From Acetobacterium sp. KB-1 (GTDB lineage: Bacteria; Bacillota; Clostridia; Eubacteriales; Eubacteriaceae): a stretch of DNA of 64,000 nt. Under the pieces are notes generated by a model, which worked only from the letters and a program-made list of their open reading frames with translations, had not been told where the DNA came from and made no database searches. The position numbers were made by a program, and so were the translations under genes. This document shows positions 1 through 64,000 of the stretch, piece after piece (position 1 is the first letter of the stretch; every line of letters starts with the position of its first letter). The stretch covers positions 3,209,176 to 3,273,175 of the forward strand of contig NZ_CP030040.1 of NCBI RefSeq assembly GCF_003260995.1, read 5' to 3'.

Positions 1-716
1 AGACCGACATGGTTTAAAACGCTGCCCAGGACATATTTGCAACTGTCGGTGGTGACGGCCACCTCAATGGCTTCGCTGATGGCACAACCTAACGAGCCGT
101 TGGTGTCTGGGGTTTCAGCTAGAATTTTTCGTCCGGCGTTGGTGGTGTTGGAAGGGGAGGCAATCACCTTGGCGCCATAGGTTTCCATGACTGCCCGGCG
201 ATGGGGTTTTTGCTCCGCTGAAACCTTAACCATATAAACGGATAAGTCCAGATTAAAGTAGGCACAGGCCATTGACAGAGCAGTGCCCCATTGTCCGGCA
301 CCGGTTTCGGTGGTTAATGCGGCTAAGCCCTGTTTTTTGGCGTAATAGGCCTGGGCAGCAGCAGAGTTTAACTTATGGGAACCGGAGGTGTTGGTTCCTT
401 CATATTTATAATAGATCTCAGCCGGAGTATCCAGCTCTTTTTCCAGGCAATAGGCCCGGACCAGGGGCGAGGGTCGGTACATTTTATAGAAATCACGGAT
501 TTCTTCGGGAATTTCAATGTACTGCTCGGTGGTATTAAGTTCCTGATCCACCAGTTCTTCGCAGAACACAGGCAGCAGTTCCTCTTTGGTACAGTATTCA
601 CCAGTGCCGGGATTTACAAAAGGCTCAGGCAGCTCCTTCATTTTGGCCCGGAGATTGAACCAGTATTTCGGCATCTCATCTTCACTTAAATAAATCTTAT
701 AGGGTATCTTTTTCAT
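1..716 (-). CDS. trpB: Tryptophan synthase beta chain, TrpB2 type (partial)
   Basis: PLP enzyme that joins indole and serine to make tryptophan. About 238 N-terminal residues are visible; the gene runs off the left edge of the window. The start MKKIPYKIYLSEDEMPKYW and the PLP-lysine motif GTNTSGSHKLNSA (around residues 108-120) fit the TrpB2 subfamily, which works without a tightly bound alpha subunit. No trp neighbours are visible on the upstream side. The leader carries a T-box with a UGG specifier, so expression probably rises when tryptophanyl-tRNA is uncharged. The T-box supports a tryptophan role over other fold-type II PLP enzymes. Confidence 0.9.
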   Translation of the reverse strand, partial: MKKIPYKIYLSEDEMPKYWFNLRAKMKELPEPFVNPGTGEYCTKEELLPVFCEELVDQELNTTEQYIEIPEEIRDFYKMYRPSPLVRAYCLEKELDTPAEIYYKYEGTNTSGSHKLNSAAAQAYYAKKQGLAALTTETGAGQWGTALSMACAYFNLDLSVYMVKVSAEQKPHRRAVMETYGAKVIASPSNTTNAGRKILAETPDTNGSLGCAISEAIEVAVTTDSCKYVLGSVLNHVG

Positions 717-1045
717 GGCATTTCCTTTCTTTCTGTTGTTAAATCATTACAGACTAGACGTCTGTAAATACAAAAAACTCGTCCTCTACTAAACGTAAAG
801 GACGAGTATAACGACTCGTGGTGCCACCTTTTTTCACAGGATCAGACCTATCTCTGCAGAATACCAACATATTCCTCAACACTTACGTAGTTGTCACGTC
901 ATGGAATACTCGGCCGAAACCTTTGACCATGCCCTCAGCGGTCCATTTGATGGATTGCGTTCTGCAAGGCTCTCAGCCTACCTCGCTCTCTGTTAGTGCA
1001 TCTTCCACCGTTATCTCCGCATCAATGGTTTGTTTTTATTTAATT
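717..1045 (-). promoter_or_regulatory. T-box riboswitch, tryptophan specifier
   Basis: Read on the minus strand, the leader of trpB contains the conserved T-box sequence AAGGTGGCACCACGAGT (814-830), a stem I region with GGAGAT near its 5' end, and a candidate specifier TGG followed by A in the segment AAATGGACCGC (about 945-955). The leader ends in an intrinsic terminator: arms CTCGTCC/GGACGAG at 778-806 followed by a T run (772-776). The ACGAGT of the T-box can pair alternatively with part of the terminator, as expected of an antiterminator. UGG matches tryptophan and the downstream gene. The stem I fold was not computed. Confidence 0.9.
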
Positions 1046-1051
1046 AGCTAT

Positions 1052-1080
1052 ATTCTAAATGAAAAATTAAGAAAAGTCAA
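1052..1080 (-). promoter_or_regulatory. Sigma-A type promoter for T-box/trpB
   Basis: On the minus strand: -35 TTGACT (1075-1080), 17-base spacer, -10 TAGAAT (1052-1057). It places the transcript start near 1045, just before the T-box. Confidence 0.65.
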
Positions 1081-1096
1081 TTAGTAAATTCTAATC

Positions 1097-1125
1097 TTGA
1101 CAATTATCCGGAAATGAAGTACAAT
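1097..1125 (+). promoter_or_regulatory. Sigma-A type promoter for the 3D-domain gene
   Basis: -35 TTGACA (1097-1102), 17-base spacer, -10 TACAAT (1120-1125), 68 bases upstream of the start codon at 1193. Divergent from the trpB promoter. Confidence 0.7.
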
Positions 1126-1192
1126 CGAATTGTAAAGAAATTGTAACGAAACGGAGTTTCGATCTGAGGATTGAAATCGAAATGGAGGTTTT

Positions 1193-2326
1193 ATGATAGA
1201 AAAAAAGAATCAGAGTTCGAATAAAAGAAAAAAGTCGATTCTTAAGATCGGGATGGCCAGTGTGATCATCACCTGTGTGGTAGGAACGGCCAGTTCTTTT
1301 GTTTTTGCTAAGGAGATCAAAGTAACCGTTGATGACAACGAGAGAATGCTCAGCGGTGGCATATTCCAAAATGTTGGCGATGTGCTTGAAGACAACGGGA
1401 TAAAACTGGGTGATCAATATTCTGTCAATGTGAATACCAAATCGGTACTGTTTACGGTTGATAATATCGAAGTGAAAAGCAAAGCCAGTGGTGAGCTGGC
1501 TTTTGACGGGAAAACCATTATTTATCAGACAGAAGCAAAAACTGTGGGTGATTTACTCAAAGAGTATCAGATCGAACTAGAAGATCTTGACCGGGTTGAA
1601 CCTGGCAAATCGACGCGCTTAGAAGATGCAAAGAAAATTAAGGTGATCCGGGTTCAGGTTGAAGAATTGCCAAGCCGACAGGTTGTCACCTATACTACCC
1701 AGAATAAAGATAATCCGGAAATGGAAGTTGGTAAAAGCAAGACTGTTCAGGTTGGGGTTGATGGCGAATCCAGTCAGGTTGAACGGGTGCTTTATGAAAA
1801 TGGTGTGGAAGTTAAACGAGAAATTATTTTTGATGAAATTGTAACCGCACCGACACCTGAAATTGTGGAAGTGGGAACAAAAGCAGTGGTTGAAACCCCA
1901 GCAGCGGTGGCAGAAACTCCGGCAGTGGTAAAACCCCCGGCAGTGGTCGAGACTCCCGTGGTTGAAACACCAGTAGTAAAAGAGCCGGTTCCAGCTCCGG
2001 TAATTGAAACACCGGCGCCCACACAAACAACAGCGACCAATACGATTCCGGAAGGGGCCGTAAAAATGACCATTCAGTGTACGGCTTATACGGCAACGGG
2101 AAATGCAACCGCATTGGGTGTGATGCCAAAAGCCAATCACACCGTAGCAGCCTGGAGTGGTTTGCCCTTCGGCACTAAGATTTATATTCCGGCCATGGGT
2201 ACCACCTATACGGTTGAAGACCGGGGCGGTGCAGTAACTCAGGGAATCGTCGATATTTATATGGATTCCTACGATGCCTGTATTCAATTTGGACGACAGA
2301 ATCTGGAAGCATATATTATTTATTAA
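1193..2326 (+). CDS. YabE-like cell-wall protein with DUF348, G5 and 3D domains
   Basis: Exported protein of 377 residues, probably acting in peptidoglycan turnover. An N-terminal membrane anchor or signal (about residues 18-38) is followed by two DUF348-like segments (about 40-135), a G5-like domain (about 150-230), a Pro/Val/Thr-rich linker with repeated ETPxVV units (about 232-285) and a C-terminal 3D domain (about 292-377). The three acidic residues of the 3D domain are visible in VEDRGGAV and VDIYMDSYDACIQFGR. GGAGG precedes the ATG. The closest known types are YabE/YocH of Bacillus and clostridial resuscitation-type proteins. Single gene with its own promoter and terminator. The precise cleavage activity cannot be read from sequence. 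Confidence 0.8.
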   Translation: MIEKKNQSSNKRKKSILKIGMASVIITCVVGTASSFVFAKEIKVTVDDNERMLSGGIFQNVGDVLEDNGIKLGDQYSVNVNTKSVLFTVDNIEVKSKASGELAFDGKTIIYQTEAKTVGDLLKEYQIELEDLDRVEPGKSTRLEDAKKIKVIRVQVEELPSRQVVTYTTQNKDNPEMEVGKSKTVQVGVDGESSQVERVLYENGVEVKREIIFDEIVTAPTPEIVEVGTKAVVETPAAVAETPAVVKPPAVVETPVVETPVVKEPVPAPVIETPAPTQTTATNTIPEGAVKMTIQCTAYTATGNATALGVMPKANHTVAAWSGLPFGTKIYIPAMGTTYTVEDRGGAVTQGIVDIYMDSYDACIQFGRQNLEAYIIY

Positions 2327-2338
2327 AATGAATAAAAA

Positions 2339-2370
2339 GCAGGATGTGCGTCGCACATCCTGCTTTTTTT
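2339..2370 (+). terminator. Intrinsic terminator after the 3D-domain gene
   Basis: Perfect inverted repeat GCAGGATGTGCG / CGCACATCCTGC (2339-2363) followed by seven T. Confidence 0.9.
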
Positions 2371-2399
2371 AGAAAAAACGATTATAAAAAGATTGAAAT

Positions 2400-2431
2400 A
2401 AAAAAGCAGAAACCGATCACGCGGTTTCTGC
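2400..2431 (-). terminator. Intrinsic terminator for the minus-strand membrane protein gene
   Basis: Arms GCAGAAACCG (2406-2415) and CGGTTTCTGC (2422-2431); on the minus strand the hairpin is followed by a T run (plus-strand A run 2400-2405). Confidence 0.8.
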
Positions 2432-2432
2432 T

Positions 2433-4025
2433 TTATTTTTTTAGATGCCTTAAAACGATGGCCCGATAGTCGAAGGGATTGGTGATATCCCGGGTGTAGG
2501 GAATCGCAGCAATGTTTAGTTTTACATCCGCTTCTATGGCTTCATATTCTGATATCAGCGCATTGAAGGCATCGGTAATCTCCTGATTAATCAGCAACTG
2601 ATTTTTTACGGAAGTATTTTCCATCAGAATACTGAAGACACTGCCATCTAGAATATAAATCAGATGATTACTGTAGCAGTAGTTTTTGATAATCTTTAAG
2701 GTTTTATAAAGAATCTCATCCCAAAGCCTTGCTCCGTTCATGGTTTTGAGTTCGTCCAGATGGCAAACCGTAATCATTTCCAGGGTAAGAATCGTTTCGC
2801 CTCGGGAAGCCCGATCCATGGCGTATTTGAGATCCTTGTAGTAGGCTTTCTCAATGGTTAATCCGGGACTTTCTTCCAGATTGTCATAGGAAGCAATTTG
2901 TTGTTCCAGATTTTTTTTGAAATGGAAAAGCTCCCGGACCTTTTTGATTAATAATGCCGAGCTCCATAAAATCATCGGGATCACAACCAGCCAGCCGATC
3001 TGATACAAGTTAAAGGGAACGCCCAGGTAGAAAACAGAAATGAGGGTTAAAACCACATAACTGCAGAGTAGCAGGATCATAAAAAAGATACTCGCACCAT
3101 AGGGCATAGCAATGGTAAAAATCAGACAGGTAAATAAAATAAATACCACCGAGTAATCAATAAAGTTAAAGTCCGAGGCGGTAAAAATCAGAAAAGCTCC
3201 AAAAACCATTAATCCCATAAAGAAAAAAACAAGCGGCGGAACCATATTGGTTAAGCTAGGCTTTTGGATGGGGTTGTGGTTTGCTTTTTTTGGTGGTTTC
3301 TTTTGTCTGTCTGCCTTCGTCTGTCTCTTTTCCGGTTTTGCTTTTTTGGGTGGTGTTTTTTCCAGATCCGGCGGTTTCGTAGTCAGAACGGGTTTTTCTA
3401 CCTGACGTGGCGGTGTTTTTTTCAGTTCGGGGGGAGGAGCGGTGTTTATTGGATTTGGGACAACTTCCGCTAACGGCTTTGTTTCAGAAAAGCTGGAATG
3501 GGAAAAATTGTCACCTGTGCCTGGCATGGCTTTATTGGCGATCTCAGATGCCGTTGCCATTTTGGGGATGGTTGAGGTCCGCTCCGCTTCAGAAGCGTAA
3601 GGCGTGGTCCGTCCTAATATTTTAGATAGGGTAGGCAGTTCCTCATCATCCTCAATTTCACCGTTGGGGGTGGAAAAGCCAACCTTGTCACTAAGTGGTG
3701 ATGTTTTTTTACTGAGAAGATCGCCATTAAAGGCAAGCTGGTTTGTCCGGGTTTCGAAAGGACGGGAATTGAGGACGGCCTGATCGAGCGCATCATCATC
3801 CGAAATATCCACCCCAGAAAGAAAATGTTCATTGGGGTGGTAGGGATCATGAATAGTTGTTTCAACAGCCTCAGGATTCATTTCTCGCGAAATAAAGCCG
3901 TCTTCTAGGAGTGAAGTAAGCTTTGCATCTATTCGTATTTCACAGTCCTGGATGGTCGCATCCAGAAGCTGTTTTTTTTCGAGAATAATATCCAATTTAC
4001 TCGGCTGGATTTTGTCATTATTCAT
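2433..4025 (-). CDS. Membrane protein with degenerate GGDEF-like C-terminal domain
   Basis: No firm family assignment. From the ATG at 4025 the protein has about 530 residues: a charged N-terminal region, a long Pro/Lys-rich linker, about four hydrophobic segments (beginning NMVPPLVFFFMGLMVFG), a short helical stretch, then a domain resembling a diguanylate cyclase fold (ETILTLEMITVCHLDELKT ... YILDGSVFSILMENT). The GGDEF signature is replaced by LDGSV, so catalysis is unlikely; it may sense a nucleotide or act as a scaffold, as PelD does with its degenerate GGDEF domain. An upstream in-frame ATG at 4061 would add 12 residues; 4025 is preferred because GGA lies five bases upstream. Monocistronic. 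Confidence 0.55.
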   Translation of the reverse strand: MNNDKIQPSKLDIILEKKQLLDATIQDCEIRIDAKLTSLLEDGFISREMNPEAVETTIHDPYHPNEHFLSGVDISDDDALDQAVLNSRPFETRTNQLAFNGDLLSKKTSPLSDKVGFSTPNGEIEDDEELPTLSKILGRTTPYASEAERTSTIPKMATASEIANKAMPGTGDNFSHSSFSETKPLAEVVPNPINTAPPPELKKTPPRQVEKPVLTTKPPDLEKTPPKKAKPEKRQTKADRQKKPPKKANHNPIQKPSLTNMVPPLVFFFMGLMVFGAFLIFTASDFNFIDYSVVFILFTCLIFTIAMPYGASIFFMILLLCSYVVLTLISVFYLGVPFNLYQIGWLVVIPMILWSSALLIKKVRELFHFKKNLEQQIASYDNLEESPGLTIEKAYYKDLKYAMDRASRGETILTLEMITVCHLDELKTMNGARLWDEILYKTLKIIKNYCYSNHLIYILDGSVFSILMENTSVKNQLLINQEITDAFNALISEYEAIEADVKLNIAAIPYTRDITNPFDYRAIVLRHLKK

Positions 4026-4342
4026 ATATATCCATCGCTTTCGCAAATAATTTCGTTGCAATAATTTTTGGTCATTGACTTTATCATCATAATCATGGAT
4101 GATAAAGGAGCTTTTAGAGGCGGGTCAACCGACAGTGAATTAGAAACGGTCCTCTACAACTACACATTATAGCAAAGATTTGGCATAGATTAAAGGAAAA
4201 ATCGAAAAAAGGCCGTAAATTCAGATAAATATTTTTATCAACAGCTAGAAAGACCGGTTTTTTTAAGTAAAAAAAGTTTAAGTCGCCTGTTTAAAGGGTT
4301 CTTAAGAACCGGCTGATTTGTTTCAACTTTTAGCTGTGTATA

Positions 4343-4554
4343 TGTGGATAAGTTATTAAAAAACTATCAACAGGCCGGTTGTAAAAAGGCAGATCAGAAA
4401 ATCCCATGATTAGGGATGTTTTGAGCATAATTGGCGTTGTTTACAAAAGTTATCCACAAATAGTGGATAGAATCGACGAATTTGTGGATAAACCTGTTGA
4501 CAAACCTGGAAAATATAAAAAACGTGTGGAATAGGAGGAGTTAATTGTGGATAA
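4343..4554. other. Cluster of DnaA-box sequences
   Basis: The 520-base intergenic stretch 4026-4546 is AT-rich and holds exact matches to TTATCCACA in either orientation: TGTGGATAA at 4343-4351, TTATCCACA at 4450-4458, TGTGGATAA at 4483-4491 and TGTGGATAA at 4546-4554, the last overlapping the GTG start of the next gene. Near matches lie at about 4461-4470 and 4524-4532. Four exact nine-mers within 212 bases is far above chance. No dnaA or dnaN is present here, so this may be a DnaA-titration site, a DnaA-regulated promoter or part of an origin region. The rest of the stretch shows no gene. Confidence 0.75.
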
Positions 4555-5302
4555 CTTTATAAAAAAAGGGGAAAGAATCGAGGATTTAGGGCTTAATAAT
4601 TTGAAGATTATTCAAAATCCGGATTATTTCTGTTTTGGTATGGACGCAGTGTTGCTATCCTGGTTTGTTTCCCGGTTAACAAAGGGATCTCCCCACATCA
4701 TCGATCTGGGAACCGGAACAGGGATTATTCCATTATTACTTTATGGCAAAACAAAGGCAGCCTCACTCACTGGGCTGGAGATTCAAAAACCGCTCGTGGA
4801 AATGGCCAGGCGGAGTATGGCGCTCAATGGTTTGTCAGCCCAGATCCGGATCATTGCCGGGGATATTAAAAACCCTGGTAGTGAAATTCTGCCAAACACG
4901 TATGATGTGGTGGTCAGTAATCCGCCCTACATGCGGGCCCAGGCGGGGCTGAAAAATAATTGTGAAACCAAGACAATTTCCCGACATGAAATTTTGTGTA
5001 GTATTGAAGACATTCTCATTTTCAGCAAACGAATGCTAAAGGATCGGGGACGCCTGTTTCTGGTTCATCGACCGGAACGGCTGGGGGATATCATTTCTTT
5101 GATGCGCCTTTATAAAATCGAGGTCAAACAGCTGCAATTTATTTACCCATCCTTAAAAAAAGAGGCCAATCTGGTTTTGATTGAGGGGCGAAAAAGCGGT
5201 CAACCGGGGTTAAAAACGGATGCTCCCCTGATTGTATACCAAGAAGACGGGGAATATACTCAGGAAATTTATGATATCTATGGGATGACCAAGCCGCAAT
5301 AA
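4547..5302 (+). CDS. tRNA1(Val) (adenine-37-N6)-methyltransferase, TrmN6 family
   Basis: SAM-dependent N6-adenine methyltransferase of 251 residues, related to YfiC/YabB. The SAM-binding motif IIDLGTGTGIIPLLL (about residues 48-62) and the catalytic NPPY motif in VVVSNPPYMRAQ (about 123-134) are both present. The start is GTG, preceded by the strong ribosome site AGGAGG; the start codon lies inside a DnaA box. In Firmicutes this family often sits near replication genes, which agrees with the dnaI/dnaD genes downstream on the other strand. The substrate is inferred from the family. Confidence 0.85.
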   Translation: MDNFIKKGERIEDLGLNNLKIIQNPDYFCFGMDAVLLSWFVSRLTKGSPHIIDLGTGTGIIPLLLYGKTKAASLTGLEIQKPLVEMARRSMALNGLSAQIRIIAGDIKNPGSEILPNTYDVVVSNPPYMRAQAGLKNNCETKTISRHEILCSIEDILIFSKRMLKDRGRLFLVHRPERLGDIISLMRLYKIEVKQLQFIYPSLKKEANLVLIEGRKSGQPGLKTDAPLIVYQEDGEYTQEIYDIYGMTKPQ

Positions 5303-5318
5303 AAAAATGAAATGAGAA

Positions 5319-5354
5319 AAAACCGATCTCGGCGATTAGCTGAGACCGGTTTTT
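5319..5354. terminator. Bidirectional terminator between convergent genes
   Basis: Imperfect inverted repeat AAACCGATCTC / GAGACCGGTTT with a T run on the plus strand and an A run on the left side, serving the methyltransferase gene and the dnaI-type gene. Confidence 0.8.
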
Positions 5355-6320
5355 TTATAAACGGCCCCGCCGGGCCTTGAGAATACGAATGTCTTCACCC
5401 AGAAAGGGAATCGTTTTAAAATAGCCAGAGATCCGTGAGGAAAGCCGTTCGTCATATAGTGATTTTATTTTAAGCACCGTCAGATTGCTGGAAATAATCA
5501 TCTTTTTTTCGGCATTAAGGCGGCTGTCGATGACCTCATAGAGCTGTTTTTGGCTGTATTCTGAAGAAAATTCAGCCCCTAGATCATCGATAATTAAGAG
5601 ATCACAGAGCAGCAGTGGTTCATAAATTTCGGTCGATGTTTTCTTTTCCCGGAAAAGTTGATCCTGAATACTGGCGACCAGGTGAGCAGCGGTGACATAG
5701 ACAATCCCATAGCCCTTTTCAGTGAGTTTGTTGACAATGCAATTGGACATAAAGGTTTTGCCCACGCCAGGCGGACCGACAAAAAGAAGCTGATCTTCAA
5801 TCGTTTCAAAATTCTGACAATATTTTAACATATTTTGTTTAATGTTGAGGGCATTGGACCGATGACTGGCAGTTGTAGAACCAATGGGCTGCTCTGAATA
5901 ATAGTCGGAATTAAAGGTTTCAAAGGTTTCCCGTTGGGCCCGGGTTTTTAAGTCATAGCTGGAAAAACTGATTTCGGCCAGACATTGATTAAGACAAGAG
6001 CAAGGTCCTTCAGGAAGAATTCCTGAATCCTGACAAAGCGAGCAATAATACGAATGGCTTAGTAGAGCGGCCTTTTCTCCGGCAAAATCTTTTTTTCTGG
6101 TTTCAAGCGCACTCATTTGCTTCCGGATGGCAGCGGTTTTATCCAGTTCATTGGCGACGGTGGCCCGGATCAGGGCAACTCCCAGGCGATTGATTTGATT
6201 ATCCAGATCAGAAAGCGCGGGTATCTGACGATAGAGGGCTTCTTTTTTTTGGCGTTGTTTAAATTGGTAAGCATGCTGTTTTTTTTGTAGCAGGGCAAAG
6301 GCGGCATTATAGGTCTTCAT
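5355..6320 (-). CDS. dnaI: DnaI/DnaC-type helicase loader ATPase
   Basis: AAA+ ATPase that loads the replicative helicase. Zinc-binding cysteines CSLC (about 93-96) and CSC (about 107-109) lie in the N-terminal domain; Walker A GPPGVGKT is at about 182-189 and Walker B LLIIDDLGAE at about 240-250. The total length of 321 residues is usual for DnaI. ATG at 6320 is chosen because GGAG lies seven bases upstream; a GTG directly before it is an alternative. It overlaps the end of the upstream DnaD-type gene by 14 bases, so the two are translationally linked and probably partners in primosome assembly. Confidence 0.88.
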   Translation of the reverse strand: MKTYNAAFALLQKKQHAYQFKQRQKKEALYRQIPALSDLDNQINRLGVALIRATVANELDKTAAIRKQMSALETRKKDFAGEKAALLSHSYYCSLCQDSGILPEGPCSCLNQCLAEISFSSYDLKTRAQRETFETFNSDYYSEQPIGSTTASHRSNALNIKQNMLKYCQNFETIEDQLLFVGPPGVGKTFMSNCIVNKLTEKGYGIVYVTAAHLVASIQDQLFREKKTSTEIYEPLLLCDLLIIDDLGAEFSSEYSQKQLYEVIDSRLNAEKKMIISSNLTVLKIKSLYDERLSSRISGYFKTIPFLGEDIRILKARRGRL

Positions 6321-7335
6321 CACTTATCTCCAGTTCCGGCCATAAATCCTCGGCGTAGTTAACTTCCATATCCAGGTAAGCCTGTTTACGGGAATCACTC
6401 ATCGGTTCAAGGGCTTCTTTATGATCAAATTTGGGTTTTGGTTTGTCGTTTTTAATGTCTTCCAGGGTTTTAAAGCCCTGTTCGTGCCAATTTTTCAGGA
6501 TCCCGTCAATATATTTCATATTCGGTTTATTGGTTCGGGATAAAGCCTGGACAATGATTTCCATGGAGAAACCGTAATTCTTAAACCAGGTGTCCATCAT
6601 TTGTCGCTCAGAAACCATGGGGTTTCGTTGAATTCCCAGGTATTTAAAGATTTGATAATAGCTCGTTCGTTTATGGGCGGAGTCTTTGATATAAGCTTCG
6701 GCCTCAATATGATCCCGAACCTCGGCAGCATGAAAGCTTTTAGCGACAGTTTCCAGATAGGAGATCACCTGGGCCGGGGTAAAGGTGCGGTCTTTTTTAT
6801 TGATCATATTAATGGAATACTCCACAATCAGGATCACCGCTTCCGGAGTGAAATTGTAGTCATCGAGCCAGCGCTTAAAAAGCAGGGTTTCTTTTTTGGT
6901 GATGGTCCGGCTTTCATACATATCCTGGATGGTGGTGTACATGCGTTGAATTCGGTCTTCGATGCTGTTGGAGGATTGCGTATTTCTAGGAATGGTGGTC
7001 TCCGGGATGGCCTCATTTTTATAGAGGATGGTGCCGGTGATATTATAAAAACGGACCAGTGCATCGCGGGTGCCGGTGTATTCAATAGCGATAATTTTTT
7101 CAGATGCCCAATAATCCCAGGCTTTTTTTACGTCGGTCTCCAATAAATTCAGATCCTTGGCGATATCTTCATTACTGATTGGGGTCAGACCCTGATTAAA
7201 GCATCGCTTTAAGCCATAAAGATAGACCTTGACGTAGTCCCCCCGAGCCATGGGCATGTAGTGATTAATAAAAATATTTTCAATGGGTGTCACACCCAGG
7301 TCATCATGGCTGGAAACTAATTCAAAACGATTCAT
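6307..7335 (-). CDS. DnaD-domain primosome protein
   Basis: Replication-initiation protein of 342 residues. The N-terminal part (GDYVKVYLYGLKRC ... NEDIAKDLNLLETDVKKAWDYW, about 33-75) is a winged-helix domain typical of DnaD/DnaB(Bsu). The C-terminal part (about 205-300) carries a DnaD motif ending YIDGILKNWHEQGFKTLEDI, close to the family signature YI..IL..W. Two DnaB_2-like segments appear to be present (the other at about 120-200). GAGGT precedes the ATG. First gene of a two-gene operon with dnaI. It could be named DnaD or DnaB depending on the system. Confidence 0.85.
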   Translation of the reverse strand: MNRFELVSSHDDLGVTPIENIFINHYMPMARGDYVKVYLYGLKRCFNQGLTPISNEDIAKDLNLLETDVKKAWDYWASEKIIAIEYTGTRDALVRFYNITGTILYKNEAIPETTIPRNTQSSNSIEDRIQRMYTTIQDMYESRTITKKETLLFKRWLDDYNFTPEAVILIVEYSINMINKKDRTFTPAQVISYLETVAKSFHAAEVRDHIEAEAYIKDSAHKRTSYYQIFKYLGIQRNPMVSERQMMDTWFKNYGFSMEIIVQALSRTNKPNMKYIDGILKNWHEQGFKTLEDIKNDKPKPKFDHKEALEPMSDSRKQAYLDMEVNYAEDLWPELEISDEDL

Positions 7336-7532
7336 TTTTTACCTCAAGTTATGGATTGATAATCTTTTTTACTTAAAATCTTTTAATTGTATAAATACAA
7401 TGATGTTATTATATCACATCACATTTAATTTGTGAGGAATTCCTGTTTTCTTTAGGCCGAGAAAAGAATTCTTAAAGAGTATAAGAAAAACCGGCAGGCA
7501 GATAAAAAAATGGCATAAAAACTCAAGATTTC

Positions 7533-7560
7533 TTGATAAAAATGAAACTTATGATATAAT
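7533..7560 (+). promoter_or_regulatory. Sigma-A type promoter for murA
   Basis: -35 TTGATA (7533-7538), 16-base spacer, -10 TATAAT (7555-7560), 45 bases before the murA ATG. Confidence 0.7.
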
Positions 7561-7605
7561 TACCAATTGGATATTGCATATACACTTGCACTGAAAGGAA
7601 TAAAT

Positions 7606-8883
7606 ATGGATGCTTTTATTATAGAAGGAGGTAACCCCCTACAAGGCGAGGTTACGATCTCCGGGGCAAAAAATGCGGTACTGGGAATAATTCCAGCTGC
7701 GGTGCTTTGTGCCTGCTCAAGTAAGATAGAAAATGTTCCCGATATTAAAGATGTTAACAAGATGATTGTTATTCTGGAAAAATTGGGCGCTGAAATATAT
7801 AGAGAAAAAGATACTTTGATTATTAATACCGAAAAACCAATTTCATATGACGTATCGGAGTATGAAGAGGAAACGGGTCAAATGCGGGCTTCTTATTACC
7901 TGCTGGGTGCTTTATTGGGACGCTATCGCAAGGCGATTGTGCCATTGCCCGGTGGTTGTAATATTGGCGATCGCCCGATTGACCAGCATATCAAAGGCTT
8001 CCAGGCCTTGGGAGCAACCGTGGTGATTGAACATGGTCAGGTAAAAATGGAGGCACCAGAACTGAGAGGCGCCCATATTTTTCTCGACGTGGTCAGCGTC
8101 GGTGCAACGATTAACATCATGTTGGCGGCAGTCCGGGCTGATGGCAAAACAATTATTGAAAATGCCGCCAAAGAACCCCACATCGTTGATGTGGCTAACT
8201 TTTTGAACCTGATGGGAGCAAACATCAAGGGTGCGGGAACAGATGTTATCAAGATCGTTGGGGTTGAAGAAATGCATGGTTGCGAGTATTCAGTGATTCC
8301 GGATCAGATTACTACTGGTACCTATATGATGGCCGCAGCGGCCACACAAGGAGATATTTTAATAAAAAATGTCATTCCCAAGCATATGGAGGCGATCACG
8401 GCTAAACTCAGCGAAATGGGTGTTATTGTTATGGAAGAAGACTATGGGATTCGGGTTATCGGCAAGCATCCCTTAAAAGCGGTGAATGTCAAGACCATGC
8501 CGTACCCGGGCTTTCCGACCGATCTGCAGCAACCAATGGCCGTATTAATGACAATCGCCCAAGGTACTAGCACCATTACTGAAAGTATCTTCGAAAGCCG
8601 CTTTAAATATGTGGATGAACTGCGCCGGATGGGTGCCAATATTTCGATTAACAGCCGGACCGCGAGTATTATTGGGGTGGAGACCTTATCGGCCACTAAA
8701 ATAAAAACCACCGATTTAAGAGCTGGAGCCGCCATGGTTATTGCTGGTTTGATTGCCGATGGTGAAACAAAAATCACTGAAATTATTCATATTGATCGGG
8801 GATATGAAAATTTACAGGAAAACCTGAGAAACCTGGGAGCTGATATTCGGCGAATTTCCGAGAAAGACCCTTCTTTTCTTTAG
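7606..8883 (+). CDS. murA: UDP-N-acetylglucosamine 1-carboxyvinyltransferase
   Basis: First committed step of peptidoglycan synthesis: transfers enolpyruvate from PEP to UDP-GlcNAc in the cytoplasm. 425 residues, full length. Near the N-terminus ISGAKNAVL carries the conserved lysine, and the loop PGGCNIGDRPIDQH holds the catalytic cysteine targeted by fosfomycin, so the enzyme should be sensitive at this position. ATG at 7606 is preferred because AAAGGAA lies at the right distance; an upstream in-frame TTG at 7567 has no ribosome site. The EPSP-synthase-type repeats continue to the end. Confidence 0.95.
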   Translation: MDAFIIEGGNPLQGEVTISGAKNAVLGIIPAAVLCACSSKIENVPDIKDVNKMIVILEKLGAEIYREKDTLIINTEKPISYDVSEYEEETGQMRASYYLLGALLGRYRKAIVPLPGGCNIGDRPIDQHIKGFQALGATVVIEHGQVKMEAPELRGAHIFLDVVSVGATINIMLAAVRADGKTIIENAAKEPHIVDVANFLNLMGANIKGAGTDVIKIVGVEEMHGCEYSVIPDQITTGTYMMAAAATQGDILIKNVIPKHMEAITAKLSEMGVIVMEEDYGIRVIGKHPLKAVNVKTMPYPGFPTDLQQPMAVLMTIAQGTSTITESIFESRFKYVDELRRMGANISINSRTASIIGVETLSATKIKTTDLRAGAAMVIAGLIADGETKITEIIHIDRGYENLQENLRNLGADIRRISEKDPSFL

Positions 8884-8937
8884 TTCGATTCTGACTGATG
8901 GAAGGAATTGGTAAAAGATTACCTTAAATCTCGTAAA

Positions 8938-8984
8938 GTTAGGTTAAGTCAGGTTTAAGCATCATTCGCTAGGATTAACCTAAC
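8938..8984 (+). repeat. 10-base inverted repeat downstream of murA
   Basis: GTTAGGTTAA (8938-8947) and TTAACCTAAC (8975-8984), separated by 27 bases. No T run follows, so it is not a clear intrinsic terminator; it may be a protein site or a weak hairpin. Confidence 0.4.
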
Positions 8985-9058
8985 AATTTGACTGGCCCCT
9001 GGTGCATTTAAATGGAATAGTTTTACATCGTTTTTTAAAATGAACAGGGGAGCAGCGA

Positions 9059-9847
9059 TTGAAATTTTGTAGTCTATATAGTGGAAGTTCAGGTAACAGT
9101 TTATTTATCTCAAACAACAACACAAAGATACTCATTGATGCTGGGCTCAGTGGGAAACGGATCCAGAGTGCCATGGACCTTATCGCGGAGGATCTTCGAG
9201 AAATCGGCGGTATTATGGTGACCCATGAACACAGTGATCACATCCATGGGGTGGGGGTATTATCGCGTCGTTTTGACCTGCCGATTTATGCCAATGAAAA
9301 GACCTGGGAAGCGATGCTAAAAAGCCTGGGTAAAATCGCTGAACATAATATTAAAATCTTTGATTTTGAAAAACCATTTGATATTCAGGATCTTCAAATC
9401 AAAGCCTTTAAAACATCCCATGATGCAGCAGATTCAGCCGGATTTGTCATTTTTGACGGAAAAAAGCGGTTGGGAATTGCCACTGACTCCGGGATTATAA
9501 CTCCAGAAATGCGCGGTGCCCTTAGTGGTTGCGATTTGGTGGTGCTGGAGTCTAATCATGACGTGTCGATGCTGGAAGCTGGATCGTATCCTTTTTATCT
9601 CAAGCAGCGGATAAAAAGTGATTTCGGACACTTATCCAATGAGACCGCCGGTGATTTGGCTTTGGCGCTGGTACAGGAAGGCACGAAGCAGTTGGTGTTG
9701 GCCCATCTCAGTCAGGAAAACAATTATCCCCTGCTTGCTTACGAAACTACCGCCCGGATATTATCAGAAGCTGGGATAGTTCTGGATAAGGATGTGAAAC
9801 TTTGTGTGGCCAAAAGAAGTAGTGCCAGTGAGACAATTAACCTGTGA
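9059..9847 (+). CDS. Metallo-beta-lactamase fold hydrolase, WalJ/YycJ family
   Basis: 262-residue metal-dependent hydrolase. The metal site THEHSDHIHG (about 54-63) matches HxHxDH, with further ligands in ATDSG and LAHLSQENN. The N-terminus MKFCSLYSGSSGNSLFI matches WalJ/YycJ proteins, which fixes the start at the TTG codon at 9059, preceded by AGGGGAG. In Bacillus the homologue lies in the walRK operon next to an HtrA protease, and the same neighbour follows here after 28 bases, although walRK itself is absent. Proposed roles include coupling of DNA replication or repair and cell wall; the substrate is not known from sequence. Confidence 0.85.
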   Translation: MKFCSLYSGSSGNSLFISNNNTKILIDAGLSGKRIQSAMDLIAEDLREIGGIMVTHEHSDHIHGVGVLSRRFDLPIYANEKTWEAMLKSLGKIAEHNIKIFDFEKPFDIQDLQIKAFKTSHDAADSAGFVIFDGKKRLGIATDSGIITPEMRGALSGCDLVVLESNHDVSMLEAGSYPFYLKQRIKSDFGHLSNETAGDLALALVQEGTKQLVLAHLSQENNYPLLAYETTARILSEAGIVLDKDVKLCVAKRSSASETINL

Positions 9848-9875
9848 GATCTTCAACTAAGATTGAGGAGAAACG

Positions 9876-10979
9876 ATGGATGACGATCTGAAAAAAGAAA
9901 AAAAGCCAAATTCTCTTATTATCGGTATGCTTGGTGCAATAGTTGGCGGTATAATTGTGGGCGCTTTATTCCTTGGTGTGGACTTTTTTTTCGACAACAG
10001 CACCGTGATACAAGGCGCTAAGAATGAAATTGTCGTTAACCAGGGATCGGCAGACTCGGTGGTTGAAGCGATCGCTCAAACTGTGCCGCCATCGGTGGTG
10101 GGGATTGAGACAACCGGAGTGGCTATGACCGCGTATGGTCCGCAGGAAGCAAGCGGGGTTGGTTCCGGTTTTATTTTAACCAGTGATGGCTATATTGCCA
10201 CGAACCAACATGTTGCTTCAAATGATATTTCAGGCATGACCGTATCACTGGCTGATGGGAAAACGTATGATGCTAAACTGATTTGGTCGGATTCAACTCT
10301 TGATATGGCGGTTATAAAAATTGATGCAACGGATTTACCGGTTCTTGAACTGGGTGATTCAGACAATGTCGTTGTCGGCGAACTGGCGGTCGCAGTGGGT
10401 AATCCATTGGGGCTAAATTTTGAGCGAACGGTAACATCTGGCATTGTCTCTGCAATTAATCGGAGTATTCCTCTAGACAGTGGGTTGGCCGAAGACCTGA
10501 TCCAAACCGATGCTTCAATTAATTCGGGAAATAGCGGGGGACCGCTAGTCGATAAAAATGGCAAGGTGATCGGTATTAATACCTATAAACTGACCACAGG
10601 TGAAGGCATGGGTTTTGCCATTCCGATTAATATTTTAAAACCAATTCTTAACGAGATTGTGGCAACCGGTAAGTTTGATGCCACTGTGATGGGAATCACT
10701 GGATATGATCGGGCGATTGCCGATTATTATGTCACCGACAGCAAGGTCGACTTTAATGAAGGGATCTATATCGCATCGGTGCAACAAGGCGGCGGTGCTG
10801 CCAATGCCGGACTGCTAGCTGGCGATATCATCAAAGAAATCAATGGGGTTAAAACCAATACTATGCTTAAGATGAAAGAAATTCTCTATGCAGTTGATGC
10901 GGGCGAGAAGGTGAGCGTTACCTTTGAGCGAAATGGCCAAAAACAGACAAAAGATGTGGTGGTTACATCACAACAATAA
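9876..10979 (+). CDS. htrA: HtrA/DegP-like membrane-anchored serine protease
   Basis: Surface quality-control protease of 367 residues. An N-terminal transmembrane anchor (about residues 14-36) is followed by a trypsin-like domain with the triad His in TNQHVASND, Asp in DSTLDMAVIKI and Ser in NSGNSGGPLVD, and one C-terminal PDZ domain (about 270-365, AGLLAGDIIKEINGV). It lies 28 bases after the WalJ-like gene, the arrangement known from Bacillus yycJ-yycK, so the pair is probably co-transcribed. The GLG(N)-type activation loop AVGNPLGLNFERTVTSGIVS is present. Confidence 0.93.
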   Translation: MDDDLKKEKKPNSLIIGMLGAIVGGIIVGALFLGVDFFFDNSTVIQGAKNEIVVNQGSADSVVEAIAQTVPPSVVGIETTGVAMTAYGPQEASGVGSGFILTSDGYIATNQHVASNDISGMTVSLADGKTYDAKLIWSDSTLDMAVIKIDATDLPVLELGDSDNVVVGELAVAVGNPLGLNFERTVTSGIVSAINRSIPLDSGLAEDLIQTDASINSGNSGGPLVDKNGKVIGINTYKLTTGEGMGFAIPINILKPILNEIVATGKFDATVMGITGYDRAIADYYVTDSKVDFNEGIYIASVQQGGGAANAGLLAGDIIKEINGVKTNTMLKMKEILYAVDAGEKVSVTFERNGQKQTKDVVVTSQQ

Positions 10980-10988
10980 AAAATGATT

Positions 10989-11029
10989 AAACAGGAGTCA
11001 ATCATTCAGTGATTGACTCCTGTTTTTTT
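10989..11029 (+). terminator. Intrinsic terminator after htrA
   Basis: Perfect arms ACAGGAGTCAATCA / TGATTGACTCCTGT (10991-11023) followed by a run of T. Confidence 0.92.
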
Positions 11030-11180
11030 CAGTGCTATAATCTGAAGTGCTGAATCAATAGGGAATCAGCTTTTATTATTAAATAAATGAATCAACCTTA
11101 AATAATAGCGAAGTGATTGGAATTATCACCGAAGCAGAAAATTTAAACTGAAATGCGTTTTGAATCGCATTTAAATTATC

Positions 11181-11300
11181 AAAGACGATAGCTTTTTTTG
11201 TTATGGTCTTTTTTTGTGAATTGGATTTTCTGCCGAGAATAAACCAGCTTGTCAATGAGGACACGAGTAGCGATTGACGCTAAACCGTCAGTTTTAAAAA
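11181..11300 (+). promoter_or_regulatory. Structured amtB leader with a six-base-loop hairpin
   Basis: The 495-base gap 10980-11474 holds no convincing gene. It contains a terminator-like hairpin (AAAGAC 11181-11186 with GTCTTT 11206-11211, then a T run), and a small hairpin TGTC-AATGAG-GACA (11250-11263) whose loop has A at position 1 and G at position 4. Another six-base-loop hairpin (TTC-TGCCGA-GAA, about 11228-11239) lies just upstream but lacks A1/G4. A weak hairpin TGACG/CGTCA followed by TTTT comes after it (about 11274-11297). The AATGAG loop is identical to one in the nifH leader, suggesting shared RNA-level nitrogen control. Confidence 0.5.
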
Positions 11301-11474
11301 TGGGTTGATCAGATTGGTCACTGTTGCGTTTGCAGTGATTTGAAAATAAAGAATTAATAAGAAGGGAGTAATAAAATCAAACCAAGGAGTAATGTTGATA
11401 AATTGCAAAATTCAATGAAGTCAACAGGTATTTGTTATTAATGAAATCAAGACACAGAGAATTTGGAGGAAAGT

Positions 11475-12728
11475 ATGATTAATTCTGGAGATGTGGCATT
11501 TGTTTTAATCAGCTCAATGCTGGTATTTTTTATGACTCCCGGCTTGGGATTGTTTTATGCAGGAATGGTGCGTAGGAAAAATGTGATCAATACCTTAATG
11601 TCAGTTGTATTTTGTTGCGGGCTGGCAACGGTGATGTGGTTTGCAGTCGGTTATTCAATTTCTTTTGGCACAGACGTGGGAGGATTGGGAGTCGTCGGGA
11701 ATTTAAGTAATGCGTTCTTTAATGGCGTCAGTGCTACTGAAGCGGGTCCATATGCCGCCAATATTCCGGGGGCGCTGTTTGCGATCTTTCAGTTAATGTT
11801 TTGCATTATCACACCGGCCATTCTGGTCGGCGCCTTATCAGGGCGAATGCGGTTTTCAGCCATGTTTATCTTTATAACCGTGTGGCTGTTACTCGTCTAT
11901 TACCCACTGGCCCATATGGTTTGGGGGACTGGCGGTTTTATCGCTGGATTAGGAGCAGTCGATTTCGCCGGTGGAAACGTTATTCATATCAGTTCTGGGG
12001 TTTCCGGCCTGATTGCCTGTATCATACTGGGAACCCGAAAAGGTTATGGGATTCAATCTTATCATCCGCACAATATTCCCATGTTTTTTACCGGTGGCGC
12101 TATTTTATGGGTCGGATGGTTTGCGTTTAATGGAGGTTCTGCTCTGGCGGCCAATGGTTTGGCGGTTCAGGCCGTTGTCAATTCAATGATTTCATCAGCC
12201 GCAGCAATGTTAAGCTGGATGACAATTGAAACGGTGCTTTATAAAAAAGTGACCGTTATGGGAGCAGTCACTGGCGCAATTATTGGTCTGGTTGCAATTA
12301 CACCAGGAGCGGGATTTGTAGCCTTTTCAGCCGCACTGGTGATTGGTGCATTGGTCAGCCCGATTTGCTTCTTCTTTATGACAAAGGTCAAACATAAATT
12401 CGGGTATGACGATGCGCTGGATGCTTTTGGATGTCATGGGATTGGTGGAATTTGGGGCGGTATTGCCACCGGGCTATTTGCTCAATCAGCCATTAACCCG
12501 ATTGCTCAATGGGATGGTCTGTTTTTTGGAGCCACCGAATTATTGGTTGCTCAACTGACGGCGGTGGGTATTTCAATTATCTACTCAGCCGTTATGACAG
12601 CAGTGATTATGACGGTGCTCAAAAAAGTGATGAAAATACGGGTCACACCTGAAGCTGAAGCATTGGGCCTGGATATCAGTGAACATAGTGAACAAGGTTA
12701 TCCAGCATTTTCTGGTATTGATCAGTAA
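11475..12728 (+). CDS. amtB: Ammonium transporter
   Basis: Trimeric membrane channel for ammonium/ammonia, 417 residues with about 11 membrane helices. The conserved pore histidines are present in HISSGVSGLIA (about residue 171) and FGCHGIGGIWGG (about 319), as are the family signatures GLGLFYAGMVRRKN and GAILWVGWFAFNGGSA. ATG at 11475 follows GGAGG; an in-frame TTG at 11463 inside the ribosome site is unlikely. The PII gene follows 70 bases downstream, the usual amtB-glnK pair. Probably regulated by nitrogen supply. Confidence 0.95.
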   Translation: MINSGDVAFVLISSMLVFFMTPGLGLFYAGMVRRKNVINTLMSVVFCCGLATVMWFAVGYSISFGTDVGGLGVVGNLSNAFFNGVSATEAGPYAANIPGALFAIFQLMFCIITPAILVGALSGRMRFSAMFIFITVWLLLVYYPLAHMVWGTGGFIAGLGAVDFAGGNVIHISSGVSGLIACIILGTRKGYGIQSYHPHNIPMFFTGGAILWVGWFAFNGGSALAANGLAVQAVVNSMISSAAAMLSWMTIETVLYKKVTVMGAVTGAIIGLVAITPGAGFVAFSAALVIGALVSPICFFFMTKVKHKFGYDDALDAFGCHGIGGIWGGIATGLFAQSAINPIAQWDGLFFGATELLVAQLTAVGISIIYSAVMTAVIMTVLKKVMKIRVTPEAEALGLDISEHSEQGYPAFSGIDQ

Positions 12729-12798
12729 AATAGTGTTGAAGTACGGTAGGGTAACCAGAAAATCAGGGTTACTCATTCAGTAAAGAAAGGAAAAACTT

Positions 12799-13137
12799 AT
12801 GAAAATGATTGAAGCGATTATCCGTCCAGAAAAACTGGAACCTTTGAAGGACGCATTTTTGGCGGCAAAGATCAACGGTATGAATATTCGTCAGGTGTTG
12901 GGATGTGGCAATCAGTATGGCTGGATTGCCCATAATCGGGGTACCACCGTGATGATGAATATGATTCCAAAAATTGAAATTAAAATAGTGGTGGCTGATG
13001 ATCAGGTGGAAGAAATCGTCCAATTGATTATGAGCGTGGTTCGGACAGGTGAAATTGGTGACGGAAAAATTTTTATCAAGCCTGTGGAAGAATGTATTCG
13101 AATCCGAACTGGAGAAAGAGGGGATATTGCCCTATAA
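12799..13137 (+). CDS. glnK: PII nitrogen regulatory protein, GlnK-like with atypical T-loop
   Basis: Trimeric signal protein of 112 residues that normally binds ATP/ADP/2-oxoglutarate and blocks AmtB. The PII signature GDGKIFIKPVEECIRIRTGE (about 85-104) is intact. The T-loop is unusual: GNQYGWIAHNRGTTVMMNMIP replaces the usual region containing ELYRG, so the tyrosine that is uridylylated in proteobacteria (Tyr51) is absent. Control by nucleotide and 2-oxoglutarate binding is therefore more likely than by uridylylation. Linked to amtB; distinct from the two NifI proteins in the nif cluster. Confidence 0.9.
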   Translation: MKMIEAIIRPEKLEPLKDAFLAAKINGMNIRQVLGCGNQYGWIAHNRGTTVMMNMIPKIEIKIVVADDQVEEIVQLIMSVVRTGEIGDGKIFIKPVEECIRIRTGERGDIAL

Positions 13138-13162
13138 ACGATGCAAGCGTCAAGAACTAAAA

Positions 13163-13202
13163 AAGGCCATATATGTTTACACGTGTAAACATATATGGCC
13201 TT
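13163..13202 (+). terminator. 40-base perfect palindrome after glnK, probable terminator
   Basis: A loop-less perfect palindrome centred at 13182/13183, containing TTTACACGTGTAAA and ending GGCC-TTTT. A T-rich stretch follows after TTTTAGTGTATTC. Its symmetry could also serve as a binding site for a dimeric regulator ahead of the SorC-type gene. Confidence 0.6.
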
Positions 13203-13341
13203 TTAGTGTATTCTTTTTTACAAAAAACAACGAAATGATTGACTTTTCTATAAAAATAAATATAATAAGGATTATAGTTACAAAATTTCAGATGCGAATA
13301 AAAACAAAAGTAATTAGCCGGAAACAAGAGAGGTAATAAAA

Positions 13342-14310
13342 ATGAAAAAGGTAGTTGATGATGAGCGTCTGATGGTGAAAATTTGTGAGATGTACTACAA
13401 TCAGGATATTAATCAGAAGTTGATTGCCAAGGAATTGGGGCTTTCACGACCAACTGTGTCGCGGATTCTTCAGAATGCCAAGGCGCGCGGGATTGTCAAA
13501 ATTGTCATCGATCCAATTTTTGGCAACAATTACGTGGATCTGGAAAAGAAACTGGAAAGCCGATATGGTTTAAAAGAGGTTTTTATCGTAGATAGCAAAC
13601 AGGATAACCGGGATCAGAAAGATGAGTTGGCTAAGGCGACCGCCAATTATCTGGAACGATTGATCAAAGATGATACCATTATCGGGATATCGATGGGTTC
13701 TTCTATCGGCCAGATCTATCGTTTTGTGTCAAAGGGAACCTTAAAGCGGGTGACCTTTATCCCGCTGATTGGTGGAATTGGACATCTGGGTATGGAACTC
13801 CACTCCAATACGATTGTGGAAGCTCTGGCCAAGGCTTTTGGTGGTGTTTCTTATTTGCTCCATGCGCCAGCTCGGGTGTCAGGAGTCAAGATTAAAGAGG
13901 AACTGATGAAGGAACCGGATATCAAACGGATCATTAAAATGGGCGATGGCCTGGACGTGGCGGTAGTTGGAATCGGGGTTCCTAATCGTGGTTCGGCCAT
14001 TATGTCCACCGGTTATTATGATGAAAAGGATATGGAAACAATGCGTCAGAAAAATGTGGTGGGGGATGTCTGCATGCAGTTTTTTGATATCAATGGTAGC
14101 ACCGAACCATTTGCTGCCGACAATTGTGTGATTGGGGTTGATATTAAAAAGCTGCGACGGGTTCCACATTCGATTGGGGTTGCCAGTGGTCCTGAAAAAG
14201 CGCTGGCTATCCAGGGTGCCATAAAAGGCGGGTATATTAATGTTTTAGTTACTGATGCGGAATGCGGAAAAAAACTACTGGCGATTGAGCAAGCATCGGA
14301 ACGGGTTTAA
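13342..14310 (+). CDS. SorC/DeoR-family sugar-responsive transcriptional regulator
   Basis: 322-residue repressor or activator. An N-terminal helix-turn-helix (about 20-45, QKLIAKELGLSRPTVSRILQNAKARGIVKI) is followed by the SorC sugar-phosphate binding domain (about 60-320), with ISMGSSIGQIYRFV and FIPLIGGIGHLG typical of the family's ligand site. It heads an operon of polyol-PTS genes and is the likely local regulator, sensing a phosphorylated intermediate. The next gene starts 19 bases downstream. Confidence 0.88.
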   Translation: MKKVVDDERLMVKICEMYYNQDINQKLIAKELGLSRPTVSRILQNAKARGIVKIVIDPIFGNNYVDLEKKLESRYGLKEVFIVDSKQDNRDQKDELAKATANYLERLIKDDTIIGISMGSSIGQIYRFVSKGTLKRVTFIPLIGGIGHLGMELHSNTIVEALAKAFGGVSYLLHAPARVSGVKIKEELMKEPDIKRIIKMGDGLDVAVVGIGVPNRGSAIMSTGYYDEKDMETMRQKNVVGDVCMQFFDINGSTEPFAADNCVIGVDIKKLRRVPHSIGVASGPEKALAIQGAIKGGYINVLVTDAECGKKLLAIEQASERV

Positions 14311-14329
14311 AAAAGAAAGAAGCGTAAAA

Positions 14330-15511
14330 ATGAATGAAATTTTAAAAATGTCTATGAATGAAATGGCAGAAGCAGATTTTGATTGCTCATGTGGACGACA
14401 CCACTCGCTGTCGATAAAAAAAATCGCCATTGGCAAAGGTGTAATTCAGCAACTGCCCGATATTGCAGCAGAATTCAAGGGAAAACAACTCTACATGATC
14501 AGCGATAACAATACCTGGAAGGCGGCTGGCGAGCAGGCCTTTAAAATTTTGAGTGATTCAAATTTTGAGGTAAAAAGCCATCAGTTTGAAACCGGTACAG
14601 AAATACTTATTCCCGATGAATTAGCAATGGGAAGAATGCTTCTGGAAATGCCTCTGGGCACCGCTTTAATTGTCGCTGTGGGTTCTGGTACGCTTAATGA
14701 TATGGCCAAATACCTGTCATCGAGGACCGGGATTCCCTATATTATTGTGTGTACAGCGCCATCGATGGATGGGTATGTTGCCGATGGGGCACCACTAATC
14801 TGCAACGGACGAAAAATATCCTATGTGGCAACTTTGGCCTACGGCGTGGTTGGTGACACCGATATTATGAAACAGGCACCCATGCATATGATTCATGCCG
14901 GGCTGGGCGATGTACTGGGGAAATTAACGGCGTTAACTGACTGGTCGTTGGCAGTTGCGATGATTGATGAATACCGATGTGAGACCTGTGTTAAATTGGT
15001 TGAGGAAGCCCTGCGAAAATGCATTGAGTTTGCCCCAGCCCTAAAAGAACGAAATGAGGAAGCGATTCTCTACCTGATTGAAGCCTTGACATTAACTGGG
15101 GTGACCATGGCCATCGTTGGTGTATCGCGGCCGGCGTCCGGTTCGGAACACTTGCTTTCACATTACTGGGAAATGGATTTTATCGCCCGTCACAAATACC
15201 CGGAACTCCATGGGGTAAAGGTCGGCATCGCCACCCCCATCGTAGCCGAAATTTATCAGCTGCTAGACGATGAGCTACCACCAGAAACGAAGGCCCTGGC
15301 TCCCCAACGTGAAGTCGTGGAAGCTCTTTTAGAAAGTGCCGGAGCGATGATTTCCCCAAAAGAAGTTGGTATCGACCGGGATCTTTTTTATCGCAGTTTA
15401 ATGGAGGCGAATACAGTACGTAAACGTTACAGCGTTTTTCAGTACGCAAAAGATAAAGGGCGATTAGAAGAAATCGCCGGGATAATCACCGAAAGGATTT
15501 ACGGAAAATGA
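14330..15511 (+). CDS. Glycerol-1-phosphate dehydrogenase family enzyme (EgsA/AraM type)
   Basis: NAD(P)- and metal-dependent polyol-phosphate dehydrogenase of 393 residues. Family motifs: GSGTLNDMAKYLSSRTGIPY, TAPSMDGYVADGAPL, a metal-site region HAGLGDVLGKLTALTDW and SRPASGSEHLLSHYWE. ATG at 14330 is used; an upstream in-frame start at 14255 would lie inside the regulator gene. The operon encodes a glucitol-type PTS but no SDR-type sorbitol-6-phosphate dehydrogenase, so this enzyme may oxidise the incoming polyol phosphate; that is inference. Bacillus AraM makes sn-glycerol-1-phosphate. The gene overlaps the next one by four bases. Confidence 0.85.
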   Translation: MNEILKMSMNEMAEADFDCSCGRHHSLSIKKIAIGKGVIQQLPDIAAEFKGKQLYMISDNNTWKAAGEQAFKILSDSNFEVKSHQFETGTEILIPDELAMGRMLLEMPLGTALIVAVGSGTLNDMAKYLSSRTGIPYIIVCTAPSMDGYVADGAPLICNGRKISYVATLAYGVVGDTDIMKQAPMHMIHAGLGDVLGKLTALTDWSLAVAMIDEYRCETCVKLVEEALRKCIEFAPALKERNEEAILYLIEALTLTGVTMAIVGVSRPASGSEHLLSHYWEMDFIARHKYPELHGVKVGIATPIVAEIYQLLDDELPPETKALAPQREVVEALLESAGAMISPKEVGIDRDLFYRSLMEANTVRKRYSVFQYAKDKGRLEEIAGIITERIYGK

Positions 15512-16302
15512 TCATGCCAAAAAAAGAAGCGCTAAAAGATGTTAAGTTATTTGCCCTGGATATGGATGGTACGGTTTATCTGGGAAATGGTTTAATCGAC
15601 GGAGCACTGGACTTTATAAAAGAATTGCGAACCCGAAAAAAGGATTTTATTTTCATCACCAATAATTCATCCCGGGTGCCCAGCTTTTATCAGGAAAAAT
15701 TAAAAAAAATGGGCTGTTTTGTAGAAGCAGATCGGATCATCACCTCCGGAGATGTGACCATTGAATATTTAAAAACGTATCACCCCGGACAATCGGTCTA
15801 TTTAATGGGTACACCGCTGTTGGAAGAGAGTTTTAGACAACACGGCATCAATCTGGTCCAGGAACAGCCAGATGTAGCAGTGGCCAGCTTTGATACCACC
15901 CTGACCTACGAAAAGCTGGAGAAAATCTGTACCTTTATTTTAAATGGCGCAGTTTTTTTATCGACCCATGTGGATTTAGTTTGCCCTACGGAAACCGGTT
16001 TTATTCCCGACTGCGGTTCCATGTGTGCCCTGATTACCAAATCCACCGGTGTGGAACCCAAATATTTAGGTAAACCCTTTGCTGAAACGATGGAGATGAT
16101 TCTGTCCATTACCGGGCATAAAAAAGAAGATGTGGCCTTTGTCGGAGACCGGATCTATACTGATGTGGCCACCGGCGTCAACAACGGCGGTAAGGGTTTT
16201 TTAGTGCTGACCGGGGAGACCAAAATAGCGGATATAAAAAATTCAGATGTGGTTCCGGATTGCGTTTTTGAATCGCTAAAGGAAATGACGGACTACTTAT
16301 AA
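15508..16302 (+). CDS. HAD-superfamily phosphatase, NagD/AraL type
   Basis: 264-residue sugar-phosphate phosphatase. Motif I ALDMDGTVYLGN (about 15-26) carries the nucleophile aspartate, motif II is FITNNSS, and motif IV is FVGDRIYTDVATGVNNGGKG near the C-terminus; the C2-type cap lies between, as in NagD and AraL. Start ATG at 15508 overlaps the dehydrogenase stop (ATGA), and AraM/AraL-like pairs occur together in Bacillus. It probably removes phosphate from a product of the dehydrogenase or protects against sugar-phosphate build-up. Confidence 0.88.
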   Translation: MIMPKKEALKDVKLFALDMDGTVYLGNGLIDGALDFIKELRTRKKDFIFITNNSSRVPSFYQEKLKKMGCFVEADRIITSGDVTIEYLKTYHPGQSVYLMGTPLLEESFRQHGINLVQEQPDVAVASFDTTLTYEKLEKICTFILNGAVFLSTHVDLVCPTETGFIPDCGSMCALITKSTGVEPKYLGKPFAETMEMILSITGHKKEDVAFVGDRIYTDVATGVNNGGKGFLVLTGETKIADIKNSDVVPDCVFESLKEMTDYL

Positions 16303-16315
16303 AGGAGGGAATCAT

Positions 16316-16828
16316 TTGATTTATTTAGCATTGGTCGCGTTTGTGATGATGATCTTACAGAGTGGATTAACTTATTTTCAGTATAAAAATTATCAGCAGG
16401 CGGTCAATAGTCTGTTAAGTCAGGGAACCATACTGGGTATTGGTTTACGTAAGGGTGGTTTTCGTTTAAAAGGAGGGGCGATTATTGTTTTAGCCATGGA
16501 TTGTCGTAGCGGACGTATTTGTGGGTGTAAGAAACTAGAAGGGATCGCCCTATGGAAGCGGTTTTTAGAAACCGATTATTATAATGGCCTGTCGCTATCA
16601 GAAATTCGCGAGGTAGGTCTGGTAGAAGATCTAAAGATTAATAAAAAAAGACGAATAAAGGAACCATACGCACCCAATGGTTTGGATAAAAAAAGAAAAA
16701 AAGGGGCCTTGATTCAGGCCGTTGAAGCCATCGATAAGCGATTGGAAAAGGACGTAAAGAATGCACAATATCTTAAAAGACGGGAAACCGAAAGAGCGAT
16801 GGGAAACAAACAGCCCAGATCAACATAA
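16316..16828 (+). CDS. gutM: GutM-type glucitol operon activator protein
   Basis: 170-residue protein with one N-terminal membrane helix (about 1-20) and a basic, Lys-rich C-terminal tail. The segment GTILGIGLRKGGFRLKGGAIIVLAMD and the cysteine pair RICGCKKLEG fit the GutM family, an accessory activator of glucitol/sorbitol operons in E. coli. The start is TTG at 16316 with AAAGGAGGG just upstream. It sits directly before the PTS genes, which supports the call. Its mechanism is poorly known even in model species. Confidence 0.8.
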   Translation: MIYLALVAFVMMILQSGLTYFQYKNYQQAVNSLLSQGTILGIGLRKGGFRLKGGAIIVLAMDCRSGRICGCKKLEGIALWKRFLETDYYNGLSLSEIREVGLVEDLKINKKRRIKEPYAPNGLDKKRKKGALIQAVEAIDKRLEKDVKNAQYLKRRETERAMGNKQPRST

Positions 16829-16851
16829 ACTGCTTTGATAAAATAGTGCGC

Positions 16852-16865
16852 TGTAAACGTTATAA
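16852..16865 (+). promoter_or_regulatory. Possible CcpA (cre-like) site
   Basis: TGTAAACGTTATAA differs at one position from the cre core TGNAANCGNWNNCA and lies in the 169-base gap between gutM and the first PTS gene. Weak, by eye only. Confidence 0.3.
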
Positions 16866-16997
16866 TTAATAAATAGAAATAGAACAAGGAAAGAGATAAA
16901 AATTGCGCGCTGGGTGAGCGTCAAAGATACAGCAGCAACAGGTATTGGCAATCATTTTTGTCAGGCTTTAAAATAATAATAAAGGGAGAACTTATTT

Positions 16998-17540
16998 ATG
17001 GAAATACTAGCAAGTATCGGCAATCATTTTTATGGCTTATATCAGGCGGGTGGCCAATTTCTGATGATCTATATCACTGATTTTATCCCCTGGATTCTTT
17101 TGATGATCACATTTATGCACATATTATTTAAACTCATTGGCTTGGAACGGATTGAAAAATTAGCAAAATTATTGGGGAAAAACCCCATCACGCGATGGTC
17201 TCTGATGCCCATGCTATGCATGATGTTTTCAGGAAACCCGATGACCTATCCCTATGCCCGTTTTTTACCGGAGAATCAGAAAGTTGCTTTTTTTGATGCT
17301 TCTATTTCATACTGTCATCCGGTTACCGGTTTGTTTCCCCATGCCAACCCGGGGGAATTATTTGTTTACCTGGGTATCGCCACGGGGGTTTTTCTGGCCG
17401 GATATGATTTAGGATTTTTGGCTATTTCTTATTTCCTGATTGGTATTTTAATTGTCTTTATTCGCGGTTTAGTAACTCAGCTTATTTATAATGCCAAATA
17501 CAAGAAAAAATACGGCACAGCAGAAAAGAAGGAGGCGTAA
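16998..17540 (+). CDS. srlA: PTS glucitol/sorbitol transporter subunit IIC
   Basis: Membrane subunit of a phosphotransferase transporter, 180 residues with several helices. Conserved segments include [35 protein letters not shown] and [21 protein letters not shown], typical of the GutA/SrlA family. It is followed after two bases by the IIBC subunit, so both are co-translated. The natural substrate may be sorbitol or another alditol. Confidence 0.92.
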
Positions 17541-17542
17541 GC

Positions 17543-18517
17543 ATGTTTAAAGCAGTTAAAATTGAAAAGGGTCATGGCGGCTGGGGTGGTCCACTGGTTA
17601 TACAGCCGACGGAAAAGAAGGATAAGATTGTCTCCATTACTGGCGGCGGAATTGATCCGTTGAGTAAACGAATTGCCCAGATTACTGGTGCAAAAGCCAT
17701 TGATGGCTTCAGTAACGGTGTGCCTGATGATGAAATTGCCTGTGTTGTCATCAATTGTGGAGGCACTTTACGATGTGGGGTTTATCCCAAAAAAGGCATT
17801 ATGACCGTCAACATTACGCCAGTCGGACAGTCGGGTCCACTGGCAGAGTATATTAAAGAAGAGATCTATGTGTCAGGGGTTGTTGATAAAGGGATTAGCT
17901 TGGCAGATGGTTCTGAGGTGGCTCCTGAAACAGAAGCGGTGGTTGAAGAGGTCGTTGAAGCGGTTACGGAGCATCGCTCAGATGATAACTGGGTAGCCAG
18001 AGGTGGTAAAGCTTTGGCCGGCTTTGCCACAAAATGTGTCCAGGGCGGGAAGGAAGCCGTTGACATTACAATTAAGGATATTCTTCCGTTTATGGCTTTT
18101 TATGCTTTACTGCTGGGGATCATTATGTATACTGGTCTGGGGAATTTAATGGCCGTTTATGTTTATCCCTATTTGGGAACACTGCCCGGCTTGTTGATTC
18201 TGGTTGTCATTTGTGCGTTACCGATGATTTCACCTCTGGTTGGTTCAGGTGCATTAATCGGGCAGGTTTTAAGTGTCCTGGTTGGACTGGGTATCGCTTT
18301 AGGAGCCTTTCCAGTTTATCTGGCACTGCCGGCGTTTTTTGCTGTAGATGCACAGGTGGGCTGTGATTTTATCCCGGTGGGATTATCGATGGGAGACGCC
18401 GAAAGCGATACCGTGGATATTGGTGTGCCATCGGTGCTATTATCCCGTTTGATTACCGGTCCCATCGCGGTTGTGATTGCCTACTTTTTTGCGATGGGCA
18501 TGTATGGACTTTTATAA
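17543..18517 (+). CDS. srlE: PTS glucitol/sorbitol transporter subunit IIBC
   Basis: 324 residues. The N-terminal IIB part (about 1-110) contains the phospho-cysteine region [28 protein letters not shown], after which a Glu/Val-rich linker (about 125-150) leads to the membrane part (about 175-324) with [19 protein letters not shown] and [28 protein letters not shown]. Matches GutE/SrlE in length and order. Works with SrlA and SrlB to import an alditol as its phosphate. Confidence 0.92.
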
Positions 18518-18551
18518 ATATGTTTATATAAAATAAAAAGGGGAACAAAGA

Positions 18552-18908
18552 ATGTATAAAACAATCATAACTGAAATTGGGCCAATGGCTTATGAATTGA
18601 TCGGCGGGGGGATGCTGGTAGTATTTAATGAAAACGCCCCGGCAGCATTAAGAGAGATGTCCGTCATGCATACCATCGAATCCTTGCGTCATCCAGTTAA
18701 GGTGGATGATATTGTGGTGTTTGGCGATCAGGAGTACTTAGTGACAGCTGTGGGTCATGAAGCGAATAACACCTTGGATACTATGGGGCATTGCACATTT
18801 TGCTTTAACGGAAAGAGTGAGGTTCAAATTCCGGGACAGATTGAATTATCAGGTGATGGAGTACCAACGCTAGCGATTGGATGCGGTTTTCATATTTATT
18901 CAACCTGA
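18552..18908 (+). CDS. srlB: PTS glucitol/sorbitol transporter subunit IIA
   Basis: 118-residue cytoplasmic phosphocarrier. The phospho-histidine is probably in ALREMSVMHTIES (about residue 43), and the C-terminal segment ELSGDGVPTLAIGCGFHI fits the GutB family. The segment DIVVFGDQEYLVTAVGHEANNTLDTMGHCTF is also characteristic. The gene follows srlE by 34 bases with its own AAAGGGGAA site. Confidence 0.92.
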   Translation: MYKTIITEIGPMAYELIGGGMLVVFNENAPAALREMSVMHTIESLRHPVKVDDIVVFGDQEYLVTAVGHEANNTLDTMGHCTFCFNGKSEVQIPGQIELSGDGVPTLAIGCGFHIYST

Positions 18909-18956
18909 TAAAGAATAAAAAAGAAAGGAATGAAGGATTCATTAACAGGTAGTCAT

Positions 18957-19232
18957 ATGCATGCAAAACAGGTTACCATTATTAATCCCACCGGCTTACA
19001 TGCACGACCGGCGGCAGAGTTTGTCCAGAAGGCTGGAGCGTTCAGAGCAAATATCCAGATCAAAAAAATGGATGAGGATCCAGCAACAGGTGATGCAAAA
19101 TCGCTACTGGGGATTATGTCAATTGGTTTGGGCCAAGGGGATACGATTGAAATAAGTGCCGAGGGTGAGGATGAAATGCTGGCGGTGGAAACTCTGGTCG
19201 CCCTGGTTGGCAGTGGGTTTGGAGAAGTGTAA
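18957..19232 (+). CDS. HPr-family phosphocarrier
   Basis: 91-residue PTS phosphocarrier from the ATG at 18957. The active-site histidine lies in NPTGLHARPAAEF (residue about 15), and the regulatory serine phosphorylated by HPr kinase is in SLLGIMSIGLGQGDTIEI (about residue 47-48), so both energy transfer and catabolite signalling appear possible. An upstream ATG at 18930 would add nine residues atypical of HPr. As the last gene of the polyol operon it is probably a dedicated carrier in addition to the general HPr encoded elsewhere. Confidence 0.88.
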   Translation: MHAKQVTIINPTGLHARPAAEFVQKAGAFRANIQIKKMDEDPATGDAKSLLGIMSIGLGQGDTIEISAEGEDEMLAVETLVALVGSGFGEV

Positions 19233-19241
19233 TGATTCTAA

Positions 19242-19280
19242 GACGTTAAAAAAACACCGTCAGGTGTTTTTTTAACGTTT
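19242..19280. terminator. Bidirectional terminator between the PTS operon and nifV
   Basis: AACGTTAAAAAAACACC / GGTGTTTTTTTAACGTT, nearly perfect, with A and T runs inside the arms; works for both converging operons. Confidence 0.88.
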
Positions 19281-19284
19281 AAAA

Positions 19285-20100
19285 TCAGGCATAAAGCAGT
19301 TTGCTTTTATAGATGATCGATTTTAAATCGGTCTGACACCATTGGAGTTCCTCCAAACTGATGCCGAAGTCCAGTTGCCCCTGGGTAGCGATCAGGAGAT
19401 GCTCAAGGTTGCAGTTGCCGGCCCGCTCGCCGATCCCAAAGAGGGTGGAATCGGCATATTTAGCCCCGCAGCGAAGCCCCTGGATGGAATTGGCGACAGC
19501 CATGCCGAGATCGTTGTGCATGTGTACCTCAATGTCGATGTTGGGGGGGATTCGGCTGATGGTGGCCTTGCAGAGGCTGGGTGACATGATCCCCACGGTG
19601 TCCGAAAAACGCAGGGTAGTGGCGCCCAGATCCCGGGCCGTTTCAACCAGTTTAACAACAAAATCCCAATCGGCTCGGGAGGCGTCCTCCAGGCCGATGG
19701 TCAGTTCTCTTTTGGCGGTGTGGATGGCCGCGGCACAGGTACTTAGAGTTTCTAACACCTGGGAGCGGCTTTGACGCAGTTTTTCGCGAATCAGCAGATC
19801 CGAAGCGGGGACACAAACGTGAATAATATCGGCACCACAGCCGATGGATTGGTCAATATCAGAGAGACTCATCCGATTCCAGCCAATAATCTGAGCCTTT
19901 TTACAGGCCAGCTTGATTTTTTCAAAGGCCCGGCATTCTTCTTTACCCATGGCGGGGGTACCGGCTTCGATCCGGGTAACCCCCAGGGCATCGAGAGATT
20001 TGGCGATGGTGACTTTTTCCCGGACGGAAAAGGCCATTCCCGGGCTTTGTTCACCGTCTCTTAAGGTGGTATCAACAATATATTTCTGTTTTGATGTCAT
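19285..20100 (-). CDS. nifV: Homocitrate synthase, alpha subunit (catalytic barrel)
   Basis: Makes homocitrate, the organic ligand of the iron-molybdenum cofactor, from acetyl-CoA and 2-oxoglutarate. About 271 residues covering only the TIM barrel: the signature VDTTLRDGEQSPGMAFS at the N-terminus and the metal histidines in VHMHNDLGMAVAN are present. The usual C-terminal accessory region is absent and is encoded by the upstream gene, as in the split NifV-alpha/NifV-omega of Clostridium pasteurianum. ATG at 20100 follows GAGG at seven bases; a TTG at 20118 is an alternative. Overlaps the omega gene by 29 bases. Last gene of the nif operon. Confidence 0.9.
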   Translation of the reverse strand: MTSKQKYIVDTTLRDGEQSPGMAFSVREKVTIAKSLDALGVTRIEAGTPAMGKEECRAFEKIKLACKKAQIIGWNRMSLSDIDQSIGCGADIIHVCVPASDLLIREKLRQSRSQVLETLSTCAAAIHTAKRELTIGLEDASRADWDFVVKLVETARDLGATTLRFSDTVGIMSPSLCKATISRIPPNIDIEVHMHNDLGMAVANSIQGLRCGAKYADSTLFGIGERAGNCNLEHLLIATQGQLDFGISLEELQWCQTDLKSIIYKSKLLYA

Positions 20101-21055
20101 TCTGGACCTCGCTGGCAAGGGTTCGCAGTTCCAGTTCGGACAGGTTTCGGCCGAGCTGGGTGCAGCGTCCTTTGATTTGTTTTAAAATGGAATGGGCCAT
20201 CGATTCGGATAAATCTGAATCGTTTAATTTATACAACAGGCTTTTCCGACCAGAGTGTTTGCCTAACACAATTTCACGTTGGTTGCCGACGGTTTGGGGA
20301 TTAAAGGGTTCGTAGGTACGGGGATTTTTTAACACCCCATCGACATGAATCCCGGATTCCACCTTAAAAATATCGGCTCCGATGATGGCCTTCATTTTTG
20401 CCACCGGCTGGCCGGCAAGTGCTTCATAAAGGTGGCGCAGTTCACTTAAAACCGATAAGTCACCGCTAAACGTGTGGGGCAAATGGAGCTTCAGTCCCAT
20501 CAGTACTTCTTCCAGCGGTGGAAAATTATGGTGGTTGGTAAAACCGCAACTGATGCTCGTTCCGCCGGCCAACACCCATTCCAGGGCGATGGCCGTGGCG
20601 CAGTGCTGCTGGTTGCTTGGGCAGAGGTCCAGGGTTTGGGCACCGCTGCCTAGCAGGGCTTTAAAAATTGACGGATAGTCTCGGGTCATCAGGTCTTCCA
20701 GCCCGGTGATGCGGATCTTTTGATGCTGATAGGGATCTAATTGGCCAACAGAAATGTTTTTTTGCACCAGATCATTGGGCTCCAGCTTCCAGAGGGGTTT
20801 CGGTTCGTTCATCCCGGGGCTGCCTGAAGCGAGGGACTCGGGATGAATCTGGGTCAGAAAAAAATTTCGGTTCCCCAACCATTGCTTCAAACCGCAAGCA
20901 TTAGCCGGAAAACCCAGCCGGGAAAGCAGATCCGGGGTTAATTCGATTTTTGTGACCCCACAGGTAAAAAGCAGGTCACAGAAATGGTTAAGATCCCGGG
21001 TGGTCATTCCGGCCGTATTAAAGGTTGTCAAGGTCCGATCAATAATAGTAACCAT
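20072..21055 (-). CDS. Homocitrate synthase, omega subunit
   Basis: 327 residues, partner of the alpha subunit. The C-terminal half carries the accessory region normally fused to the barrel: FKVESGIHVDGVLKNP and EIVLGKHSGRKSLLYKL. The N-terminal half (about 1-210) resembles a worn-down TIM barrel starting VTIIDRTLTTFNTAGM, with the DGEQ catalytic motif missing, so it cannot be active alone. This matches NifV-omega of clostridia. Lies downstream of the ferredoxin gene across a structured repeat. Confidence 0.88.
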   Translation of the reverse strand: MVTIIDRTLTTFNTAGMTTRDLNHFCDLLFTCGVTKIELTPDLLSRLGFPANACGLKQWLGNRNFFLTQIHPESLASGSPGMNEPKPLWKLEPNDLVQKNISVGQLDPYQHQKIRITGLEDLMTRDYPSIFKALLGSGAQTLDLCPSNQQHCATAIALEWVLAGGTSISCGFTNHHNFPPLEEVLMGLKLHLPHTFSGDLSVLSELRHLYEALAGQPVAKMKAIIGADIFKVESGIHVDGVLKNPRTYEPFNPQTVGNQREIVLGKHSGRKSLLYKLNDSDLSESMAHSILKQIKGRCTQLGRNLSELELRTLASEVQNDIKTEIYC

Positions 21056-21151
21056 TTGTGTACCCCGCTTTCGTTTGTTTTAATTAAAGATTGATGCTGC
21101 CAATGTAAGGGCAGCATCAATCGGTGAAGTATAAAAACAGAAGATTAGCCA

Positions 21152-21252
21152 AGTACCGACAATTGTTACATCATGTTGTTTGCATCGGAGCGAACCGGTT
21201 GATAAACCTGTCCGATTCCGCAGCAAACAACAGATTAACAATTGGTCGGTAC
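21152..21252 (-). repeat. Structured inverted-repeat element, copy A
   Basis: About 101 bases with arms of about 30 bases: the left arm starts AGTACCGACAATTGTTA and ends GTTGTTTGC; the right arm starts GCAAACAAC and ends TTAACAATTGGTCGGTAC. An internal small stem ATCGGA/TCCGAT encloses CCGGTT..AACC. It lies in the gap between the ferredoxin and nifV-omega genes. A longer relative is at 21678-21868. Confidence 0.75.
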
Positions 21253-21277
21253 GGTAGTTTGGCACTACCCAAGAGGG

Positions 21278-21586
21278 TTAAATAACCAGGTCTTCGACCA
21301 CCTTGCCGCCTTCGACGTGCTCGTCCATAATCCGTTCCACATCGTCCACGGTGACCTTGCCATACCAGACGCCTTCGGGATAAACGACCACGATCGGGCC
21401 CTTGTCACAGATCCCGAAACAGCCGGTGTTGTTTAGCATCACGTCGCCCGATAAATCCCGTTCGTCGATTTCTTCAAGAAAGGTCTGCAGGATTTTCACT
21501 GAATCCTGTTGAAAACAGTACCCTTTTTGGGTGCCGTTGATCCGGCAGCTGGTGCAGATAAAAAGATGATGTTTGGGACTAACCAT
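21278..21586 (-). CDS. Thioredoxin-like [2Fe-2S] ferredoxin
   Basis: 102-residue Shethna-type ferredoxin with cysteines at CTSC (11,14), GYC (about 24) and TGCFGICDKGP (about 56 and 60). Five cysteines occur, as in the Clostridium pasteurianum 2Fe-2S ferredoxin, which is encoded with nif genes and interacts with the MoFe protein. It may protect or donate electrons to nitrogenase; the role is inferred from position. Flanked on both sides by copies of the same structured repeat. Confidence 0.88.
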   Translation of the reverse strand: MVSPKHHLFICTSCRINGTQKGYCFQQDSVKILQTFLEEIDERDLSGDVMLNNTGCFGICDKGPIVVVYPEGVWYGKVTVDDVERIMDEHVEGGKVVEDLVI

Positions 21587-21677
21587 TTTAAATTCCTCCT
21601 GATCGTTTATAATAGTTTTAAATAATGATGATAACTGTCAACTTAACTGACAGATAGCCTGTCTAAAAAGTTAACCC

Positions 21678-21868
21678 AGTACCGACAATTATTACATCAT
21701 GTTGTTTGCATCGGAGCGAACAGGTTGATAAACCTGTCCGATTCTTCGCGAAGGCAACGAGCCAATCATAAGCTTGATTATAGTTGGCGACTGCCCGCGA
21801 CCAATGCGAAAGGAGCACAGCGGATTTCGCATGGTGCAGCAAACAACAGATTAATAATTGGTCGGTAT
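21678..21868 (-). repeat. Structured inverted-repeat element, copy B (extended)
   Basis: About 191 bases with the same outer arms as copy A (AGTACCGACAATTATTA ... TTAATAATTGGTCGGTAT) and the same core stem (ACAGGTT/AACCTGT). Roughly 90 bases (about 21734-21833) are extra and form two more hairpins: GCCAA..TTGGC around AATCATAAGCTTGATT, and ATGCGAAA/TTTCGCAT. Located between nifN/B and the ferredoxin gene. The arm difference from copy A (G to A left, C to T right) keeps pairing intact. Confidence 0.75.
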
Positions 21869-21882
21869 GGTAGTTAGCAATG

Positions 21883-24597
21883 CTAGAAATTACCGGCGGT
21901 GCGCAGTTCGGACTTTAAGATTTCCTGGGCTGCCGTTTTAACAGCATCTTCAATGCGGTCGTAGGTTGAGATGACCTTGATGCCCTTGCTTTCCAGCCGT
22001 TTGGTGGGCAGATCACCAATGCGCATAGTGATGGCGCCGTCGCAGTCATTTAGAGCTTTTAGAATGGTGCCGATCTTATCTTCTTTTTCGTCGCATTCTT
22101 CGGCGCCCGTGCAATACTTGCCGATTACCCGTTTTTCTTTAAACCGGACCTCATCGTCAAGGTAGTCATAGATATAAAGCTCTGAAGCCTGGCCGAAATG
22201 CTGGTCCACCAGCATCCCGCCTTTAGAGGTGATCGCAAAGCGCAATCCCGTTGGTGCTGCCAGAATCATTTCATCTTTTTTAGCTTCAGTTTCCCGGAAA
22301 TTCAGGGAGATATCACTATCCAGTTTGCCGATGGCATCGGCCCGGCATTGTTTGCAGTGATACATCTGTTTTAAATGAACCCCGCATTTATCGCGAATCG
22401 CATTAATTTCGTGGTTGGTGGCAATTTGCAGATCTTCAAAGGCGGAACCTTTAACCGGAATCAGGGGCATCACATTGGAGATAAAGCAGCCCAACTCTTT
22501 TACCGTTTTGACCACTTCTTCGATGTGTGTATCATTGATTCCCATCAGGGTGACAGTATTGATTTTGACGATTACCCCTTCATCGATCAGGAGCTTGATC
22601 CCTGAAAGCTGGTTAGCCAGTAAAATAGAGGCACCGGCTTCGCTACGGTAGCGGTTCCCCATAAAATCGACATGTTTGTAGATCTTGGCACCGATGGCCG
22701 GGTCAACCGCATTGACGGTGACGGTAACGTGGGAAACACCCAGTTTTGCCAGTTCTTTGGCATAGTAGGGCAGCATTAAACCATTGGTGGAGACGCAGAA
22801 GGTAACAGAGGGGTCATAGTCATGGATCAGGGTCAGGACCTTTCTCGTTTCTTCAAAGTTTGCCAGGGCATCTCCGGGGCCGGCAATTCCGACGACGGTG
22901 AGGTTTTCCACCTTTTCTTTAACCAGTTTATATTTTTCAAAGGCCGCTTCCGGGGAAAGAATTTCAGTAGTCACGCCGGGACGGCTTTCATTGGGGCAAT
23001 CAAATTTACGAACACAGTAGTTACACTGAATGTTGCATTTAGGAGCAATGGGGAGGTGCATCCGGGCGTTTTTCTGGGAGGCACCGCAGCTATAGCAGGG
23101 ATGATTGGCGGTTTTTTCTTCAATGGTTTGGGCTTGGGGTGTTAACGGGTTATTTGTCTTTATTTTTTCCAGCACTTTCATGTTAGCTTCCGTTTCCGGC
23201 TCTAATCCGTATTTGGATTTTGGTCCTTCATTATAGTAGGTGTTATATAGGGTTTCCCGGAAACCGCCTTCCACCGCTTTAAGAATGGTGTTGGTGATCA
23301 GGTCCAGGAGCACCTGGGAACCTTCATAGCCCAAGGTCCGAACCCGCTGGCCGCCGACGCGGTCATGGATTGGAAAAGCACAGCGGATGAGTGGAATCCC
23401 GTGTTTTTCTTCAATCCGGCGGCCGTCGGAATTTCCCAGCATCAGGTTAGCACCGAGTCGCAGGGCTTCTTCTTCAATGGTTTCAAAGTCGACATCATTT
23501 AGGATCACGTAATTGTCAACAAAAAGAACATCGGCCAATTTGGAAAGCTCGGCTTCGATTTTTCCTTTAAGCTGGGGACAATTGGAACCAGTAGCCGCGA
23601 TCACCGGCATCACCCCATTTTCACAACAGAGTCGGACTGCCGAAACGACAAAATCCGGTTCACCGAAGATGGCAATGCGACCCAGGGCGTTGTATTTATG
23701 GGAGTCGACCATGCCATCAAGGTAACGACCGCGTTCCTTAGCAATTTTTTCAGGAATGGCTTTTTTTGACAATTCAGCTAAGAGATCGATTAAGGCATCA
23801 GTATCACGGAGTCCCATCGGTAGGTTCAGGCGTTTGTAAGGAACCCCATAGTTTTCATACAGGTAAACCCCGGGAGATTCATCGGGCTTGATGGTATCAG
23901 AGATTTCGATGGTGGCCCGGGCGCCAGCCATTTTCTGGATTTCCGAAATCGGGGTACCATGCATCGGCAAACGATAATAACTGCTCTGATGGACGCCGTC
24001 GAGATTTTCGGAAAGATCTGGCAAAAGAATATATTCCAGTCCAAACTGGTCCAGTAGATCGATTAAATAACGGGTATCCGCCGGGGAAATCATCGTGGTG
24101 ACGATATTGACCTTATTGTGTTTGGTGGCGTCCATCTCAACATGGGAGACAATCGCTCGCAGCGCCCGGGTAAATCCTTCAAATTGGGTACCGCCGTACC
24201 CAGCCGATTTAACGGGAATAATTTTTACCGTTTCGTCAGGATGAGCGGCGTAAAAATTCTTGATGATATATTCAATATCTTCACCAATGGTTTCGGCCAG
24301 ACAGGTGGTCGAAACGCCGATGACCTCAGGTTCATACAATTTAATCAGATTTTCCAGCCCGATAATCAGATTTTTCTCACCGCCGTAGACAGTGCCTTCT
24401 TCAGTGAGGGAAGAAGAAGCAATATCAACCGGTTCATTGTAATGAGTGGCCATGTGGCGGCGGATATAGGTGCTGCATCCCTGGGAACCATGGAGGATAT
24501 TCATACATTTTTGAATACCGTAGAAGGCATTGGCGGTTCCCATCGGCATGCACATTTTACAGGGATTGACATTTAGGTTGACTAAATTTTTAGACAT
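21883..24597 (-). CDS. nifB: NifN-NifB fusion with NifX-like tail
   Basis: Builds the nitrogenase cofactor. 904 residues in three parts: NifN-like scaffold subunit (about 1-470, partner of NifE); a radical-SAM NifB (about 495-770) with cluster cysteines CNIQCNYC near residue 525 and the start NHPCYSCG; and a NifX/NafY-like domain (about 785-895, GLRFAITSKGGMLVDQHFG). NifN-B fusions are known from Clostridium pasteurianum. Fusing core synthesis (NifB) to the scaffold would pass NifB-co directly. Overlaps nifE by eight bases. Confidence 0.93.
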   Translation of the reverse strand: MSKNLVNLNVNPCKMCMPMGTANAFYGIQKCMNILHGSQGCSTYIRRHMATHYNEPVDIASSSLTEEGTVYGGEKNLIIGLENLIKLYEPEVIGVSTTCLAETIGEDIEYIIKNFYAAHPDETVKIIPVKSAGYGGTQFEGFTRALRAIVSHVEMDATKHNKVNIVTTMISPADTRYLIDLLDQFGLEYILLPDLSENLDGVHQSSYYRLPMHGTPISEIQKMAGARATIEISDTIKPDESPGVYLYENYGVPYKRLNLPMGLRDTDALIDLLAELSKKAIPEKIAKERGRYLDGMVDSHKYNALGRIAIFGEPDFVVSAVRLCCENGVMPVIAATGSNCPQLKGKIEAELSKLADVLFVDNYVILNDVDFETIEEEALRLGANLMLGNSDGRRIEEKHGIPLIRCAFPIHDRVGGQRVRTLGYEGSQVLLDLITNTILKAVEGGFRETLYNTYYNEGPKSKYGLEPETEANMKVLEKIKTNNPLTPQAQTIEEKTANHPCYSCGASQKNARMHLPIAPKCNIQCNYCVRKFDCPNESRPGVTTEILSPEAAFEKYKLVKEKVENLTVVGIAGPGDALANFEETRKVLTLIHDYDPSVTFCVSTNGLMLPYYAKELAKLGVSHVTVTVNAVDPAIGAKIYKHVDFMGNRYRSEAGASILLANQLSGIKLLIDEGVIVKINTVTLMGINDTHIEEVVKTVKELGCFISNVMPLIPVKGSAFEDLQIATNHEINAIRDKCGVHLKQMYHCKQCRADAIGKLDSDISLNFRETEAKKDEMILAAPTGLRFAITSKGGMLVDQHFGQASELYIYDYLDDEVRFKEKRVIGKYCTGAEECDEKEDKIGTILKALNDCDGAITMRIGDLPTKRLESKGIKVISTYDRIEDAVKTAAQEILKSELRTAGNF

Positions 24598-25939
24598 TTT
24601 TCATACCTCCTATGACTTCCCAGACAGGACTGTTCATTGACAGATTGATTTCTGAGGCGAAGTTCAGGGTGCCTTCGTAGCCTGCCAGGGGATGCTTGCG
24701 TTCATGGTTATGATCACAAAAGGCGATGCCCAGTTTATAGGCCAGCGGCCGTTCCTTGACGCCGCCTACTAATATATCGGCTCCCATTTCTTTCATAAAG
24801 GCTTCCAGTTCAGCCGGGTTGGCGTCGTCTAAAATGACGGCGTCTTCGTCGACCAGATGTTGGATGACTTCATAATCATCCTTGCTCCCGGTTTGGGTGC
24901 CGACCATCACGGTATTCATGCCAAATTCGTGAAACTGGCGGATCAGGGAGATTGCTTTAAAGCCGCCGCCGACATAGATAGCGGCTTTTTTTCCTTCAAG
25001 ATTATTACGATATTTATTTAAAAGAGGGATGACTCTATTTTTTTCTTCTTCAATAAAGGCTTTGGCTCGCGTAATGACTTCTTTATCACCGACGGCATAG
25101 GCAATCCGCATCAGTGAATCGGAGGTGTCGGTCACACCAAAAAAACTAACTTTGATAAAAGGGATTGAGAAAACCTCTTCCATCTGTTTAGCCAGGTAGG
25201 TCATCGAACCGGCACATTGAACCAGATTGAGTTGGGCCGCGGGGGCTTTTTTGAGATCTTCGACTTTGGCATCGCCAGTAATATTAGCAACCACTTCGAC
25301 GCCGATTTGTCGTAAATAATTTTTAATAATCCACATTTCCCCGGCCAGGTTAAAATCGCCGAGAATGTTGACACCGTGCGTTTTTTTAGGTAAGAATTTG
25401 GGGGTAACCAGGCTCATAATAGCGTTGCAGGCCATCTTATAGCCGGTTTTTTTGGTTCCCGAGAACCCTGGTGATTTAACTGGAATCACACGAATTTGGT
25501 ATTTTTCTTCGGCTTCGCGACAGACAGCGTCAATGTCATCACCGATAACACCAACAATACAGGTGGCGTAAATAAAAATAACTTTGGGTGAGTGGATAGC
25601 CATGACTTCATCAACAGCAGCAGCTAATTTCTTTTGTCCACCAAAGATAACATCGCGTTCGCGTAGATCCGTTGAATAACTGTTTCGATAGCCTTCTTCG
25701 TCACTGGATAGACTGCCGCGAATATCCCAGGTATAGCTGGCACATCCAATCGGGCCATGGATAATATGGAAGGCATCGGTGATGGGGTTCAAAACAACCC
25801 GGGCCCCACAGAAAACACAGGCTCGTTGACTGACGGCCCCTGAGACACTTGCTGACTCACACTTGATTCCGTCTCCGCTGCATTCCGAAAAACGGATTGA
25901 CTGGGCTCTTTCTGGTAAAATTGCCGCATCATTTTTCAT
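24590..25939 (-). CDS. nifE: FeMo-cofactor scaffold subunit
   Basis: 449 residues; with the NifN part of the downstream fusion it forms the scaffold on which FeMo-co is matured. Conserved cysteine regions ACVFCGARVVLNP, HGPIGCASYTWD and TCIVGVIGDDI are visible. ATG at 25939 has AAAGGAGG at the right distance; an in-frame TTG at 25957 lies before that site. Located 49 bases after nifK. Confidence 0.93.
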   Translation of the reverse strand: MKNDAAILPERAQSIRFSECSGDGIKCESASVSGAVSQRACVFCGARVVLNPITDAFHIIHGPIGCASYTWDIRGSLSSDEEGYRNSYSTDLRERDVIFGGQKKLAAAVDEVMAIHSPKVIFIYATCIVGVIGDDIDAVCREAEEKYQIRVIPVKSPGFSGTKKTGYKMACNAIMSLVTPKFLPKKTHGVNILGDFNLAGEMWIIKNYLRQIGVEVVANITGDAKVEDLKKAPAAQLNLVQCAGSMTYLAKQMEEVFSIPFIKVSFFGVTDTSDSLMRIAYAVGDKEVITRAKAFIEEEKNRVIPLLNKYRNNLEGKKAAIYVGGGFKAISLIRQFHEFGMNTVMVGTQTGSKDDYEVIQHLVDEDAVILDDANPAELEAFMKEMGADILVGGVKERPLAYKLGIAFCDHNHERKHPLAGYEGTLNFASEINLSMNSPVWEVIGGMKNV

Positions 25940-25988
25940 TTTACAGCCTCCTTTCAAATAAAGGGGAGGAAAACCTCCCCCCCAATAA

Positions 25989-27353
25989 TTACATAATCAT
26001 TTCCATATCTTCATCTGCACAGTCACGATCCTGACGATCCATGAGGGCATTTAAGATCATTTCGGCTAAACGCATAGCACCCTTATATCCGACCAAAGGC
26101 AGGTAAGAGTGAACATAGCGGTCAACGATGGGGAAGCCGGCGCGTACTAAAGGAATATCTTCGGCTTTGGCGACATATTTGCCATGGGTGCCGCCGATCA
26201 TCAGATCGACACTGTCGTTTTTAATCCATTGGTGGAGTTCAAACAAATCAGCATTCCCTTTAGCGGTACAGCCTTCCACACCAAACTTTTCAAAAAGTTC
26301 ATTGGCTTTTGCTTCAAATGTTTTACCGGGTGTCCCGGTGACCAGATATTTTGGAATCATACCCATTTCTAAAGTGAATTGTGCCAAAGCTAAGACGGTA
26401 TCGGGATCGCCGTAAATGGCAACGGTTTTATTTTGAGAATACTTATGTGAATCTAATAAGATATCGACTAATTGACCACGTTCTTCTTCGATGATGTAAG
26501 GAACCTCGTTTTTAGAAAAACGATTTAACGCCATGATATATTGATCCGTTAACTCAATACCAATTGGCAACGGAAGCGTAGCAAAGGGAACCTTACATTT
26601 GGTTTTTAAAGATTCAGCAGGTGGTGTCGAAGTGATTTCACCTAATGCCAAGGAGAGCTCGCAATTTCCAAGATCTTTGATATCATCAATGGTGGTTCCG
26701 CCTTTAGGATACATGGTGTATTCACCGGTCATTGGTGAGTCCATAACACCACTGGTGTCTGGCAGCATGGTATACTTAACCCCCATCAGGGTCATCAGTT
26801 TTTTCATTTCGCGCATGTCGCCAGGATTGACAAAGCCGGGGAAAAGAGCCAATTTGCCATTTTTTTCACCGGTGTTTACTGATAAGTAATGGATTAATCC
26901 CGTGATCATGCTGGAAAATCCAGTGATGTGTGACCCGACATAACTTGGGGTGTTGGCATGAACAACGATTTTTCCTTCGGGAATCTTCGCATCAGTGATG
27001 TAAGTAACAAGGTCATCGCCGATGGTTTCACTTAAACAGGTCGTATGAACGGCAATAATATCGGGTTCATAAAGGTCAAAGATATTTTTTATGGCTGTTT
27101 TTAAATTTGAACCGCCGCCAAATACGGAAGCACCTTCGGTAAATGAACTGGATGCAGCAATGGCCGGATCTTTAAAATGTCGCGTTAAAAACATTCGATG
27201 GTATGAACAACACCCTTGTGAGCCATGGCTGTGCGGCATGCAATTATGGACGCCCAGCGCAGCATACATGGCGCCGACCGGTTGACATGTTTTTAGTGGG
27301 TTAATGCGCAAAGCAGATCGTTCGGATATTTCTTTTGGTGTAACATCTAACAT
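25989..27353 (-). CDS. nifK: Nitrogenase MoFe protein beta subunit
   Basis: 454 residues. P-cluster cysteines lie in NPLKTCQPVGAM, HGSQGCCSYHR and TTCLSETIGDD. The N-terminus is short, lacking the extension seen in proteobacterial NifK, as in clostridial enzymes. The start codon overlaps the nifD stop by one base (TAATG), coupling equal translation of both subunits. Electron transfer from NifH passes through the P-cluster at the D/K interface. Confidence 0.95.
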   Translation of the reverse strand: MLDVTPKEISERSALRINPLKTCQPVGAMYAALGVHNCMPHSHGSQGCCSYHRMFLTRHFKDPAIAASSSFTEGASVFGGGSNLKTAIKNIFDLYEPDIIAVHTTCLSETIGDDLVTYITDAKIPEGKIVVHANTPSYVGSHITGFSSMITGLIHYLSVNTGEKNGKLALFPGFVNPGDMREMKKLMTLMGVKYTMLPDTSGVMDSPMTGEYTMYPKGGTTIDDIKDLGNCELSLALGEITSTPPAESLKTKCKVPFATLPLPIGIELTDQYIMALNRFSKNEVPYIIEEERGQLVDILLDSHKYSQNKTVAIYGDPDTVLALAQFTLEMGMIPKYLVTGTPGKTFEAKANELFEKFGVEGCTAKGNADLFELHQWIKNDSVDLMIGGTHGKYVAKAEDIPLVRAGFPIVDRYVHSYLPLVGYKGAMRLAEMILNALMDRQDRDCADEDMEMIM

Positions 27354-28939
27354 TATTCCATACCTCCTAAATTGCCAATTAATGTCGGCTCGCTTTTCCA
27401 GGGAGCTTGAACTAAACTAAAAGCTGGTGTATTAACAGCTAAGGTTACATCTCTGGCAAAATTTAATGCACCTTTAAATCCAGCATACGGACCGCTGTAG
27501 TCATAGGAGTGTAATTGTCGCGATGGCACGCCTGACCGTTGAACAATATATTTATCCTTAATCCCAGAAAAGAAGATGTCTGGTTTTAATAATTTTAAAA
27601 ATGCTTCGGTTTCAAACTGGTTATAGTCATCGGTAATCATGGCCTTATCGGCGATATCGGCCCATAAACCATCATAGGATTCAATCGGTAAACCGGCCTC
27701 TTTTAATTCTTTTATGCGTTCTTCGGTGTGGAAAGTCCGGTATTTAGCAGGATCTTTTACAACCGTGATGCTTTCAATGTTTTTAGAATCGGCATCCATT
27801 TTAAGCGGTAGCACTTGACGACCTTCGTAATCATCACGATGGGCAAATTCATAACCGGCTAAAATAACTTCGACACCGAGGCTTTTTAATAAGTTAATAT
27901 AATGGTGAGTTCTTGAACCACCAACATAAATGGCGGCAGTTTTGTCTTTCAGCATCGATTTGTAGTAAACCATTCCAATTGCAATTTCTTCTTCTTCATC
28001 AGCAATGACTGCTTCTGTTTTGGCTGTTAAAGCAGGATCGTTGAAAAATGCGGCAACATCTCTGAGTGACTGCTTAATCCCTTCGATGCCAATAAAATTG
28101 ACCTTAAGCCATTCGGTTCCATATTTCGTCTTTAGCATTTCAGCAATATAATTAATGGAACGATGGCATTGAACAAGATTCAGGTCGGCCGTATGCGCAT
28201 TTTTCATTTCTTCGTAGCTCCCATCACCAGTCATGACCGAGACAATGTTATAACCGATCCGTTTAAGAACCCGGCAAATTTCCCAACCATCACCACCGAT
28301 GTTGTATTCCCCTAAAAGATTAATGGAGTATTTTACCGGTTTTGCGTCACCGGTACCAATAACATTTTTCATTAAACCGTTATTGGCAATATGATGTCCC
28401 CCGGATTGACTAACGCCTTTGTAACCCTCACAACTGAAGGCAACTACTTTAATATTGTACATTTCTTCAGCTTCAGCTGCGACGGCGTGGATATCATCAC
28501 CGATCAGTCCGACTGGACACGTTGAAGCAATCATAATACAGGCGGGATCAAAGATTTCAACCGCTTCTTTAATTGCTTTTTTTAATTTCTTTTCACCACC
28601 AAAGACAATGTCGGTTTCTTGCATATCCGTCGAAAAACAATATTCTAAAAAGTTCTTCGTGTTTTCATCGCCTTTGGCTTTATTTCGTCGGGTTCCCCAG
28701 GCGTAGTAACTACATCCGATCGGGCCATGAACGATTTGGACAACATCTTTTAGTGGGCCAATAACAACCCCTTTACATCCTGCATAACAGCAACCACGGT
28801 TGGTCATGATTCCCGGGATGGCTCGAGTATCAGCGGCAATGACATTCGGTTCACCGTCTTCAATTTGAATAACATGTTCTTTTCTGTTTTTATAGAGTTT
28901 AGAGCTATATTGATCGAGCACTTTATCTCTTGAATCCAT
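27353..28939 (-). CDS. nifD: Nitrogenase MoFe protein alpha subunit
   Basis: 528 residues; holds the FeMo cofactor. Cofactor ligands are present: Cys in LNLVQCHRSINYIAE and His in RQLHSYDYSGPYAG; the catalytic region GVSQSGGHHIANN carries the Gln and His near the active site. P-cluster cysteines are in RGCCYAG, GPIGCSYY and STCPVGLIGDD. An insertion of roughly 50 residues (about 375-430) marks the clostridial (C. pasteurianum-like) group. It is a molybdenum rather than V/Fe-only type because NifE/N/V partners are present and no G-subunit gene occurs. ATG 28939 follows AGAGGTG. Confidence 0.95.
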   Translation of the reverse strand: MDSRDKVLDQYSSKLYKNRKEHVIQIEDGEPNVIAADTRAIPGIMTNRGCCYAGCKGVVIGPLKDVVQIVHGPIGCSYYAWGTRRNKAKGDENTKNFLEYCFSTDMQETDIVFGGEKKLKKAIKEAVEIFDPACIMIASTCPVGLIGDDIHAVAAEAEEMYNIKVVAFSCEGYKGVSQSGGHHIANNGLMKNVIGTGDAKPVKYSINLLGEYNIGGDGWEICRVLKRIGYNIVSVMTGDGSYEEMKNAHTADLNLVQCHRSINYIAEMLKTKYGTEWLKVNFIGIEGIKQSLRDVAAFFNDPALTAKTEAVIADEEEEIAIGMVYYKSMLKDKTAAIYVGGSRTHHYINLLKSLGVEVILAGYEFAHRDDYEGRQVLPLKMDADSKNIESITVVKDPAKYRTFHTEERIKELKEAGLPIESYDGLWADIADKAMITDDYNQFETEAFLKLLKPDIFFSGIKDKYIVQRSGVPSRQLHSYDYSGPYAGFKGALNFARDVTLAVNTPAFSLVQAPWKSEPTLIGNLGGME

Positions 28940-28954
28940 TTTAATCACCTCTTT

Positions 28955-29338
28955 CTAAAATGCATCCGCATTTTTTTCGCCACTTCGTACCCGAATGGAC
29001 TCTTCAATTGGGATGACGAAAATTTTACCATCACCGGGATTTCCGGTCTGATTGTTGTCAATAATAATAGAAACGACCTTCGCGACATCTTCATCCTCAA
29101 CGATTAATGTAAAAAATCGTTTTGGAATTAAGCGGGATGATTCAGTTAAGGATTCACCAATCGGTGAGATGGGCATTTCTCCTGCGTCAACGATATCCTG
29201 AACGATGGATAGATCAATCGTTTTTTTTCCGCGTCCGAGAACCTTTAAACAGGTAAAAGCGGGATAGCCATCTTTTACAAGGGCTTCTTTGGTCTGATTT
29301 ACTTTATTCTGTCGAATAATTGCCATAACTTCTTTCAT
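28955..29338 (-). CDS. nifI2: Nitrogenase-specific PII protein NifI2
   Basis: 127-residue PII-family protein. The C-terminal signature GDGKIFVIPIEESIRVRSGE is clear; the region around the T-loop is longer and different from GlnK (DLSIVQDIVDAGEMPISP). With NifI1 it inhibits nitrogenase when ammonium is available, as shown in methanogens, by binding NifDK in response to 2-oxoglutarate and ATP. Position between nifH and nifD is diagnostic. Confidence 0.92.
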   Translation of the reverse strand: MKEVMAIIRQNKVNQTKEALVKDGYPAFTCLKVLGRGKKTIDLSIVQDIVDAGEMPISPIGESLTESSRLIPKRFFTLIVEDEDVAKVVSIIIDNNQTGNPGDGKIFVIPIEESIRVRSGEKNADAF

Positions 29339-29352
29339 ATCAATTCCTCCTT

Positions 29353-29679
29353 TTAAAGGCCCGGTTTTCCAGTACTGATTGTATACGCTTCTTCTACCGG
29401 AGAAATAAAAATACGACCATCTCCAAAAGTACCATCCTTGCCAGTTTTTGCATTTTTCATGATTATTTTAACAACATCATCTTTGTCTTCATCGTTGACG
29501 ATACACAGGAGCATCACTTTTGGAATTTCATCATAGTGAACGTCTCCAACCTTGATCCCTTTTTGTTTTCCACGTCCATAAACATCTAATTTCGTAACCG
29601 CTGAGTAATCAGCGGATAACATTTCGGATAATACAACCCCTACTTTTTCGGGTCTGATAATTGCTCTGATCATTAACAT
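29353..29679 (-). CDS. nifI1: Nitrogenase-specific PII protein NifI1
   Basis: 108-residue PII-family protein with FGDGRIFISPVEEAYTISTG near the end and a T-loop GRGKQKGIKVGDVHYDEIPK that lacks the classical uridylylation tyrosine context. Works with NifI2. A second in-frame ATG lies six bases downstream of the chosen start; AAGGAAG upstream fits the first. Confidence 0.92.
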   Translation of the reverse strand: MLMIRAIIRPEKVGVVLSEMLSADYSAVTKLDVYGRGKQKGIKVGDVHYDEIPKVMLLCIVNDEDKDDVVKIIMKNAKTGKDGTFGDGRIFISPVEEAYTISTGKPGL

Positions 29680-29707
29680 ATTTTTTTACTTCCTTTCACA
29701 ATATAGA

Positions 29708-30556
<849 letters not shown>

Positions 30557-30579
30557 TTAAGATCCAATGCAAGTTTTTC

Positions 30580-30830
30580 TGCAAAAAGTAAAGAAGCCTT
30601 TGCCTTTCACAAAAGCGTAAAAGGTAAGACTTCCTTGTCTAAAAAAACTTATTTTGTTTTGCATAAACGAAAAGATCTTAATCGGCTGCATTGATTGAGC
30701 AGCAAATTAAGACCTCATTGTCTAAATAGAGTAGGGAATGATGGGAACAAAAAAGGTCTCAGCGCTTACCTAATTGTAAAGAGCTGAGACCACATTGTCT
30801 TTGTCAAATCCGTATTGCATTGTTTTCTAT
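30580..30830 (-). promoter_or_regulatory. nifH leader with three tandem hairpin/terminator units
   Basis: On the minus strand, three small hairpins with a four-pair stem AGAC/GTCT and a six-base loop occur at 30787-30800 (loop AATGTG), 30710-30723 (AATGAG) and 30627-30640 (AAGGAA). All loops have A at position 1 and G at position 4. The 3' arm of each overlaps the first arm of a larger hairpin followed by T: 30755-30791 with six T; 30674-30714 with TTTTCGTTT; 30593-30633 with TTTACTTTTT. This resembles ANTAR antitermination sites. The first of the two hairpins normally seen in ANTAR sites could not be recognised with confidence. Confidence 0.65.
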
Positions 30831-30836
30831 GGGCTT

Positions 30837-30865
30837 ATTATCCATGGAATAGGAGGATAAGTCAA
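30837..30865 (-). promoter_or_regulatory. Sigma-A type promoter of the nif operon
   Basis: Minus strand -35 TTGACT (30860-30865), 17-base spacer, -10 GATAAT (30837-30842); start near 30830, about 300 bases before nifH. No sigma-54 (GG-N10-GC) promoter was seen here. Confidence 0.65.
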
Positions 30866-30877
30866 GCAGGTTTGGTT

Positions 30878-30908
30878 GTAAACCCTTTTCAAAGTGAAAT
30901 GGGTTTAC
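30878..30908. promoter_or_regulatory. Dyad symmetry upstream of the nif promoter
   Basis: GTAAACCC (30878-30885) and GGGTTTAC (30901-30908) with further pairing TTTCA/TGAAA inside. It ends 13 bases before the -35 box, a usual place for an activator site. The remainder of 30909-31099 shows no gene. Confidence 0.45.
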
Positions 30909-31099
30909 GAATAAAAGAGATCGGCGACAGGTTTTTTTAGCCGGAAATCGGGATTGTACTTTAGTTAACTGATGTATTTTCCATCTGATAGGTGGGGTGA
31001 AATCATTTTCAGGGGTTTAGAATGTTCTTAGCCTGGAATGCCGTTTTCTTGCTTAAATAAAACTTAAGTAATTCTTAAACAAACGGGAAATCCGGGAGA

Positions 31100-32050
31100 T
31101 CAGCCGCAGCTTGAACAGGAAGAACAGTCGCCGCAGGATTTTTTCATTGGATCATGAACCAGAATAGCCCGGATCGTGGCGGTTTGTAAATCGACCGTTA
31201 CGATTTCATCCTGGAGAATCTCCATTTTACCATCGGTGAAGATGATCGTCATTGGTTCGGGAACCATTACGTCTGGGTCCAGAGTGCCTGGTTTCATCAG
31301 GGGCTGAATAAATTTTTTGCCTTCCGGTTCAGTGATCATCAGGCCGTTATTGCCGGTGATCAGGGATCGGATCACCCCGGTAGGCGAATAGTTGACTGAA
31401 TTTTCGTCACAATTAATGCCGTGGGCAGTGCTGTCATAGGCGATCACAATCCCGATCGGGGTGACAATGGGTTCGGGCAGGGCGGGTTCAAAGCTTTTCA
31501 GCTTGCCGTTTTCATATAAGGAAAAACCGTAACGCACCTTCACCAGGCCGTCGGGGCTATTGAGTTCAATGGTTTCCTGAGGCCACATGGTCAAACTTTT
31601 CAGGGCACCGCTTTCATAAAAGCAGAGGCTTACAATCTTGGTTGAAAAGGAACCCACAGCCAGATCAAAGTCTATCGGTTTAGCCAGGGTATATTCATCA
31701 TTCTCGGTCCAGTAGCCGTTGATTCGGCCATTTAGCGGAAATAAACGGTGGATTCGACCGTTTTCATAAAAACTGATCCGTTCGGCGGACAGGCTCCCAA
31801 GCGAGGTGATGACTGCGGTGGCGCTTTCCAGATCGATGCTTTTGATCTGGCCGTTTTTGAAAAACTCCAGCGCTAACCCTTCCCGATTTCTCAGGTTTGA
31901 GGGGCCGTAGTTGGGAACCAGAATGCCCACAGGGGTATTGATGGTGTTGGGCTCGTCGAAGGCACAGCCTTTTGGCGAACCATCGGTATAGGTTTCAAAA
32001 AAGGTGATCCCGGTGAGGGGGCCATATTTTTGCGTTTGGCAGGTTGACAT
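31100..32050 (-). CDS. Nif-associated repeat protein with Cys-rich tail, unknown function
   Basis: Not recognised as a named family. 316 residues, predicted soluble and rich in beta strands. It contains about five spaced units of the type F(Y/F)xNGxxxxL: FFKNGQIKSI, FYENGRIHRL, FYESGALKSL, LYENGKLKSF and a weaker YSPTGVIRSL, at roughly 40-60 residue spacing, somewhat like MORN/YwqK-type repeats. The end CGDCSSCSSCG has four cysteines that could bind metal or an Fe-S cluster. It lies 12 bases after the AnfO-like gene in the same direction and upstream of nifH, so a role linked to nitrogenase is likely but unproven. Confidence 0.6.
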   Translation of the reverse strand: MSTCQTQKYGPLTGITFFETYTDGSPKGCAFDEPNTINTPVGILVPNYGPSNLRNREGLALEFFKNGQIKSIDLESATAVITSLGSLSAERISFYENGRIHRLFPLNGRINGYWTENDEYTLAKPIDFDLAVGSFSTKIVSLCFYESGALKSLTMWPQETIELNSPDGLVKVRYGFSLYENGKLKSFEPALPEPIVTPIGIVIAYDSTAHGINCDENSVNYSPTGVIRSLITGNNGLMITEPEGKKFIQPLMKPGTLDPDVMVPEPMTIIFTDGKMEILQDEIVTVDLQTATIRAILVHDPMKKSCGDCSSCSSCG

Positions 32051-32062
32051 AACGATCTCCTT

Positions 32063-32701
32063 TTATTCACACACGACATGGGTGATAATAACATGCTTAG
32101 TGGAATCATTTTTATTTTCGATGCGGTATTGCAAGTGCATTTTTGGTAATTGGTGTTCAAACCATGGCGGGATATGGTTACAGACCACTTCCAGAGCGTC
32201 AAAGGGAGCTTCTTTTAAAAAGGGCTGCAGGGCCATCTTTGAACTCATCTCCGGGTACTTTTTTTGCACCTGGGTTAAATCAAAGCGGTAATAACCAGGG
32301 ACATCAGTTTCGGTTGGTGTTCTAGTTAGTAGACGGGCAACTTCTTTCGCTTGTGCGTCTTGACTGGCCAGGTCGGCCGCAATGGCATCAAGTAATTCCA
32401 GATCAAAGTCTTCGGTTTCGCAGATAATAAAGCCGGAACGGTCAAAAACCTGGTAGGGAATACCAATGATGGATTTGGTGATGATGATCCGGCAGTCGTT
32501 GAAGACACCAAGCATCTGTTTAATGTTTTCCCGGATGGCGGCCAGCCCGCCGGAAAGATCAGGGCATAAGGGAATCATTTCGGATTTATGCCAACCGCTT
32601 TTTTCTTTGGTGTAGAAAACAAAATTAGTCATCTCATCGAACCGGGCAATCCGGCCATTGTCATCACAAAAAACAGCCATTAGATTTAGTTTTTCTTTCA
32701 T
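32063..32701 (-). CDS. AnfO-like nitrogenase accessory protein
   Basis: 212 residues. The N-terminal MAVFCDDNGRIARF, the central CRIIITKSIIGIPYQVFDRSGF and the C-terminal FDALEVVCNHIPPWFEHQLP fit the AnfO family (Fe-only nitrogenase accessory protein). No anfDGK genes are in this window; the nitrogenase here is of the Mo type. Start ATG at 32701 follows AGAGGTG; a longer in-frame extension to 32788 has no site. Its activity is unknown; in phototrophs anfO is needed for full Fe-only nitrogenase function. Co-directional with the repeat protein gene. Confidence 0.75.
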   Translation of the reverse strand: MKEKLNLMAVFCDDNGRIARFDEMTNFVFYTKEKSGWHKSEMIPLCPDLSGGLAAIRENIKQMLGVFNDCRIIITKSIIGIPYQVFDRSGFIICETEDFDLELLDAIAADLASQDAQAKEVARLLTRTPTETDVPGYYRFDLTQVQKKYPEMSSKMALQPFLKEAPFDALEVVCNHIPPWFEHQLPKMHLQYRIENKNDSTKHVIITHVVCE

Positions 32702-32945
32702 TTGTTCACCTCTTAGAATTGAATCAATACGGATTGCTAAATTAAAACAGAATTGCTTAAAATTAGTTGTAGTATAGCACAGAAACAAAAAAGTGCGACT
32801 TAATTAGCACTAAATCGGTAAAAAAACGATTGCAGAAATTTTGCAGTTTAAAAACGCGGGCTGGCTAGTGGTGTCAAAAGCTGTCAAATATAACAACAAA
32901 AAACCCCTGAACAATCAGGGGCATGCTTTGCCTGAAAAGATAAAG

Positions 32946-33434
32946 CTATTGCGGGTCATGATCACTGAATTGGTCTTCCAGTTTTTTCTGACGTTTTTTT
33001 ATCAGGGTGCCACTGACAAACAGGGCAACGAAAATCAGGGCAAAGAGCAGGGCAAAGATAAGGAGAGTCAGTGAGCCAAGTGCCAGCAGATGGCCTTTTA
33101 AATAAGCGTGGTTCATATACAGCGTAATGGCGTAAATGATGGCAAAAGCACCAGCGCCAATGAGGCTGTAAATCAGATAGTTTTTGGTGGTGGGTTTGCT
33201 GTAAAAATCCCATTGTCCCTTTTTATAACAGCCAACGATAACCCCGCCACAACTGATCATAAAGATGGCCCATTCAAAACCCCATTGACTAAAGGGAGCA
33301 TTTAGAAACATCGACTGAACAATAATGCTGCCGAGCAACAGCCAGAAAACAATCCAGAAACAGAGATGTTCTATTTTATACAGCTCCAGTTCCTGGCGCT
33401 CATCAACTACTTTTTTCATTTTTTTCATTGTCAT
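32946..33434 (-). CDS. Four-helix membrane protein, DUF6773-like
   Basis: 162 residues with four hydrophobic segments (about 25-45, 52-68, 85-108, 118-143) and charged ends. Resembles small membrane proteins that accompany a short XRE-type regulator in Firmicutes. It overlaps the upstream XRE gene by 32 bases and belongs to the same operon. Function unknown; possibly the target or effector of the regulator. Confidence 0.65.
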   Translation of the reverse strand: MTMKKMKKVVDERQELELYKIEHLCFWIVFWLLLGSIIVQSMFLNAPFSQWGFEWAIFMISCGGVIVGCYKKGQWDFYSKPTTKNYLIYSLIGAGAFAIIYAITLYMNHAYLKGHLLALGSLTLLIFALLFALIFVALFVSGTLIKKRQKKLEDQFSDHDPQ

Positions 33435-33627
33435 TTTCCTCCCAGAATAAATCGTTTAATGTTTTTCCCAAAGCTTTACAGATGGCGATGCACAATTGCA
33501 AAGATGGATTGAATTTACCGGCTTCAATCATGCCGATTGTCTGCCGGGTGACGCCGACCCGTTTGGCCAGCTCTTCCTGGGAAATATCGTTCTCGGCCCG
33601 AGCCACCTTTAATTTTATGTTTTTCAT
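33403..33627 (-). CDS. Small XRE-family helix-turn-helix regulator
   Basis: 74-residue DNA-binding protein: helix-turn-helix ISQEELAKRVGVTRQTIGMIEAGKFNPSL (about 15-43) and an acidic tail NDLFWEENDNEKN. ATG at 33627 is preceded by AGGGAGTG. Belongs to the YvaO/Cro-like type that pairs with membrane proteins. It probably binds its own promoter, whose spacer contains GACAT..ATGTC symmetry. Confidence 0.88.
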   Translation of the reverse strand: MKNIKLKVARAENDISQEELAKRVGVTRQTIGMIEAGKFNPSLQLCIAICKALGKTLNDLFWEENDNEKNEKSS

Positions 33628-33649
33628 TTGATCACTCCCTATATGACAT

Positions 33650-33678
33650 ATAGTACAGTATATAAGATACAATGTCAA
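33650..33678 (-). promoter_or_regulatory. Strong sigma-A promoter of the XRE/membrane operon
   Basis: Minus strand -35 TTGACA (33673-33678), 17-base spacer, -10 TACTAT (33650-33655). Inverted GACAT/ATGTC spans the promoter and may be the operator. Confidence 0.75.
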
Positions 33679-33853
33679 GTATATATTGCATAAAGAACGA
33701 TATAATAGGCAGACAGTGATTGTCTGCTGGTTGGAAAAGACCCTTGGGGGGAGCCTGCCGTACCGGGTAAGGCTTAATTGGTTTGATCCTTCAGCGTTGT
33801 GCTGGTCTGGGGTTACCATTATCGTTGTTTACAGCCATTAATAAAAGCACGTT

Positions 33854-34738
33854 TTAAAACAAAAATGACAATTGCTGGCTGCCGTGTTCCAGTTTGTACC
33901 GGGAGACGATGTCTTCCATTTTGTAAAGAACCCCATGGCGTTGACATTCCCGGGTGAAGGTGGCCCAGAGGCTTCTGGCCTGGGGGCTGGCGCAGCTATA
34001 GGAATTACCGAAATTGCGGAGATACTTTTTTTTAATGCCAGGGAAATGAGCATCGAGCTGGTCGTAAAAATAAAGGCGTTGGGAATCCCGGAGGGTGACC
34101 CCAAAGGCGGGATAAATAAATTGGGCGCCATGTTCGGCGGCATTGGTCACAATGGCTTTGATGTTCGCCGGGGTATCATTGATAAAGGGGAGAATTGGCA
34201 TCAGCAGAACGCCTGTAAAGATGCCGCTGTCTGCCAGCTCATTGATCGCGGTAAAGCGGGCAGAACTGGGGGCTACCCGGGGTTCGATGATTTTTGCCAG
34301 TGAATCGTCGGCACTGGTAATGGTAATTTTGACAATGACAGGTGACCGTTTCTGAATCGATAAAAGCAGATCTTTATCCCGGGTAACAAGGGGGCTCTTG
34401 GTGGCGATGGCTACCCCGTAACCGTTGGTTTTGAAGAGCTCCAGCGCCTGGCGGGTGAGCTGGTGTTTCTGCTCCATGGGATTATAGGGATCACTCATGG
34501 CACCAGTACCCACCACGCCCTTTAAGGTCTTGCGTCGCAGGTTGTCTTCCAGAATGGCCAGGGCATTTTCTTTGGCCCGGACCTGGTCAAAAGCTTCAAT
34601 CCCATAGCAGTCGCTACGACTGTCACAATAAATGCAGCCATGGGAACAGCCCCGATAGATATTCATATTATAGTCGGTGCCAAACCAATAATTATTTTTG
34701 GTCCGGGTCAGCATGTTTTTAGCAGGGATGGTTTCCAT
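33854..34738 (-). CDS. Radical SAM protein, SPL/Rv2578c family
   Basis: 294 residues. The radical-SAM cysteines are CSHGCIYC (about 31-38), in the context MNIYRGCSHGCIYCDSRSD, as in SplB-like proteins. The segment GTGAMSDPYNPMEQ is also typical of this group. True spore photoproduct lyases are longer and have extra conserved cysteines; this is the uncharacterised, widespread subfamily. ATG at 34738 is used; an upstream in-frame start at 34774 would overlap the previous gene by 11 bases. Substrate unknown. Confidence 0.8.
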   Translation of the reverse strand: METIPAKNMLTRTKNNYWFGTDYNMNIYRGCSHGCIYCDSRSDCYGIEAFDQVRAKENALAILEDNLRRKTLKGVVGTGAMSDPYNPMEQKHQLTRQALELFKTNGYGVAIATKSPLVTRDKDLLLSIQKRSPVIVKITITSADDSLAKIIEPRVAPSSARFTAINELADSGIFTGVLLMPILPFINDTPANIKAIVTNAAEHGAQFIYPAFGVTLRDSQRLYFYDQLDAHFPGIKKKYLRNFGNSYSCASPQARSLWATFTRECQRHGVLYKMEDIVSRYKLEHGSQQLSFLF

Positions 34739-34763
34739 AAGTCCTCTTTCTTTTATTGAGTTA

Positions 34764-35408
34764 TCAGCGCACAATTAAGCCCAACAACTTGGCCAGTTCT
34801 GCGGCCTGATAGGCGGAGACAACGGCACCGTTTAATGCTTCAATAGAGACACGTAGGCCATCGATTTGGCAGGTGGTGAAGTCCAGTCCTTTTAGCGGCG
34901 TTTTGAAAAAACTGGTGGCTTCAAAGTTGATACCATCGAGTTTTAACTGGGTGAGTTTGCACTCGGAAACAGAGGCATAACTGAAATCGCACTGTGAAAT
35001 CTCCAGAGCTTTGAGTTTGGCTTTGCTAAAATTGGCGTACTGGAAATTGCTGCTGGAAAAGCCGAGGTTCTCCAATTGGGCCTGATGAAAATCAACCCCT
35101 ATCATTTTGCAAAAATTGAATTCACAGCGATTAAAATAACCATCAGTAAAGTCACTGTTGGATAGATTACAGGATTGAAAACGGAGATCCCGACAATCCG
35201 CTTTCTCAAAGTGACAATCGGTTAACTCACAGTTTTCAAAAACAGAGCCCCGAAAGGACAGGTAGGAAAAATCAATGCTTGTTAGGGTCAAGTCTTTAAA
35301 ATACTTATCTTCCATATCTATTTCTTCTTCCCGGGCCCAGGCCACCAGTGATGGTAAATCTCTGGTGAATTCCAGATCGGGGAGAATGTTTGGTTTTGAA
35401 CGTTTCAT
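34764..35408 (-). CDS. Pentapeptide-repeat protein
   Basis: 214 residues; after a short N-terminal region (about 1-40) at least 20 units of A(D/N)Lxx-type five-residue repeats run to about residue 185 (for example FENCELTDCHFEKADCRDLRF). Such proteins form a right-handed beta helix; some protect DNA gyrase from inhibitors, but that cannot be told from sequence. Followed closely by the radical SAM gene. Confidence 0.85.
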   Translation of the reverse strand: MKRSKPNILPDLEFTRDLPSLVAWAREEEIDMEDKYFKDLTLTSIDFSYLSFRGSVFENCELTDCHFEKADCRDLRFQSCNLSNSDFTDGYFNRCEFNFCKMIGVDFHQAQLENLGFSSSNFQYANFSKAKLKALEISQCDFSYASVSECKLTQLKLDGINFEATSFFKTPLKGLDFTTCQIDGLRVSIEALNGAVVSAYQAAELAKLLGLIVR

Positions 35409-35560
35409 AAAGCCTCCGTAATGATGTTGTATTCTAATTAGTTTAACATGATTTTTAAGGACTGTACAATATAATAGTCCTCAGAAATTTGCAATTTTTT
35501 CTGATAAAGTTTATAATTTTTTACAGAGTCATGTAATAATACGAACAAGCAGGAGTTATA

Positions 35561-36769
35561 ATGGAAACATCTCAGCGTATCCAAAAAATGGGAGAACCCG
35601 CCCTTTTAAAATACTATCCTCTGGTGAGCGAGGCGCAGAAAAAGGGGAAGAAGGTTTATTTTTTAAACATCGGCCAGCCAGATATCAAAACGCCAGCCGG
35701 TTTTCTGGAAAGTGTCAATTGCATTGATCAGAAAGTTTTATCCTATCAAGCCCCGGAGGGGATCATCGAACTGCGGGAAGCGGCCTGCGATTATTACCGG
35801 CGGTTGGGTCTTAGTTACGACACCAGCGATCTCTTTGTTACGAACGGTGGCAGTGAAGCGCTGCTGTTTACCTTTATCGGGATTTGTAATGCCGGGGATG
35901 AAATTCTCACCGCCGAACCGCTTTATAGTATTTATAAGGAAATGGCCGCGGCTACCGATGTGACCCTGGTCGGTTTTAAAACCTATGCCGAAGACGGCTT
36001 CGCCCTGCCGGATGCGGCGGTGATTGAAGCGGCCATTACTCCGCGGACCAAAGCTCTGCTAATGACTAATCCCGGGAATCCCACCGGCAAGGTATTTTCT
36101 AAGGAAGAAATTGAGGTGATGGTGAAACTGGCCATCAAACACAACCTCTATCTGATTTCGGATGAGGTGTATCGGGAGTTTGTCTACGATTGTCAGGACT
36201 ATTTAAGTCCAGCCCAGTACCCGGAGCTGGCTCAGCATTTTATCCTGATCGATAGTATTTCCAAACGCTATAGTGCCTGCGGAGCCCGGATCGGTTTTAT
36301 TGTGTCAAAAAATAAAACCCTGATGAATCAGCTCAAAAAGCTGGTTCAGATGCGGCTGTCGGTTTCCACAGTAGATCAAATTGGGGCGGTGTCCCTGCTT
36401 AAATTGGATGGGCATTTTTTTGATGCGGTGTTAAAGGAATATACTTGCCGTCGGAAGATCGTTTATGCGGCCCTGCAGCAAATTCCCGGTGTCATCTGCA
36501 AAGAACCCCGGGGCGCCTTTTACTTTATGGCCAAGTTGCCAATCAAAGAGGCCTGCCATTTTATCGAGTGGCTGATCAACGACTTTGAGTATCAGGGCGA
36601 AACGGTACTCTTATCGCCGGCCAATGATTTTTATTTAAATCCCCAGGATGGCGCCGATGAGGTGCGCATCGCCTATGTATTAAACGGCGATGAGATGAAA
36701 AAAAGTATGGAAATTCTAAAGCGCGGTTTAACCGCTTATGCCAAAGTTTTTCCCGAGCAATGTAAATAA
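35561..36769 (+). CDS. Class I/II PLP aminotransferase
   Basis: 402 residues, aspartate-aminotransferase fold. Motifs: NGGSEALLFTF (cofactor phosphate region), MTNPGNPTGKV, and the PLP lysine in SISKRYSACGARIGFI (about residue 236); C-terminal arginine in VRIAYV. Probably uses aspartate or a related amino acid as donor; exact substrate open. An in-frame ATG at 35561 with AGGAG upstream. Followed after 21 bases by the yhaM-like gene. Confidence 0.88.
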   Translation: METSQRIQKMGEPALLKYYPLVSEAQKKGKKVYFLNIGQPDIKTPAGFLESVNCIDQKVLSYQAPEGIIELREAACDYYRRLGLSYDTSDLFVTNGGSEALLFTFIGICNAGDEILTAEPLYSIYKEMAAATDVTLVGFKTYAEDGFALPDAAVIEAAITPRTKALLMTNPGNPTGKVFSKEEIEVMVKLAIKHNLYLISDEVYREFVYDCQDYLSPAQYPELAQHFILIDSISKRYSACGARIGFIVSKNKTLMNQLKKLVQMRLSVSTVDQIGAVSLLKLDGHFFDAVLKEYTCRRKIVYAALQQIPGVICKEPRGAFYFMAKLPIKEACHFIEWLINDFEYQGETVLLSPANDFYLNPQDGADEVRIAYVLNGDEMKKSMEILKRGLTAYAKVFPEQCK

Positions 36770-36790
36770 TAAAACCACGAGGAGAACAAA

Positions 36791-37738
36791 TTGAAAATTA
36801 AGTCCGTACAAAAAGGTCAGGATTACCTTGGCTTTTTATTTATAAAGTCGCAGATGACCAAAACTGCCACCAATGGCAGCCGTTATTTTAACATGGTATT
36901 GAATGATGCCGATTTTGACGAAATTGATGGCAAAAAATGGGATGTCAAGCCGGAAGATGAGGAAATCTTCACCAATGGCAAACTGGTTAAAATAAAAGGC
37001 AAGGTCCAGGAATTCAACAGCCGGCTCCAACTGATCGTTGAAAAAATGCGATTGGCCGACGAAAGTGATGAGGTGGAGATCGATGATTTCATCGAAACTG
37101 TACCAGTCGACATCAATGAAATGCTGGGCTATATAAGCGATACCATCGATGATTTTGCCAATACCGACATCGCCGCCATCACAAAAAAAATATTTAGTGA
37201 CCAGACTGAGATTTTGAGCTATTTTCCAGCAGCAAAAAAGCATCATCATGCCATTAAAGGTGGGCTGCTTTACCACACCTATTCGATGTTGCGAATCGGC
37301 AAAGGCCTGGTGGGGATTTATCCCTTTATCAACCGGGATCTGCTTTATGCTGGCATCATCCTCCACGATATCGGTAAAATTAATGAAATGGTTTCTGATG
37401 AAAATGGATCAGTTTCTGATTATACACCAGAGGGAAAACTGCTGGGACACATCACCCAGGAAATTGTGGAACTGGAACTAGTGGGTCAGTCACTGGGCAC
37501 CGCCCCTGAGGTGTTAATGATGCTCAAGCACATGATTTTGTCCCATCATTACCAGCCGGAATTTGGTAGTCCCAAACGGCCGATGTTCCCTGAAGCTGAG
37601 CTGCTTCACCATATTGATATGATTGACGCTCGGATGTACACCATGGAACAGGCCCTCAATCGGGTAGAACCGGGGACCTTTACCGAACCCAACTGGAGCC
37701 TTGACGGTATCAGCTTATATCGAAGAAGCTTTGAGTAG
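36791..37738 (+). CDS. 3'-5' exoribonuclease YhaM-like (OB fold and HD domain)
   Basis: 315 residues. N-terminal OB-fold nucleic-acid domain (about 1-105) and a C-terminal HD phosphohydrolase domain (about 150-290) with metal residues in HHHAIKGGLLYHTYSM, LYAGIILHDIGKI and LKHMILSHHY. Starts with TTG at 36791 after GGAG. YhaM degrades RNA and single-stranded DNA from the 3' end in Firmicutes. Followed after 11 bases by the thioesterase gene. Confidence 0.87.
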   Translation: MKIKSVQKGQDYLGFLFIKSQMTKTATNGSRYFNMVLNDADFDEIDGKKWDVKPEDEEIFTNGKLVKIKGKVQEFNSRLQLIVEKMRLADESDEVEIDDFIETVPVDINEMLGYISDTIDDFANTDIAAITKKIFSDQTEILSYFPAAKKHHHAIKGGLLYHTYSMLRIGKGLVGIYPFINRDLLYAGIILHDIGKINEMVSDENGSVSDYTPEGKLLGHITQEIVELELVGQSLGTAPEVLMMLKHMILSHHYQPEFGSPKRPMFPEAELLHHIDMIDARMYTMEQALNRVEPGTFTEPNWSLDGISLYRRSFE

Positions 37739-37749
37739 GAGCGATTGCC

Positions 37750-38478
37750 ATGAGCCTAGTTTATTTTGAGAATCAGAAAATTGCCTGTTATGAATCCGAC
37801 TCGACTGGAAAAATGCTGCCAACTACTGCCATGAACTATTTTCAGGAAGCGTCCACCAACCAGGGCGACGCGCTGGATATCGGTGGGGAGTACTTAAAAA
37901 AACAGGATCTCGCCTGGTTTTTAGTAAAATACAGCGTTCAGTTTAAGTGTTTCCCCCTGTATCAAGACGTGGTAAAGGTAACAACGCAGGCCACGGGTAT
38001 GGAAAAATTTCGTGCAACACGCCGTTTTACCATTGAAGATATTAGCGGAGAAGTAAAGGTAATTGCAAATACGCAATGGTTGTTGGTTAACCGGAAAACT
38101 GGAAAAATGGAGCGTATCGATGCCTATCCGGAAATGGAGCGGTATCAGTGCTTCGAAAAAGGCGAGCCGGTTTTTAAAAAGATCCGGAAATTAAATCGGG
38201 TTGATGCTCAAAAAAACTTTTCTGTCCGTTTTCTGGATATCGACTTCAATCAGCATGTGAATCATGTCAAGTATTTGGCATGGGCGATCGAAGTGCTGCC
38301 ACTGGAGGTTGTTAAGAAAAAGCAATTAAAAGAAGCCCGGATGGTTTTTAAAGCGCAGTGTTTTTATGGTGACCAGGTGAGCGCTTTAAGTGAGCAGGTG
38401 GAAGATGATCACTATCGCATTGATGTTGTCAATCAGGATGAGACAATATTGTGTCAGTTAGATCTAATCCTTGAATAA
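37750..38478 (+). CDS. Acyl-ACP thioesterase, FatA/bacterial type
   Basis: 242 residues, a double hot-dog fold. The catalytic Asn-x-His is in DFNQHVNHVKYLAW (about 165-178), and the N-terminal half contains TAMNYFQEAS. Releases fatty acids from acyl carrier protein. Last gene of a three-gene run with a strong terminator behind it. Confidence 0.88.
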   Translation: MSLVYFENQKIACYESDSTGKMLPTTAMNYFQEASTNQGDALDIGGEYLKKQDLAWFLVKYSVQFKCFPLYQDVVKVTTQATGMEKFRATRRFTIEDISGEVKVIANTQWLLVNRKTGKMERIDAYPEMERYQCFEKGEPVFKKIRKLNRVDAQKNFSVRFLDIDFNQHVNHVKYLAWAIEVLPLEVVKKKQLKEARMVFKAQCFYGDQVSALSEQVEDDHYRIDVVNQDETILCQLDLILE

Positions 38479-38481
38479 AAG

Positions 38482-38518
38482 AAAACCTTCGACTGCCTAG
38501 TCAGCGAAGGTTTTTTTT
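38482..38518 (+). terminator. Intrinsic terminator after the thioesterase gene
   Basis: AAAACCTTCG / CGAAGGTTTT arms, inner CTG/CAG pairing, followed by eight T. Confidence 0.92.
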
Positions 38519-39474
38519 ATGACAATACCCCTCAAAAAGCAGATAAAACAGATACGGAATTAAGAATGGGAGCATATCGACATCAAAAATAGTATATATA
38601 GTATAATTTACAAAAATAAAATTAAAAATAACAATTCTTTTAATAAGATTTATTTAAATTTAAATAAATTAAATTGCAATTTACTACAATATGATTGTTC
38701 AATTGAATGTTTCTTTCTGATATGATGATTATCATGATAAATGAGTAAAAAATGATACAAAATTAACAAGTATTCAATCAAAAACACCGAAATAATTGTT
38801 AATATTTTATCATATGAATTATTTGATTTTTGTAAAGAAATGGTTTAAACTGAATGTAGTTGTTAAAAAAATATCAAAGCTGTGAAATCCAAGTAAGAAA
38901 GGCACAATTTAGCTGAATGTGTGATAAACGACGATGATATTTTTATTCTTTGAATTGTGGCATGGTAAGAAAAAGCTAAAAAGCAATTATTAATTAGTGT
39001 AATTATTCGACTGAATTAAGATGGAATAGAGTGAATGCACGCTTATTTTCTTGCGATATTTTACTTTGTGATGGATTGTTTGAGAAATAACGAACAATAA
39101 AAGAAAATAAATTGACTTAAAGTAGAAAAATATTGACATTGTCGAAGAATAGTGATAATCTAAAAAAAATTGTATATACATGTAGACAGTTGACTATCTG
39201 CCCGGGATTTGTATCAAAGTCACTTGGGGCAATTAAAATAAACAGATGTGGCAAGTTGATGATTGTAAAGATGTTTAGGAGGTGAGTGAATTCATTATCG
39301 TCAAATAGTCGATCATTTGAGTATAAAGCGAACGTTAAGTTGTGGATGCGAAGATGAGTGACAGTAAAAAAGCATGTAAACGTTTTTTAAGTAGTTGTAA
39401 AATTGTTTAATAATTATCTGATTTTTTATTGAGATCAGATATTTAAATTTTTAAAAAAATATTGGAGGAAAAAA
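38519..39474 (+). other. Long AT-rich upstream region of fhs, no convincing gene
   Basis: About 950 bases, strongly AT-rich. The only well-formed signal is the promoter at 39133-39161, giving a leader of about 300 bases. In that leader, AGGAGGTGA (39277-39285) is followed by GTG at 39286 and a 23-codon frame ending TGA at 39357; the spacing is short, so a leader peptide is only possible. A TGTAAACGTTTT sequence near 39374 is a weak cre-like match. Confidence 0.5.
39133..39161 (+). promoter_or_regulatory. Sigma-A type promoter of fhs
   Basis: -35 TTGACA (39133-39138), 17-base spacer, -10 TAATCT (39156-39161). AATTGTATATACA (39168-39180) at the expected start site is a palindromic GntR-operator-like sequence repeated at 61257-61269. 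Confidence 0.75.
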
Positions 39475-41151
39475 ATGGGATTTAAATCAGACATTGAGAT
39501 TGCACAAGAGGCTACCCCACAGGACATCCGTGAGATAGCAAAGAAATTGGGTTTAACGGAAGATGATCTGGATTTATACGGTAAGTATAAAGCAAAGGTT
39601 GACTATAACCTGTTAAAGAAATCAACGGGCAAAAAAGCACGGTTGATCTTAACTACCGCCATTAATCCAACACCAGCCGGTGAAGGAAAAACGACCACCA
39701 CAATCGGGGTTGCCGATGGTTTATCACGAATTGGCAAGAACACCCTGGTGGCTTTGAGAGAGCCATCATTAGGACCCGTATTCGGTGTTAAAGGCGGAGC
39801 TGCCGGCGGTGGATATGCCCAAGTTGTCCCGATGGAAGATATCAACCTTCATTTTACCGGAGACTTCCATGCGATCGGAGCAGCGAATAACTTATTGGCC
39901 GCAATGCTTGATAATCACATCAAACAAGGCAATGAACTGAAAATTGATGCTAAAAAAATTACCTGGCGACGTTGTGTTGACATGAATGACCGTCAGCTGC
40001 GAAACATCGTTGATGGTTTAGGTGGATCGGGAGACGGTGTTGTCCGTGAAGATGGATTTGATATTACCGTTGCCTCTGAAGTTATGGCGGCCTTTTGTTT
40101 AGCAAGTGATATTTCTGATTTAAAAGAACGACTCGGCCGCATTATTGTTGGCTACAGCTTTGCTGGAGATCCCATTACGGCAAGTCAATTAAAAGCGAAT
40201 GGTGCGATGGCAGCCTTGTTAAAAGATGCCTTAAAACCAAACCTGGTACAAACATTAGAAGGCACACCGGCCTTTATTCATGGGGGACCATTTGCCAATA
40301 TCGCCCACGGTTGTAACTCCGTGATTGCCACTCGTATGGCGATGCATTTTGCTGATTATGTGGTTACCGAAGGTGGCTTCGGCGCTGACCTTGGGGCTGA
40401 AAAATTCCTCGATATCAAATGCCGGATGGCCAACTTAAAACCAGATGCGGTTATTATTGTAGCCACAGTTCGAGCTCTTAAATACAATGGTGGAGTACCC
40501 AAAGCCGATTTAAATAACGAAAACCTGGAGGCTTTAAAAGCCGGTCTGCCAAATTTATTAAAACATGTTGAAAACATCACCCAGGTCTTTAAATTGCCAG
40601 CCGTGGTTGCGATCAACGAATTCCCACTGGATACCCCAGCCGAGTTAGCCTTAGTAAAAGACGAATGCCAGAAACTTGGCGTTAACGTGGCGATTTCCCA
40701 GGTATGGGCAAAAGGTGGCGAGGGCGGCGAAGAGCTGGCCCGGGAAGTTGTTCGTCTCATTGACGAAAGCGAAGGCACCTTCGAATACTGCTACGAACTG
40801 GATATGCCAATCAAAGAAAAAATTGAAGCGATTGCGACCCGTATTTATGGTGCCGATGGTGTAGACTTTACCCCAATCGCGACCAAAGAAATGGAACGCT
40901 TAACGGCTCTCGGCTTTGACAAGGTGCCAATCTGTATGGCGAAAACCCAGTACTCCTTAACCGATGACGCCACCAAACTGGGCCGTCCAACCGGATTTAG
41001 AGTAACGGTTCGACAGGTTAATATTTCCGCCGGAGCGGGATTCATTATTGCCCTGACCGGCGAAATCATGAAAATGCCCGGGTTACCAAAAGTACCTGCC
41101 GCAGAAAAAATTGATGTTGATGAAAACGGCGTAATTGCAGGTTTATTCTAG
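39475..41151 (+). CDS. fhs: Formate-tetrahydrofolate ligase
   Basis: ATP-dependent formation of 10-formyl-THF from formate, the first folate step of the Wood-Ljungdahl methyl branch. 558 residues, full length. The nucleotide-binding loop [13 protein letters not shown] (about 66-78) and the family signatures [24 protein letters not shown] and [13 protein letters not shown] are present. GGAGG precedes the ATG. The formate channel gene follows after 133 bases, and a formate dehydrogenase lies 15 kb away. Codon use is biased (many common codons), in line with high expression. Confidence 0.97.
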
Positions 41152-41284
41152 AGATAACTGGAATCAGAAAAATTGAGGGATCCTTCGGGATTCCTCTTAA
41201 TTGATTACTTAAAACAGTCAAGTGTGAACGATTAATCAATCGTAGTAAAAATTTAAGAATAAAAACTTGAAAGAGGAGAAAAAC

Positions 41285-42061
41285 ATGAATAACTTTTTTA
41301 GTCCTGTCGAAATCTGTGATAACATGGTTAAAGGTTGTAATAATAAAGCCAAATTGCCAATCGGAAAAATGATTGTTCTTGGTATTTTTGCTGGCGTTTT
41401 TATTGGATTTGGGGCTTATGGCTTTACTATAATTCTTGCCGGAGCGGGCACCGGTTTTGAAGCTACCATTGCCAAACTCATCGGAGCCGGCGTATTCCCG
41501 GTTGGGCTGATGCTGGTGGTCATCTGTGGGGCTGAGTTATTTACCGGAAACAACCTGATGACCTTATCGGTTTTCAAAAAAGAAATTACTCTGGGCGCGA
41601 TGTTACGTAATTGGGGTGTCGTTTGGGCGGCCAACCTGGTTGGATCGGTTTTGCTGGCTTTTTTATTATCACAAAGTGGTCTCTATGGTGAAGCCATGAG
41701 CGCTAAAGCTATTGGTATTGCTGAAGCAAAGGTAGCGATTCCCTTTATGCCGGTAATTATCCGAGCAATTTTTTGTAACATGCTGGTATGTCTGGCAGTC
41801 TGGATGCAATCCGGCGCTAAAGATATCATTGGTAAGATTTTTGCCATCTGGTTTCCTATTATGCTTTTTGTACTATCTGGATTCGAACATAGTGTTGCCA
41901 ACATGTTTTTTATTCCAATGGGAATTTTTTGTGGTGCGGATGTAACCTGGGCACAAGCTTTTCTGAATAATATTATTCCGGTCACTTTTGGTAACATTAT
42001 CGGTGGCGCAATTATCATTCCTGTTAGTTATCATTTTACTTATGCTAAAAAAGCACAATAG
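41285..42061 (+). CDS. Formate/nitrite-type channel, probable formate transporter
   Basis: 258 residues with six membrane segments, FNT family (FocA/FdhC). Conserved: GVFIGFGAYGF, LVVICGAELFTGNNLM (omega-loop region) and GFEHSVANMFFIPMG. ATG at 41285 follows GAGGAG. Located downstream of fhs; it probably moves formate, which feeds the Fhs reaction, rather than nitrite. Confidence 0.9.
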   Translation: MNNFFSPVEICDNMVKGCNNKAKLPIGKMIVLGIFAGVFIGFGAYGFTIILAGAGTGFEATIAKLIGAGVFPVGLMLVVICGAELFTGNNLMTLSVFKKEITLGAMLRNWGVVWAANLVGSVLLAFLLSQSGLYGEAMSAKAIGIAEAKVAIPFMPVIIRAIFCNMLVCLAVWMQSGAKDIIGKIFAIWFPIMLFVLSGFEHSVANMFFIPMGIFCGADVTWAQAFLNNIIPVTFGNIIGGAIIIPVSYHFTYAKKAQ

Positions 42062-42085
42062 CCAATAAAGATATCTGCAATGAAA

Positions 42086-42118
42086 AACAAACCCCAGTTA
42101 ACTGGGGTTTGTTTTTTT
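42086..42118. terminator. Terminator between the formate channel and fbp
   Basis: AACAAACCCCAGTT / AACTGGGGTTTGTT, perfect, followed by a T run on the plus strand; A-rich on the left. Confidence 0.9.
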
Positions 42119-42121
42119 GCC

Positions 42122-44116
42122 TTAGTATTGCTTTTCTTTGATGAGTCCTTTGCGATAGGCAGTGATTAGCATCTCCAAGTCGTTAACCTGAGACATAATA
42201 GCTTTTCCGGTATCCGTATCGCGAACCCGTTTTCGCTCGGTGGTTTTTTCCACGACCATCAAGGTGGATTTGATGTCGACCCCATCTGAAATCGCCTTTT
42301 CCACGGATTCAAAGGGATCGTGGCTGATCAGAATCAACCCATAGGAATTGTAGGTCAAGGTGTATCCGGCAATACCAGTGGTTTTCTGATAAGCTCGGGC
42401 AAAGCCGCCGTCAATGACCAACTGCTTGCCTTTGGCCCGGATCGGGCTTTCCCCGGAGGTGGCCTTTACTGGAATATGACCGTTGATCAGGTGTCCCTGA
42501 TCGGGGTCAACTCCGAATTCCACCAGAATTTTTCGGGCCAGTTCCTCATTATCATCGATCAGCAGGTAGAAGGGGGCGTGGTATTCTTTGTGGGGCACCT
42601 TGTCGTCAATAAAATAACGCTCGAAGGTGGCCATCTTGTCTTTTCCGAATAGTGGGGAATCTTGATGGCACCACAAAAACCAGAGAAAATCAGTTCGGGT
42701 CGGGTTTTCGTCTTTATCAGTTTTGCCAAAGTAAGCCTCCCGGGCCATCTGATCGAATTTATCCATCAGACTTTTGCCGGAGTAGAGCTTTCCATCAATT
42801 TCTTTTTCTTTGAAACTGCCATCTTCGTTTAACAACACACAGGCATGAAAGAGCAGGTTGTCATTAAAAACCTTGTACATGTTGCCTTTGGCATACATAA
42901 AACGGATATGTTTTTGGAGCTTTTCACTATGGAGAAAAGCGTAAACCAGGCGATCCATCACCAGGGTTTCTTCTTCTGACAGGACACAAGGATCAGCCGG
43001 ATTGAGGGTGGGGAAGTTGATGTCATTAAGAGGGTAAACAGTTCCCTCGACATTCACGGTGCCATTGTCAAAATCAATGTGGCGGAGCAGTTGTCGCTTT
43101 TCCATATGGTACTCGGGGTGATTATCGATCATGCATTCTTCCAACTTGAACTGGATCATGGCAATGGCTTTGTGCATCTTGGCCATCAACGCCGTTTCCT
43201 GGTCGGAGACGGTGTGATTGTCGGAAATTTTAGGCGCGAATTTGGCACAGGGGTCGTCATTATAGACCCGGTTAGCAAAGGAAGCCAGGGGCAATAAATT
43301 GATACCATAGCCGTTTTCCAGTACATCCATGTTGGCATAACGTAGGGCGATTCGCACTGCATTAGCAATACAGGCGGCATTGCCAGCAGCAGCACCCATC
43401 CAGAGAATATCATGGTTGCCCCACTGCATGTCCAGGGAGTGATGACGCATTAGCGTGTCCATGACCTCATCGGGACCGGCGCCCCGGTCATAAATATCAC
43501 CGATAATATGCAGGTGATCAATGGTCAACCGTTTGATAACCCCGGAAATCTCGACAATAAAGTGCTGGGCGCGTTCCAGTTTAACCAGGCTTTCAATGAT
43601 CTCCTGATAATATTCCCGTTTGTTAAACCGGTGTTCATCTTCTTGAAGCAGTTCTTCCATAATATAGGCAAAATCTTTAGGCAGAGCTTTTCGTACCTTG
43701 GAACGGGTGTATTTTGAGGCCGCTGCCCGGCAGACCTTAACCAGTCGGTAAATAGTCAGCTTATACCAGTTATCCAGGGATTCCCGGCTTCGTTCCTTCT
43801 TAATCAGATCAATTTTTTCTTCAGGATAATAAATAAGGGTGGATAATTCTTCCAATTCTTCAAAGGCTATGGTGTTCCCCAGTTCCTGGTGGACCTTGCG
43901 TTTGATGGCACCAGAAGCATTTTGCATCACATGGTTAAAGGCTTCATGTTCACCGTGAATATCGGTTAGAAAATGCTCGGTTCCTTTAGGGAGATTTAGA
44001 ATCGCTTTTAAATTGACCACCTCACCCACGGCGCTGGTTATGTTGGGAAAGCTTTGGGAAAGGAGTTCCAGATATTTTTGATTTTCTTGGAGTTGTGTTT
44101 TTGTATAACTGTTCAT
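42122..44116 (-). CDS. fbp: Fructose-1,6-bisphosphatase, class III
   Basis: Gluconeogenic phosphatase of about 664 residues, near the length of Bacillus class III enzymes. Metallophosphatase motifs: GDIYDRGAGPDEVMD, WGNHDILWMGAA, NGHIPVKATSGESP and YNSYGLILISHDPFES. Start ATG at 44116 follows GAGG; an upstream in-frame start at 44176 has no site. Needed when cells grow on C1 compounds, since hexoses must be made from acetyl-CoA. Monocistronic and convergent with the formate channel gene. Confidence 0.93.
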   Translation of the reverse strand: MNSYTKTQLQENQKYLELLSQSFPNITSAVGEVVNLKAILNLPKGTEHFLTDIHGEHEAFNHVMQNASGAIKRKVHQELGNTIAFEELEELSTLIYYPEEKIDLIKKERSRESLDNWYKLTIYRLVKVCRAAASKYTRSKVRKALPKDFAYIMEELLQEDEHRFNKREYYQEIIESLVKLERAQHFIVEISGVIKRLTIDHLHIIGDIYDRGAGPDEVMDTLMRHHSLDMQWGNHDILWMGAAAGNAACIANAVRIALRYANMDVLENGYGINLLPLASFANRVYNDDPCAKFAPKISDNHTVSDQETALMAKMHKAIAMIQFKLEECMIDNHPEYHMEKRQLLRHIDFDNGTVNVEGTVYPLNDINFPTLNPADPCVLSEEETLVMDRLVYAFLHSEKLQKHIRFMYAKGNMYKVFNDNLLFHACVLLNEDGSFKEKEIDGKLYSGKSLMDKFDQMAREAYFGKTDKDENPTRTDFLWFLWCHQDSPLFGKDKMATFERYFIDDKVPHKEYHAPFYLLIDDNEELARKILVEFGVDPDQGHLINGHIPVKATSGESPIRAKGKQLVIDGGFARAYQKTTGIAGYTLTYNSYGLILISHDPFESVEKAISDGVDIKSTLMVVEKTTERKRVRDTDTGKAIMSQVNDLEMLITAYRKGLIKEKQY

Positions 44117-44333
44117 CTCGACCTCTATTTCTAAATTCGAATTAAAAATGTAAATGTTTTCGTCCTGATTATACACTTGAAAGCATTAAAAAGCCATTAA
44201 AAAATATCTTTTGCAGGTAAAGACAAAAGACCAATTAAGTGATAAAATAAAAGAATAGACAAACATACCTGATCTGGTTAAAAGACCGGGCAAATGACTA
44301 AAAATATTAGTTTTAAACGAGCAGGTGAAATAG

Positions 44334-44963
44334 ATGGAGACAAAAATTATTGCTGCAGTTGAGGCAATTGACGAAAAACGGGCAATCACATTGGTGGCAG
44401 CCGAGCTTGAAATCGGAAAAGACAAGAAAGACATTGCAACTCAGTTGAATTTTGCCCTGCAACGGGTGGCAGTCCGTTACGAAGAAGGGGAATATTATAT
44501 TGCCGACCTGATTATGGCTGGTGAGTTAGTGTCTAACTTGCTCAGTATGATGGGCATGGACAGCACCCAATTAATCGATGGCAAAAGCCTGGGGAAAATT
44601 GTAGTGGGAACGGTTTTTGACGATATCCATGATGTCGGCAAGAACATTTTTATCAGTATGTTACGGGCCGAGGGGTTTGAGGTTATTGATATAGGGACAG
44701 ATGTCTCCACTGAACGGTTTATCGCAGTCATTAAAAAAGAAAAACCAGCCATTCTGGGAATCAGTGGGATTCTTACCTCGGTGGTGGAGAACATCAAAGA
44801 AGTCATTGACGAAATTGTTGCCCAGGGGCTTCGTGATGAAGTGAAAATTATTCTGGGAGGGGCATTGGCAGGAACGGACTATGCGAAATATGTAGGCGCC
44901 GACGATTACTCCAGCGATGCCATCGAAGGAGTAAACATCTGCAAGCAATGGCTTTTGAAATGA
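44334..44963 (+). CDS. Corrinoid (B12-binding) methyl-carrier protein
   Basis: 209 residues: an N-terminal helical cap (about 1-85, B12-binding 2) and a Rossmann-like B12 domain with DIHDVGKNIF (DxHxxG, His as lower cobalt ligand, about residue 104), then GISGILTSVVENIKEV and GGALAG. Belongs to the MtaC/MtbC/MttC group that takes methyl groups from a substrate methyltransferase. No methyltransferase gene is adjacent; a GntR regulator follows after 13 bases. The arrangement repeats at 61692-63074. Confidence 0.9.
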   Translation: METKIIAAVEAIDEKRAITLVAAELEIGKDKKDIATQLNFALQRVAVRYEEGEYYIADLIMAGELVSNLLSMMGMDSTQLIDGKSLGKIVVGTVFDDIHDVGKNIFISMLRAEGFEVIDIGTDVSTERFIAVIKKEKPAILGISGILTSVVENIKEVIDEIVAQGLRDEVKIILGGALAGTDYAKYVGADDYSSDAIEGVNICKQWLLK

Positions 44964-44976
44964 ATGGTGATGGGCA

Positions 44977-45681
44977 ATGAGAAAAATTCTGTATCTTGAT
45001 ATCGTTAATGACATCAAAGGGAAAATTGAAAAAGGCATCCTGAAACCTGGAGATTTGCTGCCATCTGAAAATGAGATGTCTGAGCAGTTTGATGTCAGTC
45101 GGACTACTTTGCGTAAAAGTCTGGCGTTGCTGGTCAACGAAAAATATATTTACACCATCCCTGGTAAAGGCAACTATGTGTGTGAACCAACGGCCAATCA
45201 GTACCAGTTTTATTTTGACGAAATTGATAGCTTAAAAGGGGAAGTCGAAGAGGTCAAGCTGGTGAGCGTGGGGGTTATCACCCCCGGCCGTAAACTGATG
45301 CGGGAGCTTAAAATCGGCTCGTTTGAAAAGGTTATTAAAATTCAAAAGGCAGTAAAAATAAAAAATGAAACGATTCAGTATTCAACCATCTTTTTGCCTT
45401 ATCAGAAAGGGAATCCAATTGTTGAAGACGTTATTAATTTTGCCAATTTTCATGGTTTTATGGAAAAGGGAAAGCTCCAGTTTCAGCATAAGAAGATTTT
45501 AAACATCGATATCGTCCATCCGCCGCTGGAAGTAAGAGAAAATCTGCAGATTGATCATGACGACTGTTGCTTTTTAGTATCTCAGAATATTATTTCGATG
45601 GAAGACAATATGCCCATCAGCTACAATGAATTTTATATCAAACGAAATTACTTTAACCTCACTGCGGAAACAACTTTTTAA
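44977..45681 (+). CDS. GntR-family regulator with UTRA domain
   Basis: 234 residues. N-terminal winged helix (about 8-70): LLPSENEMSEQFDVSRTTLRKSLALLVNEKYIYTIPGKGNYV; C-terminal UTRA ligand domain (about 85-230). Coupled to the preceding corrinoid gene. Its closest relative in the window is the regulator at 62370, same length and with very similar DNA-binding regions, so both may read the same operator. Ligand unknown. Confidence 0.88.
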   Translation: MRKILYLDIVNDIKGKIEKGILKPGDLLPSENEMSEQFDVSRTTLRKSLALLVNEKYIYTIPGKGNYVCEPTANQYQFYFDEIDSLKGEVEEVKLVSVGVITPGRKLMRELKIGSFEKVIKIQKAVKIKNETIQYSTIFLPYQKGNPIVEDVINFANFHGFMEKGKLQFQHKKILNIDIVHPPLEVRENLQIDHDDCCFLVSQNIISMEDNMPISYNEFYIKRNYFNLTAETTF

Positions 45682-45734
45682 AAAAGGCTTTACTTTTTGA
45701 AAAGATTCATGTAAAATGATCAAGCAGCAAAAGT

Positions 45735-45810
45735 GATCTCGTAGCTCAGCTGGCAGAGCACTACCTTGACATGGTAGGGGTCGATGGTTCAAGTCCATTC
45801 GGGATCACCA
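45735..45810 (+). tRNA. tRNA-Val (anticodon GAC)
   Basis: 76 bases including encoded CCA. Acceptor GATCTCG/CGGGATC, D arm GCTC..GAGC, anticodon stem CTACC/GGTAG with loop TTGACAT (GAC), T arm GATGG-TTCAAGT-CCATT, discriminator A. Confidence 0.96.
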
Positions 45811-45824
45811 TTTATTAAGTATTG

Positions 45825-45850
45825 AAGCCTCTTTCGGAGGCTTTTTATTT
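45825..45850 (+). terminator. Intrinsic terminator after tRNA-Val
   Basis: AAGCCTC / GAGGCTT with a TTTC loop, followed by TTTTTATTTT. Confidence 0.88.
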
Positions 45851-46033
45851 TACTCTTTTTTAAGAATTCACGCACGTTTCCCGCAATCATTTTTACACTG
45901 TCTACAAATATCAGCAGATGATGTCGGTATATCAGGAACACATTAATAAGAACCGGTATTAGGTTTAATAGGGGGATTAAGAGTTAAGTCTTTTGACTGC
46001 CCTGTTTTTGTAACATTTTATATTGAATTTTGA

Positions 46034-46068
46034 TTGACTTCCTGATATATGTACGTTATAATGTACAT
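46034..46068 (+). promoter_or_regulatory. Promoter and operator of the YefM/Txe module
   Basis: -35 TTGACT (46034-46039), 17-base spacer, -10 TATAAT (46057-46062). The -10 is flanked by TATGTAC (46049-46055) and GTACATA (46063-46069), an inverted pair with the TGTACA-type core known for YefM-YoeB operators. Confidence 0.75.
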
Positions 46069-46088
46069 AAAATCGGGGGTGAGGAGAG

Positions 46089-46328
46089 ATGACAACGATC
46101 AACGCTACAAATTTACGTAAGAATTTGTTTGAGTATTTAAATGCGGCTGTTGAGTATAATGATGTGATCAACGTCAATACGAAAAACGGGAATGCTATTA
46201 TTCTGAGCGAAGAAGACTATAACAGTATGCAGGAAACACTCTATTTGCTTAGTGTTCCGGGCATGAAAGGGCGTTTGGATGAAGGGATTAAGTTGACAGT
46301 CGAGGATTGTGAGGATTTTGAGTGGTAG
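46089..46328 (+). CDS. Phd/YefM-family antitoxin
   Basis: 79 residues. N-terminal MTTINATNLRKNLFEYLNAAVEYNDVINVN and NAIILSEEDYNSMQETLYLL are typical of YefM DNA-binding antitoxins; the acidic tail VEDCEDFEW should bind the toxin. Overlaps the toxin gene by seven bases; represses its own promoter. Confidence 0.92.
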   Translation: MTTINATNLRKNLFEYLNAAVEYNDVINVNTKNGNAIILSEEDYNSMQETLYLLSVPGMKGRLDEGIKLTVEDCEDFEW

Positions 46329-46594
46329 CGAGTTACAAGATAATGATTTCAAAAACAGCAAAAAAAGATAAAGACAAAATTAAAGAAGAGCCTGCGATCA
46401 AGAAGAAAGTCGAACAGTTGCTGAGGGTTTTAGAGAGCAACCCCTACCAAAACCCACCATCCTATGAAAAATTAAGTGGTGAGTATAGACATCTTTATTC
46501 TCGGCGAATTAATCGGCAGCATCGGCTGGTCTATAAGGTGGATGAAGAGCAAAAGGTTGTGATTGTCAGCATGTGGACACATTATGAGTTTTAA
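46322..46594 (+). CDS. Txe/YoeB-family mRNA-cleaving toxin
   Basis: 90 residues. The motif NPPSYEKLSGEYRHLYSRRINRQHRLVYKVDEE and the end MWTHYEF match Txe/YoeB ribosome-dependent ribonucleases, including the catalytic-region residues Arg and His in RINRQHR and the terminal H-Y. Starts with GTG at 46322 overlapping the antitoxin stop; an ATG at 46343 would cut the conserved first strand. Looks intact. Confidence 0.9.
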   Translation: MVASYKIMISKTAKKDKDKIKEEPAIKKKVEQLLRVLESNPYQNPPSYEKLSGEYRHLYSRRINRQHRLVYKVDEEQKVVIVSMWTHYEF

Positions 46595-46860
46595 TTATTT
46601 AGTCACCGTCCGTTTATTGGTATCAACGATAAAGAAAATATGATAAGAATCATAAGGTTTTAGCCTGATTTCATAACCTCTATATTCAAAACTGATTCCT
46701 CGATAGCCAAAGGGGAAGGTTTCCAGACGCTCCGTCATTTGATAATATCGGTTCAAAAAATCATTGCAGCTTTATGTTTTTTTAGCGTGTTAACCATATA
46801 GTCTGCCAATTGTAAAATATCATTTTCGGCTTCAGGCGTTTGTAATATCCTATACTTCAT
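46595..46860 (-). pseudogene. Frameshifted RelE/ParE-family toxin
   Basis: On the minus strand a reading frame begins MKYRILQTPEAENDILQLAD, as in ParE/RelE toxins, but hits a stop about 36 codons in. The rest continues in another frame as NRYYQMTERLETFPFGYRG ... YEIRLKPYDSYHIFFIVDT to a stop at 46595. Adding one base near 46766-46771 restores a full toxin of about 88 residues. The start overlaps the antitoxin stop. Inactive unless there is a sequencing error. Confidence 0.75.
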
Positions 46861-47014
46861 GGATTTTCAGTTTTTCCCTGATCCGTGCGATTGATTCATT
46901 CAAAGAAATGGCCTGTCCTTGTTCCATTTGATCAATACTTATATCAAGTTCTTTGAATAAGTGTTTTTCCTGTTCAATTAAATTAATTTCCAGTTCTTTT
47001 GCCAATGGTGACAT
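46850..47014 (-). CDS. Small antitoxin of the ParE/RelE-type locus
   Basis: 54 residues from ATG at 47014 (AAAGGAG nine bases upstream): MSPLAKELEINLIEQ ... LNESIARIREKLK, a helical protein of antitoxin type. Overlaps the start of the broken toxin gene by 11 bases. Antitoxins of this kind persist after toxin loss. Upstream in-frame starts would extend it to 74 residues but lack spacing. Confidence 0.6.
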   Translation of the reverse strand: MSPLAKELEINLIEQEKHLFKELDISIDQMEQGQAISLNESIARIREKLKIHEV

Positions 47015-47238
47015 TTGAAACATCTCCTTTCCATCGGTTAATATTATTATATCCATATTGGTGAGGATATACAATCACTTTATACGATTGCTAAGAATGA
47101 CTAAAATAAGATCAATAAGACATGATTTTTCCCGCGGATTTCCCGCAAATTAGATAGCTTCCGAACTTTTTGAATGTATGCAAATGGCTTTTATTTAGTT
47201 ATAATCTAAATTTAACCGATTGTCATAATCGATTCTAA

Positions 47239-48060
47239 TTAAGTCAGCTTTTTACCACATTGATTGCAGTACTGGGAATCCTTGGCATGTTTTGAATTGC
47301 CGCAGATTGGACATTTTTGATCTGTCAGAGGTTCTTTCTTGTTTGAAGCATTAGAAAGCTCACTGGTAATAATACCGGTGGGTACAGCGATGATGCCATA
47401 ACCCACCAGCATCAGGGCACTGGCAAGAAATTTGCCCATCTCGGTTTGAGGAGAAATATCCCCGTACCCAACGGTTGAGATGGTTACAATGGCCCAATAC
47501 ATGGATTCAGGAATGCTGACAAAGCCATGCTCAGGGCCTTCGATGATATACATCAATGCTCCTACAATAATGACAATAAACAAAAGGGTAAAGAGAAAGA
47601 CGCTAATCTTTGTTTTGCTGGCACGAAGAGCTTTTAACAAGGCACCCGATTCATCAACATAGCGACCCATTTTAAAGACGCTAAAGAGTCTAAATAGACG
47701 AAGGATGCGAACAATAGGGAGAAAACTGCCAAACGAAACAAAAAAACTGAGATAAATAGGCGCAATGGCAATAAAATCCACAATGCCATAAAAACTTAAA
47801 AGATAGTCCCGTTTTTTTGGTGTTACAATCAGTCGCAGGACATATTCAAGGGTAAAAATAAGCAGAAAAAAATTCAGCAACAGTGAAATGACAGTCCCCA
47901 TAACAACGTGGATGGGTGCGACACTGTCAATGATAATTAAAAAACAACTGATCGAAATGGAGCCGATCAAGGCGATATCAAAGGCACGGCCCAGGGGTGT
48001 ATCAATGCCGTTGATGATCTGATTCAGCTTTTGCTTCCAGTCTTTAGGGTATGTTACCAT
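47239..48060 (-). CDS. Voltage-gated type potassium channel with zinc-ribbon tail
   Basis: 273 residues, six membrane helices. An arginine-bearing S4-like segment RILRLFRLFSVFKMGRYV and the selectivity filter STVGYGDISPQT are present. The C-terminus carries a zinc ribbon CPICGNSKHAKDSQYCNQCG (four cysteines), unusual for this channel family. Start ATG 48060 follows GGGAGG. Probably mediates K+ flow or membrane-potential control. Confidence 0.85.
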   Translation of the reverse strand: MVTYPKDWKQKLNQIINGIDTPLGRAFDIALIGSISISCFLIIIDSVAPIHVVMGTVISLLLNFFLLIFTLEYVLRLIVTPKKRDYLLSFYGIVDFIAIAPIYLSFFVSFGSFLPIVRILRLFRLFSVFKMGRYVDESGALLKALRASKTKISVFLFTLLFIVIIVGALMYIIEGPEHGFVSIPESMYWAIVTISTVGYGDISPQTEMGKFLASALMLVGYGIIAVPTGIITSELSNASNKKEPLTDQKCPICGNSKHAKDSQYCNQCGKKLT

Positions 48061-48197
48061 TAGAGCCTCCCATATAATCGTTTCCAATGAATCTGCTTCA
48101 GGTGATATGATTTAATTATAGCATATGTGTTCCAAGAGTGTACGCCAGCGTATTGCAAGGCAGCAAGTTGCGTCAGCAAAAAAATATTATAGAAAAC

Positions 48198-48227
48198 CAA
48201 AATCCCCAGTGGGAGCTGGGGATTTTA
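48198..48227. terminator. Hairpin terminator between lipoprotein and channel genes
   Basis: AATCCCCAG (48201-48209) and CTGGGGATT (48216-48224), with T-rich flanks on both sides. Confidence 0.65.
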
Positions 48228-48274
48228 ATCAGGTATTGTAAGGGATAAATGAGGTAAGATCAACTTCACTTAAA

Positions 48275-49033
48275 TCATGGGCTGGGGATATTTGTCAGAT
48301 CATCCATATTCATGGATGAAAAATCGGTAAACACAACATCCGCTGGTGGGGTAAACTGGCTGTCTGAAATATTATCGGCCGAAATGTCGGTAACTACAGA
48401 ACTCATGGTGACAGTGCCATTGCTAATAATCTCAGTTTTCAACGGTACTCCAAAGTGGGTGGAAAACCACATGCGCATATCGATCGTGCCATTCTGACCG
48501 TCATTTTCGGTGGTTTCGATATAGATCACTTTCTCGCCATCCAGGGTTTCTACCCGGGCGATCATGTTGTCAGGAAAAACATCGGTAAGTTCATCAATAC
48601 TGGTAATTCCTTCATCCATGTTTAAATTTCCTAAATCGGAGGTCATCTCCTGATCCTTGAAAGAGAACCCGGTGGTTTGGCCTTCGGTATACTGGTAGGT
48701 TATCCCTTGAGCGGCATTATAGATGGTAATCTGATTGCCGACTTCTGGTAATTCCATTTCCATCCGGTAGTTATCTCCTTTGGTATAGGTGGTAGAGGAG
48801 GTATCTAGGCTGTCAGTAACGGTAGTTTTAGTAGTTATTTTAAGGGAATCCGGATAAGTGAAATTCAAACTTTTCAGGAGTTCCGCACCACTGAGAGCTT
48901 CATTCAAGGTAGTTGTTTCTTCTCCGTTTGTTTGGCTTTCATCGGTTTTAGCAGCATCATTATTGCCACAGCCTGCGAGCATGAATATCGCCAGCACTAC
49001 AAAAAACATCAGTAAGCACTTGCTTTTTTTCAT
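48275..49033 (-). CDS. Lipoprotein, LolA-like fold probable
   Basis: 252 residues. Signal peptide with lipobox MLAGC (about 18-22), so it is anchored to the outer face of the membrane. After a Thr/Ser-rich linker, the body (about 50-250) has alternating strands, with KGDNYRMEMELPEVGNQITIYN and DMRMWFSTHFGVPLKTEI, typical of outer-membrane-lipoprotein-carrier-like or DUF4412 proteins. Function unknown. Confidence 0.75.
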   Translation of the reverse strand: MKKSKCLLMFFVVLAIFMLAGCGNNDAAKTDESQTNGEETTTLNEALSGAELLKSLNFTYPDSLKITTKTTVTDSLDTSSTTYTKGDNYRMEMELPEVGNQITIYNAAQGITYQYTEGQTTGFSFKDQEMTSDLGNLNMDEGITSIDELTDVFPDNMIARVETLDGEKVIYIETTENDGQNGTIDMRMWFSTHFGVPLKTEIISNGTVTMSSVVTDISADNISDSQFTPPADVVFTDFSSMNMDDLTNIPSP

Positions 49034-49448
49034 TTGACTAACCCATCCTTTCGTTTAATTCGACTAGAATATTAGAAATTAGTGAGGTCCTGCTGTGTCG
49101 CTCGAAGCGACAACCAAATCCTAATATTTCTACTCTTTTGTTTACCCTGGAAAGAGCGGGATAATCACATAAACAGATAATTACGAAGAACAACAGCTAG
49201 GTATCTGTTTGATGAAATTTATACCATTTTGCTGGGACAGGTAAACTCGGTCTTAACCAGGTACAATTACTAGCAAGAACCTTTTTTAATTAGTCTGATT
49301 AGCAGAATTCATTATAACGCGGTCGATTCCCACCATCGCGATTCTTGTTTTAAAAAAGGCCGGACAGAAAAAATTTCTGTCCGGCCTTTTAAGACATAAT
49401 CGCTAATATAGTGAGGGAAGAGAGCGTCAAAAGAGGAGCACCTGGCTC
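49034..49448. other. Intergenic stretch without a gene
   Basis: 415 bases separating two minus-strand genes. The only structure seen is the hairpin described at 49353-49390 and a small inverted piece TGTCGCT/AGCGACA near 49095-49112. No conserved motif recognised. Confidence 0.5.
49353..49390. terminator. Strong terminator hairpin
   Basis: AAAAGGCCGGACAGAAA / TTTCTGTCCGGCCTTTT, perfect arms; on the minus strand it ends transcripts of the 94-residue protein gene. Confidence 0.88.
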
Positions 49449-49733
49449 TTATTCAGGGGTTGGTTCAGGGGATTCAACGGTGGTTTCGCCAAGGTCTTCT
49501 TCAAGAACGACATCGTCTTCATCCACTAGAATCTCAGAAAGTATTTCGAAAAAGAATCCTTTTGCCGAGGCAAGGGACTCATTATGGGCGAACATAGCTA
49601 ATTTGTGGTAATCGACAAAGCCATCTTCATCCGCATAAGGTTGCAGACGTTGAAGAAAAAATTCTTCGGTAACGGCATCTTCAAATTTTTCCTGTACCGT
49701 GTTAAAGACTGTAATTAATTCGCTTTTCTTCAT
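49449..49733 (-). CDS. Small acidic protein, unknown
   Basis: 94 residues, strongly acidic at the C-terminus (ILVDEDDVVLEEDLGETT), no membrane segment. The middle HKLAMFAHNESLASAKGFFFEILSEI is helical. Own ribosome site (AAGGTAATACC region) and terminator suggest a real gene. No family recognised. Confidence 0.6.
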   Translation of the reverse strand: MKKSELITVFNTVQEKFEDAVTEEFFLQRLQPYADEDGFVDYHKLAMFAHNESLASAKGFFFEILSEILVDEDDVVLEEDLGETTVESPEPTPE

Positions 49734-49955
49734 GGTATTACCTTCTTTTGCGTTATTTCAGCCACATTGAGCTGATAAATTAATTATAAAAGCGCAAGCT
49801 GAAATAAACAAGGTTTATTTGTAAAATCAGCAAGAAACTTCAAGATGAAGGGTATTAAAAAGAATGGATTTTTCATGCCTATTTATAGTATACTGATAAA
49901 TAAATAAGAATGATTAAAATTATCTATCAAAGTCGAAAGGAAGTGAGGAAAGTAA

Positions 49956-50759
49956 ATGGAATTTTTATTGGCGTATCCGCCAGTTTTACTGGCATTATTT
50001 GCCGGGTTGTTTACCTGGTTTGTAACTGCCCTGGGGGCATCTCTGGTATTCTTTTTTAAAGAAATTAATATCAAGGTGTTAAATGCTATGCTTGGTTTTG
50101 CGGCTGGCGTTATGATCGCTGCCAGTTTCTGGTCGTTGCTGGCACCGGCCATTGAGATGGCCGAGGGCGGCCAAATGCCGGCATATGTGATGGTGTCATT
50201 AGGTTTCCTGAGTGGCGGATTTTTTCTGTGGATTGTGGATAAGATCTTACCTCACGTCCATCCAGGTACGAATCACCGGGAGGGTATCAAAACCTCCTGG
50301 CAACGGAGTGTGCTATTGGTTTTAGCCATCACCTTTCATAATATTCCTGAAGGTTTGGCAGTGGGGGTCGCCTTTGGCGGTTTGGCTTCCGGTTCATCGG
50401 CGATGACCCTGGCCGGTGCCGTGTCGCTGGCAGTGGGGATTGGTCTTCAGAATTTTCCTGAAGGAGCAGCAGTATCGATTCCCTTAAGGCGTGAGAATAT
50501 GAGCCGAAGAAAAGCCTTTTTAATGGGTCAGTTTTCAGGGATGGTGGAGCCTATTGCAGCGGTGATTGGTGCTGCGGCAGTGGTCCTGGTTGCGCCGATG
50601 CTGCCTTTTGCGCTCGCTTTTGCAGCTGGTGCCATGATTTATGTTGTGGCGGAAGAACTGATTCCCGAAGCCAGGTTGGGCCACGAAGGGGATATTGCCA
50701 CCATCGGTGTCATGTTCGGTTTTACCTTAATGATGATTTTAGATGTTGCTCTAGGGTAA
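49956..50759 (+). CDS. ZIP-family metal transporter
   Basis: 267 residues, eight membrane helices. Metal-site motifs [14 protein letters not shown] and [16 protein letters not shown], with EELIPE further on, are those of the GufA/ZupT branch. Probably brings in zinc, iron or manganese. The cytoplasmic loop HVHPGTNH carries histidines. Confidence 0.9.
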
Positions 50760-50765
50760 AAAAAT

Positions 50766-50791
50766 AAGGATGTCTACATGTAGACATCCTT
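50766..50791. terminator. 26-base perfect palindrome between convergent genes
   Basis: AAGGATGTCTACATGTAGACATCCTT; followed by AAATTT only, so a weak intrinsic terminator for the ZIP gene and the facing gene. Confidence 0.6.
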
Positions 50792-50795
50792 AAAT

Positions 50796-51323
50796 TTATA
50801 AAATATGGGTAGACATGCTTTCGGCAAAGAGGGCGATTCCTCCAACGATGAGATAAACCCCGGCGATGATGCCAAAGCCCAGAAGCATAACAAAGGGGTT
50901 GAAAATCAGGAAAATGGATAAGAAAATGTTAATGATTCCTGAAGCCAGTAACCAGCCAGTTCCAGTGGCACCTTGCTTTTTCATTACGGAAGAGGCAGCG
51001 ATCTGATTCATTCCGGTGGATAAAGCAATAAAGGCAAGCATAAACGCGAGTGTACTGGCCCGGGATAATGGGTCTGAGAAAATCAGCAGAACCCCCAGCA
51101 ATACGGCCATGATACCCGAGGTCAGACTCCAGCCATTTTTAATCGTACTTTTGGCAAATACAATGATGTGAAAAATACCGAAAATAAGCAGACCGGCAAT
51201 AAAAAACCACATAATCATTTGGGCTGCGAACATCGGTGCAAAAAAGATCAGGCCGCCGAGGACGATCATCAGAAGGGCAACAATAATCCCCAATGTTTTG
51301 GACATTTTTAGAAAATCATTCAT
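50796..51323 (-). CDS. HdeD-family membrane protein (DUF308)
   Basis: 175 residues with six hydrophobic helices in paired repeats (GIFHIIVFAKSTIKNGWSLTSGIMAVLLGVLLIFSD, GTGWLLASGIINIFLSIFLIFNPF), matching HdeD proteins, known from acid resistance in E. coli. The role here is unknown. Monocistronic, ATG after AAAGGAAC. Confidence 0.85.
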   Translation of the reverse strand: MNDFLKMSKTLGIIVALLMIVLGGLIFFAPMFAAQMIMWFFIAGLLIFGIFHIIVFAKSTIKNGWSLTSGIMAVLLGVLLIFSDPLSRASTLAFMLAFIALSTGMNQIAASSVMKKQGATGTGWLLASGIINIFLSIFLIFNPFVMLLGFGIIAGVYLIVGGIALFAESMSTHIL

Positions 51324-51504
51324 CTTTTGTTCCTTTCAAAATTAAATTTAGAGTTAATGAGTTCAAGGGTATTTTACAATATTAAGATAGAATAATCAAG
51401 TTAATTATAAGAAATGTAGAATTTTGGGAATCACGAAAAATAAATGAGAAAATTTGATTCATAAAAAGATATTAAATGGCAATAAAATTATAAGGAGACA
51501 AAAA

Positions 51505-52332
51505 ATGTTAATGATTGGACCCCACCTGTCTATTGCAGGTGGATTTAAAAAAGCGGGTGAAGAAGCCGTGAAAATTGAGGCCAATACCTTTCAGTTCTTT
51601 ACCCGAAACCCCCGGGGTGGAAAGGCCAAGGCCCTTGACTCCGATGATGTGGCCGGACTTCGGCAGATAATGGATAATCATGGGTTTGGCCCTTTACTGG
51701 CCCATGCACCCTATACGCTTAATATGTGTTCGGCTAAACAAGAAACCCGAGAATTTGCTCGGATGGTTTTTAAAGAAGACCTGATGCGTTTGGAAGAACT
51801 GCCCTGTGAACTCTATAATTTTCACCCTGGTAGCCACACTAGCCAAGGGGTTGCGGCGGGGATTGCCTGGATTACTAAAATTCTTAATGAGGAAATGTGG
51901 CCAGAGCAGAAAGCCACGGTGCTTTTAGAAACCATGTCAGGAAAAGGGACTGAAATTGGCAGTCGCTTTGAAGAATTAAAAATGATCATTGATCAGGTGG
52001 CCTTAACCAATAAGATCGGAGTTTGTCTGGATACCTGCCATGTTTATTCCGGTGGCTATGATCTGGTGGGAAATCTGGATGGCGTGCTCGAAGCCTTTGA
52101 TCGGATCATTGGCCTTAATTATTTGAAGTGTATCCATTTAAATGATAGCATGATGCCCTTTGGCAGCAATAAGGACCGCCATGAAAAAATCGGTTTTGGG
52201 ACCCTGGGGATTGATACGTTTAAGCGGATTGTAACCCATCCCCAACTGAAAGATTTACCTTTTTTTCTGGAAACGCCTCAGGAGGATACCGGGGATTATC
52301 AAAAGGAAATTGAATTAGTGCGATCCTTTTGA
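51505..52332 (+). CDS. nfo: Endonuclease IV (AP endonuclease)
   Basis: Base-excision repair enzyme of 275 residues. All metal-ligand motifs are visible: HAPYTLN, NFHPGSH, LLETMSGKG, CLDTCHVYSGGYD, HLNDS, DRHEKIGFG and FLETPQED. ATG at 51505 follows AAGGAG; an in-frame start 51 bases upstream is not supported. Confidence 0.94.
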   Translation: MLMIGPHLSIAGGFKKAGEEAVKIEANTFQFFTRNPRGGKAKALDSDDVAGLRQIMDNHGFGPLLAHAPYTLNMCSAKQETREFARMVFKEDLMRLEELPCELYNFHPGSHTSQGVAAGIAWITKILNEEMWPEQKATVLLETMSGKGTEIGSRFEELKMIIDQVALTNKIGVCLDTCHVYSGGYDLVGNLDGVLEAFDRIIGLNYLKCIHLNDSMMPFGSNKDRHEKIGFGTLGIDTFKRIVTHPQLKDLPFFLETPQEDTGDYQKEIELVRSF

Positions 52333-52363
52333 TTGTCTTGAGATCATTTTATTACAACACCAA

Positions 52364-52397
52364 AAAAGCAGCGATGGACATCCATCGCTGCTTTTTT
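52364..52397. terminator. Terminator between nfo and the URO-D operon
   Basis: GCAGCGATGGA / TCCATCGCTGC (52368-52391) with T run after and A run before; bidirectional. Confidence 0.92.
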
Positions 52398-52426
52398 GCG
52401 CTATAATTAAACGGCCAGATGCTTTA

Positions 52427-52579
52427 TTAAATCAACAAAGACAACACATAACCCAATAGCATATCCTCATTGACATCCCAGGGATCAGCCATAATCGCAG
52501 CATCTTCTGTTGTTATTTCCGGATGTCGGGCCGCATAGGTTTCGAAATAGTCCAGATAGTCAGATTTGATGGTTTCCAT
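52427..52579 (-). CDS. 50-residue protein downstream of the URO-D gene
   Basis: Short frame beginning METIKSDYLDYFETYAARHP and ending MLLGYVLSLLI. AGAGAGGT lies at a good distance upstream and the gap from the URO-D stop is only 12 bases, so it is likely co-translated. Acidic, one short helix-rich segment, no known family. Too short to judge by composition alone; the strong ribosome site and tight spacing support it. Confidence 0.55.
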   Translation of the reverse strand: METIKSDYLDYFETYAARHPEITTEDAAIMADPWDVNEDMLLGYVLSLLI

Positions 52580-52591
52580 ATGATACCTCTC

Positions 52592-53749
52592 TTAATAGCT
52601 TCCGTGATCGATTACATATTGATGAACTGCCTGGAGTTTTTCCAGATCTAATCCCTTTCCACGGAGAATTGATTTACCAGTGGTAAAAATATAACCGCCT
52701 CCGGGAGCCCCATCGTCGAGCATCTTTTTCGCAATGTCAAGGCACGCTTCGGTAGACTGGGATTTCAAGGCTTCAATAGGGTAGTTGCCCATGATGCACA
52801 TGGTCTTACCCACCTTTTCTTTAATGGTCTTCATTTCGCCATATTCAAAAATTCCCACCACACCCGGGTTTAAGCTCCCCAGATAGTCATACAATTTTGA
52901 CCAGTTTCCTTCAATAAACAAGATTACTGTATAGCCCATGCCAGTAAGGGTATTGACCAGACGGGAGAAGCTGGGCCAGTAAAAACGCTCAAACTGCTTG
53001 GGATTTAAAAATGAAGGCATATGCAAAGGCATGAAGATAGCCGGGATTTTTTTTGGCGGTCCGGAATAGCCAGTGACCCCCCAACGAAGTATCAGCGGGT
53101 ACAGGGCTTCGCAGGCTTGCTCCACCAGTTCGGGACAACGATGCATATCCACTGAGATCCCCATAAAACTGCGAAGCTGGTCTGCCAGAAAATCAAAAGG
53201 TGCTTCGATCATATTGTCCGTAATAATTGAGACTCCCACCGTGGTACTGCAGTGAGCATCAATTTCCCGGAGGAGTTTTGTGTGGCGCATATAACTAAGG
53301 GCACCTTTAGCTAGATTGAGTCCACCCAACCCGCCGGGCTGATCAAAGGCTTTATATTGCCGGGGGAGGACCTTATCCACCAGGGTCTTGAAGGGATCCT
53401 TAATCAGTTCGTGGTATTCGCTGGCCAGCATACCACAGACCTCGGGATGTTGCATAAACCCGTCTTTGTTCGGAACGAAATTCTGGGAACCAATGGTTGT
53501 ATACATCCCCGGGCAACGTAAGAAAGTTGAAGAAGCCGCATCTACCTTCATATCCTGGTAGTAAATAGGCAGACATTCTCTAACAATTTCCAGGTTCCAG
53601 GTGGCCGATTTGAGATGACGACCACAATAATCCACCGCCACCTCGGGGCCGTTTAAGGCAAAAATGGGGACCCGGTCTGGTTTTTCCAGTTTAATTGCTT
53701 TTTCAATACGAATCAATCGTTGATCCAATAATCGTTTGGCATCACTCAT
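52592..53749 (-). CDS. Uroporphyrinogen decarboxylase-family protein, possible corrinoid methyltransferase
   Basis: 385 residues, URO-D fold. The opening RIEKAIKLEKPDRVPIFALNGPEV resembles the MtaA/MtbA and O-demethylase methyltransferases. The zinc motif HxCG of MtaA-type enzymes is replaced by FIEGNWSKL (about 275-283), so the metal site differs or is lost. True heme-pathway HemE is unlikely because no heme genes are near. In this acetogen setting it may move methyl groups between a corrinoid protein and folate or another acceptor; that is inference. A 50-residue ORF follows. Confidence 0.7.
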   Translation of the reverse strand: MSDAKRLLDQRLIRIEKAIKLEKPDRVPIFALNGPEVAVDYCGRHLKSATWNLEIVRECLPIYYQDMKVDAASSTFLRCPGMYTTIGSQNFVPNKDGFMQHPEVCGMLASEYHELIKDPFKTLVDKVLPRQYKAFDQPGGLGGLNLAKGALSYMRHTKLLREIDAHCSTTVGVSIITDNMIEAPFDFLADQLRSFMGISVDMHRCPELVEQACEALYPLILRWGVTGYSGPPKKIPAIFMPLHMPSFLNPKQFERFYWPSFSRLVNTLTGMGYTVILFIEGNWSKLYDYLGSLNPGVVGIFEYGEMKTIKEKVGKTMCIMGNYPIEALKSQSTEACLDIAKKMLDDGAPGGGYIFTTGKSILRGKGLDLEKLQAVHQYVIDHGSY

Positions 53750-53896
53750 TTATATCGACCTTTATCCTTTGAACTAAAATCCTCTAAAATATTATATGTG
53801 TTCAAATTATCATTATTTTTGACAATTGTCAACAATTTAAAAGTTGAAAATAGTGCTTGATTGCAGAAAAAAAATATGCTACTATAGTGTCAATAA

Positions 53897-53912
53897 GTGA
53901 GCAAGTGTTCAC
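53897..53912. promoter_or_regulatory. Probable ArsR-type operator
   Basis: GTGAGCAAGTGTTCAC: inverted GTGA/TCAC 17 bases before the regulator start, in the expected place for ArsR/SmtB self-control. A related TGTGTTCAAA lies near 53797. Confidence 0.5.
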
Positions 53913-53928
53913 ATATTAAGGAGAAAAG

Positions 53929-54240
53929 ATGGATAAAGTTTTGAAAAACGATCATACCGAAGAAACCTTGTTTGAGGTTGCCGAATTTTTTAAGGTGCTG
54001 GGCGATCCCACCCGGATAAAAATTGTGAGCGCGCTGTTTGAAAATGGCGAGTTGTGTGTGAATGATATTGTCAGCCTGGTGGATGTCAGTCGGACAGCGG
54101 TATCGCATCAATTGCGGATCTTAAAAGATAAACGGATCATCAGTTATAGAAAAGACGGGCAAATGAAATTTTATCACCTGGATGACGCCCATGTGGAAGT
54201 GATTGTGTTATTAACAATTACCCATTTAAGTCATCACTAG
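53929..54240 (+). CDS. ArsR/SmtB-family metal-responsive repressor
   Basis: 103 residues with the family helix-turn-helix ELCVNDIVSLVDVSRTAVSHQLRILKDKRIISYRKDGQ. ELCVNDI matches the CadC/SmtB ELCVCDL-like site with the second Cys changed to Asn; the C-terminal pair DDAHVEVIVLLTITHLSHH matches the SmtB alpha-5 zinc site (D, H, H). Therefore zinc or cadmium sensing at alpha-5 is likely. 24 bases upstream of the ATPase gene it presumably controls. Confidence 0.9.
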   Translation: MDKVLKNDHTEETLFEVAEFFKVLGDPTRIKIVSALFENGELCVNDIVSLVDVSRTAVSHQLRILKDKRIISYRKDGQMKFYHLDDAHVEVIVLLTITHLSHH

Positions 54241-54264
54241 GTATATTGAAAAGAGGTTAGCAGC

Positions 54265-56481
54265 GTGAAAGTATTTTTAGAAGGACTCAACTGTGCGAAT
54301 TGTGCAGGAAAAATTGAAAAGCTGGTTGGCAAAATGCCAAATGTCAGGGAAGCGAGTATATCTCTGGCGACGGGATCATTGGTTATAGAGGAGGATGAAG
54401 GGTTCGCACGGGAAGAAACTTATGATGCTGTTGTGAAACTGGTCCACTCCCTGGAACCGCATGTGGTGGTTTCCCAAAATCGGAAACCGCTGGTAGTGCC
54501 CGAGCCCTGTAGCTGTGATGGAGATGACCATGGACACCGTCATGGTCACCATCAGGCGGAAGAATCCCAGTCTTTGGGACATTCGCATACAGGGGCTCTG
54601 GGAGATATGGATAAACGGCAGAAGTATGAACTCACCACTGCGATTGGATTATTTCTGTTAGGTTTTGTACTGCAGGCGTTTCTCCCGGCCGATCTGGAAA
54701 TGGTCAGTATTGGCGTTTTTCTGGGTGCCTACTTGCTGGCTGGTTATCGGGTTATTTTGCTGGCTTTTAGAAATATCGGACATGGTCAGATTTTTGATGA
54801 AAACTTTCTGATGACCATTGCCACATTTGGGGCTCTGGTCTTAACCGAGTGGCCGGAAGCCGCTGGCGTTATGATCTTTTTCGGTATTGGTGAATTTTTT
54901 CAGGATCGGGCCGTGGATAATGCCCGGCGGTCCATCGCCGAAACGATTAGCTTTAATGCCGTCACTGCCAATCGGGTTGGACCCGAGGGTGAGGTTGTCA
55001 TTGATGCGAAACAAGTCAAGGTGGGGGATGTTCTGGTAATCAAGCCGGGTGAAAAAATCCCTGCCGATGGAATCATTATGCAAGGGGTTTCTCATTTGGA
55101 TACCTCCCCCCTCACCGGCGAATCCTACCCCCGCAAAGTAAAAAAGGGTGATGAGATTCTTAGTGGAATGATTAACGGCAATGCGGTGCTAAAAGTTCTG
55201 GTTACCAAAGACTATGAAAATTCCACCGCCATGAAAATTATGCAGCTGATTGAAGAAGCCAGCGATAAAAAAGGTAAGACTGAAAAATTCATTACCCGCT
55301 TCTCACGTTACTATACCCCCATTGTGGTTTTTTCAGCCGTTGCCATGGCTATCATTCCGCCACTTATTATTCCCGGAGCGTCATGGGAAACCTGGTTCTA
55401 TCAGAGTCTGATCTTTCTGGTGGTCTCTTGCCCCTGTGCCCTGGTGTTATCGATACCGATCAGTTATTTCGGGGGCATTGGCCGGGCATCCAAGGAAGGC
55501 GTTTTGATAAAAGGTGGAAATTATCTGGATGTTCTTTATCAGAGTAATGTGTTTGTGTTTGACAAAACCGGAACCCTGACTCAGGGCGAATTCAAGGTGA
55601 TCAAAACCGTGTTAGCGACAGGATTTACAAAAACTGAGCTGTTGGTGGCTGCTGCAGCCGGGGAACACTATTCCAACCATCCCATCGGCAAGGCCATCAC
55701 GGCTTATGCCCAGCAGGATGTCGATGAAACCCGGTTAAAAAATTACGCTGAAATTCCCGGAAAAGGAACCCAGGTGCAGGTAGATGATCAGGTGATCCTG
55801 GCTGGAAACAGAAATCTGCTGCGAGATCATCAGATTGAGATTGCCGACAGCGATGAAGAGGGAACCCTTGTCTATATCGCCATTAATGGCAAACTGGCCG
55901 GTTACCTCGTATTAGGGGATCAGATCAAGGATAATGCCTTATCGGCTTTACAGGGGTTAAAACGACTTGGCGTAAAAAAAACAGTGATGCTCAGTGGCGA
56001 CAATGCTGGCGTTGCCAACCAGGTTGGGAAAAAACTGATGCTGGACGAGGTGATCGGCGATTGTTTGCCTCAGGACAAGGTGGCCGCATTTGAAAAAATA
56101 AAGGTCGAAAACAAGGATGGTAAAACCATTTTCGTGGGTGACGGTATGAATGATGCACCGGTTCTGGCCATGGCTGACGCCGGTATCGCAATGGGAGCTT
56201 TGGGCTCCGATGCCGCCATTGAAGCTGCGGATATCATTCTGATGAAGGATGATCCGATGGACATTACCAAAGCAGTGGATATTGCCAAATACACCAGACG
56301 GATTATGATTCAGAATATTGTGATGGCACTTGGCATTAAAATCACCGTGCTTACGCTGACCTTCTTTGGCATGGGTGAAATGTATCTGGCTATTTTTGCC
56401 GATGTAGGTGCTGCGATTTTAACCATTCTAAATACGACCCGGATTTTAAAATATCGGGGATTCTGGCAGAAGAACAGATAA
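54265..56481 (+). CDS. Zn/Cd/Pb-exporting P1B-type ATPase
   Basis: 738 residues, ZntA/CadA type. N-terminal HMA domain with GLNCANCAGKIEK (about 7-20), a His/Asp-rich stretch with CSCDGDDHGHRHGHH (about 80-115), the membrane CPC motif SCPCALVLS (about 388-396), phosphorylation site DKTGTLTQG (about 433), and GDGMNDAPVLAMADAGIAMG in the ATP domain. Pumps divalent heavy metals out. The His-rich insert probably adds metal binding. Start GTG at 54265 after GAGG. Confidence 0.93.
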   Translation: MKVFLEGLNCANCAGKIEKLVGKMPNVREASISLATGSLVIEEDEGFAREETYDAVVKLVHSLEPHVVVSQNRKPLVVPEPCSCDGDDHGHRHGHHQAEESQSLGHSHTGALGDMDKRQKYELTTAIGLFLLGFVLQAFLPADLEMVSIGVFLGAYLLAGYRVILLAFRNIGHGQIFDENFLMTIATFGALVLTEWPEAAGVMIFFGIGEFFQDRAVDNARRSIAETISFNAVTANRVGPEGEVVIDAKQVKVGDVLVIKPGEKIPADGIIMQGVSHLDTSPLTGESYPRKVKKGDEILSGMINGNAVLKVLVTKDYENSTAMKIMQLIEEASDKKGKTEKFITRFSRYYTPIVVFSAVAMAIIPPLIIPGASWETWFYQSLIFLVVSCPCALVLSIPISYFGGIGRASKEGVLIKGGNYLDVLYQSNVFVFDKTGTLTQGEFKVIKTVLATGFTKTELLVAAAAGEHYSNHPIGKAITAYAQQDVDETRLKNYAEIPGKGTQVQVDDQVILAGNRNLLRDHQIEIADSDEEGTLVYIAINGKLAGYLVLGDQIKDNALSALQGLKRLGVKKTVMLSGDNAGVANQVGKKLMLDEVIGDCLPQDKVAAFEKIKVENKDGKTIFVGDGMNDAPVLAMADAGIAMGALGSDAAIEAADIILMKDDPMDITKAVDIAKYTRRIMIQNIVMALGIKITVLTLTFFGMGEMYLAIFADVGAAILTILNTTRILKYRGFWQKNR

Positions 56482-56517
56482 ATAAGGCCAAATTAAAAAA
56501 AATAGTCGTTAAAAATT

Positions 56518-56561
56518 GAACAAAAAGGGTTGAGTGCAGTTGACCTTTTTTGTTCTTTTTT
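56518..56561 (+). terminator. Intrinsic terminator after the metal ATPase gene
   Basis: GAACAAAAAGGGT / ACCTTTTTTGTTC, one wobble pair, followed by six T. Confidence 0.85.
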
Positions 56562-56796
56562 AGATTAAGAAACTTAAAGAACCGGTTTTCTCAGATTAAG
56601 TACAATAAAGTATCGTCAAATTATTAAAAAAGCCGAAAAGAAAAAATAGTAGAATAATTTAGTTATGTAAAGAGCGGTACAAAGCGCCGTCGAATCTGCT
56701 TGAAATAGTGAATAACAAGGGTATTCGGCAGTGTCAGCATGACAGCGACTGACAAAATACTAAATGTAAAAAAAACAAGATGTTAAAAAAGTATCA

Positions 56797-56825
56797 ATGA
56801 CAAATGACTCCTTTTCGAATATAAT
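56797..56825 (+). promoter_or_regulatory. Promoter of the formate dehydrogenase gene
   Basis: -35 ATGACA (56797-56802), 17-base spacer, -10 TATAAT (56820-56825); start near 56832 with a short leader. Confidence 0.6.
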
Positions 56826-56854
56826 TGGAATTACTCAAAGAAAGGGGAAAAAAA

Positions 56855-59530
56855 ATGGTTAATTTAACAATTGATGGGAAGGCGATCAGTGCCGAACTTG
56901 GAACAACAATTTTAAAAGCAGCGAGTTCCATTGGCATTGAAATTCCAACCCTGTGTAGTTTTAAAGATTTCAGTCCGGATGGAACCTGTCGGATGTGTTT
57001 GGTTGAGGTAGTCGGTTCAAAGGAATTAGAAAAAGCCTGTTCAACTCCAGTTGCTGAAGGTATGGTGGTTTATACCGACACATTTGTAGTAAGAAACGAG
57101 CGACGTCAGGCACTAAAAGCATTGATGGTCGATCATAAATTTGATTGCATGGCTTGTTATAAATATGAGACATGTTTCTTTGTGGAAAACAATGCAAATT
57201 TAATCGACTTTGATACATACAAGGCGGTGGGAACAGAAGGGTATGCCGATCGACAAATTGATGATTCTAATCCGTTTTATTTTTATGATCCAGGTAAGTG
57301 CGTCCTATGTGGCCGCTGTATAAAAGCATGTGATCATTTACAATGCAGTCATATTTTAGCGGGATTCGATCCTGAAAAGGATAATATTATTAAAACATTC
57401 GGTGACTTGCCAAGAGGTAATACCGATTGTGTCAGTTGTGGAAATTGCATTGCTGTCTGTCCAACCGGGGCGCTGGCACCTAAAAAGTTTAAGCCGTTTG
57501 GCTACACCAAACATGTTCAAACAGTCTGTCCCTATTGTGGTGTCGGATGTACCTTGAATTTAAAAGTAGTTGATAATAAAATTACCGATGTATTCAGCAC
57601 CGAGGGAAATGTAAACGATAATTTGCTCTGTGTAAAAGGTCGTTTTGCTTATGATTTTGTTAGCAGTCCCGATCGATTGACAACGCCGTTGATTCGAAAA
57701 GATGGCGTTTTGCAAGAAGCAAGCTGGGAAGAGGCAATTTCATTAGTAGCTCAAAAGCTTAAAGAAGCGAAGCAAGAAGGTCCACAGGCAGTGGCCGGAT
57801 TGTCATCGGCACGTTGCACCAATGAAGATAATTATGTTTTCCAGAAGTTTATCAGAACGGTAGGAGAGTCAAATAACGTCGATCATTGTGCCCGCTTGTG
57901 TCATGCTTCCACAGTTGCTGGCTTGGCTAAGTCCTTTGGTAGTGGTGCCATGACCAACAGTATCGAAGAAATCGACGTTATGGACGTGATACTTGTCTCA
58001 GGTTCAAATACAACCGAGACACACCCTGTTATCGGTGCAAAAATAAAACAACGAAAAGCTCAGGGAGCAGCTTTGATTGTTGCTGAACCACGAAAGATTG
58101 AACTGGCGAATTATGCCGATGTTTATTTACAGATCAAACCAGGAACAAATGTTGCCTTATTTAATGGACTGATGCGGGCCATTTTGGATGCCGGTCTTGA
58201 AGATAAAACCTTTATTAATGAACGAACTGAAGGTTTTGAGGCATTTTTAGAATTTATGGATACGCTCACGGTCGAAAAATGCGCTGAAATATGTGGCGTT
58301 GATCCAGAGGAAATGCGAAAAGCAGGCGTTCTTTATGCAACAAAGGATCGTGGTGGAATTTTTTATTCCATGGGTGTTACGCAGTTTAGTACCGGCACGG
58401 ACGGGGTTATGTCGACTGCCAATCTGGCTATGCTGACCGGAAAAATTGGTCGCGAAGGTTGCGGCGTAAATCCGCTTCGCGGTCAGAACAATGTTCAGGG
58501 AGCTTGTGATATGGGAGCCCTGCCAGGTGATTTGCCAGGTTATCAAAAAACAGCAAACCCTGAAGCGGTTGAAAAGTTTGAAAAGGCCTGGGACGCAAAA
58601 CTGCCGCAAAACACAGGCAAAACCTTGACCGAAATTATTGACGGCGTAGGGGATAAAACGATTAAGTTTTTATATGTTATGGGTGAAAATCCGATGGTTT
58701 CAGATCCCAACACCAATCATGTCAAGGAATCTCTGGAAAATGCCAATTTCATCGTCGTTCAGGATATTTTCCTGACTGAGACCACTGAATATGCGGATGT
58801 TGTCTTACCAGCCCATGTTTATGCTGAAAAAGATGGAACATTTACAAATACAGAGCGACGTATTCAGTTGTTGAGAAAGGCCGTTGATGCCCCGGGCGTT
58901 GCTAAAAATGACTGGGAAATTATTGGGATGATAGCAAAAGAAATGGGTGCTAAGGGCTTTGATTTTAGCAGTGCTTCAGAAATTATGGAAGAAATTGCGT
59001 CAGTAACCCCAAGTTATACCGGAGTATCGCATGAACGCCTAAGTAATGGTGATCGTATTCAATGGCCGTGTTTGAGTAAGGATTCTGAAGGTGCAAAATT
59101 CCTTCATGCCGGAAAATTCACAAGAGGACTGGGTGCGTTTATGATTGCTGATTATATCCCGCCAGAAGATCAGGCTGATGACGAATACCCATTGATATTA
59201 ATGACGGGCCGAATTCTTGAACACTACCACACAAGAACCATGACAAAACGAACACCAGGAATTGAAGCGATTGCAGGCGATGCATTTGTTGAAATCAATC
59301 CGGCAAAAGCTTTGGAATATGGAATTGCAGAAGGTGATATGATTCATGTTACCTCACCTCGGGGAAGTGTTTCTGCCAAAACGCGTTTTAATGATGGGAT
59401 CATGGAGAACAATCTATTTATGCCTTTCCATTATGGTGATGGTGGAGCAAACTGCTTAACTGGTGGTGCGGTCGATCCCATTGCGAAAATTCCACCATTG
59501 AAAGTGTCAAAAGTTCGAATCACAAAATAG
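56855..59530 (+). CDS. fdhA: Formate dehydrogenase alpha subunit, cysteine form
   Basis: 891 residues, molybdenum or tungsten enzyme that interconverts CO2 and formate. Order: 2Fe-2S domain (about 1-80, PTLCSFKDFSPDGTCRMC); His/Cys 4Fe-4S (about 90-115); two 4Fe-4S ferredoxin motifs CVLCGRCIKAC and CVSCGNCIAVC (about 150-205); the cofactor domain starting CPYCGVGCTL (about 225), plus C-terminal pterin-binding part. The active-site residue in ARLCHASTVAGL is Cys (about 349), not selenocysteine. Layout matches Moorella-type FdhA. Partner diaphorase or hydrogenase subunits are not adjacent. ATG 56855 follows AAAGGGG. Confidence 0.93.
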   Translation: MVNLTIDGKAISAELGTTILKAASSIGIEIPTLCSFKDFSPDGTCRMCLVEVVGSKELEKACSTPVAEGMVVYTDTFVVRNERRQALKALMVDHKFDCMACYKYETCFFVENNANLIDFDTYKAVGTEGYADRQIDDSNPFYFYDPGKCVLCGRCIKACDHLQCSHILAGFDPEKDNIIKTFGDLPRGNTDCVSCGNCIAVCPTGALAPKKFKPFGYTKHVQTVCPYCGVGCTLNLKVVDNKITDVFSTEGNVNDNLLCVKGRFAYDFVSSPDRLTTPLIRKDGVLQEASWEEAISLVAQKLKEAKQEGPQAVAGLSSARCTNEDNYVFQKFIRTVGESNNVDHCARLCHASTVAGLAKSFGSGAMTNSIEEIDVMDVILVSGSNTTETHPVIGAKIKQRKAQGAALIVAEPRKIELANYADVYLQIKPGTNVALFNGLMRAILDAGLEDKTFINERTEGFEAFLEFMDTLTVEKCAEICGVDPEEMRKAGVLYATKDRGGIFYSMGVTQFSTGTDGVMSTANLAMLTGKIGREGCGVNPLRGQNNVQGACDMGALPGDLPGYQKTANPEAVEKFEKAWDAKLPQNTGKTLTEIIDGVGDKTIKFLYVMGENPMVSDPNTNHVKESLENANFIVVQDIFLTETTEYADVVLPAHVYAEKDGTFTNTERRIQLLRKAVDAPGVAKNDWEIIGMIAKEMGAKGFDFSSASEIMEEIASVTPSYTGVSHERLSNGDRIQWPCLSKDSEGAKFLHAGKFTRGLGAFMIADYIPPEDQADDEYPLILMTGRILEHYHTRTMTKRTPGIEAIAGDAFVEINPAKALEYGIAEGDMIHVTSPRGSVSAKTRFNDGIMENNLFMPFHYGDGGANCLTGGAVDPIAKIPPLKVSKVRITK

Positions 59531-59568
59531 AAAAAGTATTAAATAAAGCTAAAATTTTTGCAATACTG

Positions 59569-59594
59569 AAGGGGTGCGAAAGCTCCCCTTTTTT
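59569..59594 (+). terminator. Intrinsic terminator after the formate dehydrogenase gene
   Basis: AAGGGG-T-GC-GAAA-GC-T-CCCCTT: GNRA-capped hairpin followed by TTTT. Confidence 0.85.
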
Positions 59595-59670
59595 AGGTTA
59601 TTAATTTTCGCGGCAGGAATCAAAAGATTCAATAAGATGACAGGGTGCCAATTTGCACAGGAGGATGGTC

Positions 59671-60291
59671 GTGGAACGAATAAAAACTGCAGCAATCCTT
59701 GCTGGCGGACTCAGCCGGCGAATGGGATATGATAAGAAAAAATTGCGTGTGGGCGGGGAAAATATCTTACAACTGATTGTCAATCAACTGTCTGCGGACT
59801 TTGAGGATATCATTGTGATTGGCTGTACCCAGGACGATATTCCGGGTATTAAAGGTTTAAGGGGTGTCTATCCCGATGCACTGGAATTATCGGCGTCGTT
59901 AGTAGGAATTTATACAGCGCTGTTACAGTCAAAGTCTGAATATCTTTATGTCACGGCTTGTGATATGCCATTTTACAACAGTGATTATGTATCCTATATG
60001 AAAAAAATAATTGCCGAAAATCCAGACATCTCGGGTTGTGTGACGCGTTTTGAAGAATGGATTGAACCGTTTAATGCCTTTTATAAGGTGGATTTACTAC
60101 CGTCAATAAAAACATTTTTAGACACCGGAAGAAAGAGCATCTACAAATGTTTTGAAAAGGAAAAGCTATATTATATCGATGAGTCAATGGGGCGGCTTTA
60201 CAGCCCGGAATGGGAAATGTTTTGTAATCTAAACACGCCGAGAGAATTAAAAGACCATCTCAGAAATAAAAAAAGTGTTAGACGAGGTTAA
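59671..60291 (+). CDS. mobA: Molybdenum cofactor guanylyltransferase
   Basis: 206 residues. Adds GMP to molybdopterin to make the dinucleotide cofactor used by formate dehydrogenase. Signature AAILAGGLSRRMGYDKKKL at the N-terminus and TACDMPFYN (metal site) around residue 98. Start GTG at 59671 fits AGGAGG seven bases upstream; ATG 59664 overlaps that site. Lies directly behind the enzyme that needs it. Confidence 0.9.
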   Translation: MERIKTAAILAGGLSRRMGYDKKKLRVGGENILQLIVNQLSADFEDIIVIGCTQDDIPGIKGLRGVYPDALELSASLVGIYTALLQSKSEYLYVTACDMPFYNSDYVSYMKKIIAENPDISGCVTRFEEWIEPFNAFYKVDLLPSIKTFLDTGRKSIYKCFEKEKLYYIDESMGRLYSPEWEMFCNLNTPRELKDHLRNKKSVRRG

Positions 60292-60385
60292 ATTAGTACA
60301 ATCGATGTGTCGAGAAGTTAAGGTTTAGGATGGATAAGGTTTGGTCGGCACTTAAATAAAACAACAATAAATTGATAGCGTTTAC

Positions 60386-60414
60386 TTGACAATGAGTCCG
60401 TTAAGGTGTATCAT
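60386..60414 (+). promoter_or_regulatory. Strong promoter of the second corrinoid protein gene
   Basis: -35 TTGACA (60386-60391), 17-base spacer, -10 TATCAT (60409-60414). ACATGTACACACATGT (60425-60440), a doubled palindromic word just downstream, could be an operator. Confidence 0.7.
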
Positions 60415-60489
60415 ATGAATACGAACATGTACACACATGTCACACAAGTTTTTTATGAGATGATTTTTTTTCAAAGGAAGGGTATTAAA

Positions 60490-61119
60490 ATGCTGGATTT
60501 AAAGGTTTTAACGCAGGCAGTTGGAGATTTAGAAGAAGAAGATGTAATGGAATTATTAAGTGATTTCGTAGCGACAAATCCTTCAGAAGCTGAAGCACAA
60601 GAAGCAGTTGCGGCTTGTCAAGGTGGTATGGCAATTGTAGGCGATCTTTTTGAAAAAGGTGAATATTTTGTCGGCGATCTGATCTTTGCCGGAGAATTAT
60701 TAACCGAAGCAATCAATGTTTTAAAGCCCGTTCTAGGAAGTGAAGATTCGGCTGTAGCGGGCACCATCATTGTCGGAACAGTTCATGGCGATTTACATGA
60801 TATCGGGAAAAATATTTTTAAAAGTATGTCTGAAGCGGCTGGTTTTGAAGTGATTGATTTGGGAATCGATGTGGCACCAGAGATCTTTGTTGAAAAAGCC
60901 AAAGACTGCAAACCGGCAATCATCGGAATGAGCGGGGTCTTAACATTGGCCATTGACTCCATGAAAGAAACCGTGGATGCACTAAAAGCAGCGGGTGTTA
61001 ATGTTAAAGTGATTATTGGCGGAAATCCGGTCACGAAAGAATCCTGTGAGTATGTAGGTGCTGACCAGTTTACGACTAATGCCGCTGAAGGTGTAAAAAT
61101 CTGTCAGGGTTGGGTGTAA
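60490..61119 (+). CDS. Corrinoid methyl-carrier protein (MtaC/MtbC-like)
   Basis: 209 residues. Helical cap (about 1-85), then B12 domain with HGDLHDIGKNIFKSM (His ligand), MSGVLTLAIDSMKET and GGNPVTKESCEYVGAD. ATG at 60490 follows AAGGAAGGG; earlier in-frame ATGs are not supported. Monocistronic, with its own promoter and terminator, and with no methyltransferase next to it. The biased codon use (GAA, GGT, GTT) hints at strong expression. Confidence 0.9.
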   Translation: MLDLKVLTQAVGDLEEEDVMELLSDFVATNPSEAEAQEAVAACQGGMAIVGDLFEKGEYFVGDLIFAGELLTEAINVLKPVLGSEDSAVAGTIIVGTVHGDLHDIGKNIFKSMSEAAGFEVIDLGIDVAPEIFVEKAKDCKPAIIGMSGVLTLAIDSMKETVDALKAAGVNVKVIIGGNPVTKESCEYVGADQFTTNAAEGVKICQGWV

Positions 61120-61163
61120 CTCCGATAGGAATGTCGGTACAACCTAAAAATAAATAGATTATT

Positions 61164-61208
61164 AAGGATAAGTAGAAGAGCAATAGCTCGGCTTTTTATC
61201 CTTTTTTT
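61164..61208 (+). terminator. Intrinsic terminator after the second corrinoid protein gene
   Basis: AAGGATAA / TTATCCTT with inner GAGC/GCTC, followed by T run. Confidence 0.85.
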
Positions 61209-61256
61209 ATATCAAAAAGACAGCCGCTTTTATCCTAAAGCAGTAGATTTGTAGAT

Positions 61257-61292
61257 AATTGTATATACAGGTCGATATAAGTATGGTATAAT
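61257..61292 (+). promoter_or_regulatory. Operator-like palindrome over a promoter
   Basis: AATTGTATATACA (61257-61269), shared with the fhs promoter region (39168-39180), overlaps a -35 TATACA with a 17-base spacer to TATAAT (61287-61292). GTATATAC is a typical GntR/UTRA-type core. Confidence 0.4.
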
Positions 61293-61691
61293 TTCGACAA
61301 ACGATTTCAAGAGAATCGGAAAATGTTGAAGGTGGAAAACGTCTAATAATTTTTGATCCCGGCAGAAATTAGCGAAGCCATAAAAAGGGTTTCTAAAAGA
61401 ACCGGACCACAGCGCCACGATTGAAAATGTTTGTTTTGGGCATTTGTTCAGGTGCTTTTATTGGTTTTTGCACTTCAATTTTGAAGAGCAAAGGCCGCTA
61501 AACTTTAAATCGTAAAAATATAAGATTTATTTTAATTATACTATTATCAAAAAAAACAATTTAGGTTATAATTAAAAGAATTGTAGAAATTGCAGATCTG
61601 TAATTCCAGGTGTGATCATTAAGATAAGGCATGGCGACCGAACATGGCAGTGATATTAAATCTACACCTTTGAGGGAGTGAAACTTAAATT

Positions 61692-62342
61692 ATGAAACAT
61701 AGCATTGTAAGATCCATTGAAGGATTATATGAAGATCGAACCCTGGAGCTCGTTCGAATTGCTCTTCGAAAAGGGTTTAAACCGATTGATATTTTTGATT
61801 GGCTGCAAACCGGAATGGAGCGGGTGGGTAAGCTATATGAAACCAGTGACTATTTTATCGCTGATTTAATTTTTGCCGGGATTATTTTTCAGGAAGTGAT
61901 GGAACTGGAAGAGCTGAAGGAAGTTACGAAGGTAACGCCTAAAAATAAAATCGGCAGATTGCTACTTTTTTCAGTATCTGGGGATTGCCATGATATCGGT
62001 AAAAATATTTTTGGGTCATTTGCCAGAACCGCGGGATTTGAACTCATTGATTTAGGAACCGATGCTTCCCTTTATCAGGTCATCGCCGCCATTGAAACCG
62101 CCAAGCCCGATATTATCGGAATGAGCGGGATGCAACAAGAAACCATTTACGAAATGCGAGCGGTTGTTTGCGAATTGGTCAACCGGGGAATCCGTGATAA
62201 TTATCGCGTGATTATCGGCGGTGCCGTCATTGATGAAAAAGCAGCACAGATTGTCGGCGCAGATTTTGCAACCAAAGATGTAATGACCGGTGTCGAAAAA
62301 TGCAAATTGTGGATGATCGAAAAAAACGGGCAAAAAAAATAA
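61692..62342 (+). CDS. Corrinoid methyl-carrier protein (third copy)
   Basis: 216 residues; the same cap plus B12 domain, with SGDCHDIGKNIFGSF (His ligand at about residue 101), MSGMQQETIYEMRAV and GGAVIDEKAAQIVGAD. Differs markedly from the other two copies in the cap. GntR gene follows after 27 bases, as at 44334-45681. Confidence 0.9.
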   Translation: MKHSIVRSIEGLYEDRTLELVRIALRKGFKPIDIFDWLQTGMERVGKLYETSDYFIADLIFAGIIFQEVMELEELKEVTKVTPKNKIGRLLLFSVSGDCHDIGKNIFGSFARTAGFELIDLGTDASLYQVIAAIETAKPDIIGMSGMQQETIYEMRAVVCELVNRGIRDNYRVIIGGAVIDEKAAQIVGADFATKDVMTGVEKCKLWMIEKNGQKK

Positions 62343-62369
62343 TGATAAATAGACCAAGGTGGTAGAAAA

Positions 62370-63074
62370 ATGGGATCCCCCGAATATTTAAAAATAGTTG
62401 ATGCAATAAAACATAGAATAACCAGTGAAGAAATAAAACCGGGTGATGCCATACAATCAGAAAATCTTCTTTGCGAAGAGTTTAATGTCAGTCGAATGAC
62501 AGTCAGAAAAGGGCTAGCTGTTCTTGTCAATGAGGGTTATATCTACTCCATTCCGGGTAAAGGCAACTATGTTTGTGAGCCTAATCTGGATTCGTATACA
62601 CTTCATTTTGACGAAATGATGACAACTGAAAAAAAAGGCGAGGAAATCCGGCTGATTGAAGTAAATGTGGTGAAACCCAGTTATGAAGTGGGTTTCAATC
62701 TGGAAATTCCGGAAAATAAACACGTCATTGTGGTGAAACGGGTCTTTGTCAGCGATGGGGTGGTTAAGGCCTTTGATGTCAAATATATTCCTTATTATCG
62801 GGGTATTCCGATTGTCGAAAAAGAGATTCGTTATGCTACATTTCCCGAGATGGTAGCAAAAAAGAACTCCATTTTTGCGATGAGTAAAAAGCTCAAAATT
62901 CGAGCAATGGCCGCAAAAGGAGAAGTCAGTCAGGTGCTTGATATCATGGACGGTGATCCGGTTTTAGTGGTGGAACAAAAGTTACTGGATGAAAAAGATC
63001 ACCCCATTGGATGGGGACTTATGTACTTTACGGGTGATGATTCCGGGTTGGAGGCAGTTGCCTCCTTCGATTAG
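62370..63074 (+). CDS. GntR-family regulator with UTRA domain (second copy)
   Basis: 234 residues. The winged helix AIQSENLLCEEFNVSRMTVRKGLAVLVNEGYIYSIPGKGNYV is close to that of the regulator at 44977, and the UTRA domain follows (about 85-230, ending GLMYFTGDDSGLEAVASFD). Probably regulates the corrinoid/DUF1638 genes. Ligand unknown. Confidence 0.88.
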   Translation: MGSPEYLKIVDAIKHRITSEEIKPGDAIQSENLLCEEFNVSRMTVRKGLAVLVNEGYIYSIPGKGNYVCEPNLDSYTLHFDEMMTTEKKGEEIRLIEVNVVKPSYEVGFNLEIPENKHVIVVKRVFVSDGVVKAFDVKYIPYYRGIPIVEKEIRYATFPEMVAKKNSIFAMSKKLKIRAMAAKGEVSQVLDIMDGDPVLVVEQKLLDEKDHPIGWGLMYFTGDDSGLEAVASFD

Positions 63075-63096
63075 TTATGAATAACTGAGGTATAGA

Positions 63097-63792
63097 ATGA
63101 AAAAGAGTATCTTATTAATTGCATGTGGGATGATTCAGGATGAGATGAGCTTAGCGATGAAGAATACCGACATTAATTATGATACCATTTGGATGAGTGC
63201 AGAACTTCATAACAACCCGGATGTGCTAAACTTAGAACTACAAAAAGAGATCGATAACCATCAGGACTACGATATGATCCTTTTGGGTTACGGAAACTGC
63301 GGAAAAGCACTGATTGGATTGCAAAGTGACCACGCCAGGCTGGCCTTGTTACGCGCTGAAGATTGCATTCAAATGCTGCTCCACAATAAAGATAAACTCA
63401 AATCCATCCGGGGGGAAACCTATTTTATTACCAAAGGGTGGATGATGGGGAAAAAATCTTTAAAAGAAGAATATCATTATGCCATTAATAAGTATGGTCC
63501 TAAACGGGCAGAAGTGATTATGGAAATTATGTTTAAGAATTATAAAACCCTAATGATGATTGATTCCGGTGCTTATAATCTGGAGAATTGGACGCACTGC
63601 GCCAGACATTTAAGCCAGGTTCTGAAATTGGATTTTATTATCACCCAGGGGGATGTGGGACTGCTGGAAATGTTTCTTTCCCTTAACTGGGATCATCGGG
63701 TGGCGGTGATTGAAGCAGGAACTAAAGTTACCAAGGATGATTTTGGGGTGGAATGTATGGTGGCATCCTGTGCAAATACATTTAAAATGTGA
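63097..63792 (+). CDS. DUF1638 family protein
   Basis: 231 residues. LLIACGMIQDEM, ILLGYGNCGKALIGLQ and RAEDCIQMLLHNKD are typical of DUF1638, and several cysteines and histidines (DCI, HCARH, MVASCAN) may bind metal or a cofactor. The family is often found next to corrinoid proteins and methyltransferases in acetogens and methanogens. Function unknown. 22 bases after the GntR gene. Confidence 0.82.
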   Translation: MKKSILLIACGMIQDEMSLAMKNTDINYDTIWMSAELHNNPDVLNLELQKEIDNHQDYDMILLGYGNCGKALIGLQSDHARLALLRAEDCIQMLLHNKDKLKSIRGETYFITKGWMMGKKSLKEEYHYAINKYGPKRAEVIMEIMFKNYKTLMMIDSGAYNLENWTHCARHLSQVLKLDFIITQGDVGLLEMFLSLNWDHRVAVIEAGTKVTKDDFGVECMVASCANTFKM

Positions 63793-63830
63793 AAAATGCA
63801 CAGGGCTCAAAATGACGTTTATTTTCGCGG

Positions 63831-63858
63831 GAGATACTAAAAAAGTATCTCTTTTTTT
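63831..63858 (+). terminator. Intrinsic terminator after the DUF1638 gene
   Basis: GAGATACT / AGTATCTC (63831-63851) followed by seven T. Confidence 0.88.
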
Positions 63859-63973
63859 ATTGAATCTTAATAGAGAAAATAATAGCAGTCAAACACAAAT
63901 ATAGACAGATAAATTGGGAAACGGTATAATAACAAAAGGGTTTTAAATCAGTTTTTAAAAGAGAGGAAAAGCA

Positions 63974-64000
63974 ATGAAACTGGAACAACTGTTAAATGAA
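63974..64000 (+). CDS. Start of a further gene (partial)
   Basis: ATG at 63974 after GAGAGGAAAAG, reading MKLEQLLNE to the window edge. Too short to identify; neighbours suggest a methyltransferase or corrinoid-system gene. Confidence 0.5.

Follow-up and report, generated by a model that had tools for sequence, protein, structure and literature searches.

A probable three-step attenuator of single hexaloops in the nifH leader of Acetobacterium sp. KB-1, a likely target of a glnA-linked ANTAR protein

Acetobacterium sp. KB-1, an acetate producer, carries three hexaloop attenuators upstream of nifH on the minus strand, and this arrangement raises the question of how transcription would pass three stops to reach the nitrogenase genes. 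The control of nif in clostridia and acetogens is less studied than the NifA/σ54 systems. A precedent is offered by the ANTAR antiterminators, among them NitR of Clostridium saccharobutylicum, which is described as inducing GS/GOGAT genes upon nitrogen limitation (PMC6316151). The determinants reported for the RNA targets of EutV are an A at loop position 1, a G at position 4 and AC/GU closing pairs (PMC3369931). The original prediction for this locus, made from the letters of the DNA, was that as many as three terminators in succession control nif transcription and that an ANTAR protein releases them; judged from sequence, no other reading accounts better for the anatomy described below. Here, we describe a computational analysis of this leader in its genome and its relatives. 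We present evidence that the nifH leader is probably a three-step attenuator built from single hexaloops, which would likely be released under nitrogen limitation by a NitR-like ANTAR protein encoded next to glnA.

The window, that is, the whole stretch of 64,000 nucleotides that was analysed, contains the following features, listed in the direction of transcription.

30837..30865, minus strand: predicted sigma-70 promoter, TTGACT-17-GATAAT, ending 36 nt before hairpin 1
30807..30825, minus strand: 5' block AAACAATGCAATACGGATT, near the transcript start, conserved in an alignment of 14 leaders
30787..30800, minus strand: predicted antiterminator hairpin 1, AGAC-AATGTG-GTCT, alone -2.2 kcal/mol
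30755..30791, minus strand: terminator stem-loop 1, GTCT arm common with hairpin 1, -19.5 kcal/mol
30749..30754, minus strand: U-tract 1, a T-rich tract after terminator stem 1
30710..30723, minus strand: predicted antiterminator hairpin 2, AGAC-AATGAG-GTCT, alone -2.2 kcal/mol
30674..30714, minus strand: terminator stem-loop 2, GTCT arm common with hairpin 2, -21.3 kcal/mol
30665..30673, minus strand: U-tract 2, TTTTCGTTT, a T-rich tract after terminator stem 2
30627..30640, minus strand: predicted antiterminator hairpin 3, AGAC-AAGGAA-GTCT, alone -2.3 kcal/mol
30593..30633, minus strand: terminator stem-loop 3, GTCT arm common with hairpin 3, -18.9 kcal/mol
30583..30592, minus strand: U-tract 3, TTTACTTTTT, a T-rich tract after terminator stem 3
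29708..30529, minus strand: nifH, ATG at 30529, first gene of the controlled operon; NifH relatives found
28955..29679, minus strand: two P-II genes, nifI1 and nifI2 by position, PF00543 in both, 3' of nifH
25989..28948, minus strand: two nitrogenase component 1 genes, nifD and nifK by position, PF00148 in both
21883..25957, minus strand: nifE (named from its translation alone) and a NifN-NifB fusion

The fusion is a single reading frame of 904 aa (21883-24597, minus strand) with PF00148, PF04055 and PF02579, and a 316-aa protein with MORN-2 repeats (31100-32050, minus strand) adjoins the leader on its upstream side.

The three AGAC-N6-GTCT hairpins that had been claimed for this leader are present as AGACAATGTGGTCT (30800-30787), AGACAATGAGGTCT (30723-30710) and AGACAAGGAAGTCT (30640-30627), all on the minus strand, and the further claim that each 3' arm opens a larger hairpin ending in T is borne out by three terminator stems with their T-rich tracts. 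The hexaloops have A1 and G4 at 3/3 sites, AC/GU closing pairs (AGAC/GTCT) and overlapping intrinsic terminators. The predicted promoter would place the start of nif transcription at about 30829-30831, some 30 nt before hairpin 1; its form, TTGACT or TTGACA separated by 17 bp from GATAAT, is present in 11 of 14 Acetobacterium nifH leaders. The 19-nt block at the transcript start is partly kept even in the leaders L023 and L024 and has no clear hairpin.

Each attenuator region folds better than 200/200 of its own shuffles (z -3.4, -5.5 and -3.3), as does the whole 301-nt nifH leader against 100/100 of its own (z -7.7). With the terminators at -19 to -21 kcal/mol and the small hairpins at about -2 kcal/mol, a small hairpin would win only if it were held. 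The pattern AGACANNGNNGTCT occurs six times in the 3,988,268-base genome, three of these in the nifH leader, and its backwards control occurs five times; the 14-mer is therefore not enriched genome-wide, and it is the cluster of three that is unusual. From the genome-wide rate, a Poisson estimate puts three matches within a single stretch of 174 nt at about 2e-8 for the genome as a whole.

A close NifH is present in 18 of 40 genomes of the family. Conservation of the loops in related nifH leaders had been set beforehand as a test, and it was found: a scan for a hexaloop with an overlapping terminator scored in every one of 14 Acetobacterium leaders, with 35 sites in total, as compared with 5 in 280 dinucleotide shuffles (the set omits L012, which nearly duplicates L011, as well as L022, which has no leader owing to a contig end). 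At site 2, AGAC and G4 are invariant in 14/14 leaders, and at site 3 GAC, A2 and G4 are invariant in 14/14 and the 5' arm nearly so; the invariance of G4 at these two sites comes from an alignment made without selection for it. Site 1 is unaligned in L021 and has three pairs only in L023 and L024. The claim that A1 and G4 are kept stands for the window but has to be relaxed at position 1, which is G in 8 of the 35 orthologous sites, as counted with a pattern that allowed A or G there, required G at position 4 and omitted L023 and L024. A second nifH-type gene, about 65% identical, is found in five Acetobacterium genomes (L026, L029, L031, L033, L034), and the leaders of these paralogues have their own single hexaloop attenuator about 95 nt before the gene. 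The stem of the paralogous hexaloops, AATAAC/GTTATT, is unrelated to AGAC/GTCT.

An ANTAR protein is a prerequisite of the predicted mechanism, and the KB-1 genome encodes two (PF03861). The first is EutV-like and is located in an ethanolamine cluster with EutB. In the three leaders of this cluster, a long P1 hexaloop is followed by a linker of 4-5 nt and by a P2 hexaloop overlapping a terminator, which makes them classical dual targets. A dual-hairpin filter with A1 in both loops gave zero matches in 12 ANTAR loci, as G is the first base of the second eut loop; the printed leaders show the duals. The second ANTAR protein is NitR-like and its gene lies directly behind glnA, a linkage repeated at 18 further Acetobacterium loci. 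We infer that these proteins are orthologous to C. saccharobutylicum NitR, to which they were likened by glnA linkage and not by NitR sequence. The best solved relatives of the glnA-linked protein are Rv1626-type 1s8n and EutV 6wsh.

The glnA leader of KB-1 itself contains a single GAAC-AAAGGC-GTTC hexaloop whose 5' arm lies within a terminator. A single GAAC-AANGGC-GTTY hexaloop precedes glnA at 15/19 Acetobacterium glnA-nitR loci and is missing at 4/19, including L154, which is cut by a contig end. The strict attenuator scan found just one of these sites (L157), and a two-arm test was added because the terminator there uses the 5' arm, which the strict scan misses; with it, 14 of the 15 hexaloops have a terminator using one arm (the 5' arm in 13, the 3' arm in L157, none in L158). 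Two geometries are therefore present, the terminator taking the 3' arm in nif and mostly the 5' arm in Acetobacterium glnA.

Other Firmicutes also have single-hexaloop attenuators, ahead of either nifH or glnA. In a further set of 79 nifH-type leaders, comprising 10 Acetobacterium paralogues as well as other matches of at least 200 nt (2 were skipped), 25 have at least one attenuator, against 2.5% of 790 shuffles; the matches in L027, L105 and L080 and the first site of L057 are probably due to chance. The glnA leaders of other genomes score in 16 of 34 cases, against 4.7% of shuffles, and here L240 and two L258 sites are probably chance matches. ANTAR is present in 40 of 50 other genomes, and a nifH attenuator was found in 17 of 39 assessable ANTAR genomes versus 1 of 10 without ANTAR (one-sided p 0.05). 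Lengthening the leaders adds an attenuator in one more genome without ANTAR (L088), and this association is supportive but weak and borderline.

A wider nitrogen regulon is suggested by the KB-1 genome, in which 18 further pattern places were examined. Nine have a competing terminator. For five of the nine, a gene begins no more than about 200 nt downstream; these genes encode two class-III aminotransferases, an amino-acid permease, a member of the ornithine-cyclodeaminase family and an amidohydrolase. The nine places with no terminator were dropped, as were L166, L170, L185 and L197, which have a terminator but are located within a gene or have no close downstream gene start. Raw pattern rows were not above the backwards control (18 versus 11 and 18 versus 16), so that the five putative members rest on the terminator and the position before a gene. 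When regulon patterns were sampled in the genus, one matched 2/19 genomes and a second 7/19, the latter giving 10 matches where the backwards control gave 1.

The element thus resembles an ANTAR target, but the original prediction had noted the lack of a clear first hairpin (P1), and this bears directly on whether it could function. For EutV, neither hairpin is described as dispensable, and induction is reported to fall drastically with a linker of 3 or 14 nt (PMC3369931); a +20 nt linker is reported to abolish it, and the same source describes a single hexaloop as the minimal binding unit, yet P1 as needed for antitermination (2022 EutV structure paper). Since EutV needs both hairpins at close spacing, a single hairpin might not suffice, and the nifH leader could instead be a canonical dual-hairpin element with a cryptic P1, supplied by the 5' block, which is conserved before site 1, or by the preceding hexaloop. 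A clear dual hairpin before nifH of Clostridium paridis (L044; short linker, one terminator, 177 to 139 nt before the gene) lends some weight to this reading, and that leader is a possible intermediate between the single and dual designs. We nevertheless consider a cryptic P1 improbable. A search for an [AG]NNG hexaloop within 40 nt upstream of each site gave a P1 of at least 4 bp at 0/37 Acetobacterium nif sites and at 3/3 eut controls of the KB-1 genome; elsewhere it gave 0/5 paralogue sites, 0/17 glnA sites, 0/5 other own-genome sites and 1/21 other nif sites, the last being the real dual of C. paridis. At 3 bp the counts were 1 in Acetobacterium nif (1.7 expected from shuffles), 0 in the paralogues (0.3), 3 in other nif (2.3), 1 in glnA (1.8) and 1 at other own-genome sites (0.6). 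An [AG]NNG hexaloop hairpin of at least 3 bp before site 1 was absent from every Acetobacterium nifH leader scanned, and the next nif hexaloop is 63-69 nt off, far beyond the linkers that work for EutV.

The position of the promoters argues in the same direction. Promoters predicted from consensus for the first hexaloop of 60 leaders reach a score of at least 9 in 41 (shuffles 12.6), ending less than 18 nt from the hexaloop in 13 (shuffles 2.8), and a score of at least 11 in 8 (shuffles 0.24); in 5 leaders such a high-scoring promoter has a near-consensus -10 box 5-17 nt before the hexaloop (shuffles 0.06). As a transcript begins about 7 nt after the -10 box, these leaders would have no room for P1. 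The comparison of leaders thus indicates that P1 is genuinely absent across a whole class of them, and that the nif element is not a textbook dual-hairpin ANTAR element.

A second alternative is that the leader holds three plain intrinsic terminators acting with no regulatory protein, the small hairpins being by-products of terminator sequence. Although the terminators alone explain the folding energies, the pattern of conservation makes this very unlikely. The terminator stems vary with compensating changes, double changes being found in 8 of 14 consensus pairs of terminator 1 and in 6 of 18 of terminator 2, while G4 and the 5' arm, which are dispensable for the terminator stem, stay conserved. 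Moreover, the arrangement is rare in shuffled leaders, and the hexaloop is seen again, on different stems, ahead of further nitrogen genes.

Which of the two ANTAR proteins would act on the nif hexaloops is suggested by eight genus mates that have them: each yielded one ANTAR match, the glnA-linked one (one of these genomes is 85% complete), so the glnA-linked protein is the likely partner. The part of the original prediction that called for an ANTAR protein is upheld, but the likely candidate is a pseudo-receiver protein rather than a phosphorylatable response regulator. The phospho-acceptor position is Asn in 19/19 Acetobacterium glnA-linked ANTARs. Of the proteins encoded behind glnA elsewhere, 3 of 33 have Asp there, compared with 13/13 ANTARs without a nearby glnA motif (the 33 exclude L218, with no glnA motif in its flank, and L209, with glnA on the other side). 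Without this Asp, the protein probably answers to a regulator that is not a histidine kinase, perhaps to glutamine synthetase itself. The RNA contacts have also diverged. The position of EutV Tyr164, a residue described as stacking on loop G4 (2022 EutV structure paper), is His in 19/19 Acetobacterium proteins and His in 25, Phe in 6 and Tyr in 2 of the 33 from other genomes. With EutV numbering mapped from the alignment, R142 is replaced by L, M or I, K143 mostly by G and Y164 by H in the Acetobacterium NitR-like proteins. These altered residues, like the two-hairpin data for EutV, speak against the mechanism proposed here, but may equally reflect adaptation to single hexaloops.

Alternatively, the hairpins might be targets of the EutV-like response regulator encoded in the ethanolamine cluster, with the adjacent kinase phosphorylating it; this is the remaining ANTAR protein of KB-1 and keeps EutV-like residues and the phospho-Asp. 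We find this hard to credit, as the leaders of its own cluster are dual hexaloops and the eight related genomes keep the nif hexaloops with the glnA-linked ANTAR alone. Finally, some other releasing factor (an RNA-binding protein, a small RNA, a metabolite or translation of a leader peptide) using the same switch hairpins is most improbable, given a loop that fits the ANTAR code and no Rfam family in the nifH leader at gathering score.

The two Rfam matches that reached gathering score anywhere in the window both lie close to 45.8 kb. One of them, HPnc0260 (antisense RNA; 45735-45907, 62.3 bits, cut-off 59), overlaps tRNA-Val on the opposite strand and is perhaps a chance match to the tRNA-Val complement. 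At a lax threshold the nifH leader gave five weak matches, the best being DUF805b on the opposite strand (30709-30737, plus strand, opposite hairpin 2; 20 bits, cut-off 35.6, E 0.0055), a match probably due to the palindromic nature of hairpin 2.

For the preferred reading, a serial attenuator of single hexaloops released by the NitR-like protein, we infer that the ANTAR protein binds and antiterminates, that nitrogen is the signal, that glutamine synthetase is linked to the switch and that the stops act multiplicatively, as follows. RNA polymerase would start about 30 nt before hairpin 1 and meet three intrinsic terminators in series; in the default state each would fold and transcription would stop. 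Under nitrogen limitation, the ANTAR protein would bind the six-base loop (A or G at position 1, G at position 4) as the hairpin emerges and keep the 3' arm of the AGAC/GTCT hairpin, so that the terminator could not start and polymerase would read through. Three serial stops would multiply termination, making the switch steep, and each would be governed by one hexaloop without a recruitment hairpin (P1), unlike the targets of EutV, NasR and AmiR. The mechanism has a general parallel in BglG, LicT and SacY, where a protein-stabilised RNA likewise excludes a terminator; these belong to another protein family and use a larger, asymmetric hairpin. The direction of control proposed here is taken from NitR of C. 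saccharobutylicum (PMC6316151).

The dual RNAs of EutV, NasR and AmiR, as described in PMC3369931 and PMC8934654, share with the nif element the A1/G4 hexaloop, the AC/GU closing pairs, the association with nitrogen genes and a hairpin that is mutually exclusive with an intrinsic terminator. The nif leader differs in having one hairpin per terminator, often a G at position 1, three units in series and a likely partner without a phospho-Asp. NitR shares the tie of an ANTAR protein to ammonium assimilation and antitermination on nitrogen limitation (PMC6316151, PMC4676874), and is reported there for GS/GOGAT; the present analysis adds a sequence link to nif and other nitrogen genes and describes an RNA target. 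The actinobacterial ANTAR-target RNAs likewise have hexaloops with A1 and G4, but by definition consist of two stem-loops joined by a linker of 2-25 nt (PMC8164766), which leaves single hexaloops outside.

Predicted ANTAR control of nitrogenase, namely in Pelobacter carbinolicus (PMC3369931, PMC8934654), and NitR control of ammonium assimilation are thus already known. A literature search, which subscription papers mostly lay outside, found no description of single-hexaloop ANTAR attenuators or of such a nif leader in Acetobacterium. Within that scope, we likewise found described neither the one-hairpin architecture that we predict and its series of three before nifH, nor one genome apparently splitting dual targets of a phosphorylatable ANTAR from single targets of a glutamine-synthetase-linked one. 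Published searches, in the parts accessible, used a two-hairpin model and would have missed a one-hairpin class; since 'most' matches in PMC3369931 are said to have two stem-loops, some single ones may be in its tables.

Taken further, these observations may point to a second ANTAR code in Firmicutes, a proposal that we hold to be evenly balanced: phosphorylation-independent, glutamine-synthetase-linked ANTARs, mostly with His or Phe for the loop-stacking Tyr, would read single, often promoter-proximal hexaloops lacking P1 and would control a nitrogen regulon that includes Acetobacterium nitrogenase through three serial switches. If this is true, glutamine synthetase status would be wired directly to nif transcription elongation. 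Natural leaders without room for P1 make its necessity directly testable, and KB-1 itself provides a comparison, with dual (eut) and single (nif, glnA) targets in one genome alongside two distinct ANTAR proteins. For clostridia and acetogens, the analysis thereby names a candidate nitrogen-fixation switch, a protein that may operate it and a connection to glutamine synthetase that can be tested.
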